Source: Acidimicrobiales bacterium
Lineage (GTDB): Bacteria; Actinomycetota; Acidimicrobiia; Acidimicrobiales; SZUA-35
Reading direction: 5' to 3'
Assembly: GCA_020629695.1 (NCBI GenBank)
Contig: JAHDCV010000028.1
Coordinates: 14,200 to 48,293 of the forward strand
DNA length: 34,094 nt
Positions 1 to 34,094 of this stretch are shown in pieces (the first letter of the stretch is position 1; each line of letters starts with the position of its first letter). The notes beneath the pieces are model-generated. The model saw only the letters and a program-made list of their open reading frames with translations, was not told the origin of the DNA and did no database searches. Position numbers and translations under genes: made by a program.

Positions 1-50
1 GCTCCCCGCCCCCCGGCCCGGTGTGCCCGGCCCAGGGCCCGCCGGACGCG

Positions 51-80
51 GCGAGACCCGGGCCGGAGCCCGGGTCTCGC
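51..80 (-). terminator. Hairpin downstream of potD, probable terminator
   Basis: A perfect 12-bp stem (GCGAGACCCGGG at 51-62 pairs with CCCGGGTCTCGC at 69-80) closes a 6-nt loop, 46 bp beyond the potD stop. No T-tract follows on either strand. This is common in high-GC actinobacteria, so a terminator role for the pot operon is inferred from position and stem strength only. Confidence 0.55.
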
Positions 81-126
81 GAGTCAGACGTCGGCGTCGC
101 GGGTGCTCAGCCGAGCATCCGGAGGA

Positions 127-1224
127 TCAGCCCTTGGCCTCGTTGAAGGCGTCGGAGTAGTTGATCTCGAAGTCGCCGGTGTCGGCGATCTCCTCGAGCT
201 TCGACTGATCGACCGGGTAGACGATCGGGTCGGCGAGCACCTCGGGATCGATGAACTCCTCGGCGGCAGCGTTCGGGCTGGCGTAGAGGTTCCAGTTGGT
301 CAGCGCCGCACCGTTCTCCGCATCGAGCAGGAAGTTGATGAAGGTGTGGGCGGTGCATGGATGCGGAGCGTCGGCGACGACCGCCATGTTGTCGATCCAA
401 CGGGTGCCACCCTCTTCGGGCACGAAGTAGGTGTAGTCCTCGGGGTTGTCGAGCTCCAGGAACTGGAACAGGAAGTTGCCGGAGTAGCCGTGGCCGATGA
501 CGGTCTGGCCGGAGCCGACGAGCTCGTCGTACTGATCGGAGTCGTAGGCGGCCACCCGCTCGGTGGCTTCGGCGACCAGCGCCTGGGCCTCGGCGAGCTC
601 CTCTTCGCTCGTGGAGTTCAGCGAGTAGCCGAGGTACTTGAGCGCCGCACCCATGGTCTCGCGAGGATCATTCAGCAGCGTGATCTGACCGGCGTACTGG
701 TCGGCCAGCTCGGCGTCGAAGATCAGGCCCCAGGTGCGGGGCACGTCCTCGCCGACGACCGACAGATTCACACCGATGCCGGTGGTACCCCACTGGTACG
801 GCGCCGAGTACTCGGCGTCGGGGTCATAGGGAAGGCCCGAGGCGAAGTCGGACGCCAGGTTCGACAGGTTCGGGATGGCGTCCTTGTTCAGCTTCATGAT
901 GCTGCCCTCCTCGATGAGGATGGACACCATGTAGTCGGACGGGACGATCACGTCGTAGCCCGAACCGCCGGCGGCGACGATCGGCTGCATCGCCTCGTTG
1001 GAGTCGTAGAAGTCCTCGGTCACCGAGACCCCGAACTCCGCCTCGAAGGCGGTGATCAGGTCCGGATCCATGTACTCCGACCAGTTGTACAGGGCGAGGT
1101 CACCATCGGTCTGGCCGACGGCGCAATCACCGGTCGCTGCGGCCTCTTCCGCATCGTCGCTGCCACCACAGGCGGCGGCCACGAGCGTGAACGCGAAGAG
1201 CAGGCCGAGAAGCTTGCGTGTCAT
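127..1224 (-). CDS. potD: Polyamine ABC transporter, substrate-binding lipoprotein (PotD-like)
   Basis: Extracellular solute-binding protein of a spermidine/putrescine-type ABC importer, 365 aa. The N-terminus MTRKLLGLLFAFTLVAAAC is a lipoprotein signal with lipidated Cys19. The mature part has PotD/PotF-family features: YNWSEYMDPDLITAFE near the start, a G-S-GYDVIVPSDYMV segment, and an aromatic-rich C-terminal lobe. The start at 1224 is chosen because AGAAGGGGA lies about 7 nt upstream; an in-frame ATG at 1245 overlaps the potC stop but has no ribosome binding site. It is the last gene of potABCD, which supports the role. Spermidine versus putrescine preference cannot be read from the sequence. 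Confidence 0.9.
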   Translation of the reverse strand: MTRKLLGLLFAFTLVAAACGGSDDAEEAAATGDCAVGQTDGDLALYNWSEYMDPDLITAFEAEFGVSVTEDFYDSNEAMQPIVAAGGSGYDVIVPSDYMVSILIEEGSIMKLNKDAIPNLSNLASDFASGLPYDPDAEYSAPYQWGTTGIGVNLSVVGEDVPRTWGLIFDAELADQYAGQITLLNDPRETMGAALKYLGYSLNSTSEEELAEAQALVAEATERVAAYDSDQYDELVGSGQTVIGHGYSGNFLFQFLELDNPEDYTYFVPEEGGTRWIDNMAVVADAPHPCTAHTFINFLLDAENGAALTNWNLYASPNAAAEEFIDPEVLADPIVYPVDQSKLEEIADTGDFEINYSDAFNEAKG

Positions 1225-1241
1225 TGGGATGTCCCCTTCTT

Positions 1242-2072
1242 TCATTCTGTGGTGGCCCGCCCGGGCTCACGGGAGCGCTGCGCGATGAGCGACAGCACGA
1301 CCAGGAGCACGGATGCAGCGAGCATGACCACGGATACGGCATTGATGAGCGGCGTCACGCCTCGTCGGATCAGGCCGAAGACGTACACCGGCAAGGTGGT
1401 CGATCCGGGGCCCGAGGCGAACTGGGTGATGACGACGTCGTCGAGCGACAGCGTAAGTGCCAGCAGCGCACCGCCGACGATGCCGGGCAGAATCAACGGC
1501 AACGTCACATGGCGAAACGCTTGCCACCGGCTGGCGTAGAGGTCGGCCGCGGCCTGTTCGAGCGTCTGGTCCATACCTTCGAGACGGGCCCGCACGACCA
1601 CCGACACGAACGAGATGTTGAATGCGATGTGGCTCACGACGACCGTCGCGATGCCCTTCCGCAACTGGAACCCGGTCACGGTGTCGACCAGATCGAGCGA
1701 CCAGGTGAAGAACAGCAGCATCATCACCGCCATCGTCACGTCGGGGATGATGATCGGGAGGTAGAGCAACGCGTCGAAGACCTTCTTGCCCCGGAACCGG
1801 AAACGCTCCAGCGCGAGCGCTGCGAGAGTGCCGAGGACCGTGGCCACGAGCGTGGAGACGATGGCCACCTGTAGCGAGATCGCCAGGGCGCTCTGCACGT
1901 TCTCGTTGGCCCCGAACTCCCGATACCACTCGAGGGTGAACCCGCCCCAACGCCCGACGTTGCGGTCGGCGGAGAAGCTGAAAACGACCAACAACAGCAC
2001 GGGTGCGTAGAGGAACAGGTAGACGAGCCCGGTGGCACCTCCGAGCAGCCGGGCGGTCCAGCCGCGGATCAC
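1242..2072 (-). CDS. potC: Polyamine ABC transporter permease (PotC-like)
   Basis: Second inner-membrane permease of the polyamine importer, 276 aa with about six hydrophobic segments. The cytoplasmic EAA loop that docks on the ATPase is clear (EQAAADLYASRWQAFRHVTL, then PLILPGI). The length matches PotC/PotI (about 265-280 aa). The start is GTG at 2072 (GTG ATC CGC GGC TGG). The start codon and the bases before it fall in the first copy of a 59-bp tandem repeat that separates potC from potB, so its translation initiation region is effectively duplicated upstream. The stop lies 18 bp before the potD start. Confidence 0.92.
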   Translation of the reverse strand: MIRGWTARLLGGATGLVYLFLYAPVLLLVVFSFSADRNVGRWGGFTLEWYREFGANENVQSALAISLQVAIVSTLVATVLGTLAALALERFRFRGKKVFDALLYLPIIIPDVTMAVMMLLFFTWSLDLVDTVTGFQLRKGIATVVVSHIAFNISFVSVVVRARLEGMDQTLEQAAADLYASRWQAFRHVTLPLILPGIVGGALLALTLSLDDVVITQFASGPGSTTLPVYVFGLIRRGVTPLINAVSVVMLAASVLLVVLSLIAQRSREPGRATTE

Positions 2073-2194
2073 AGGTGCTCCACTCTCGCTCGCCCTGCCG
2101 GGCGAGACCGCGACGCGCGAACCGCCATCACAGGTGCTCCACTCTCGCTCGCCCTGCCGGGCGAGACCGCGACGCGCGAACCGCCATCACAGGT
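2068..2194. repeat. 59-bp tandem direct repeat at the potB-potC junction
   Basis: Two full identical copies (2068-2126 and 2127-2185) are followed by 9 bases of a third (2186-2194). The unit begins ATCACAGGTGCTCC and ends GCGCGAACCGCC. Each unit holds a hairpin, CTCGCCC-TGCC-GGGCGAG (2089-2106 and 2148-2165). On the minus strand the array runs from the potB stop through the potC GTG start. Perfect identity suggests a recent duplication or active maintenance. Confidence 0.95.
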
Positions 2195-3065
2195 TCCTTC
2201 CGCCGGCTCGGAAGTACACGAGCGTGGCGGACAACATCACGATGATCAGCACCGACGACAGCGACGCACCGAACGGCCAGTTCCTGGCGGTGAGGAACTG
2301 CGACACGATGTAGCTGCCGAGGAGCGGCTTCTTGTCGCCGCCGAGGATGGCCGGCGTCACGTAGGCGCCGAAGCTGGGCACGAACACGAGGATCGATCCG
2401 GCGATCGCCCCCGGGCGGCTCAGCGGCAGCACGACCTTGCGGAACGACGCCCAACTCGATGCGTAGAGATCACGCGACGCCTCGATGAGGCGAGGGTCGA
2501 TCCGTTCGAGTGAGGCGTACAACGGCAGGATCATGAACGGCAGGAACCCGTAGACGAGCCCGATCACCACCGCCACCTGGGTGAACAGGATCTGCGTCTC
2601 GCCGAGGCCGACGGCCTCCGTGAACTGCGAGACGGGGCCGTCGTTCGAGAGCAACACCCGCCAGGCGTAGTTCCGCACCAGGAAGTTGGTCCAGAACGGG
2701 ATCATCACACCCACCAGCAGCAGACCACGAACGGCCGGGCGGCGGGTCGCCACGAAGTAGGCGAACGGGTAGGCGAGCAACAGACAGATGATCGTCGTCG
2801 TCATGGCGAGGCCGAACGATCGGAACACGACCCTCGTCACGATGTCCTCGCCGAGACGGCCGTAGGAGTCGAGGTTCCACCCGGACAGGTCGGTCCCGCC
2901 GGTCCGGCTCCGGGTGGCGAAGGAATAGACGAAGACGATCGCGAGCGGAATGGCGAAGAAGACGATCAGGTACAGGTAGGCGGGCAATGCCATGAGGAAC
3001 CCGCGGCGCGACTCGGCCGCCTCGTGGGCCCGTTCGTGCTCGGTCAACTCGGGGACGACGGTCAT
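2187..3065 (-). CDS. potB: Polyamine ABC transporter permease (PotB-like)
   Basis: First membrane permease of the polyamine importer, 292 aa. After a charged N-terminus (TEHERAHEAAESRR), a hydrophobic helix begins (GFLMALPAYLYLIVFFAIP). About six membrane segments and the EAA motif (EASRDLYASSWASFRKVVLP) follow. The ATG at 3065 overlaps the potA stop in an ATGA arrangement, indicating translational coupling, so the longer upstream reading is discarded. The stop (2187-2189) lies at the edge of the tandem repeat; the last residues GGRNL are outside the repeated unit. Confidence 0.92.
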   Translation of the reverse strand: MTVVPELTEHERAHEAAESRRGFLMALPAYLYLIVFFAIPLAIVFVYSFATRSRTGGTDLSGWNLDSYGRLGEDIVTRVVFRSFGLAMTTTIICLLLAYPFAYFVATRRPAVRGLLLVGVMIPFWTNFLVRNYAWRVLLSNDGPVSQFTEAVGLGETQILFTQVAVVIGLVYGFLPFMILPLYASLERIDPRLIEASRDLYASSWASFRKVVLPLSRPGAIAGSILVFVPSFGAYVTPAILGGDKKPLLGSYIVSQFLTARNWPFGASLSSVLIIVMLSATLVYFRAGGRNL

Positions 3066-4135
3066 CCCGAGCCACCGTCGACCACGGCGATCGCATCCTC
3101 CCGCCACCAGACGGTGATCTCGTCGCCAGGCGAGAACCGTTGCTGACTCGGGCGGTTCTCGAGCCGGGCCTCCAGCTCGAGCCAGTCGAATCCGAGCGAG
3201 TACACCATCGCGTTGCCCAGGAAGGTCGCCGAGCGGACCACCCCGTCGAGCCTCGCCACATCGTCGGGAGCGGCGTCGCGCTGCTCGACCCGCACCCGCT
3301 CCGGCCGGAGCGAGACGTCCACCACGGTGCCGGCAGCACGGTCGGCGGTGGGAGCGGGGATCGACGCGCCGTTGGCGAGGGTGACGGTCGAGGCCGCGGC
3401 GACGGTCCCGGGGAGGAAGTTCGATCGACCGATGAAGTCGGCCACGAACCGGCTGACGGGTTGTTCGTAGATCTCCTCGGGGCGACCGACCTGCAGCAGC
3501 TTCGCGTCGCCCATCACGCCGATCCGATCGGCCATGGAGAGGGCCTCTTCCTGATCGTGGGTCACGAACACGAACGTGATGCCCACCTCTCGCTGGAGCG
3601 CCTTCAGCTCGTTCTGCATGCCCTGACGGAGCTTCAGGTCGAGCGCGGCGAGCGGTTCGTCGAGGAGGAGCACCTTCGGCCGATTGACCAATGCCCTTGC
3701 GAGTGCGACCCGCTGCTGCTGACCGCCCGAGAGCTGGGTCGGCTTGCGTCGCTCCATCCCGCCGAGTTGAACGAGCTCGATCGCTTCCGCCACGCGACGA
3801 CCGACCTCACCTTTGGCGACCTTCTGCATCTTCAGACCGAAGGCGACGTTGTCCTCGATCGAGAGATGGGGAAAGAGCGCGTAGTTCTGGAAGACGGTGT
3901 TGACCGGGCGCTTGTTCGGCGGGAGCGGACCGACCTCTTCGCCGTGGATCGTCAGCGACCCCGCCGACGGGAGATCGAGGCCGGCGATCATGCGGAGTGT
4001 CGTGGTCTTCCCGCAACCGGACGGACCCAGCAGGGCGAAGAACTCGCCGTCTGCGATCGACAGGTCGACGTCGTCGACGGCCACCACGTCGCCGAAGCGT
4101 TTGGTGACACCCTTGAGTTCGACCGCACTGGCCAT
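3062..4135 (-). CDS. potA: Polyamine ABC transporter, ATP-binding protein (PotA-like)
   Basis: ATPase that powers the PotBC channel, 357 aa. Walker A GPSGCGKTT at residues 37-45, Q-loop FQNYALFP near 82-89, signature LSGGQQQR at 135-142, Walker B VLLLDEP at 155-161 and switch His193 (VTHD) are all present. The C-terminal part (about 250-357) fits the TOBE domain of PotA/FbpC-type ATPases. The start at 4135 (MASAVELKGVTKRFG) has GAGGGATC upstream. It is first in the operon potABCD, with a probable -10 box TACGCT at 4171-4176. All catalytic motifs are intact. Confidence 0.95.
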   Translation of the reverse strand: MASAVELKGVTKRFGDVVAVDDVDLSIADGEFFALLGPSGCGKTTTLRMIAGLDLPSAGSLTIHGEEVGPLPPNKRPVNTVFQNYALFPHLSIEDNVAFGLKMQKVAKGEVGRRVAEAIELVQLGGMERRKPTQLSGGQQQRVALARALVNRPKVLLLDEPLAALDLKLRQGMQNELKALQREVGITFVFVTHDQEEALSMADRIGVMGDAKLLQVGRPEEIYEQPVSRFVADFIGRSNFLPGTVAAASTVTLANGASIPAPTADRAAGTVVDVSLRPERVRVEQRDAAPDDVARLDGVVRSATFLGNAMVYSLGFDWLELEARLENRPSQQRFSPGDEITVWWREDAIAVVDGGSG

Positions 4136-4170
4136 GGTGACCGATCCCTCGTCTTCTCGGAGTGGCGGGC

Positions 4171-4176
4171 AGCGTA
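4171..4176 (-). promoter_or_regulatory. Probable -10 box of the potABCD operon
   Basis: On the minus strand TACGCT fits the actinobacterial TANNNT -10 consensus, about 36 bp before the potA ATG, leaving a short leader with a ribosome binding site. No convincing -35 is seen. Confidence 0.4.
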
Positions 4177-4238
4177 GTGGACCGGTCGCCGCCTGACCGC
4201 CCGCACTCACCTGCCGGTCGAGCACCGGGACGCGGGCC

Positions 4239-4244
4239 TACGCT
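4239..4244 (+). promoter_or_regulatory. Probable -10 box, leaderless or near-leaderless start of 4253 gene
   Basis: TACGCT (TANNNT) ends 8 nt before the ATG at 4253 and there is no Shine-Dalgarno, so the transcript probably begins at or next to the start codon. Confidence 0.45.
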
Positions 4245-4252
4245 GGGCACGA

Positions 4253-5215
4253 ATGACCCGATCCGCGAACGACCACACGCCGCCGCTCTCCGACGGTGCG
4301 CTGGCGCTGCTCCCACCCCCCGGAAGCGCGCCCCGATGTGCGTCCCATGCACGAGCGATCGAGGTCGACCCCGTCGGCACCGCGCTCGCCGTCGAGCTGG
4401 CGATCACCGTCGAACTCCCGTTGCCGTGGCCGAAGCCGGTGTTCGCCCATCCAGATCTCGACGGCCTCCGGCCGACCATGTCGCTCGGGAACGATCGGGC
4501 ACGGATCCTCGCGAGCGTGCCCACCACGGGAGACGCTCGTGCGATCCGGGTCTGGCGTCGCACCGCCGACCACACGGTCGCCGTCACGGTCGATCGGGGC
4601 GACCGGACACCCGCCGAGGCGATCGAGGTGCTCGCAGCGCACGGGATCGAGACCTTCGCCCGCGCCTTCGGCGCCGACGTCGCCGGGGCGACTCCGGCCA
4701 TCCTCATCTGCACGCAGGGCAGCCACGACGTCTGCTGTGGATCCGAAGGGGGTCGCCTGGCCGATGCCGCGCTGCGCCACTGGCCCGACGGGGCGGTGCA
4801 TCGGGTGTCGCACACCGGGGGCCACAAGTTCGCGCCCACCGCGCTGACCGTGCCGGACGGCCGTATGTGGGCCTTCCTCCGCGAGGACGACCTCGCAGGA
4901 CTGGCCTCGGGCGACGCCGACGTCGGCGAGCTCGCGCCGCGCTGCCGGGGTTGGTGGGGCGCCGACACGGGTGCGGCACAAGCCGCCGAGCGGGCCGTGT
5001 GGGCCGAGACCGGCCGACACGAACCGGGGCGCCGTGTCGAAGCCGTCCACGGAGCCCCCGGGGAGCACCGGGTGGTGGATCCGTCTGGTTCGGCGTGGGT
5101 CGTCACCGTCGCACCCGGACGAGAGATCCCGACCATCGCCTGCCGGGCCGACGGGGGGCTCCCGGCCAAACCCGGTCGGGAGTGGCTCGTCACCGGACTC
5201 CGACGGCAGGGCTGA
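4253..5215 (+). CDS. Sucrase/ferredoxin-like family protein
   Basis: 320-aa cytoplasmic protein matching the sucrase/ferredoxin-like family (thioredoxin-like [2Fe-2S] ferredoxin fold). Diagnostic motifs are CTQGSHDVCCG (Cys153, Cys161, Cys162) and HTGGHKFAPT (about 187-196, His187 and His191), followed by GRMWAFLRE. The Cys and His residues are candidate iron-sulfur ligands; this is family knowledge, not shown here. The biological role in actinobacteria is unknown. It probably has its own promoter (TACGCT just upstream), is divergent from potA, and is followed after 5 bp by a glutaminyl cyclase-like gene that it may be co-transcribed with. Confidence 0.8.
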   Translation: MTRSANDHTPPLSDGALALLPPPGSAPRCASHARAIEVDPVGTALAVELAITVELPLPWPKPVFAHPDLDGLRPTMSLGNDRARILASVPTTGDARAIRVWRRTADHTVAVTVDRGDRTPAEAIEVLAAHGIETFARAFGADVAGATPAILICTQGSHDVCCGSEGGRLADAALRHWPDGAVHRVSHTGGHKFAPTALTVPDGRMWAFLREDDLAGLASGDADVGELAPRCRGWWGADTGAAQAAERAVWAETGRHEPGRRVEAVHGAPGEHRVVDPSGSAWVVTVAPGREIPTIACRADGGLPAKPGREWLVTGLRRQG

Positions 5216-5220
5216 GCAGC

Positions 5221-6162
5221 GTGCGTACCCTCCCGACCGCCGTGATCCTCACGTTGGCACTGGTCGGCTCCGCGTGCTCGTCGCTGTCCGGGCAGGAACC
5301 CGGCATCGCCGCGCCGGTCCCCACCCTCGACACGATCGGGCCGGCCACCACCGAGCCGCCGACCACGCAGAACGAACCGACGACGCCGACCGAGGCCGCC
5401 ACGACGTCGGAGACGACCGAGCCCGCGCCGATCCTGGACTCCGCCTCGTTGACCGGCGAACTCACCGTCGAGATCCTCGAAACGGTCGATCACGACACCG
5501 ACGCGTTCACCCAGGGCCTCGAGTTGCTGCCGGACGGCCGCCTCGTCGAGAGCACGGGACTGCGCGGTGCATCGGATCGGCGGATCGTCGACCCGGCGAC
5601 CGGCGCGGTGCTCGCGACCGCACCGGTCGACCCGAGCTGGTTCGCCGAAGGCATCACACTGGCCGACGATCGCCTCGTCCAACTGACCTGGACCTCGGGC
5701 ATCGCCGTCGCGTCCGATCCCGACACGCTCGAGCAGATCGAACAGTTCCGCTACGACGGCGAGGGTTGGGGGTTGTGCTGGATGGACGATCGCTTCGTGA
5801 TGTCCGATGGCAGCAGCACCCTCACGTTCCGCGATCGGGACTTCGAGATCATCGACACCGTGGACGTCACCATCAACGGTCAGCCGCTCGACCGGATCAA
5901 CGAGCTCGAGTGCGTCGGCGATCGGGTGTGGGCGAATGTCTGGCAGGCCCAGGTGATCGTCGGAATCGACCCGTCGACGGGCGAGGTCGTCGCACGGCTC
6001 GATGCCAGCCCACTCCAGCCCGATGGCCTGTCCGATGCGGACGACGTCCTCAACGGCATCGCCCACGACGAACGCGACGACACCTACTGGCTCACCGGAA
6101 AACGGTGGCCCGTCATGCATCGTGTGCGCATCGTCCCGAATCCAGGGGCCGCGGGCCAGTAG
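5221..6162 (+). CDS. Glutaminyl-peptide cyclotransferase-like lipoprotein, copy 1
   Basis: 313-aa exported protein of the bacterial/plant glutaminyl cyclase family, a five-bladed beta-propeller that converts N-terminal glutamine to pyroglutamate. The GTG start gives a lipoprotein-like signal (VRTLPTAVILTLALVGSAC, Cys19) and a Thr/Pro/Glu-rich linker (about 40-80). Family motifs then follow in order: DAFTQGLELLPDGRLVESTG, WFAEGITL, QLTW, EGWGLCW, MSDGSSTLTFRD, INELE, WANVWQ, DDVLNGIAHD and WLTGKRWP. The Glu of VESTG and Lys of TGKRW correspond to positions described as catalytic in plant enzymes. It begins 5 bp after the preceding stop. Cell-surface location is inferred. It looks like the active member of the tandem pair. 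Confidence 0.85.
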   Translation: MRTLPTAVILTLALVGSACSSLSGQEPGIAAPVPTLDTIGPATTEPPTTQNEPTTPTEAATTSETTEPAPILDSASLTGELTVEILETVDHDTDAFTQGLELLPDGRLVESTGLRGASDRRIVDPATGAVLATAPVDPSWFAEGITLADDRLVQLTWTSGIAVASDPDTLEQIEQFRYDGEGWGLCWMDDRFVMSDGSSTLTFRDRDFEIIDTVDVTINGQPLDRINELECVGDRVWANVWQAQVIVGIDPSTGEVVARLDASPLQPDGLSDADDVLNGIAHDERDDTYWLTGKRWPVMHRVRIVPNPGAAGQ

Positions 6163-6165
6163 TCT
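6160..6165 (+). promoter_or_regulatory. -10 box built on the stop codon of copy 1
   Basis: TAGTCT (TANNNT) begins with the TAG stop of the upstream gene and ends 7 nt before the ATG at 6173, with no Shine-Dalgarno. This is the spacing expected for a leaderless transcript of the second cyclase-like gene. Confidence 0.5.
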
Positions 6166-6172
6166 GCGGCCG

Positions 6173-7111
6173 ATGTCGACCCGCGACCGCCCTCGATCGG
6201 GATCCGCCGGCCTCCGCCGAGCCGGGTTCGTGTTGTTCCTCGGCATCGCTGCCACCGGCTGCTCGACGATCGACAGCGTGCAGCCCCGTGCGGAGGTCCG
6301 GGGCGAGACGACCGTGCGACCGGCGGCGACCACCACGACCGGGCCGACGGCGTCGCTCGGCGTGCCCCAGTCGACGGTGGCGGTCGAACGTGTGGAGCCC
6401 GACGTCTGGGCGTCGCTCGCCGGGCCCCACACCGTCGAGGTCGTCGAGACACGGCCTCATGATGCGACCGCCTTCACCCAGGGCCTGCTGCGGCTCCCGG
6501 ACGGCACCCTCGTCGAGTCCACCGGCCTCGTCGGAGAGTCCCGCAGGCAGCGGCTCGCCCAGGACGGCTCGATCGAAGCGATCCGTTCGCTCGACACCGA
6601 CGTGTTCGGATCGGCGCTCGCGTTGAACGCCGGGGTGCTGCACCAGTTCTCCCTCGAGGGCGGCGACGTCGTGATCGCCGACCCGACGACACTCGACGAG
6701 ATCGACCGGCGTCCGTTCGCCGATCCGGTCTGGGGAGCGTGCGGCTCCGGCGATCAGGTGATCACCTCCAATGGCTCGTCGGCACTCACCGTCCGCGACG
6801 CCGGACTGGACCCGGTCGCCACCGTCAACGTCACCCTCGACGGTGAACCGGTCAGTCAACTCAACGAGCTCGCCTGTCGCGAGGGGTTGGCGTTCGCCAA
6901 CATCTGGCTGCAGTCGGGGATCGTCGTGGTCGACCTCGCGACCGGCAACGTGGTCGCCACGATCGACGCCTCGAGCCTGGCGCCCGGCAACCCGCTCGGA
7001 GCCGACGACGTCCTCAACGGCATCGCCATCGACCCCGACACCGACACCCTGTGGCTCACCGGCAAACGTTGGGACACCCTGTTCCGCGTGCGCCTCGTGC
7101 CGACGGGTTGA
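6173..7111 (+). CDS. Glutaminyl-peptide cyclotransferase-like lipoprotein, copy 2 (divergent)
   Basis: 312-aa paralogue of the preceding gene. A signal segment (FVLFLGIAATGC) with a lipobox is followed by a Thr-rich linker and the propeller. It retains AFTQGLLRLPDG, LVESTGL, LNELAC, FANIWLQ, DDVLNGIAID and LWLTGKRWD. The middle blades have diverged: the AEGITL, QLTW and EGWGL motifs of copy 1 read SALAL, QFSL and PVWGA. The catalytic Glu and Lys positions remain, but substrate-pocket residues appear changed, so it may have another substrate or be non-catalytic. A probable leaderless promoter overlaps the copy 1 stop, giving it independent expression. Confidence 0.78.
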   Translation: MSTRDRPRSGSAGLRRAGFVLFLGIAATGCSTIDSVQPRAEVRGETTVRPAATTTTGPTASLGVPQSTVAVERVEPDVWASLAGPHTVEVVETRPHDATAFTQGLLRLPDGTLVESTGLVGESRRQRLAQDGSIEAIRSLDTDVFGSALALNAGVLHQFSLEGGDVVIADPTTLDEIDRRPFADPVWGACGSGDQVITSNGSSALTVRDAGLDPVATVNVTLDGEPVSQLNELACREGLAFANIWLQSGIVVVDLATGNVVATIDASSLAPGNPLGADDVLNGIAIDPDTDTLWLTGKRWDTLFRVRLVPTG

Positions 7112-7195
7112 TCCGAGCTACGACAGGAGTCGACGGCTCGGCGAGGCGGGCGATACCGTTTCGGCTCGTTCCTCGGGCCCCGACAGGAGTGCAGG

Positions 7196-7609
7196 ATGCC
7201 GAAGAAGATTCTCGATCTCGACACACCGTTCCGGAAGAACGAGCGCGTCGTCACGACCCGGGATCTGGTCGGTGCCCCGGAAGGAACCTTCGGCAAGGTC
7301 AAGCTGAGCAACGGCCTGCACACCACCAACAACTGGCCCCGCTACTGGGTCCGGTTCGAGAACGGTGAGTTCATGGGCCAGGTCAGCCACACCGATCTCG
7401 TGCGGCCTCACCTGCGCGAGGTGTGGGTCGAGCGGGAGGCCGAGCGGGCCGCCGCCGCCGAAGCGGCCGCGAATGCCTCGGCCGCGGCCGCCGACACCGC
7501 TGCCGCGGCACCCGCCGGCGACGCCGGTGGCAACGAGCTGGCAGCACTCATCCCGCCACTGCTGCTCGAGCGCTCGCGCGCCGCTCGCAAGCGTCTGCTC
7601 GGCTACTGA
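7196..7609 (+). CDS. Conserved-looking small hypothetical protein
   Basis: 137 aa, not recognised. The N-terminal half (1-77) looks globular and charged: a KOW/SH3-like pattern (NERVVTTRDLVGAPEGTFGKV, then WVRFENGEFMGQVSHTDLV) suggests a small beta-barrel. Residues 80-120 are an Ala-rich low-complexity linker, and the C-terminus (LLLERSRAARKRLLGY) is basic. The start is supported by AGGAG 6 nt upstream. Its 3' end overlaps the convergent hydrolase gene by 7 bp. The SH3-like reading is a by-eye impression and no function is assigned. Confidence 0.7.
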   Translation: MPKKILDLDTPFRKNERVVTTRDLVGAPEGTFGKVKLSNGLHTTNNWPRYWVRFENGEFMGQVSHTDLVRPHLREVWVEREAERAAAAEAAANASAAAADTAAAAPAGDAGGNELAALIPPLLLERSRAARKRLLGY

Positions 7610-8334
7610 GCGTCCGGCCCGACCGGGTCGGAGGCAGCACGGGGAGCGAGCACCGCCGGCAGGTGCTCCAGCAACCGCGCCAGCATGACCGGACCAGCCG
7701 GGCGCAGCAGATGGTCGGCCCCCGGCAGGAGCACGAGTTCACCGGTCCCGGCGATCATCCGAACCATCTCGGATGCCATCGGCGGAAGGATCACGTCGGC
7801 GTCGCCATGGAACATGAGCAGGTCACGATCGCCGATCAGGTCGGCGCGTTCACAGCCCGCCGACTGCGTCGCGAAGGTCACGACGGCCGGCACGACCTCC
7901 GCTGCGAGATGTGCGGCGGCCTGCACCGCGACCGCCCCGCCGAACGAGTGGCCGAGGGCGGCGAAGCGCCGGCCACCGTGCCGTCCGGCGAGCTCCATGG
8001 TGGCCAACATGTCGTGCACGCAGGCGTCGAGGTCGTTCGGCCGCCGATAGGACATCCGGAGCAGCCCGCGACCCTCGGCGGCGAGTGCGACGCCGAGCCG
8101 GTGGTAGAGCCCGTCGTGTGGGCCGAGCAAGCCGCCTGCGGCACCGCCGACGGCCACGACGACCTCCTCAGCATCGGCGGCACCGTGCCAGAGGATGGAG
8201 AGCAGACCACCCATGGTGAACAGCTCGAGGTGATCCAGGTCCTCACCGACCGGAACCGTCTGCATCCCGATGACTCCGAGACGATCGAGCGGTGTGGCCT
8301 CCTCGTCGGGCGCCCCACCTCGATCATCACTCAC
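7603..8334 (-). CDS. Alpha/beta hydrolase fold protein
   Basis: 243-aa cytoplasmic serine hydrolase candidate. The nucleophile elbow GHSFGG, an acidic residue in FHGDADVILPP, and His in LPGADHLL give the order Ser-Asp-His of the alpha/beta hydrolase family (dienelactone hydrolase/KANL3-like type). The start is GTG at 8334, overlapping the stop of the upstream PLP decarboxylase (GTGA), so the two are translationally coupled. Substrate is unknown. Its 3' end overlaps the convergent small gene by 7 bp. Confidence 0.8.
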   Translation of the reverse strand: MSDDRGGAPDEEATPLDRLGVIGMQTVPVGEDLDHLELFTMGGLLSILWHGAADAEEVVVAVGGAAGGLLGPHDGLYHRLGVALAAEGRGLLRMSYRRPNDLDACVHDMLATMELAGRHGGRRFAALGHSFGGAVAVQAAAHLAAEVVPAVVTFATQSAGCERADLIGDRDLLMFHGDADVILPPMASEMVRMIAGTGELVLLPGADHLLRPAGPVMLARLLEHLPAVLAPRAASDPVGPDAQ

Positions 8335-9686
8335 GACGGGCCCGGGTGATCGAGGATCTCGCGGAGGACAGAACCATCGGACAGCGGGTTGATGATGCAG
8401 AACCGCAACACCGAACGACCGTCGAACTTCGTCGGAACGACGAGACCGAGCCCGGCCTCGAGGAGGCTGTCACTCCATCGCTGGTGCTCGTCGGCGCTCC
8501 ACCCGGGCCGTTCGAACAGCACGATCGACAGCTTCGGCCCCCAGAGCAGTTCCCACGCGGGATGGTCCTCGATCAGCTCGGCCGCCGTGCGTGCGTGCTC
8601 GACACCGGCACGCACGGACTCGCGGTAGGTGTCGGTCCCGTGGGTGGCGAGTGAGAACCAGAGGGGAAGCCCCCGAGCTCGCCTCGACAGATGATGGGCG
8701 TAGTCGCTCGGGTTCCAGTCACCGGATTCGTTGAGCACGTCCAGATAGCCGGCGTTCTGTGTGTGCGCCGCTCGAGCAACGGTCGGGTCGGCGTAGACGA
8801 GCGCGCAGGAGTCGAACGGGCCGAACAACCACTTGTGTGGATCCACGATGAACGAATCGGCGAGCTCGATCCCGGCGAAGTCGGCAGCCAGCTCCGGCAG
8901 ACAGAGCGCAGCGCCGCCGTACGCCCCGTCGACGTGGAACCACCAGTCCCGCTCGCGGGTCAGGTGCCCGAGTCCGTCGAGCTCGTCGATCACCCCGAGG
9001 TTGGTGGTGCCCGACGTCGCGACCACCGCACAGATCCGCTCGACGACATCGACGGGCAGATCCGCCACGGTCGCTTCGACCGCGGCGGCGGTCAATCGAC
9101 GATCCGCATCCACGGGCACCGGCACCACCTCGGCGTCCATGATCCGCGCCGCCGACGCCACCGAGGAGTGCGCCTCGGCCGAGGCCAGGAACACCGCCCG
9201 TCCGTGATCGCCGTGATCCCGTCGATGACGGAACCGGGCGGCGGCCAGCGCCGACAGGTTCCCCGCCGTTCCACCGGAGACGAACACCCCGCCTGCGTCG
9301 GCTCCGAACCCCGCGAGGTCGGCGATCCAGCGGAGGGTCTCGTTCTCCAGGTGGATCGCACCGGCGCCCTCGAGCCACGAGCCGCCGTAGACCGAGCTCG
9401 CACCGACGACGAGGTCGAACAGCACCGAGGCCATCGACGGCGCCCCCGGCACGAAGCTGAGGTAGCCGGGGTGGTCGACCGAGATACAGGCGCGGCTGAA
9501 GCGTTCGTCGAACTCCTCGAGCGCGGTCTGGCCACCGATGCCCTCGGCGGTGATGGTCACCGGAGCCGTGGCGAGCCGCGGGATCTCCATCGGTCCGTCG
9601 AGCGGAGGCCGCATCCGGATGCGGTCGAGGGCGTACTCGACGACGTGGCTGGCCAGCGCCTCGATGTCAGCGTCGAAGACGTGCAT
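8331..9686 (-). CDS. PLP-dependent group II decarboxylase-like protein
   Basis: 451 aa, fold-type I PLP enzyme of the aromatic-L-amino-acid/glutamate decarboxylase group. Visible motifs: VSGGTAGNLSAL (136-147, cofactor phosphate region), AEAHSS with ring-stacking His173, HVDGAYGG with Asp253 contacting the pyridine nitrogen, and DPHKW with Schiff-base Lys285. The N-terminal SVDHPGYLSFVPGAPS matches the family's N-terminal HP..F segment. The product would be an amine, but the substrate cannot be read; an aminotransferase-like activity is a less likely alternative. It is coupled to the downstream hydrolase gene by a GTGA overlap. Confidence 0.85.
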   Translation of the reverse strand: MHVFDADIEALASHVVEYALDRIRMRPPLDGPMEIPRLATAPVTITAEGIGGQTALEEFDERFSRACISVDHPGYLSFVPGAPSMASVLFDLVVGASSVYGGSWLEGAGAIHLENETLRWIADLAGFGADAGGVFVSGGTAGNLSALAAARFRHRRDHGDHGRAVFLASAEAHSSVASAARIMDAEVVPVPVDADRRLTAAAVEATVADLPVDVVERICAVVATSGTTNLGVIDELDGLGHLTRERDWWFHVDGAYGGAALCLPELAADFAGIELADSFIVDPHKWLFGPFDSCALVYADPTVARAAHTQNAGYLDVLNESGDWNPSDYAHHLSRRARGLPLWFSLATHGTDTYRESVRAGVEHARTAAELIEDHPAWELLWGPKLSIVLFERPGWSADEHQRWSDSLLEAGLGLVVPTKFDGRSVLRFCIINPLSDGSVLREILDHPGPS

Positions 9687-9740
9687 GACGCGAGTGTGTC
9701 ACCAGTGAGGTGTGCTGGTGGGGAGCCGAGTCGAGGCGGC

Positions 9741-10670
9741 TCAGACCGAGGCGAGTTGCTCGTCGCTCGCAGCCGCTTCGCGGCGGGTGCGCAGTCGATC
9801 GGCGACCCGCTTCACCTTCCCGATGTAGGTGATGAGTCGATCGCGGGCCTGCTCGGCCTCGGCATCGAGGCCCTCGACGTGTTCGAGGTCCCAGTGGCGG
9901 AGCACGATCGGCTCGAGGATCTGCTCGTAGTGATTGATCGTGTCGTAGATGCCGGCGTTGGCGATGGCCTTCGCGTGTTGGTTGAAGTCGGGGATGCCGG
10001 TGCCGGGCATCGCGAAGCCGGTCACCTGGCGCTCCATGGCCTTCACGACCTGAGACGGATCCATGGCCAGCGCCGCGGTCGCCGCGTCGCGGTAGAACAG
10101 GAAGTGGTGATTCTCGTCCTGAGCGACCCGACGCATGATGTCGTAGCCGACCCGATCCTCGATGCGCGCCCCGGTGTTGCGATGGGAGATCCGGGTCGCG
10201 AGTTCCTGCAGCGTCACGTAGACGAACCCGTCGCAGGCGGTCGGCGGCTCGGGCACCTCGCCACCGCTCATCTGCGCCATGCGGCCCCGCTCGAGGGCCA
10301 CCGGGTCGATGGCCCGGGTGATCGTGAGGTAGTCGCGGATGACCGTGGCGTGCCGGCCCTCCTCGGCCGTCCAGCGACGCACCCACTCGCCCCAGGCGCC
10401 GTCGGCGCCGAACATGCGCTCGATGTCGCGGAAGTAGTAGGGCAGGTTGTCCTCGGTCAGCAGGTTGACGAACAGGGCGCTGCGGACCTCGGGAGAGACG
10501 TCGGACTCCTCGGGAGACCATTCGTAGTCGGGCTCGAAGTCCCGGCCACGGCTCCACGGCACGAGCGTGTGCGGATGCCATTCCTTGGTGGTGGCCAGGT
10601 GTTTTTCGAGCAGCTCTTCAGCGACGTGTTCGAGCTGGGCGAGGAAGGCAACATCTGCGTCGATCACCAT
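9741..10670 (-). CDS. Acyl-ACP desaturase (soluble diiron type)
   Basis: 309-aa soluble stearoyl-ACP desaturase-family enzyme, related to mycobacterial DesA proteins, introducing a double bond into acyl-ACP. Diiron ligands fit the pattern: Glu73 (LTEDNLPYY), Glu104-x-x-His107 (AEEGRH), Glu156 (LQELATR) and Glu186-x-x-His189 (DENHH). The start at 10670 (MVIDADVAFLAQLEH) is chosen because TAGGCT lies exactly 7 nt upstream, a leaderless arrangement; the longer reading would run through the palindrome. Expression is likely controlled at that palindrome. Electron donor genes are not adjacent. Confidence 0.88.
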   Translation of the reverse strand: MVIDADVAFLAQLEHVAEELLEKHLATTKEWHPHTLVPWSRGRDFEPDYEWSPEESDVSPEVRSALFVNLLTEDNLPYYFRDIERMFGADGAWGEWVRRWTAEEGRHATVIRDYLTITRAIDPVALERGRMAQMSGGEVPEPPTACDGFVYVTLQELATRISHRNTGARIEDRVGYDIMRRVAQDENHHFLFYRDAATAALAMDPSQVVKAMERQVTGFAMPGTGIPDFNQHAKAIANAGIYDTINHYEQILEPIVLRHWDLEHVEGLDAEAEQARDRLITYIGKVKRVADRLRTRREAAASDEQLASV

Positions 10671-10677
10671 GCGCGCC

Positions 10678-10683
10678 AGCCTA
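10678..10683 (-). promoter_or_regulatory. -10 box of the desaturase, leaderless
   Basis: On the minus strand TAGGCT (TANNNT) ends 7 nt before the ATG at 10670. Five of its six bases lie within the 22-bp palindrome at 10679-10700, so a bound regulator would cover the promoter. Confidence 0.55.
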
Positions 10684-10700
10684 CCGACCGGTCGGTAGGC
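10679..10700. promoter_or_regulatory. 22-bp perfect palindrome, probable repressor operator
   Basis: The half-site GCCTACCGACC at 10679-10689 is followed immediately by its exact complement at 10690-10700. It lies in the 74-bp divergent region between the desaturase and the DNA ligase, overlaps the desaturase -10 box, and is 44 bp before the ligase ATG. The ACCGACCGGTCGGT core resembles TetR-family operators. No TetR gene is in the window. Confidence 0.7.
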
Positions 10701-10744
10701 ACTTCGACCGCCGACCGGAAAAGGCTTCGTTCCAGGGAAAACAC

Positions 10745-11683
10745 ATGCATGTGACACCCATGAAAGCCGTTGCGTCGGCCACGGTGCCGCTCGGCGAGAA
10801 CTGGATCACCGAGCTCAAGTGGGACGGCGGACGGATCCAGGTCGACGTCGGCTCCGACCGCACCGAGCTCCGCAGCGGACGGGGCACGTCGTGGACGACC
10901 ATGTTCCCCGAACTCGCCGGCGTCGCACGGCATTGCGCCATCCCCGTGGTCCTCGATGCCGAGGTCGTCGTGTTCGAACAGGGCCGCCCGTCGTTCGCCC
11001 GGCTCCAGCATCGCTTCGGCGTGGCGTCACCCCCGGCCTCCCTCGTCGAGGCACATCCCACCCATCTGGTCGTGTTCGACCTCCTGGCCGCCGATGGCCG
11101 CCCGACCCTGGAACTCGGCTACCGCCAACGCCGTCAGCTCCTCGATCAGATCGTGTCGGCCGGCCCGGAGATCTCCGTTCCACCGCATCTGGAGGGTGAC
11201 GGTCGCCCGTGGTTGGACCTCGCGCGCCAGCGCGGCCTCGAGGGCATCGTCGTCAAGCGGGCCGACAGCCGGTATCACCCCGGTCGCCGCTCCCCCGACT
11301 GGGTGAAGGTGAAGGTCATGCACCGGCAGGACTTCGTCGTCCTGGGATGGATCGAGGGGCGCAACTCCCTTGCCGGACAGGTCGGTTCGGTCGTCGTCGG
11401 CGTGCGTGACGCCGACCGCTGGCATGTCGCCGGATCGGTCGGGTCCGGATTGACCGAGTCGATGCGGGTGGCCCTGGCCGATCGACTCCGCCCGTCGGCG
11501 ACCGTCTGGGATGCCGACGCCGGACCGTTCGACCGAGCCGTCCACTGGGTCGAACCGGAGCTGGTCGTCGAGGTCCGATTCGCCGAGTGGTCGCCGCAGG
11601 CGAACCTCCGGCACCCGGTGCTGCTCGGGGTGGGGTTGGAGCGGGACCCGTTCGACGTCGTGCGGGAGCCGATCTCGGACTGA
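10745..11683 (+). CDS. Stand-alone ATP-dependent DNA ligase (LigD/LigC-type ligase domain)
   Basis: 312-aa ATP-dependent DNA ligase with only adenylation and OB domains. Motif I ELKWDGGR gives adenylated Lys25; motif III VLDAEVV; motif IIIa HLVVFDLLAADG; motif IV LEGIVVKR; motif V DWVKVK; and a C-terminal OB-fold with EVRFAEWSPQANLRHPVL, close to LigD ligases. No polymerase or nuclease domain is fused and no ku gene is adjacent, so it resembles mycobacterial LigC rather than LigD. The start at 10745 has AGGGA 6 nt upstream. Role in repair is inferred from the family. Confidence 0.87.
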   Translation: MHVTPMKAVASATVPLGENWITELKWDGGRIQVDVGSDRTELRSGRGTSWTTMFPELAGVARHCAIPVVLDAEVVVFEQGRPSFARLQHRFGVASPPASLVEAHPTHLVVFDLLAADGRPTLELGYRQRRQLLDQIVSAGPEISVPPHLEGDGRPWLDLARQRGLEGIVVKRADSRYHPGRRSPDWVKVKVMHRQDFVVLGWIEGRNSLAGQVGSVVVGVRDADRWHVAGSVGSGLTESMRVALADRLRPSATVWDADAGPFDRAVHWVEPELVVEVRFAEWSPQANLRHPVLLGVGLERDPFDVVREPISD

Positions 11684-11729
11684 CGGCGGGGCGCCAACAT
11701 CGCCGACCGGCGTGCGATGATCGGAGGTG

Positions 11730-12068
11730 ATGAATCCGGCCACCGCCTCGACCGTCTCGGTCACGTTCCCCGCAGGTGCGCAGTTCACGCGTGTCGGCCG
11801 GGTCACGATCGGCGGCCTCGCACTCCGGGCCGGCGTCGGCGTCGCCGAGACGGAGCGCCTGCGCGACGCCGTGGACATCGGCGCCGCCGCGCTCGGGCCG
11901 AGCGGCCGGATCCGCATGGTCGTCGGGTGGGACACCCGCGTACTCCACGTGTCGCTCGAGAACGGCGAGGCGGAGATCGACGACCCCGGCCAGGTCGGCA
12001 GGGCACTGTCGGGGCTCGTCGACGACGTCGAGGTCGGTTCCACGACGGTGCGATTCGACGTCAGCTGA
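11730..12068 (+). CDS. Small protein with weak HATPase/anti-sigma-like pattern
   Basis: 112 aa. The order FPAGAQFTRVGRVTIGGLALRAGVGVAETERLRDAVDIGAAAL followed by a beta segment (IRMVVGWDTRVLHVSLENG) resembles the first half of RsbW/HATPase-type anti-sigma proteins. The N-box Asn and the glycine-rich ATP-lid motifs are missing, so ATP binding is doubtful. GGAGG sits only 2 nt before ATG 11730 (GTG at 11727 is an alternative), too close for normal initiation. The gene overlaps the convergent thioesterase by 8 bp. Function is unassigned. Confidence 0.55.
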   Translation: MNPATASTVSVTFPAGAQFTRVGRVTIGGLALRAGVGVAETERLRDAVDIGAAALGPSGRIRMVVGWDTRVLHVSLENGEAEIDDPGQVGRALSGLVDDVEVGSTTVRFDVS

Positions 12069-12579
12069 CGGAGCCGCCGTCGGGTCGTAGATGATCGCGG
12101 TGTTCCTCGACGATGGCCCCGGCCCCGTACGCCACCGCCTGGGCCTCGCCGAGCACCACGAACTCCGATGAGGAGTGCACGAGTTCCCGACCGTCGCCGT
12201 CGATCACCGTCGCATGGGTGGCGAGACGGCCGGCATCGCCGTCGACGGGTCCGTCCAAGCGTGCGACCACCCGGTGCTCGGCATCCACGAAGACGGGCCG
12301 GTCGAACGTCGCCCGCGTCGTGTGCGTGACAGCCCAGACACCACCGAGCGCGATGACCGCCCAGGCCTGCGCTTCGTCGAGGATCGCGAGACTCACGCCG
12401 CCGTGCACCAGCGAGGGTGCCCCCGAGTGCTCGGCACCGAGCCGGAACGTGGCCTCGACCGTCCCCCGGTCGTCATCGGCGAAGAACGCCAGGGCCAGAC
12501 CCGCGCTGTTCGTCGACTCACAGACGAAACACGACGTCTCCAGACCCCACATCTCGTTGGTCAGCCGACGACGGGTCAC
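12061..12579 (-). CDS. PaaI-like hotdog-fold thioesterase
   Basis: 172-aa acyl-CoA thioesterase candidate of the hotdog PaaI/YbgC-like superfamily. The motif SLVHGGVSLAILDEAQAWAV carries the His-Gly-Gly and acidic residue typical of the active site, followed by the beta strand THTTRATFDRPVF. Cys17 and Cys20 (CFVC) near the N-terminus occur in several members of this subgroup. The start is GTG at 12579, overlapping the dUTPase stop (GTGA), so it is co-translated with dut. Substrate is not deducible. Confidence 0.78.
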   Translation of the reverse strand: MTRRRLTNEMWGLETSCFVCESTNSAGLALAFFADDDRGTVEATFRLGAEHSGAPSLVHGGVSLAILDEAQAWAVIALGGVWAVTHTTRATFDRPVFVDAEHRVVARLDGPVDGDAGRLATHATVIDGDGRELVHSSSEFVVLGEAQAVAYGAGAIVEEHRDHLRPDGGSVS

Positions 12580-13013
12580 CGACCGCTGCTCCCGAACCCG
12601 TCGGCACCTCGATCGTCGATCGCCGACGGGAGTTCGTCGACCACGACGAGATCGAGTGCGGGAACGGGCAGCACGAGGAGTTGGGCGATGCGATCGCCGC
12701 GGTCGATCTCGACGGGATGGTCGCCGGTGTTGAGCAACACGACCATGAGCTCCCCGCGATAGCCGCTGTCGATGAGGCCGGGCCCGTTCACGACGGTCAC
12801 GCCGTGTTTCGCGGCCAGACCGCTGCGTGGCACGACGAGCGCCGCATACCCCTCGGGGAGTGCGATGGCGAAGCCGGTCGGCACCACCGCCCGCTCGCCC
12901 GGCGCGAGCGTCACCGCGTGCCGAGCGGGGAGGTCGGCGGCGGCGTCACCGGCTCGCTGACGACGGGGAGGGTCGAGGTCGGGGTCGAGGGCCACCATCG
13001 GCACGTTCACCAT
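12576..13013 (-). CDS. dut: dUTP diphosphatase (trimeric type)
   Basis: 145-aa dUTPase, hydrolysing dUTP to dUMP and pyrophosphate, which keeps uracil out of DNA and feeds thymidylate synthesis. All five family motifs are present: AGDAAADL (I), PRSGLAAKHGV (II), GLIDSGYRGELMVVLLNTG (III, with catalytic Asp), GDRIAQLLV (IV) and RGADGFGSSGR (V, P-loop-like). The start at 13013 is preferred because TACGAT lies exactly 7 nt upstream; ATG 13022 overlaps this box and none of the candidate starts has a Shine-Dalgarno. Divergent from orn, with a coupled thioesterase downstream. Confidence 0.93.
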   Translation of the reverse strand: MVNVPMVALDPDLDPPRRQRAGDAAADLPARHAVTLAPGERAVVPTGFAIALPEGYAALVVPRSGLAAKHGVTVVNGPGLIDSGYRGELMVVLLNTGDHPVEIDRGDRIAQLLVLPVPALDLVVVDELPSAIDDRGADGFGSSGR

Positions 13014-13020
13014 GAGCTGC

Positions 13021-13026
13021 ATCGTA
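13021..13026 (-). promoter_or_regulatory. -10 box of dut, leaderless
   Basis: TACGAT on the minus strand (TANNNT) ends 7 nt before the ATG at 13013. It decides the dut start. Confidence 0.55.
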
Positions 13027-13079
13027 GGGACGCACCGTGCGGTGCCGAGCGGATCATGGTGGTGGGACCATCCCCGCCC

Positions 13080-13085
13080 TATCGT
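13080..13085 (+). promoter_or_regulatory. -10 box of orn, leaderless
   Basis: TATCGT (TANNNT) ends 7 nt before the GTG at 13093, with no Shine-Dalgarno. It decides the orn start. Confidence 0.55.
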
Positions 13086-13092
13086 CACAGCC

Positions 13093-13680
13093 GTGCTCGC
13101 CTGGATGGATCTGGAGATGACCGGACTCGACCCCGCGCGGCACGTGATCGTCGAGATCGCCACCCTCCTCACCGATGACGACCTGAACATCATCGCGGAG
13201 GGCCCCGAACTCGTGATCACCGCGACCGAGGACGAACTCTCCCGGATGGACCGGGTCGTGGTCGACATGCACACGACCTCCGGGCTGCTGGACCGCATCC
13301 GGACGAGCGAGGTCACTCTGGCCGAGGCGACCGAGCAGACGCTGCGTTTCCTCAAGGAACACATCGGGACCGAGCGGACCGTGCCGCTGTGCGGCAACTC
13401 GATCGGCATGGATCGTCGATTCCTCGCCGTGCACATGCCCGAGGTCGAGGACTTCCTGCACTACCGGTCCATCGACGTGTCGACGCTCAAGGAACTCGCC
13501 CGGCGTTGGAACCCCGGGGCGATGCGAGCAGCGCCCCGCAAGGGGGCCGCCCACCGCGCACTCGACGACATCCGGGAATCCCTCGCCGAACTGGTGCACT
13601 ACCGGGAGACGTTCGTGGTGAACGCCCCGCCCGTGCCGGCGACGGACGACGGCACTACGGAGTCGGCGACCCCGGCGTGA
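13093..13680 (+). CDS. orn: Oligoribonuclease
   Basis: 195-aa DEDDh 3'-5' exoribonuclease that degrades 2-5-nt RNA and pGpG remnants. Exo I VLAWMDLEMTGLDP gives Asp6 and Glu8; Exo II is CGNSIGMDRRFL; Exo III KGAAHRALDDIRESL supplies His and Asp. YRSIDVSTLKELARRW is typical of Orn. The start is GTG 13093, giving the usual N-terminus directly before WMDLEMTG; upstream in-frame codons are disfavoured by the leaderless -10 at 13080. The last 26 bp overlap the convergent acyl-ACP thioesterase gene. The extra C-terminal tail (about 180-195) is Thr/Ala-rich. Confidence 0.93.
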   Translation: MLAWMDLEMTGLDPARHVIVEIATLLTDDDLNIIAEGPELVITATEDELSRMDRVVVDMHTTSGLLDRIRTSEVTLAEATEQTLRFLKEHIGTERTVPLCGNSIGMDRRFLAVHMPEVEDFLHYRSIDVSTLKELARRWNPGAMRAAPRKGAAHRALDDIRESLAELVHYRETFVVNAPPVPATDDGTTESATPA

Positions 13681-14479
13681 TCCGGGCCGCGGCGACCACG
13701 TCGCCGCCGACCAACCACCACAGATCGACCTGGGTCGGCGTCTCGGCGACGGCGATCTCCAGGTCGGCCCCGGCCGGCACACCCGCGGCGTAGTCCACCA
13801 CGACGCGGAGTGGACCGTCCGCCCAGCCGTCGGGAAGGAACTCTTCGACGACCGCGAGGTAGTTCGTGTTGTTGACGTGCCCGAGCGTGTCGAGATCCGC
13901 TCGCCGAACCGGCCACGGGAGATGTCGGGCGGTGGCATCGACCTCGTTCGGCAACACCCGCCGTGCCGCGACGGTCCGCTCCCCCGCCGACGGGCCGTAG
14001 TGCTCGAGGAACGTCTCGGAGAGCCCCTTCGGCCGACCGGACATCGGATCGAGATGAATCCACAACGTCGACACCTCGAGGTGCGCTGAGGGCCGGACCG
14101 CACCCTCGGCCGGCATGTCCCGACTCCGGGCCGCATCGGGCACACCCAGCAGTCGGAGACGTCGCTCGGCCCAGCGACGGCCGAGTCCACCCGCCCAGGT
14201 CGTCACCGAGAGCACCTCGTCCCAGTGCCCGGGGCGACGCACGTCGATGACGGTTCGACGCACCACCCAGGCCATCGCGTCGGGCAGATCCACGTCGCGG
14301 GTGTCGTCGTTCGACGTGTCCTGGCAGTAGCGAGCCACGGCGTCCAGCCGGAGTCGACCGTCGGCGGTCACATCGCCGAGGCGGACACGACGCTCGACGG
14401 TGAACGTCCGACCGACCTCCGGAAAGGGCACGAGCGGGTCCGTGAGCGGGGCTTCGACCGCTGATCGCTGCTCCGACAT
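13655..14479 (-). CDS. Acyl-ACP thioesterase-like protein
   Basis: 274 aa, double-hotdog protein of the acyl-ACP thioesterase family (plant FatA/FatB type and bacterial homologues), releasing fatty acids from ACP. Supporting segments: TFTVERRVRLGDVTADGRLRLDAVARYCQDTSNDD, AWVVRRTVIDVRRPGHWDEVLSVTTWAGGLGRRWAERRL, and in the second repeat RRADLDTLGHVNNTNYLAVVEEF, where Asn and His match the N-x-H-x-N-N catalytic region. The start at 14479 lies 7 nt after TAGTTT and has no ribosome binding site. With the desaturase it hints at membrane-lipid functions nearby. It overlaps orn by 26 bp at the 3' end. Confidence 0.82.
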   Translation of the reverse strand: MSEQRSAVEAPLTDPLVPFPEVGRTFTVERRVRLGDVTADGRLRLDAVARYCQDTSNDDTRDVDLPDAMAWVVRRTVIDVRRPGHWDEVLSVTTWAGGLGRRWAERRLRLLGVPDAARSRDMPAEGAVRPSAHLEVSTLWIHLDPMSGRPKGLSETFLEHYGPSAGERTVAARRVLPNEVDATARHLPWPVRRADLDTLGHVNNTNYLAVVEEFLPDGWADGPLRVVVDYAAGVPAGADLEIAVAETPTQVDLWWLVGGDVVAAARITPGSPTP

Positions 14480-14486
14480 GGGCCGC

Positions 14487-14492
14487 AAACTA
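14487..14492 (-). promoter_or_regulatory. -10 box of acyl-ACP thioesterase, leaderless
   Basis: TAGTTT on the minus strand ends 7 nt before ATG 14479. A possible weak -35 (TTCGAA) lies 17 bp further upstream. Confidence 0.55.
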
Positions 14493-14510
14493 ACGGCTCC
14501 ATGTTGCGGT

Positions 14511-14523
14511 TCGAATAATTCGA
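14511..14523. promoter_or_regulatory. AT-rich 13-bp inverted repeat in divergent promoter region
   Basis: TCGAAT-A-ATTCGA, the most AT-rich spot in this region, lies between the thioesterase and the small ORF upstream of whiB. It overlaps the presumed -35 region of the thioesterase and is a candidate operator. No regulator is assigned. Confidence 0.4.
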
Positions 14524-14604
14524 TTGACGCTTCCGGACGACCCGTGCTTCCCTGACGGCAGCGCCCGGTCCCGGGTGCGTGACCCTGAACGACTCGAGGC
14601 ACCG

Positions 14605-14823
14605 ATGCTGAGCACGCTGACCAACACCACCGCCCCCGTGGCACCGGTGTCGTCGCGTCTCGTCGACGGTGCCCGCCCGTGCTCCGGCAACGCCATTCGT
14701 GCGTACGCCGCGATCGCCGTGAACAAGGCGAAGAACGAGCACGGCACGCAGGGGATGTGGCACCTGACCACCACCGAGTACTTCGGTACCGCATCCCACT
14801 CCCAGCTGGAGGTCGCGACCTGA
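14605..14823 (+). CDS. Small ORF upstream of the whiB7-like gene
   Basis: 72 aa, unrecognised: Ser/Thr/Pro-rich N-terminus, then NAIRAYAAIAVNKAKNEHG and MWHLTTTEYFGTASHSQLE. The ATG at 14605 has GAGG 5 nt upstream; a longer reading from 14524 exists but lacks support. It ends 27 nt before a strong terminator-like hairpin and 166 nt before the WhiB-like start. It could be a real small protein or a translated leader whose ribosome occupancy influences the hairpin. Sequence composition resembles neighbouring genes. No membrane segment or signal is evident. Confidence 0.55.
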   Translation: MLSTLTNTTAPVAPVSSRLVDGARPCSGNAIRAYAAIAVNKAKNEHGTQGMWHLTTTEYFGTASHSQLEVAT

Positions 14824-14850
14824 GAACACCACTCAGAATCGCAACTCGAC

Positions 14851-14889
14851 GCCGCTGGGAGCCCTGCTCCCAGCGGCTTTCTTGCTTTT
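14851..14889 (+). terminator. Strong intrinsic terminator/attenuator before whiB7-like gene
   Basis: A perfect 12-bp stem (GCCGCTGGGAGC at 14851-14862 with GCTCCCAGCGGC at 14866-14877), loop CCT, is followed by TTTCTTGCTTTT. This is the best canonical intrinsic terminator in the window. It lies between the small ORF and the WhiB-like gene on the same strand, so it may act as a conditional attenuator. Confidence 0.85.
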
Positions 14890-14989
14890 CGGCCCCGGTT
14901 TCGGCGCCGCTGCAGGCACACGAGTCGCCGTTCTCCACCACGCAACCGACCCCCGTCCCCTCCCGCACCCTTCTCGACCGGAGCTCACC

Positions 14990-15400
14990 ATGAACACCAC
15001 CCTCCTGACCGCCCACCCCCCGAGTCCCCGCACCGCCGAGCCCAGTGCGCTCAGCCTCCTGCTCGTCGACAACGTCGACCGGCAGCGAACCGAGCAGCCC
15101 TGGCGCGTCGAGGCGGCCTGTGCCTTCGAGCCGAACGCCGGAGACCTCTTCTTCTCCGACGAGCTCACCGACATCGCTGCAGCCAAGCGGATCTGCGCCC
15201 AGTGCCCGGTGATCGCACCGTGCCTGGAGGCGGCGCTGACCAACGCCGAGCCCTGCGGGGTCTGGGGTGGTCAGCTGTTCGCCAACGGCAAGATCCAGAT
15301 GGTCAAGCGGCGTCGGGGCCGGCCGCCGAAGGTGCCGCGGCCCGAAGACCAGCTCCCGGATGTCCCCATCCCGGAGCACCTCCAGCGCCTGATCGCCTGA
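14990..15400 (+). CDS. WhiB-family transcriptional regulator, WhiB7-like
   Basis: 136-aa iron-sulfur Wbl protein. Four cluster ligands are visible: Cys44, Cys69, Cys72 and Cys78 (CAQCPVIAPC). GVWGG at 90-94 is the sigma-contacting turn. A basic tail with RRRGRPPK (108-114) is an AT-hook, the feature that separates WhiB7 from other Wbl proteins; WhiB7 controls intrinsic antibiotic resistance in mycobacteria and Streptomyces. The start at 14990 has GGAG 6 nt upstream. The leader holds a small ORF and a strong terminator, which fits WhiB7-type attenuation. The assignment to WhiB7 rather than another AT-hook-bearing Wbl is an inference. Confidence 0.85.
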   Translation: MNTTLLTAHPPSPRTAEPSALSLLLVDNVDRQRTEQPWRVEAACAFEPNAGDLFFSDELTDIAAAKRICAQCPVIAPCLEAALTNAEPCGVWGGQLFANGKIQMVKRRRGRPPKVPRPEDQLPDVPIPEHLQRLIA

Positions 15401-15447
15401 GTGGGCCGCCGCCCGCACGGCGGCCAGCGATGCCCCGGGCAACGGCC

Positions 15448-15479
15448 GGGGTGGTGGCACCCTCGGGTGTCACCACCCC
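15448..15479 (+). terminator. Hairpin downstream of whiB7-like gene
   Basis: A 14-bp stem with one G-U pair (GGGGTGGTGGCACC at 15448-15461 with GGTGTCACCACCCC at 15466-15479) closes a CTCG loop, 47 nt after the stop. There is no T-tract. Probable terminator. The remainder of 15401-15690 shows nothing else recognisable. Confidence 0.6.
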
Positions 15480-15690
15480 ACATGCGAGCCCGGGTCGTCC
15501 CACTCGATCACGCCGATCCCACGCCGGGGTCTCGACGGTTCCGCCCCGTCGAGGCTCCGGCGTCCGGCGTTCTCGGCGCCCGGATCGATCCGGCGCGGCG
15601 CCGTTCGACCGACGACTGTTTCGCTCCTGTTTCGCCCCCGATCGGAATGGTCACCGCGTCGACCTGGTTTCCTGGTCGAACGGAGAACCC

Positions 15691-16284
15691 ATGACCAGCG
15701 ACCTCTCACCCCCATCGACCGGCGTCGACCCCGCCGTATCGGCCGACACCGACCAGCGCCCGACCGGCGCACCGGGTTGGCTCCCGATCGTCGTGCTGGT
15801 CATCGTCGCGATCGGCGCGGTCGCCTGGTTCGCCTCCCGATCCGGCGAGACCGCGGCGGGCGACGACCTGCTCGCCGCCGAGATCGCCGGGATCGAGTTC
15901 CCACTCGCCGACGGATCGACGGTCTCGTTGGCGGACTACCAGGGTCAGCCGACCGTCGTGAACTTCTTCGCCGCCTGGTGCCCCCCTTGCCGGGCGGAGA
16001 TGCCGGACTTCGAGACCGTGCACCAGGCCACGAAGAACGACATCGCCTTCATCGGGATCAGCCACGACCTCAACGACCGCGACTGGCTCGACCTGGTGGA
16101 CGAAACCGGCGTCACGTTCGACACCGGCTTCCAGCCGGAGCAGGAGCTCTTCATCGCCATCGACGGGATCGGCATGCCGACCACGATGTTCCTGGATGCC
16201 GATGGCAAGATCGTCCACACCCACGCCGGTGTGGTGAACACCGAGATCCTCACCGATCTCATCGACACCCACCTCCGCCCGTAG
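15691..16284 (+). CDS. TlpA/ResA-like membrane-anchored thioredoxin
   Basis: 197-aa thiol-disulfide oxidoreductase, anchored by one helix (about 31-48, LPIVVLVIVAIGAVAWFA) with its thioredoxin domain outside the membrane. The active site is WCPPC at 96-100 in the family context VVNFFAAWCPPCRAEMPDFE, and the cis-Pro is in GIGMPTTMFLD. WCPPC and the adjacent ccdA place it with the ResA/CcmG/TlpA group that reduces apocytochrome c haem-binding cysteines, or Cu-site cysteines of oxidase subunit II. The start at 15691 has GGAG upstream. ccdA begins 10 bp downstream, so the two form an operon. Confidence 0.88.
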   Translation: MTSDLSPPSTGVDPAVSADTDQRPTGAPGWLPIVVLVIVAIGAVAWFASRSGETAAGDDLLAAEIAGIEFPLADGSTVSLADYQGQPTVVNFFAAWCPPCRAEMPDFETVHQATKNDIAFIGISHDLNDRDWLDLVDETGVTFDTGFQPEQELFIAIDGIGMPTTMFLDADGKIVHTHAGVVNTEILTDLIDTHLRP

Positions 16285-16294
16285 GACGCACACC

Positions 16295-17188
16295 ATGGAA
16301 TTCTTCGACGCACGCGGCTTCGCCCTCGGCATGGTCGCCCTGATCAACCCCTGCGGCTTCGCCCTGCTCCCGGCCTACCTGGGCTTCTTCCTCGGCCTCG
16401 ACGACCCCGAGACGGTCGGGCGGGAGAGTCGCCTCGTGGCCCTCAATCGGGCGCAGATCGTCGGCCTGTCCATGAGTGCCGGCTTCCTGTTGGTCTTCGG
16501 CCTGCTGGGCATCGTGTTCGCGGGCGCCTTCACGACGATCGCCCCCGTGTTGCCGTGGGTCACCTTCATCATCGGCATCGGCCTGCTCCAGCTCGGCATC
16601 GCCATGCTGTTCGGGTTCCAGCCGTTGCTCGCACTGCCGAAGTTGCAGAAGGGCGGGCAGACCCGCTCGTTCATGTCGATGTTCCTCTTCGGCGTGAGTT
16701 ACGCCTTGGCGTCGCTCACCTGCACGATCGGACTCTTCCTGTCCGTGGTCGGCACGTCCTCGTCGGGCACCAGCTTCGGCGAGCGATTCAGCGGCTTCCT
16801 CTGGTACGGCATCGGCATGGGTCTGCTCGCCACCGTGCTGACCCTCGCCGTGGCACTCGGCAAGCGCTCGATCGTCGGCCGCTTCCGCCAGCTCCTCCCT
16901 CGGATCAACCAGGTCTCGGCCATCGTGTTGGTCGTGGTCGGCACCTACGTCGTGATCTACGGCGTGTTCTCGATCTACGCCTTCATCTCCCCCACCGACA
17001 TCCCCGGCTGGGTCAAGTCGACCGTCGACACCGCCGAGGGCTGGCAGGCCTCCATGTCGGAGTGGGTCAACGGCCAGGCCACGTGGTTCGGCTGGGTGTT
17101 CGGCGCCGTGAACCTGGTGATCGCCGCCGCCGGCTTCGCCGCCAAGCGGGCCGCCGGAGCTCGTGCGGGCTCGGCCGCAGCGGCCTGA
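16295..17188 (+). CDS. ccdA: Cytochrome c biogenesis protein CcdA (DsbD-type thiol transporter)
   Basis: 297-aa polytopic membrane protein that carries electrons from cytoplasmic thioredoxin to extracellular TlpA/ResA. The two redox cysteines are present at the usual sites: Cys20 in LINPCGFALLPAYLGFF and Cys143 in ASLTCTIGLFL. About six helices form the two three-helix repeats of the family; an extra C-terminal helix (about 265-285) ends in an Ala-rich tail. It lies immediately downstream of the TlpA-like gene, its expected partner. It probably serves maturation of the CtaC cytochrome c domain and CuA site encoded 7 kb away. Confidence 0.92.
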   Translation: MEFFDARGFALGMVALINPCGFALLPAYLGFFLGLDDPETVGRESRLVALNRAQIVGLSMSAGFLLVFGLLGIVFAGAFTTIAPVLPWVTFIIGIGLLQLGIAMLFGFQPLLALPKLQKGGQTRSFMSMFLFGVSYALASLTCTIGLFLSVVGTSSSGTSFGERFSGFLWYGIGMGLLATVLTLAVALGKRSIVGRFRQLLPRINQVSAIVLVVVGTYVVIYGVFSIYAFISPTDIPGWVKSTVDTAEGWQASMSEWVNGQATWFGWVFGAVNLVIAAAGFAAKRAAGARAGSAAAA

Positions 17189-17259
17189 CCGGACGTCGTC
17201 CTCTCGTCGCCCGTCCGCCCGGCTCGGGGCTCGGCCGCCGACCCTGCAACACTTCCCCC

Positions 17260-17898
17260 GTGCAAGCCGTCGACTCCACGCCCACGACGTTCGCGGAACT
17301 CCTCGCGATCGACGGGGTCGTTGAGGTCTCCGAGCTCCGATCACGCTTCGGGTTCTGCGCATTCCACGGCGGCAACCTCGAGCGCCTGACCGACCAGATC
17401 GCCTCGGAGGCCGCGGCCCGCTCCGGTTCGAGCTTCTACGGCGTCCTCCAACCCACCGGCCTGCGTACCCACATCCCCTCGGCCAAGGTCTCCCCGGCGG
17501 AGTCACCGGCGTTCGCCGCCTTCCTCGACCACTGTGACGTCGTCGCCGCGATCCACGGCTTCGGACGGCGGGGCTGGTGGACCTCGGTGCTGGTCGGCGG
17601 ACGCAACCGCCATCTGGCCGCACACGTCTCGGAGCATCTCCGGATGCACCTCCCGGCGTTCAAGATCCTGGACGACATCGAGGCGATCCCGAAGAACCTG
17701 CGAGGCCAGCATCCGGACAACCCGGCGAATCTGCCACGCCACGGTGGTGTCCAGATCGAGCTGCCGCCACGACTTCGGGGCCTCACGCCGATGGCGATGC
17801 ACTGGCCCTCGGCCACGAGCCGCTTCCCCCTCGTCGACGACCTGATCGCCGGCCTCGCCGCCGCGGCGACGAGTTGGCCGCTGGAGCCCCGAGACTGA
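17260..17898 (+). CDS. Poly-gamma-glutamate hydrolase-like protein (DUF867 family)
   Basis: 212-aa protein resembling the zinc-dependent poly-gamma-glutamate hydrolases first known from Bacillus phages. Motifs: FCAFHGGNLERLTDQIA (the family's PHGG...E zinc site), SSFYGVLQ, HIPSAKVSP and VVAAIHGFGRRGWWTSVLVGG (His-x-G). The expected metal residues His, Glu and His are retained. No signal peptide is seen, so it would act in the cytoplasm. The GTG 17260 start is preceded at 6 nt by AACACT, a possible degenerate -10. The substrate in this organism is uncertain, as no PGA synthesis genes are nearby. Confidence 0.75.
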   Translation: MQAVDSTPTTFAELLAIDGVVEVSELRSRFGFCAFHGGNLERLTDQIASEAAARSGSSFYGVLQPTGLRTHIPSAKVSPAESPAFAAFLDHCDVVAAIHGFGRRGWWTSVLVGGRNRHLAAHVSEHLRMHLPAFKILDDIEAIPKNLRGQHPDNPANLPRHGGVQIELPPRLRGLTPMAMHWPSATSRFPLVDDLIAGLAAAATSWPLEPRD

Positions 17899-17902
17899 TC
17901 GG

Positions 17903-18211
17903 GTGATCGACCGACTGCTCGAGCGTTTCCCGGTGGTCGCCCGTGTGGAGGGCGTCAGCTACCTCGTCCTGGTCGCCGCGACCCTGCTCCACCGCCTCGG
18001 CTCGGTCGACCTCGTCGCGCTGCCCGGGTTCGTGCACGGGGTCGCGTTCCTCGCGTTCGCCGGTCTGGTCGTCGCCCTCCACCAGCGGCATCGATGGGGT
18101 GTGGTCTTGACGGTGCAGCTGCTGGCCGCGAGCTTCGTGCCGTTCGGGGCCTTCTGGGCCGACCGCCGTGTGGCATCGGAGTTGGCCGGCGCATCGCCCG
18201 TCTCAGGGTGA
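17903..18211 (+). CDS. DUF3817 membrane protein
   Basis: 102-aa integral membrane protein with about three helices. The N-terminus VVARVEGVSYLVLVAATLLHRLG and the central PGFVHGVAFLAFAGLVVALH match DUF3817, a small actinobacterial membrane family of unknown role. The GTG start is 5 bp after the upstream stop, so it is probably in the same transcript. Its 3' end overlaps the convergent pdxH gene by 9 bp. No enzymatic residues are recognised. Confidence 0.75.
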   Translation: MIDRLLERFPVVARVEGVSYLVLVAATLLHRLGSVDLVALPGFVHGVAFLAFAGLVVALHQRHRWGVVLTVQLLAASFVPFGAFWADRRVASELAGASPVSG

Positions 18212-18841
18212 TCGACGCTCCCGCCGCCAGCCGTCGTCGCCGGAGCGCGCATATCGCACACGGTCATGCAGCCGGTTCAGTCGGCCCTGCCAGAACTCGA
18301 CCGTGTCGGGCACGACCAACCAGCCACCCCAGTGTGGTGGGCGCGGCACGGGGCGGTCGGCGAACCGCTCGGTGACCGCCGAGAGCCGCTCGTCGAGCTC
18401 CGCTCGGTCGGTGAGCGTCGACGACTGGGCGGAGGCCCACCCGCCCAGCTGCGATCCCCGGGTCCGCACCGACCAGTAGGCGTCGGAGACCTCGTCGTCC
18501 ACCCGGATCGCCCGGCCACCGACGTTGACCTGGCGGTGGAGACCGAGCCAGGCGAACGTGAGGGCGACGAGGCCGTTGCCGTCGAGATCCGCCGACTTGT
18601 CCGACTCGTAGTTGGTGTAGAAGACGAACCCCTCGGCGGGGCGCCCCTTGAGCAGCACATGACGGGACGAGGGCCGTCCGGCGGCATCGACCGTCGAGAC
18701 GACCATGGCATTGGGTTCGATGAGGTCGGCGGCGACGGCGTCATCCATCCAGCGATCGAACTGCACCAACGGGTCGTCGTGGGCGTCTGCGACATCGATG
18801 CCGGTCGTCTCGTACTCGAGACGCATTCGTGCGAGATCCAT
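18203..18841 (-). CDS. pdxH: Pyridoxamine 5'-phosphate oxidase
   Basis: 212-aa FMN enzyme converting pyridoxamine/pyridoxine 5'-phosphate to pyridoxal 5'-phosphate. Motifs: MRLEYETTGIDVADAHDDPLVQFDRW, AMVVSTVDAAGRPSSRHVLLKG (FMN binding), FYTNYESDKSADL, WLGLHRQVNVGGRAIRV, SDAYWSVRTRGSQLGGWAS and the C-terminal PDTVEFWQGRLNRLHDRVRY, which ends the active site. Length equals the family norm. ATG 18841 is chosen; an in-frame TTG four codons upstream or ATG 18826 are alternatives, none with a clear ribosome site. Divergent from the ABC exporter with a 64-bp gap. Confidence 0.93.
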   Translation of the reverse strand: MDLARMRLEYETTGIDVADAHDDPLVQFDRWMDDAVAADLIEPNAMVVSTVDAAGRPSSRHVLLKGRPAEGFVFYTNYESDKSADLDGNGLVALTFAWLGLHRQVNVGGRAIRVDDEVSDAYWSVRTRGSQLGGWASAQSSTLTDRAELDERLSAVTERFADRPVPRPPHWGGWLVVPDTVEFWQGRLNRLHDRVRYARSGDDGWRRERRSP

Positions 18842-18892
18842 GACGTCAGTCAAGCCGAGCGAGCCGATGCCCGTCGCCTCGGGCCCGCTCGC

Positions 18893-18898
18893 TACCGT
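18893..18898 (+). promoter_or_regulatory. -10 box of ABC exporter ATPase gene, leaderless
   Basis: TACCGT (TANNNT) ends 7 nt before GTG 18906, with no Shine-Dalgarno. Confidence 0.5.
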
Positions 18899-18905
18899 GC
18901 TCGGT

Positions 18906-19787
18906 GTGGAGGCGATCACCATCCGGGGGCTCTCGGTCGAGCGGGCGGGACGCACGGTGCTCCACGACATCGACCTGGTCGTGCCGACCGGCCGCATCGT
19001 GGCCCTCGTCGGTCCCAACGGTGCGGGCAAGACCACACTCGTCGAGACCATCACCGGCGCCCACGAACCAGCCGCCGGATCGGTCACGGTGCTCGGTCAG
19101 AGTCCCTGGACCAACCGGTCGGCGTTGGCGGAACGGTGGTCGTACATGCCCCAGACCGGCGGCCTGCCGATGGGTCTCACCGTCGACGAGGCGGTGGCCC
19201 TCTTCGCCGATCTCAACGGTCACGGAGTCGATGCGGCGAGCCTGGTCGACCAGGTGGGTCTGGCCGCCGACCGGCGCCGTCGATGGCGGCGACTGAGCGG
19301 CGGTCAACAACAACGACTCAGCCTCGCGATCGCCCTGACCGGAGGTCCGGACCTGCTGCTGCTCGACGAGCCCACCGCCGCACTGGATGGCCAGGGGTCG
19401 AGGCAGGTCCTCGAGCTCATCGCCGAACGCCGACGAGCGGGCAGCGCCATCGTGCTGACGAGTCATCGGGCCGACGAGATCGAACAGCTCGCGGACACCG
19501 TCGTGCTGCTCGGTGCTGGCGTCGTACGGGCGACGGGCACCGTCGAGGAGCTCACGACGATCGATGCGATCGTGGTGGGCTTGGCCGAGCCCATCGACCC
19601 GTCGCCGGTCGCCGTCGCACTCGGGCGAGAGGTCCGGGCGGTCGACGGGGGCCTCGAGGTGCCCGGGCTCACGGACCAGGGTGCCGTCCCGGCCGTCACG
19701 GCAGCGGTCCTGGACGCCGGGGGCAACATCAACGGGATACGCGTGGGGCGCCGGCCACTCGCCGACGTGTTGGCGGAACTCACATGA
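18906..19787 (+). CDS. ABC exporter ATP-binding protein (ABC-2 type)
   Basis: 293-aa ATPase with Walker A GPNGAGKTT (36-44), signature LSGGQQQR (130-137), Walker B LLLLDEPTAALD (150-161) and switch His in LTSHRADE. The layout follows CcmA/DrrA-type exporters, with a C-terminal extension (about 210-293) rather than a second nucleotide domain. Partner is the membrane gene that overlaps by ATGA. Start GTG 18906 was chosen from the leaderless -10 box. The cargo (drug, lipid or haem precursor) is not deducible from the sequence. Confidence 0.88.
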   Translation: MEAITIRGLSVERAGRTVLHDIDLVVPTGRIVALVGPNGAGKTTLVETITGAHEPAAGSVTVLGQSPWTNRSALAERWSYMPQTGGLPMGLTVDEAVALFADLNGHGVDAASLVDQVGLAADRRRRWRRLSGGQQQRLSLAIALTGGPDLLLLDEPTAALDGQGSRQVLELIAERRRAGSAIVLTSHRADEIEQLADTVVLLGAGVVRATGTVEELTTIDAIVVGLAEPIDPSPVAVALGREVRAVDGGLEVPGLTDQGAVPAVTAAVLDAGGNINGIRVGRRPLADVLAELT

Positions 19788-20500
19788 CCCGGTTGCTCAC
19801 ACTGGCGAAAGCCGACATTCGACTGTCGCTGCGCGACGCCGAGCAGCTCCTCCTGGCGTTCATCCTGCCAGTCCTGTTCCTCGTGTTGTTCTCGGCCGTC
19901 GACCTCCTGCCGACCGGCAGCGGCGAGCCGGTCGACTTCCTCACGCCGGGCATTCTGGCGCTCGCGTTGATCTCGACGGCGTTCGTCCGGCTCGCCATCT
20001 CGGTCGGCTTCGACCGTTCGTTCGGTGCCATCGGCCGATTCGCGTCCACGCCGCTGCGACCCATCGAGTTCGTCGGGGCCAAGCTGGTCACGACCGTCGC
20101 GATCTTCGTGGTGCAGGTGGTCGTCGTCGCAGCACTCGCCGTCGCGCTCGGCTGGAGTCCGGCACTGCATCCGGCCCTCGCACCGGGCCTCCTGCTCGGC
20201 GTGGTGGCCTTCACGGCACTGGCCTTTGCACTCGTCGGGTTCGTCGACGGCCTCGCCTCGCTTGCCGCGGCGAACACGATCTACGTCGTGTTGCTCCTAC
20301 TGAGCGGGTTGGTCTTCGACCGGTCGGAATTGCCGGGGCTGCTCGAACGCCTGACGGCCTGGCTCCCGAGCACACAGCTCGTGGAGATCGTTCGAGCCGC
20401 CACCTCCGATGGCGCCGGCCCGGGCTGGGCGTGGGCGGGGCTGTGCGTCTGGACCATCGTGGGTGGTGCGGTCGGACTCCGGCGCTTTCACTGGCGCTGA
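19784..20500 (+). CDS. ABC-2 type exporter permease
   Basis: 238-aa membrane protein with about six helices. It opens with MTRLLTLAKADIRLSLRDAEQLLLAFILPVLFLV, a typical ABC-2 permease N-terminus (amphipathic stretch then TM1). The segments FLTPGILALALISTAF and RFASTPLRPIEFVGAKL match the conserved ABC-2 region, and LPSTQLVEIVRA lies before the last helix. It is translationally coupled (ATGA) to the ATPase and forms a two-gene exporter. Its stop is 5 bp from the stop of the convergent DUF983 gene. Confidence 0.87.
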   Translation: MTRLLTLAKADIRLSLRDAEQLLLAFILPVLFLVLFSAVDLLPTGSGEPVDFLTPGILALALISTAFVRLAISVGFDRSFGAIGRFASTPLRPIEFVGAKLVTTVAIFVVQVVVVAALAVALGWSPALHPALAPGLLLGVVAFTALAFALVGFVDGLASLAAANTIYVVLLLLSGLVFDRSELPGLLERLTAWLPSTQLVEIVRAATSDGAGPGWAWAGLCVWTIVGGAVGLRRFHWR

Positions 20501-20510
20501 GCGGCTCAGC
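20496..20510. terminator. Small hairpin between convergent genes
   Basis: GCTGAG-CGG-CTCAGC spans both stop codons (20498-20500 on plus, 20506-20508 on minus). It is a short 6-bp stem without T-tract and may act as a weak bidirectional terminator. Confidence 0.35.
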
Positions 20511-20946
20511 CGCCCGCTTGGCTCCAGTCGACCTCGTCCGGCCGCAGCGGGCGCATCATGATGTCGAACGAGGTCCAGAGGGTCTTGGAGATCGGCATGA
20601 ACCACGTCGTCATCGCCAGGGTGACACCCACGTTGACCGGCAACAGGATCCGGAGCTCGAACTCCGGTGCCGTCAGGATCATCGAGACGATCAGGACGAT
20701 GAAGAGCACCACGAAGCTGACGATCGTGTTGATGCCGACCGCCCCGACGAAGTGGCCCTCGATCCGCTCGAAGCGGAGTCCACAGCGCGGGCAGAGCTCG
20801 ACCGGGCGGCCCCACGACGCCCAGATCTCCCGCTCGCCACACGCAGGGCATCGCTTCCGCAGTCCCCGGCGGAGCAGCCTCGACCTCGACGGTGGGGTAC
20901 CCACCCGGAGATCGTCCGGGACCGCACGGTCTGGTCGATCGGACAC
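20506..20946 (-). CDS. DUF983 membrane protein of the oxidase operon
   Basis: 146 aa. An N-terminal zinc-ribbon-like part (KRCPACGEREI and ELCPRCGLRFE, two CxxC pairs) is followed by two helices (about 69-115) with LLPVNVGVTLAMTTWFMPISKTLW. This is the DUF983 family, often found with cytochrome c oxidase genes and possibly involved in assembly or copper handling; that role is inferred only from the company it keeps. The GTG start at 20946 has AGGGG 6 nt upstream and lies 9 bp after the ctaG stop. Last gene of the long oxidase operon. Confidence 0.82.
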   Translation of the reverse strand: MSDRPDRAVPDDLRVGTPPSRSRLLRRGLRKRCPACGEREIWASWGRPVELCPRCGLRFERIEGHFVGAVGINTIVSFVVLFIVLIVSMILTAPEFELRILLPVNVGVTLAMTTWFMPISKTLWTSFDIMMRPLRPDEVDWSQAGG

Positions 20947-20955
20947 GCCGGACCC

Positions 20956-21852
20956 CTAGGTCTCGGCCGGCGGTGGGGAGGTCTCGAACTCCTGCAGCAC
21001 GTCGTCGACGGTCAGGGTCTTGGTGCGCTCCGCGAAGCTGGCGGCACGCCGCGCCTTCGTCTCCGCCTCGGCCTCGGCGGCCCATCGGAACCAGATGACG
21101 CCGATGACGATCCACATGAAGAAGCCACCCACGAGCTTCATGATCGCCCCGGCGAGCTGCTGATCGGTCAGCACCGACAGGCCGAACGCCCGGAAGGCGA
21201 TGTCGTAGGACGGATACACGACGTCCTCGGCGAACACGAGCCATCCACCGGGCACGGTCGGCACGATGGTCATGGCGAACAGGTAGATCATCCGACCGAT
21301 GGCGGGAAGGCGCCACTCCTCGATCGGGCCGATCACCGGCATCCACATGCAGAGCCCGGCCACGAACACCAGCAGGTGGAGGAAGAAGTGGAGCGCCCCG
21401 TTGTCGACCGACAGCCGCACCAGGACCGACCAGTGGAGCAGGCTGGTGAGCCCGTTGAACACGATGAGTGCGGTGATGGGGTGGACGAGACGCTTGAGGA
21501 TGGCCCAGGCCCGTGCGTTCGGCCCGACGACGAGCTCGATCAACCAGTGCGGGATCGCCTTGACGAACATCGCCGGGATGATCATCGAGAGCAGCAGATG
21601 CTGCGCCATGTGCACCGAGTACAGGTAGCGCTCGGCGATGTCGTGTACCGGCCAGTCCGAGGCGAACCACATCAGCACGACCGCGCCGACGTACCAGCGC
21701 TTCTGTGCGGTCGTGATCGGGCGGAAACCGGCCCGGACGGCCTTCGGTTCGATCACCCGGAGGGCGAACCAGCCGATGGCGCAGACACCCGCGATCAGGA
21801 GCCACACCTCAGCGTGCAGCGAGAACTCCCACGGTTCCGACAGGGCGAACAT
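20956..21852 (-). CDS. ctaG: Cytochrome c oxidase assembly factor CtaG (caa3 type)
   Basis: 298-aa membrane protein of the Bacillus-type CtaG family, needed for copper-containing caa3/aa3 oxidase formation. About seven helices; conserved His/Met-rich segments are FASDWPVHDIAERYLYSVHMAQHLLLSMIIP and LHFFLHLLVFVAGLCMWMPVIGP. These are candidate copper contacts. A charged C-terminal tail (RWAAEAEAETKARRAASFAERTKT) is cytoplasmic by prediction. ATG 21852 is chosen because GGAGG is 7 nt upstream; an in-frame GTG at 21858 overlaps that site. It lies 27 bp after the subunit IV gene. Confidence 0.9.
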   Translation of the reverse strand: MFALSEPWEFSLHAEVWLLIAGVCAIGWFALRVIEPKAVRAGFRPITTAQKRWYVGAVVLMWFASDWPVHDIAERYLYSVHMAQHLLLSMIIPAMFVKAIPHWLIELVVGPNARAWAILKRLVHPITALIVFNGLTSLLHWSVLVRLSVDNGALHFFLHLLVFVAGLCMWMPVIGPIEEWRLPAIGRMIYLFAMTIVPTVPGGWLVFAEDVVYPSYDIAFRAFGLSVLTDQQLAGAIMKLVGGFFMWIVIGVIWFRWAAEAEAETKARRAASFAERTKTLTVDDVLQEFETSPPPAET

Positions 21853-21879
21853 CGTCACCCCTCCAGGATGGTCGACGGA

Positions 21880-22224
21880 TCAGAAAATGCTGAACTCGAA
21901 GGTCGCGAAGACGATGAAGTACACGATCACCGCGAGCAGGAGTGCCGACCCGAAGATCCACCAGAAGAACTTGCCGTTCAGGATCTTCGTGTCGAAGTAG
22001 AGATGCATGAAGGCGCCCGCCACCAAGATGAACTTGGCGATCATCATGACCATCATGGGCAGGACCAGCAGCGGTCCGCCGTCGTCGGTCAGCGGGATCT
22101 CGGCCCAGGCGACCTCGGCCGCCGTGATGATCGCCAGCGCGACGAACACGACCCAGTACTGACGCTCGGTGGGGTGATGATCCTCGACGTCGTGGTGATC
22201 GGCGGCAATGGTTTCTGCAGACAT
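21880..22224 (-). CDS. Cytochrome c oxidase subunit IV (prokaryotic COX4 type)
   Basis: 114-aa small subunit with three helices, matching the COX4_pro/CyoD-like family: RQYWVVFVALAIITAAEVAW, LLVLPMMVMMIAKFILVAGAFMHLYFD and ILNGKFFWWIFGSALLLAVI. The AKFILV..FMHL stretch is the family hallmark. It begins with a His/Asp-rich segment (ADHHDVEDHHPTE) resembling tails on other subunits here. ATG 22224 has GAGG 6 nt upstream. It lies 8 bp after ctaE. It stabilises subunits I and III in related oxidases. Confidence 0.88.
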   Translation of the reverse strand: MSAETIAADHHDVEDHHPTERQYWVVFVALAIITAAEVAWAEIPLTDDGGPLLVLPMMVMMIAKFILVAGAFMHLYFDTKILNGKFFWWIFGSALLLAVIVYFIVFATFEFSIF

Positions 22225-22232
22225 CGGGGACC

Positions 22233-22892
22233 TCAGACGACCAGGTAGACGATGGTGAAGATCAACACCCAGACGATGTCGACGAAGTGCCAGTAGAGAC
22301 CGACGAGCTCGACGGTCTCATGGCGATCCTTGTTCAGCTTGCCCTGGAACGACAGGACGAGCAGCGAGGTCAGCATCAGGATGCCGCCCGTGACGTGCAC
22401 GCCGTGGAAGCCGGTCAAGGTGAAGAACGCCGAACCGAACAGGTTCGTCGTGAACCCGAGGCCTTCCCGGTAGAAGACCGTGAACTCGTACACCTGGCCC
22501 GCCAGGAAGAGTGAGCCGAGCGCTGCGGTGGCACCGATCCAGATGCGGCTGTTCTTCACGTCGCCGTGATGGATGGCCTGATGGGCGAGCACCATCGTGA
22601 GCGACGACATCAGCAGGATGAACGACGACGCCGAGGTGAACGGGATGTCGAACAGCTCGGTTCCGGGCCCGGTCACGAGCGGGTTGCCCTCGGCTCGCTC
22701 CTGATTGAACCGGGCGACCGACAACAGGTAGGACGAGATGAGGGCACCGAAGAGCAGGACCTCGGAGCCGAGGAACAACCACATCGCCAACTTCATGTTG
22801 GAGATGCCGAGGCTGGTGTGGTGCCCCTCGTGATGCTCGTCGTGATGGGCGTCGACGTGTCCGTCGACGGCGGGGGTGGCGACATCAGCCAT
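22233..22892 (-). CDS. ctaE: Cytochrome c oxidase subunit III
   Basis: 219-aa membrane subunit with about five helices. Family signatures: KLAMWLFLGSEVLLFGALISSYLL, the Glu-bearing TM region GQVYEFTVF, TLTGFHGVHVTGG and VGLYWHFVDIVWVLIFTIVYLVV. The N-terminus is His-rich (DGHVDAHHDEHHEGHH, residues 11-26). ATG 22892 was chosen: GAGG lies 6 nt upstream and it overlaps the ctaD stop by 8 bp; a longer in-frame reading from 22931 has no support. Forms the core oxidase with CtaC and CtaD. Confidence 0.93.
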   Translation of the reverse strand: MADVATPAVDGHVDAHHDEHHEGHHTSLGISNMKLAMWLFLGSEVLLFGALISSYLLSVARFNQERAEGNPLVTGPGTELFDIPFTSASSFILLMSSLTMVLAHQAIHHGDVKNSRIWIGATAALGSLFLAGQVYEFTVFYREGLGFTTNLFGSAFFTLTGFHGVHVTGGILMLTSLLVLSFQGKLNKDRHETVELVGLYWHFVDIVWVLIFTIVYLVV

Positions 22893-24840
22893 GAGCGACC
22901 TCGACCTCTCCGTGGTGGTGATCGTCCGCATCGAGATCGTCGGCGGGTTCCAGCGACCAGCCGTAGAGCGCCGTCATCATGATGAAGGCACCCGGGATGC
23001 AGAGGTAGAGCGAGAAGATCAGGCCGTAGCCGATGATCATGATGCCGATGGACAGCACCAGCGGCCAGTAGGACGGCGCCGGGAGGTGCACACCCTCACC
23101 GTTGCCGGGGTGGGCGAGTTCTTCGGCGGTGGCCACGCGGACCAACTTGCCGTTCTCGTCTTCGGCGTACTTCTTGTGCCAGAAGTCGTCCAGCTCGGTG
23201 ATGACCGGGTCGACGTCGAAGTTGTGCTCCGGCGCAGGGGACTGGATCATCCACTCGATGCCTCGCGCGTCCCAGGGGTCCGGTCCGACATCGGGGCGCC
23301 CAGCACGCTTCCAGGCCCGGTAGGACACGAAGGCGTTCACGAGGATGAGCAGCGAACCGACACCGAGGATGAACGACCCGATGGTCGCGACCATGTTCCA
23401 CAAGCCGAAGCCCTGGACCTCGGAGTAGGTCTGCATCCGGCGAGGCATGCCCTGGAGACCCAGGATGTGCATCGGACCGAAGGTCAGGTTGAACCCGGCG
23501 ACCATCGTCCAGAAGTGGGCCTTGCCCCACTTCTCGGAGAGCTTGTAGCCGAACGCCTTCGGCCACCAGAAGTAGAAGCCGGCCATGAAGCCGAACAGGG
23601 CCCCTCCGAACAGCACGTAGTGGAAGTGGGCGACGATGAAGTAGGTGTCGGTCTGCTGGGTGTCGGAGGCGGCGACCGAGTGCATCACACCCGAGAGCCC
23701 ACCGACGGTGAACTGCGTCACGAGGCCGATCGAGAACAGCATCGCGGTGTTGAGGAGCAACTTGCCGCCCCACATCGTGGCGAGCCAGTTGAGGATCTTC
23801 ACACCGGTCGGCACGGCGATGAACATGGTGACGGCGGAGAACGCGGCGACCGAGAGCGGCCCGAGCCCCGACACGAACATGTGGTGGGCCCACACGCCCC
23901 ATCCCATGAAACCGATGCCCACGCCCGAGGCGACCATGAAGGGGTAGCCGAAGATGGGCTTGCGGGAGAAGACCGGGATGGTCTCGGACACGATGCCGAA
24001 TGCCGGCAGGATCATCAGGTACACCTCGGGGTGACCGAAGATCCAGAAGAGGTGCTGCCAGAGAAGCGGGTCGGCGCCCTGCTCGACGTTGAAGAAGTTG
24101 GCGTCGAAGCCACGGTCGAGCAGCAGCAGGACCTGGGCCACGGTGAGGACCGGGATGGCGAAGAGCAGGAGGAACTGGGTGACGAGGGTCATCCAGGTGA
24201 AGACCGGCATCTTCATCCAACTCATGCCCGGCGCGCGCATGTTGAGCACGGTGGTGATCAGGTTGACCGCACCCGTCATCGACCCGATACCGGCGATGAG
24301 CAGACCGATGTTCCAGAAGTCGATTCCGGTGGAGGGCGAGTAGGCGACACCGTTGTTCGGTGCGTAGTTGAACCAGCCGCCGTTGGCACCACCACCGATG
24401 AACCACGACGTGTTCAGGAGGATGCCGCCGGCGAGGAACACCCAGAAGCTGAACGCGTTGATCCGGGGGAAGGCGACGTCACGTGCGCCGATCTGCAATG
24501 GGAGCAGATAGTTGGCGAACGCCGCACCGAGCGGCATGACCGCCAGGAACACCATCACCGTGCCGTGCATCGTGAAGACGCGGTTGTAGGCATCACCCGA
24601 GAGCAGGGTCTGGTCAGGGGCGGCGAGCTGGGTCCGGATCCCGAGGGCGGCGATGCCGCCGATGACGAAGAAGAACAGCGCGGCGGCGCCGTACATGATG
24701 CCGATCTTCTTGTGGTCGACCGTGGTCAACCAGTCCTTCAGACCGGTGGCGCCACGGGGACGGCTGAGCCCGCCGAGTGGGTTCGAGACCGTCGGACGGT
24801 CACCCGAGGGGAGTGCGAGGGGTTCTTCGATGATGGCCAT
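22885..24840 (-). CDS. ctaD: Cytochrome c oxidase subunit I (aa3 type, A1 class)
   Basis: 651-aa catalytic subunit that reduces O2 to water and pumps protons. All ligands are present: His92 (TMHGTVM, heme a), His270 with Tyr274 (GHPEVY, CuB and cross-linked Tyr), His319-His320 (WAHHM, CuB), His405 (heme a3) and His407 (heme a) in AHFHYV. The Glu in HPEV marks the A1 class with D-channel. Length exceeds a basic 12-helix subunit; the C-terminal region (about 580-630) has two more helices (YWPLVLSIGIMIIGYGLIFS, AFIMMTALYGW) and ends in DDHHHGEVEVAHG. Start ATG 24840 has GAGGAAG upstream. Confidence 0.97.
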   Translation of the reverse strand: MAIIEEPLALPSGDRPTVSNPLGGLSRPRGATGLKDWLTTVDHKKIGIMYGAAALFFFVIGGIAALGIRTQLAAPDQTLLSGDAYNRVFTMHGTVMVFLAVMPLGAAFANYLLPLQIGARDVAFPRINAFSFWVFLAGGILLNTSWFIGGGANGGWFNYAPNNGVAYSPSTGIDFWNIGLLIAGIGSMTGAVNLITTVLNMRAPGMSWMKMPVFTWMTLVTQFLLLFAIPVLTVAQVLLLLDRGFDANFFNVEQGADPLLWQHLFWIFGHPEVYLMILPAFGIVSETIPVFSRKPIFGYPFMVASGVGIGFMGWGVWAHHMFVSGLGPLSVAAFSAVTMFIAVPTGVKILNWLATMWGGKLLLNTAMLFSIGLVTQFTVGGLSGVMHSVAASDTQQTDTYFIVAHFHYVLFGGALFGFMAGFYFWWPKAFGYKLSEKWGKAHFWTMVAGFNLTFGPMHILGLQGMPRRMQTYSEVQGFGLWNMVATIGSFILGVGSLLILVNAFVSYRAWKRAGRPDVGPDPWDARGIEWMIQSPAPEHNFDVDPVITELDDFWHKKYAEDENGKLVRVATAEELAHPGNGEGVHLPAPSYWPLVLSIGIMIIGYGLIFSLYLCIPGAFIMMTALYGWSLEPADDLDADDHHHGEVEVAHG

Positions 24841-24857
24841 GGTCGGCTGCTTCCTCG

Positions 24858-26171
24858 TCAGTCCAGCGTCGCCAGGTAGGCGACGAGCTGATCCAGCTGT
24901 TCATCACTGAGGGCGAACGACGGCATACCCCGTCGGTCGTCGGGAGCCATGTCCTTCTGGCTCGGTGCATTCGCGATCCAACGACGGAGCTGGGCGGTGT
25001 TCCAGCGATAGTTGGCGTCGAGGTCGGTGTAGGTCTCGATGCCGAGCTCGTTGAGATCGTCGTCGTTCGCATCCAGCTCGGCGTACTGCGAGTAGATCGC
25101 ACCACCGAATGCCGACCGGCTGGCGAAGTGAGTGAGGTTCGGTGCGGCCTTGGCCACCTGCGGCGACACGAAGATCGACGTCGGGATCTCGTGGTCGGTG
25201 TCGTCCAGGACGGGGTCACCGAGCGAGTCCCGGAGGATCGTCGGGTAGGAGAAGTCCGGATCGTCGACCACATGGCAGCTCGCGCACTGCTGCCCGAAGA
25301 GCTCCTTGCCGGCGATGGCCAGCTCGTCGCTCGGGTCGGGCTGGGCGGCCGGGAGCATCTGGTTGGCGAGCCAGGCATCGAAGTCGTTCTGCGGGAGAGC
25401 GATGACCGACATGCGCATGCGGGCGTGCGAGAGGCCGCAGTACTCGGTGCACCACCCCGTGTACTCGCCGGCTTCATCGGCCTCGAGCGACCAGGTGTGG
25501 ATCCGACCGGGCACGGCGTCGCGCTTGCCGTTCAGGCGGGGGATCCAGTACGAGTGGATCACGTCGCGGGACGTGATGAGCAGGTCGACCTGCTGGCCGA
25601 CCGGGATCACCATCTCCTGCGCAGTGGAGACGTCGTCGGGGTCGAGCGAGAACTCGAGGGGAAGGCCCTCGTCGAGCTCGTCGACGACTCCGTCGCCATT
25701 GCCGTCGATGAAGAACCCGTCACCGTCGACGTCGTAGCGGTACTCCCACCACCACTGTTGACCGATGACCATCACGTCGAGCTCGTCGGCGTCGTTCTTC
25801 TCTTCCAGAGCGAAGATCGTCGGCACGGTCACGACGGCGACCACGGCGAGGATCAGGCCGGGAAGTGCGGTCCAGCCCCACTCGAGCGTCGGGTTGCCGT
25901 GCACCTGCTCGGGGAATTCGCCGTCGTTGAACTCTTCCTCGCTGACGCGGTTCTTCCAGATGATGTAGCCGGCACCGGCGAAGGTGGCGACGAACACCGC
26001 GGTGGCCATCCAGAGGATGAACAGGGTGTTGCCGTGGATGCGGTCGGCCTGCGGACCCTGCGGCTCGAAGATGTTGAGCGGCTTGTCCTCGGCACAGGCG
26101 GCTGCGGTGACGGCGACGAGGGCCAGGAGCAGGCCCGAGCGCCATCTGTTCCGGCGATTGGAAGTGTTCAT
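24858..26171 (-). CDS. ctaC: Cytochrome c oxidase subunit II with fused cytochrome c domain
   Basis: 437-aa lipoprotein subunit (signal ends at Cys26, VTAAAC). Two helices (about 49-72, 101-122) precede the CuA cupredoxin domain: WWWEYRY, His206 (HSYWIP), and Cys241, Glu243, Cys245, His249, Met252 (WCTEYCGLSHARM), all CuA ligands. A cytochrome c domain follows, with haem site CASCH (296-300), PNLTH and distal Met in GMPSF. Unusual is an acidic insertion after WWWEYRY, with DVDGDG (147-152) and an EF-hand-like loop (156-167). The cytochrome c domain is also longer than usual between CASCH and GMPSF. ATG 26171 has GGAG upstream. Confidence 0.95.
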   Translation of the reverse strand: MNTSNRRNRWRSGLLLALVAVTAAACAEDKPLNIFEPQGPQADRIHGNTLFILWMATAVFVATFAGAGYIIWKNRVSEEEFNDGEFPEQVHGNPTLEWGWTALPGLILAVVAVVTVPTIFALEEKNDADELDVMVIGQQWWWEYRYDVDGDGFFIDGNGDGVVDELDEGLPLEFSLDPDDVSTAQEMVIPVGQQVDLLITSRDVIHSYWIPRLNGKRDAVPGRIHTWSLEADEAGEYTGWCTEYCGLSHARMRMSVIALPQNDFDAWLANQMLPAAQPDPSDELAIAGKELFGQQCASCHVVDDPDFSYPTILRDSLGDPVLDDTDHEIPTSIFVSPQVAKAAPNLTHFASRSAFGGAIYSQYAELDANDDDLNELGIETYTDLDANYRWNTAQLRRWIANAPSQKDMAPDDRRGMPSFALSDEQLDQLVAYLATLD

Positions 26172-26229
26172 GCGATCTCCAGCGTTGTCGCGCTCGTGCA
26201 ACGACGCCAAGTCGTATCGAGGGGTCTGG

Positions 26230-27018
26230 TCACTCACTGTGCTCACCATCCTCGCCATGGTCCGAACCATGCTCGGAATAGTGTTCGATCTCGCGCTCAC
26301 CCACGGCCGCACCGATGATGCCGCCGCCGAGGACGGCCAGTCCGCCGGCCACGAGCAGACCGGAGATGACCCGCCGGCTCAGTTCGAGTTTGGCCATGGC
26401 GATGGCACCGCCGAAGATCACGATCGCGATCACCGAACCGACCACGACCGACCCGGTCTTCGAGACGGCCAGGAGCACGCGGGACAGGCCGATCACGATG
26501 ACACCGAACATCACCGTGCCGAGCATGGGAACCTCGAGCGGGCCCAACACCCGGTCGCGCACGACGGCGTTGACGTCGGGATCACCGGTGGCCCGATCGG
26601 ACCAGGCCAGCACCGTCCACTCGATGAGGGTGACGACGAGGACGATGATCCCCAGGATGAAGAACGCCTGCGAAACGGCCAGACCCACGATGAGGCAACC
26701 GATGCCGAACGCGGAGATCGGACCCCAGTAGCTGAGCGTCCGTGGTGGCTGCGCCGGCGGCACGGTGTCGAGGCCGGCGGCCAGCGCCAGGTCGTCGGCA
26801 TCGGCGTCACGAACGACGACGCTCAGCACGCCCATCAGCATCGAGGCGGCCGAGACCGCCAGCAGGATGCCGTAGCCGGTGTGATCGCCGACGCCGCCCT
26901 TGTACCCGATGCTGATCGCACCGATCGGGCTGCCACCGGTCACGAGGGCATAGGCGATCGCCGCAGCGAGCGCCACGGCACTCACGCCGAAGAAGAATTT
27001 TGCACCCCAGGTGAACAT
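26230..27018 (-). CDS. Unrecognised membrane protein in oxidase operon, His-rich tail
   Basis: 262 aa with about seven hydrophobic segments; no family was recognised. The first helix is preceded by MFTWGAKFFFG; a loop (DADADDLALAAGLDTVPPAQPPRTLSYWGP) separates the first and second helix groups. The C-terminus EIEHYSEHGSDHGEDGEHSE is rich in His and acidic residues and could bind metal ions. Position between the subunit III-like gene (9 bp upstream) and ctaC (58 bp downstream), on the same strand, points to a structural or assembly role in the respiratory complex. Start ATG 27018 has a weak AGG upstream. Confidence 0.75.
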   Translation of the reverse strand: MFTWGAKFFFGVSAVALAAAIAYALVTGGSPIGAISIGYKGGVGDHTGYGILLAVSAASMLMGVLSVVVRDADADDLALAAGLDTVPPAQPPRTLSYWGPISAFGIGCLIVGLAVSQAFFILGIIVLVVTLIEWTVLAWSDRATGDPDVNAVVRDRVLGPLEVPMLGTVMFGVIVIGLSRVLLAVSKTGSVVVGSVIAIVIFGGAIAMAKLELSRRVISGLLVAGGLAVLGGGIIGAAVGEREIEHYSEHGSDHGEDGEHSE

Positions 27019-27027
27019 CGCTTCGAC

Positions 27028-27636
27028 CTACTTCGTGATGTAGACGGCGTACCACAGCACGAGGTACAGGCCGACCATGACGTACCAGAAGACCGTGGCG
27101 GCCCAGATGCCGTCGGTGTCGCGGGAGGAGTACTCCCCGACGAACAACCGCATGAGGGTCACGAGCACGTATCCCATGGCCCCGACGAGGATCGCCAGGT
27201 GGGAACCGATCACGGCGAGCAGCAGCAGACCAGCACGGGTCGCTGCGATCTCGACCTCCATCAGGAACAGCAGGTAGCCCGTCTGGGCCAACACGCCGAG
27301 CCCGAAGAGCAAGGTGAGCGAGAGAGCGATCTTGGCGTTGGAACGGTCATCGTTGTTGATCGCGGCGATGGCCCAGGCCATCGACACGAGCGACCACACC
27401 AGCGTCAGCGCCATGAAGTTCGGTTGCGTGAGCGGGATCACGGTGCCGGCCGGCAGCCACGTCTCGCCGGTGCTGATCACCGCAGCCCGCTCCGCGAGGT
27501 ACATCGCCATGAGCGCGCCGTAGCCGGCGACGAAGCCGATCGAGGCGAGCGAGGTGGCGAGCACCAGCAGGCGAGGCCGCGACGGCTCGGCGACGGCGAC
27601 AGCGGCCGGCAGGGTCGGTCGGTAGGAGGTGGTCAT
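27028..27636 (-). CDS. Heme-copper oxidase subunit III-like protein (second copy, divergent)
   Basis: 202 aa, about five helices. The C-terminal half resembles subunit III: VIGSHLAILVGAMGYVLVTLMR, then DGIWAATVFWYVMVGLYLVLWYAVYITK matches the family's YWHFVDxVW ending, but His and Asp are changed (FWYVMVGLY). An internal MEVEIA keeps an acidic helix residue. It is distinct from ctaE, which is complete elsewhere in the operon. GAGGAGG sits 6 nt before ATG 27636, and the start is 1 nt after the upstream stop, so it is co-translated with the degenerate subunit I-like gene and likely partners it. Confidence 0.72.
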   Translation of the reverse strand: MTTSYRPTLPAAVAVAEPSRPRLLVLATSLASIGFVAGYGALMAMYLAERAAVISTGETWLPAGTVIPLTQPNFMALTLVWSLVSMAWAIAAINNDDRSNAKIALSLTLLFGLGVLAQTGYLLFLMEVEIAATRAGLLLLAVIGSHLAILVGAMGYVLVTLMRLFVGEYSSRDTDGIWAATVFWYVMVGLYLVLWYAVYITK

Positions 27637-27637
27637 G

Positions 27638-29266
27638 TCAGGCCTCCTCGGCGAGCGGAAGAGCGGACGTCACGACAGGTGCCTCGGCGAAGTTCCCGAC
27701 CGGCGGCGGCGAATCCGTCGCCCACTCGAGGGTCAGACCCGTCCACGGCTCGGCGGCCGAGCCCCGGCCACCGGCGGTCGTGGCGAGGACGTTGAGCAGC
27801 AGCAGCAGCGCACCGGCGGCGAGCAGACCCGCACCGGCCGTGCCCAGCACGGCCAGCGCCGGCACGCCGTCGTCGGTGAGGCCGGCCAACACACCGATCT
27901 CGGGATCGATGAATGCGCCGATGAGTTCGGCGAGGCCCCACAACACACCGCCACCGGCGGCGGCGAGCGTCGAGAGCAGACCGAGGCGATCGTCGAGCGC
28001 TCGGCCGAAGAGCTTGTGGCCCCAGTGGTGCACGCCGGCGATGACGCCGAGCACGGCGCCGGCCATGGCCAGCGCACGCACACCCTCGTGCAGCGTCGAA
28101 CCACCGAGCTGCAGCCAATCGGCCACGGTCCAGCTCTGGTCGAACACGTCGGCGAGGAAGTTCACGATCGGCTCGATGACCGACAGGGCACCGAGGGCGA
28201 GGCCCTTGGTGAACAGCGCACCGGCGAGAACGGCGGCGACGAGCGGTGTCCGCACGGTGAGCTTGCCGCTCCGCAGCGACAGTCCGCCGAGGCCGAGCAC
28301 GACCAGCGGCGGCAGGAGCACGGCCGCGGTGTCGAGCACGAGGAGCGCATTGTCGCCGGCGATCGAGCGGCCGAAGCTCGAGAAGGCGAGGACGGCGCCA
28401 CCGAAGGAGAACACGGCCATGGCGCCCAGCGCACCGAGCACGACCTTGCGCTGCTTGACGGGAGCGCCGGTGTGGGTCTCGATGGCGTCGAGCGCGATGC
28501 CGAGGACGGGAAGACCGAGCAGGCCGATCGACGGCGTCCGGGTCAACGAGTCCATGACACCGACGAGGCCCTGGCGCTCTCCGAACGGGAGGAAGCCGTA
28601 GCGGACCTGGAGGTAGGCCAGCACGAGTTCGGCCATCGCGATCGGCAGTGCCACGAGACCGAGGAACGAGAACATGAGCATCGACCAGCTCGTGAAGGGC
28701 ACCCGGTCGAGCGTCATGCCACTCGCCCGGAGGCCGAGCACGGTCGCCCCGAGGCAGACCATCGCCCAGCACAGCGCGGCGAGCATCGTGCCGAAGGCGA
28801 GCACCCAGAGGACGACGAAGTCGGTCTGACCGCCGCCGGGACCACCGTTCAGCACGACCGACAGCAGGGCGATGCTCGTCGCCACCATCCAGGTCCAGAA
28901 CGCCGCGGCGGCGCCCCGGGGGAAGGCGAGTGTCGTGGCGCCGACCTGCAGTGGGACGATGGCGATGCCGAGCCCGACGAGGATCGGAACCACACCGCCG
29001 AACATGATCATCAACCGGGAGAGGTCCCAGAGCTGGGCGAACATGTCGCCGTCATCGACGATCGAGTAACCGGCGAGGTCGATGCGTTCGATGTTCGCGA
29101 CGAGCGCGAGCACGAGGCCGACGACGAGGAACAGTGAGCCCCCGCCGATGAACATGCGGCCGACCGTCTTGTGATCGCCGGAGCCCAGCGCAGACGGGTC
29201 GGGGCCGACCACGACGGGCGCAGCGGCCGGCGCGTCGGTCTCGGGGGCGGTGTCGGTCAGTGCCAT
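27638..29266 (-). CDS. Subunit I-like heme-copper oxidase paralogue lacking metal ligands
   Basis: 542 aa, about 12 or more helices. Homology to CtaD is visible by eye in PLQVGATTLAFPR (105-117; CtaD has PLQIGARDVAFPR), in GLPVLGIALDAIET (CtaD ILPAFGIVSETIP), and in GAVLGVIAG..HWGHKLFG (CtaD GALFGFMAG..WWPKAFG). In ungapped alignment the six His ligands of CtaD map to Ser83, Thr244, Leu293, Ala294, Gly395 and Arg397; HPEVY reads TPSIG. It therefore should not bind heme a, heme a3 or CuB. The frame is open and the composition normal, so it is not an evident pseudogene. The start is uncertain: ATG 29266 is used, GTG 29329 is possible. Confidence 0.75.
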   Translation of the reverse strand: MALTDTAPETDAPAAAPVVVGPDPSALGSGDHKTVGRMFIGGGSLFLVVGLVLALVANIERIDLAGYSIVDDGDMFAQLWDLSRLMIMFGGVVPILVGLGIAIVPLQVGATTLAFPRGAAAAFWTWMVATSIALLSVVLNGGPGGGQTDFVVLWVLAFGTMLAALCWAMVCLGATVLGLRASGMTLDRVPFTSWSMLMFSFLGLVALPIAMAELVLAYLQVRYGFLPFGERQGLVGVMDSLTRTPSIGLLGLPVLGIALDAIETHTGAPVKQRKVVLGALGAMAVFSFGGAVLAFSSFGRSIAGDNALLVLDTAAVLLPPLVVLGLGGLSLRSGKLTVRTPLVAAVLAGALFTKGLALGALSVIEPIVNFLADVFDQSWTVADWLQLGGSTLHEGVRALAMAGAVLGVIAGVHHWGHKLFGRALDDRLGLLSTLAAAGGGVLWGLAELIGAFIDPEIGVLAGLTDDGVPALAVLGTAGAGLLAAGALLLLLNVLATTAGGRGSAAEPWTGLTLEWATDSPPPVGNFAEAPVVTSALPLAEEA

Positions 29267-29366
29267 GGATGCGAGGACCTCGGGCTGGCGGACTTCAACG
29301 GCATTCGATGCGGGTCCGGCTGGGGGCACCGCGGTGACGCCGCACTACTCGAATGCGAGCGCCCGC

Positions 29367-29372
29367 ACTGTA
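29367..29372 (-). promoter_or_regulatory. Possible -10 box of the oxidase operon
   Basis: TACAGT on the minus strand (TANNNT) lies about 100 bp before the subunit I-like gene, within the 194-bp gap after ctaB. The -35 is unconvincing. The rest of this gap shows only a 10-bp palindrome, GCAGGCCTGC, at 29376-29385 next to the box. Confidence 0.35.
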
Positions 29373-29460
29373 GCGGCAGGCCTGCGGCCACGACGAAAAT
29401 CTGTGCCGGAGTTGTCGCGAAACGGTGAAGCGGCGAACGGAACACGTGCCGGACCACCGC

Positions 29461-30366
29461 TCAGCCCACGCCCCAGCCCACCAGTTCGTCGACCGCCATG
29501 GCCGAGAACAGGACGGTGAGATGGGTGATCGAGAAGGCGAAATAGCGGATGGCCCGCTTCGAGCGGGCCTCCGGATCGGTCTCCTTGGCGAGCGACACCG
29601 CGCCACCGGTGAACAGCGCACCGACGGCCACGGCGGCGATGAGGTAGATCCAGCCGCGGTCGGCCACCTGCCAGAACACGAGTGAGCTGATCCAGACGAT
29701 CACGGAGTAGCCGAGGATCTGCCGGGCGACCTTCTCCGGCGTGGCGACGGCGGGCAGCATCGGGACGTCCGCTGCGGCGTAGTCGTCGGCGTACCGGACG
29801 GCCAGCGCCCAGAAATGCGGTGGCGTCCAGAAGAAGACGATCAGGAACAGCACGATGGCCTCGATGCCGATCGAATTGGTCACCGCCGTCCAACCGATGA
29901 CGGGTGGGGCGGCGCCGGCGGCACCGCCGATCACGATGTTCTGGGTCGAGGTCCGCTTCAGCCAGATCGTGTAGACGCCAACGTAGAAGGCGGTGGCGGC
30001 CACCGCGAGTGAGGCCGACAAGAGGTTGACGGTCCACCACAGCAGGAGGAACGCGGCGAGCTCGATCCCGAGTGCGAAGACGAGGGCTTCGGTCGGCGTG
30101 ATCTCGCCGGTGACGAGCGGCCGGCCCTTCGTGCGCTCCATCAGGGCGTCGATGTCGCGATCGACGATCATGTTCAGGGCGTTGGCACCGCCGGCGGCGA
30201 GCGTGCCGCCGACCACGGTGGCCACCACCAGCCCGAGTGACGGCAGCCCTTCGGCCGCCACGACCATCACCGGCACGGTCGTCACGAGGAGGAGCTCGAT
30301 GATGCGGAGCTTCATCAACGCCACGAAGGCGGCAACCCGGGATCGGGGAGTCGTGGCGATCAGCAC
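29461..30366 (-). CDS. ctaB: Protoheme IX farnesyltransferase (heme O synthase)
   Basis: 301-aa UbiA-superfamily membrane enzyme, adds a farnesyl group to heme B to make heme O. About nine helices. The two Asp motifs are NALNMIVDRDIDALMERTKGRPL and YADDYAAADVPMLPAV, with FFWTPPHFWALA between them. Length is normal for the family. The start is GTG 30366, set by TACCCT exactly 7 nt upstream. CtaA, encoded divergently 111 bp away, takes heme O to heme A; both serve CtaD. The C-terminus ends DELVGWGVG. Confidence 0.95.
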   Translation of the reverse strand: MLIATTPRSRVAAFVALMKLRIIELLLVTTVPVMVVAAEGLPSLGLVVATVVGGTLAAGGANALNMIVDRDIDALMERTKGRPLVTGEITPTEALVFALGIELAAFLLLWWTVNLLSASLAVAATAFYVGVYTIWLKRTSTQNIVIGGAAGAAPPVIGWTAVTNSIGIEAIVLFLIVFFWTPPHFWALAVRYADDYAAADVPMLPAVATPEKVARQILGYSVIVWISSLVFWQVADRGWIYLIAAVAVGALFTGGAVSLAKETDPEARSKRAIRYFAFSITHLTVLFSAMAVDELVGWGVG

Positions 30367-30373
30367 TGGCAGG

Positions 30374-30379
30374 AGGGTA
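30374..30379 (-). promoter_or_regulatory. -10 box of ctaB, leaderless
   Basis: TACCCT on the minus strand ends 7 nt before GTG 30366. No ribosome binding site is present. Confidence 0.55.
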
Positions 30380-30465
30380 ACCGGGTCTGCTCGGGCCCTG
30401 CGAAGGCGGGCTCACCCAGCACGACGACCACGACCACGGATGGACCGCGCCGACGGCACGGCTCC

Positions 30466-30471
30466 TAGTCT
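30466..30471 (+). promoter_or_regulatory. -10 box of ctaA, leaderless
   Basis: TAGTCT ends 6 nt before ATG 30478, with no Shine-Dalgarno. It is the divergent counterpart of the ctaB promoter, 87 bp away. Confidence 0.55.
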
Positions 30472-30477
30472 TGTCGC

Positions 30478-31416
30478 ATGGCAGCACCGAACCCTGGCGG
30501 GCATCACGACCTCGGGGACCGGGAGGGTTCCACGGGCCGGCCGGCGATGTGGATCGCCGCCGTCGCCGTCGCGGTGACGCAGGCGTCGATCGTGATGACG
30601 GGAGCAGCCGTACGTCTCACCGATTCCGGCCTCGGATGCGACGACTGGCCGACCTGCACCGAGGACAGCCTCGCGCCGGCCTGGTCGTTCCACGGCTGGG
30701 TGGAGTTCGGCAACCGCCTCTTCGCCGGCGTCGTCCTGGCGGCCGCGGTCATCGCCTTCGTGCTCGCTCGTCGGCCGCACCCCCGACGCTCCGACCGGCT
30801 CCGCTGGTCGGGTGCGGTGGTCGGCGGCACGTTGCTCCAGGCCGTGGTCGGCGGCGTCACGGTGATCAACGATCTCCTGCCGGCGCTCGTGGCCATCCAC
30901 TTCCTTCTCTCCATGGCGTTGCTCTGGGCCTCAGCCGAGCTCCTGCTCGCCAGCAGCTCACGACATCGCCGACGCCGCTCCCCGTTCACCGATCGTCACT
31001 CGACCGCCATCTGTGCGGTCACCGCCGGCGTGGTCGTGGCCGGCACGCTCGTGACCGGCACGGGTCCGAACTCCGGCGACGCCGTGGCCGACCGCCTGGA
31101 CTTCGACCTCGAATCGATCACCCGTGTGCACACGAGTCTCGTCTGGGTGCTGGTCGCGGTCATCGTCGCGACGGCGCTTCGCCGACGGGCCGACCTCGAT
31201 CGTCGCCCCGGCCTGCAGCGGCTGATGATCGCGACCGTGCTCCAGGGCGCGGTCGGCTACCTCCAGTACGCGCTGGGACTTCCCGCCGGCATCGTGGCCA
31301 TCCACATCGTCGGAGCGATGGCCGTGTGGTGGTCTGCGGTGTGGTTCCATCTGGCCGAGGCGTGCCCGGTCGACGGCGACCTGCGGGCGGACACGACCTT
31401 GGAGATGGCGGCATGA
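30478..31416 (+). CDS. ctaA: Heme A synthase
   Basis: 312-aa COX15/CtaA membrane enzyme that oxidises the C8 methyl of heme O. Eight helices are expected. The first-loop Cys pair is [13 protein letters not shown] (Cys54 and Cys60), followed by EFGNRLFAG (the actinobacterial form of the ExxHR-like site), and heme-binding His residues occur in [25 protein letters not shown] and [13 protein letters not shown]. Start ATG 30478 follows TAGTCT by 6 nt. The stop overlaps the clpS start (ATGA). Confidence 0.92.
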
Positions 31417-31703
31417 CGGCACCCATGGAGATCGTGCTCGAGCCCGACACCGAGGACCTGACCGATCTGGACAAGGTGTGGAAGGTCGTCGTCTGGAACG
31501 ACCCCATCAACCTGATGAGCTACGTGACGTTCGTCTTCCAGTCGGTGTTCGGCTATTCGAAGGAAAAAGCCACGAAGCTGATGATGGACGTGCACGAGAA
31601 GGGCCGCGCGATCGTGTCGTCCGGGACCCGCACCGAAGCGGAGCGCGACGTGAAGAAGCTGCACGCCCACGGTCTCTGGGCCACCCTGGAAGCCGACGAG
31701 TGA
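31413..31703 (+). CDS. clpS: ATP-dependent Clp protease adapter ClpS
   Basis: 96-aa adapter that hands N-degron substrates to ClpC/ClpA. Core: [47 protein letters not shown], the D-P-x-N...M substrate pocket and helix of the family, then [29 protein letters not shown] 31413 overlaps the ctaA stop. The DUF2017 gene follows with a GTGA overlap, as in other actinobacteria. The clp protease genes are not in the window. Confidence 0.95.
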
Positions 31704-32167
31704 ACCCGTTCAGCCGACGCCGTCTGATCCGTTCGGTCGCCGACGACCGCTTCCGGTTCGAGCTCCCCGAGGACGTGCTCGGCATGGTCGCCGACTTCGC
31801 CGACCAGCTCGCGACGATGCTCGAGTCGGACGACCCCGTGCTGCGGCGACTCTTTCCCTCGGCCTATCCGGCCGACCCGGATCTCGACGCCTCGTATCAG
31901 ATCCTCGCGAGGAGCGAGTTGACCGACGAGCGCCGGGCCGAGATCGAGGTCGTGCGCACGACCCTGTCGGCGGACGACATCAGCCGGGATGAGCTGGCGA
32001 GTTGGATGCGGGTCACCAACGATCTCCGGCTCGTCATCGGAACCCGTCTCGATGTGTCCGAAGACGACGAGCCCGGAGACGAGGACAGCCCTGCGCACGA
32101 GGTGTACGGGCTTCTCGGACTCCTGCTGGACGAGATCGTCGACGCCCTCAGCCGGGACCTGGGCTGA
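31700..32167 (+). CDS. DUF2017 family protein
   Basis: 155-aa cytoplasmic protein of the actinobacterial DUF2017 family, which commonly sits after clpS. Segments [44 protein letters not shown] and [24 protein letters not shown], then [18 protein letters not shown], match the family's pattern. GTG 31700 overlaps the clpS stop (GTGA), so the two are co-translated. A role with ClpS is inferred from conserved proximity only. The 3' end overlaps the convergent DegV gene by 20 bp. Confidence 0.85.
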
Positions 32168-32993
32168 CCGGCGACCCGACGAAGAACGCGCCGGCCGTGC
32201 GCGGACCGGTGTGGGCCGCCACGGACGGCCCGACCCGATAGCCGACGACCTCGCAACCGAGATCGGCGATCGCCCGTTCGAGCGCCGCGGTCACCGCCGC
32301 GGTGGCCGGCCCTGCGAGCCCCGAGGCGATCCGACTCGGACCGCTGGCCGCGATCCGTTCCGCCATCAGCCGGGCGGCGTCGAGTTCGTCGGCGGCCACA
32401 CCGACCTCGGCGAACTCTCCACCGCCGTAGAAGTACACGGGCACCCCCGGGGCCGGAGCATCGAGCTCGAGACCGTCGAACCGTCCGGATCGGCGGGGCA
32501 GCACACCCGCGTCGAGCACGAAGACCGAACCGATCGACGGCAGGATCCGCCGCGCCGCCGCGGCACACGCGACGAGATCGCCGTCGCCGGCCCGTGCGTC
32601 GGCCGCCGCCCACACGGCGAGTGAGACCCCGAACGATGCGAGCCCGGTGTCCACGATCTCCACGGGCACCGGCACCAGTCGGGCGGCGACGGCGGCGGCA
32701 TCGACGGTGGCGCTGTGGTCCGCCCCCACGTGGACCGACACGATCGCCGTCGCCCCGTCGGCGATCGCCTGCTCGTAGGCCATGACGAACCGGCCCGGCG
32801 TCGGCGCCGAGGTCGACACGTCGGTCTCGCCCTCCACGTAGCGGGCGTAGAACGCATCGGCCTCCAGGTCGACACCCTCGGCATGGTCGACGCCGTCGAT
32901 CGTGATCGTGATCGGGACGACGATCACTCCGAGGCGTTCGGCCAATCCCTTCGGCATCTGCGATGCCGAGTCGGTCACGATGGCGACGCTCAT
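32148..32993 (-). CDS. DegV family fatty acid-binding protein
   Basis: 281 aa. The DegV fold is supported by VAIVTDSASQMPKGLAERLGVIVVP, TSAPTPGRFVMAYEQAIADGATAIVSVHVG, VDTGLASFGVSLAVWAAADARA and SIGSVFVLDAGVLPRRSGRF. Members bind fatty acids; some (FakB) work with the kinase FakA. The ATG 32993 overlaps the plsY stop (ATGA). Coupling to plsY, the first acyltransferase of phospholipid synthesis, supports a role in delivering fatty acids to membrane lipids. No fakA is visible here. Confidence 0.87.
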   Translation of the reverse strand: MSVAIVTDSASQMPKGLAERLGVIVVPITITIDGVDHAEGVDLEADAFYARYVEGETDVSTSAPTPGRFVMAYEQAIADGATAIVSVHVGADHSATVDAAAVAARLVPVPVEIVDTGLASFGVSLAVWAAADARAGDGDLVACAAAARRILPSIGSVFVLDAGVLPRRSGRFDGLELDAPAPGVPVYFYGGGEFAEVGVAADELDAARLMAERIAASGPSRIASGLAGPATAAVTAALERAIADLGCEVVGYRVGPSVAAHTGPRTAGAFFVGSPVSPGPG

Positions 32994-33655
32994 GATCCCG
33001 CCCCGGACTCGTCGTGTTCGGGCGAGACACCGCCGGGGCCACGCCGCTCGGCCCGGAAGCGACCGAGGATGACCGCACTCGAGACGGCCGCTGCCACGGG
33101 CAACCAGACCGTCGGCACCGGAGCCCCGGGGTTGGACCAGCCGCGGCGCCAGGCGAGCAGTGTCGAGCCGACCCATGCCGCCGACGAGATCGTCGTGATC
33201 CGCTCGGCGTCGGCCGCGAGCTTCGGCGCTGCGGCCGTGCCGAGGGCGACGGCGGCGTCGACAGGCGCGTAGATCGGGAAGGTCGTGAGGACCTGACCGA
33301 CACTCGTCGCGACCCCCTTGCCGCCTCGGAAGCCGCTCCACACCGGATGGCAGTGGCCGATCACGGAGGCGACGGCACCGAGATGACGGCCATCGGGTCC
33401 GAGCCAGCGACCACCGAGACGGGCGGCGGCCACGGCCTTCGCGACGTCGGCGACCAGCACCACGAGCCCGACCGTCGCTCCGCTGGTGGCCGCGACGTTG
33501 GCAGCGCCCGGATTCCCCGTCCCGGATCGGCGCGGGTCGGCGCCACCGGCCACTCGTGCTGCGACGACCGCCGAGGGCGTGGTTCCGAGGAGATAGCCGG
33601 CCGAAGCGGTGCCGACGAGCTTCGCTCCCTGCGCAAGCAGCCCCTGAGTGTCCAC
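32990..33655 (-). CDS. plsY: Glycerol-3-phosphate acyltransferase PlsY
   Basis: 221-aa membrane acyltransferase that moves an acyl group from acyl-phosphate to glycerol 3-phosphate. Motif 1 SGTGNPGAANVAATSG, motif 2 GHCHPVWSGFRGGKGVATSVG and a third loop with AAWVGSTLL and RRGWSNPGAPV are visible; about five helices. The GTG 33655 start has AGGA 4 nt upstream; longer in-frame readings add a non-membrane basic stretch and are not favoured. It is coupled to the downstream DegV gene. The C-terminal tail (AERRGPGGVSPEHDESG) is extra. Confidence 0.9.
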   Translation of the reverse strand: MDTQGLLAQGAKLVGTASAGYLLGTTPSAVVAARVAGGADPRRSGTGNPGAANVAATSGATVGLVVLVADVAKAVAAARLGGRWLGPDGRHLGAVASVIGHCHPVWSGFRGGKGVATSVGQVLTTFPIYAPVDAAVALGTAAAPKLAADAERITTISSAAWVGSTLLAWRRGWSNPGAPVPTVWLPVAAAVSSAVILGRFRAERRGPGGVSPEHDESGAGS

Positions 33656-33750
33656 GATGTCCTGCCGTTCGCCGGTGTCCGATGCGTGAACCCTCGCCGA
33701 CTCGCGACGATTCCGCTCGCACAACATCGGTCCCGTTCCCGGAAAGGGGG

Positions 33751-33780
33751 TTGTCGACCCTCGTGGACCGGACTTAGGCT
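33751..33780 (+). promoter_or_regulatory. tRNA cluster promoter
   Basis: TTGTCG at 33751-33756, an 18-bp spacer and TAGGCT at 33775-33780. Transcription would start near 33787, about 17 nt before tRNA-Glu. It is the clearest -35/-10 pair in the window. Confidence 0.6.
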
Positions 33781-33803
33781 GGCGCAGCCCACATCGGGTC
33801 CGT

Positions 33804-33879
33804 GCCCCCATCGTCCAGCGGCCTAGGACGCTGCCCTTTCAAGGCGGTAACACGGGTTCGAATCCCGTTGGGGGTGCCA
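33804..33879 (+). tRNA. tRNA-Glu (TTC)
   Basis: Acceptor GCCCCCA pairs with TGGGGGT (G-U at the first pair). Anticodon stem CTGCC/GGCGG holds loop CTTTCAA with anticodon TTC at 33838-33840. The T-arm is GGGTTCGAATCCC type. The 3' CCA is encoded (33877-33879). Confidence 0.95.
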
Positions 33880-33881
33880 TA

Positions 33882-33905
33882 CGATCGAGACTTCGGTTTC
33901 GATCG
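33882..33905 (+). other. UUCG-tetraloop hairpin between tRNA-Glu and tRNA-Asp
   Basis: CGATCGAGAC-TTCG-GTTTCGATCG forms a 10-bp stem with one G-U pair and a C(UUCG)G loop, starting 2 nt after tRNA-Glu. Likely a processing or stability element of the tRNA precursor; no T-tract follows. Confidence 0.6.
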
Positions 33906-33911
33906 GAATCA

Positions 33912-33986
33912 GGTCCTGTAGTGCAGTCTGGAGTGCACGCCGCCCTGTCAAGGCGGAGGTCGCGAGTTCAAATCTCGTCAGGACCG
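33912..33986 (+). tRNA. tRNA-Asp (GTC)
   Basis: Acceptor GGTCCTG pairs with CAGGACC. Anticodon stem CCGCC/GGCGG encloses CTGTCAA with anticodon GTC at 33947-33949. T-loop TTCAAAT. The discriminator is G; CCA is not encoded, unlike in tRNA-Glu next door. Confidence 0.93.
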
Positions 33987-34020
33987 CGATGCTCGGAGCC
34001 GCCAAGCTCCCAGCCGATCT

Positions 34021-34093
34021 GGTCGGGTAGCTCAGTTGGCAGAGCGACCGCCTGAAAAGCGGTAGGTCACCGGATCGACGCCGGTCCCGACCA
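34021..34093 (+). tRNA. tRNA-Phe (GAA)
   Basis: Acceptor GGTCGGG pairs with CCCGACC. Anticodon stem ACCGC/GCGGT encloses CTGAAAA with anticodon GAA at 34054-34056. The T-loop reads ATCGACG, with A where T54 is usual. The window ends one base after the discriminator, so an encoded CCA cannot be judged. Confidence 0.92.
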
Positions 34094-34094
34094 C

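Follow-up and report, generated by a model that had tools for sequence, protein, structure and literature searches.

An operon for a caa3-type oxidase in the window (the whole stretch of DNA analysed, 34,094 nucleotides) encodes, in addition to a canonical subunit I, a second intact protein of the subunit I fold, D2, which has lost all CuB ligands and, as we align it, the heme ligands as well. We favour the reading that D2 is a non-catalytic, structural pseudo-subunit I of the oxidase from the same operon, serving as a dead half or as a docking platform, and put its probability at roughly 55%. This reading builds on an intact frame, the subunit I fold, the loss of ligands, the grouping in one clade, purifying selection, the place in the operon and a conserved cytoplasmic face. 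D2 would associate with the oxidase and play a structural role, after a history in which CuB and then heme a3 and heme a would have been given up, repeatedly. Few membrane enzymes have been studied as much as the heme-copper oxidases, and our search of open-licence papers turned up no account of a subunit I that is conserved and free of cofactors. If D2 is indeed part of the enzyme, a cofactor-bearing oxidase fold has been reused as structure, a case paralleled by CydB of an oxidase that is unrelated.

D2 is an intact gene with a predicted subunit I fold

Read along the minus strand, the operon runs ctaB-D2-E2-u262-ctaC-ctaD-ctaE-ctaF, and these features lie in and beside it:

30478..31416, plus strand: CtaA-like heme A synthase, divergent from the operon (weak NCBIfam match)
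29461..30366, minus strand: CtaB heme O synthase, upstream neighbour of D2
27638..29266, minus strand: D2, catalytically dead subunit I (COX1-like) paralogue, 542 aa (PF00115, alignment, fold)
27028..27636, minus strand: E2, degenerate subunit III (COX3-like), 202 aa (PF00510 at 23.5 bits, cut-off 23.8)
26230..27018, minus strand: u262, polytopic membrane protein without a family match, 262 aa, with an acidic, His-rich C-terminus
24858..26312, minus strand: CtaC, subunit II with a fused C-terminal cytochrome c, caa3 type (PF00116, PF00034, TIGR02866); the true start is probably further in than the start of this frame
22885..24840, minus strand: CtaD, canonical catalytic subunit I (PF00115 at 522.6 bits; TIGR02891 above cut-off)
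22233..22931, minus strand: CtaE, canonical subunit III (PF00510 at 93.3 bits)
21880..22224, minus strand: small subunit IV, COX4_pro, 114 aa (PF03626 at 43.1 bits)

The preliminary description had reported D2 as an open frame of 542 codons with CtaD-like segments, and both points hold. The frame starts with ATG and has no internal stop, and PLQVGATTLAFPR, GLPVLGIALDAIET and GAVLGVIAG are all found in the protein; an upstream GTG as alternative start would give 563 aa. D2 matches PF00115 with 93 bits (E 2.5e-26), above the curated cut-off of 34.8 bits, and is one of 2 PF00115 matches in the source genome (CtaD 524 bits, D2 91 bits). An annotation based on PF00115 alone would score the gene as a second terminal oxidase. 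The CtaD equivalog model TIGR02891 (NCBIfam, cut-off 670.75 bits) separates the two, with 140 bits for D2 versus 686.5 bits for the operon CtaD.

An AlphaFold model of D2 built from 34 sequences has a pLDDT of 87.7 and a pTM of 0.90. Its best PDB match in Foldseek is a mycobacterial aa3 subunit I (TM 0.82), and VIA-align superposes it on Mycobacterium smegmatis CtaD (6adq_F) with Z 40.2 and an rmsd of 2.6 Å over 486 residues, bearing out the proposed likeness to subunit I. A sequence profile of D2 retrieves the same proteins (E 1e-65). Because these results agree, D2 is modelled with confidence as a complete 12-helix subunit I fold, a feature that it shares with the family A CtaD/Cox1 proteins (PF00115) together with the N-terminal DHK, PLQxGA..AFPR, R..GM and C-terminal LEWATxSPPP motifs. 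It differs from them in that its clade is without CuB ligands and mostly without heme ligands, has lost the D- and K-channel residues and, for the most part, the HPEVY glutamate and an arginine pair, and in that D2 has no subunit II of its own. A chance origin of the frame is excluded, since orthologues keep it open.

Ligand positions in D2

We aligned D2 with CtaD of the same operon and with relatives (50 relatives and 33 CtaDs in all; matches shorter than 480 aa were left out). The columns of CtaD His92 and His270 hold Ser83 and Thr244 in D2. The His319/His320 columns hold Leu-Ala in two larger alignments and Ala-Val in one made with MAFFT. The His405/His407 columns hold Gly395 and Arg397 when no gap is allowed, and Val396 and Ala398 when the alignment follows the His-bearing relatives in having one residue deleted; 11 of 28 of these relatives have 17 rather than 18 residues between the histidine and an invariant tryptophan. 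Of the ungapped by-eye series Ser, Thr, Leu, Ala, Gly and Arg given in the preliminary description, the first two residues thus stand as they were, and Leu-Ala and Gly/Arg depend on the alignment.

The claim that all six histidines are replaced holds in the larger alignments, in which no ligand position carries a histidine, and meets one complication. The MAFFT alignment and the HMMER profile open a 4-residue gap that brings His393 of D2, in the motif TLHEG, opposite His407. This column is histidine in 24 of 30 family orthologues; the residue sits where helix 10 begins, in a motif of the TLHEG type, and has no apparent ligand role. We judge the placement to be wrong, because it needs an in-helix insertion that is absent from the relatives that keep the histidine, all with 17 to 18 residues to the invariant tryptophan. 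Even with His393 at the His407 position, D2 would lack 5 of the 6 ligands, the whole CuB set among them. Of the six histidines of a catalytic heme-copper oxygen reductase, D2 thus has at most one, and that one is gap-dependent; the operon CtaD has all six. The replacement of HPEVY by TPSIG was confirmed.

Cofactor ligands appear to have been lost stepwise

We examined 143 dead sequences, the one in the window included, counted from locus L033 on (L033-L072 largely repeat the genomes of L003-L032), leaving out matches spanning fewer than 380 residues, identical sequences and the truncated CtaD of L055. The CuB triad is present in none of the 143, nor in any of 13 further sequences; His270, His319 and His320 occur in 2, 1 and 3 sequences and never together. 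None of the six histidines is left in 95 sequences, one in 21, two in 19 and three in 8. The heme a pair, His92 and His407, is kept in 24 of the 143 and the heme a3 ligand His405 in 10, and 8 of the 24 pairs are joined by His405, giving all three heme ligands. On a tree with 91 dead rows and 28 of CtaD, a single change is needed for the CuB triad, 6 for the heme a pair and 7 for the heme a3 histidine.

Heme ligands are still present in the lineages that branch closest to CtaD, with states such as HRAGHH and HYSEQH. Because these early-branching sequences still have them, the pattern suggests a stepwise loss, with CuB going first and the hemes later and repeatedly. The counts themselves are blind to gain versus loss, and repeated regain of a histidine pair is far less likely than its loss. 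A single loss of CuB is the simplest reading; the CuB positions hold differing residues in different early clades. Genomes with three, two, one and none of the six ligands form a natural series for the role of each cofactor in folding and assembly.

The residues of the proton-pumping family A enzymes are gone as well: the D-channel aspartate, the HPEVY glutamate and the K-channel lysine are found in 2, 7 and 0 of the 143 dead sequences, compared to 67, 65 and 63 of 67 CtaDs. Two arginines near the heme propionates are kept in 8 and 14 of the 143. An arginine adjoining position 92 is found in 90 of the 119 sequences without the His92/His407 pair versus 1 of the 24 with it. We dropped the idea that this residue compensates for the lost ligands, because independent pairs, of which at most 3 are informative, give no significant association (p >= 0.25).

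D2 was found within one order and forms a single clade

Searching the family genomes with D2 gave matches in 38 of 39, three of them cut short; the remaining genome, G028, had no match. The order was then searched by profile (198 genomes), and 80 undecided genomes again with a profile that included early-branching members. The gene is present in 132 of the 198 sampled genomes, as read from fetched loci; this count includes seven genomes positive by score only (G003, G096, G120, G163, G189, G190 and G193, 231-678 bits) and partial or broken frames (G195, G197, G203 and G062). The titled relatives are metagenome-assembled genomes labelled Acidimicrobiales, Acidimicrobiia, Actinomycetes, Actinomycetota or actinobacterium, and one 'bacterium'; a planctomycete locus, L071, is canonical and was excluded. 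In other orders of the class we examined 12 loci: all carry ctaC-D-E-F, CtaD being canonical, and none has a D2 frame (0/12; in one of them, L112, the contig ends just upstream). Outside the class, all 23 distinct fetched matches (L089-L092 and 20 loci, L292 repeating L090) are canonical; this count covers the fetched part of a larger set of matches in the phylum, which includes three more in the same class.

In this tree, a branch with support 100 separates the 91 dead rows from the 28 rows of CtaD. With the early-branching dead rows included, the dead clade falls outside the CtaD clade of the class. An origin of D2 as a duplicate of the operon's own CtaD was tried and rejected, the corresponding grouping having a log-likelihood lower by 30.9 (AU p 0.002). 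The dead paralogue may be older, it may have been acquired, or the tree may be misled by long branches. At two loci a gene is split into two overlapping frames, CtaD of G078 (L253, 1141-3320) and D2 of G062 (L254, 2229-3709); these are either sequencing frameshifts or broken genes.

D2 travels with a degenerate subunit III and u262

Among 39 loci on named contigs, ctaB is present in 37, E2 in 36, u262 in 34, ctaC in 32 and ctaD in 31; the missing genes fall at contig ends, and the order is otherwise constant. In one of the 37 titled loci that have ctaB (L060, 7845-8906), this gene is inverted relative to D2. In 142 loci with the dead gene, E2 accompanies it in 138 and u262 in 135.

E2 is 21% identical to CtaE in the alignment and is without most subunit III signatures. 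In 20 E2 rows, the glutamate of GSEVL, the second histidine of FHGVHV and the aspartate of YWHFVD are all absent, the histidine of YWHFVD is kept in 2 and the first histidine of FHGVHV in 14; the tryptophan is kept in all 20. The model of u262 is poor (pLDDT 68), and its comparison with the PDB gave no match with E < 0.001. A profile of u262 gives weak matches, at about positions 70-140, to the CtaD frames of four genomes, and the operon CtaD has a C-terminal subunit-IV-like extension just below the cut-off of PF12270. Because part of u262 matches CtaD frames, and this extension is near the threshold for subunit IV, D2, E2 and u262 may, judging from sequence, be a parallel I-III-IV set without a subunit II. 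The near-threshold extension, of the actinobacterial subunit IV type, exists besides the separate COX4_pro gene.

Candidate u262 orthologues in the rest of the class were rejected: the matches cover the C-terminal half only, mostly in proteins of 250-290 aa. In other orders of the class, L103, L104, L106 and L109 have a protein of this size approximately 1 kb after the cta operon. Three of 4 tested u262-like proteins match the copper-binding domain PF00127 above its cut-off; a separate region resembles the C-terminal half of u262.

D2 is under purifying selection with a conserved cytoplasmic side

By the method of Nei and Gojobori (own script), dN/dS is 0.09-0.29 for pairs of dead genes (n = 11) versus 0.04-0.12 for CtaD pairs (n = 10), and dN of D2 is 2 to 5.6 times that of CtaD. 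D2 is under purifying selection. None of the 38 family matches has an internal stop, so that the relatives do not show random decay, and the earlier proposal of a retained, non-catalytic protein of the subunit I fold in an oxidase operon is upheld by the fold, the non-decaying orthologues and the loss of ligands.

The mean pairwise identity of the dead rows is 0.425 on the cytoplasmic side (168 positions) versus 0.263 on the periplasmic side (128 positions; p 2e-8), and CtaD has little bias between the same sides (0.585 versus 0.538, p 0.11); both p-values treat alignment columns as independent, and the sides assume the usual subunit I topology with a cytoplasmic N-terminus. In the membrane core, identity is 0.33 for dead rows and 0.56 for CtaD. 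From this bias, the electron-entry (periplasmic) side seems to have been released from constraint in the dead proteins, while something on the cytoplasmic side seems to be held.

D2 co-occurs with a split b6-type complex III

The complex III of the source genome consists of a split cytochrome b6/subunit IV pair, a Rieske protein and a 508-aa cytochrome c. These genes lie at L272 (4752-9664), closely followed by a gene for NADH dehydrogenase chain 3. We called a cytochrome b b6-type when it matched PF00033 with E < 1e-40 and sorted the genomes into classes by hand. D2 is present in 122 of the 124 order genomes that have a b6-type cytochrome b, and in the other two the contigs end beside u262. 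It is found in 5 of 68 genomes with weak or QcrB-like matches only, the group into which most of the sampled genomes of the order without D2 fall, and in 5 of 6 with no match. Of the order genomes without D2, 7 were sampled for CtaD, and all 7 carry an oxidase from other CtaD clades; a b6-type genome of another order, G245, has no D2 beside its oxidase. G721, a genome of the same order that is not one of the 198, has a cytochrome b of the b6 type and no u262 match, and may be an exception to the co-occurrence. The association is suggestive; it follows the clades of the organisms and of the oxidase and is confounded with descent. ActD of the alternative complex III was found in none of 30 chosen genomes.

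Possible roles of D2

In the reading that we prefer, D2, the pseudo-subunit III E2 and u262 would form a membrane module without redox chemistry that is a permanent structural part of the caa3-type oxidase from the same operon. The module could be an inactive second half that packs onto CtaD/CtaE, in the way that heme-free CydB sits beside CydA, or it could be a platform that docks the oxidase to the split b6-type complex III. More tentatively, and with the odds somewhat against it, the caa3 oxidase of Acidimicrobiales may be asymmetric, having a complete heme-free pseudo-protomer (pseudo-I, pseudo-III and u262) beside the catalytic one, with living relatives preserving the stages at which first CuB was lost while both hemes stayed, then heme a3 and then heme a. 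Such an enzyme may occur only where supercomplexes with a split complex III of the b6 type are formed. Against a structural pseudo-subunit, the adjacency of ctaB fits an assembly factor equally well, D2, with its higher dN, evolves more loosely than a tightly packed core should, the b6 co-occurrence is confounded with descent, and His393 is conserved in the family without an apparent reason.

An assembly factor, in which D2, E2 and u262 would act as a template or holding chaperone for nascent CtaD or for heme from CtaB/CtaA and be absent from the mature enzyme, is the sort of alternative that deserves attention even though we consider it unlikely. Its gene directly after ctaB, the heme a ligands in 24 of 143 sequences and a conserved cytoplasmic face, which would suit assembly contacts, all fit. 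However, 95 of the 143 members have none of the six ligands, a complete 12-helix fold accompanied by a subunit III of its own would make a large chaperone, and the related cta operons of other orders are without D2 (12 of 12, the contig of L112 ending upstream). We are more doubtful still about a changed redox or ligand function, with a low-spin heme relay in early-branching lineages and, elsewhere, a pocket holding quinone or lipid. The retained His92/His407 pair (8 of the 24 with His405) and the arginine beside position 92 in sequences without that pair, which suggests a refilled pocket, argue for it, as does the precedent of CydB, whose heme positions hold ubiquinone-8 in the structural account of PMC6853902. 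Yet the periplasmic face is the less conserved one, the arginine pair near the heme propionates is mostly gone, no subunit II accompanies the module, and the arginine association loses significance on independent pairs.

Among the roles listed in the preliminary description, the structural or docking one is thus favoured, and that of a proton or ion channel derived from subunit I comes out as very improbable. Proton paths are normal in subunit I, and Arg84 in TM2 is conserved, but the channel residues and the HPEVY glutamate are gone from nearly all dead sequences and the membrane core is little conserved compared to CtaD, and we rejected the channel for the loss of its residues. We also rejected, with next to no probability left to it, a decaying relic that hitch-hikes in the operon. 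D2 evolves faster than CtaD, heme ligands seem to have been lost repeatedly and the D2 of L254 occupies two frames; against this stand dN/dS values well below 1, family matches without stops and retention across families of the order in a fixed gene order.

Two subunit I paralogues in one cluster are known from FoxA/FoxA' of the archaeal Sulfolobales. For cytochrome bd oxidase, the account in PMC6853902 describes CydB as heme-free, of the same fold as CydA, thought to be a gene duplicate, and the structural half of the enzyme. CydB belongs to another superfamily and fold than D2, and shows by analogy that a structural use of a heme-free homologue exists in another oxidase; the likeness is that of a heme-free homologue as structural half, with the pairing of D2 and CtaD being our inference. 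A COX3 doublet characterises the type a-III COX operon in the classification of proteobacterial clusters (PMC4013037); the extra subunit III resembles the D2 operon, whereas a dead subunit I is not described in the part of that paper on these operons. PMC8239418 mentions Acidimicrobiaceae in connection with a CtaA substitution.

Other features of the window

The frame at 13655-15460 matches the acyl-ACP thioesterase domains PF01643 and PF20791 significantly. At 33804-34094, the plus strand carries three tRNA genes, for Glu, Asp and Phe, and the minus-strand open frames that run across them are probably spurious.
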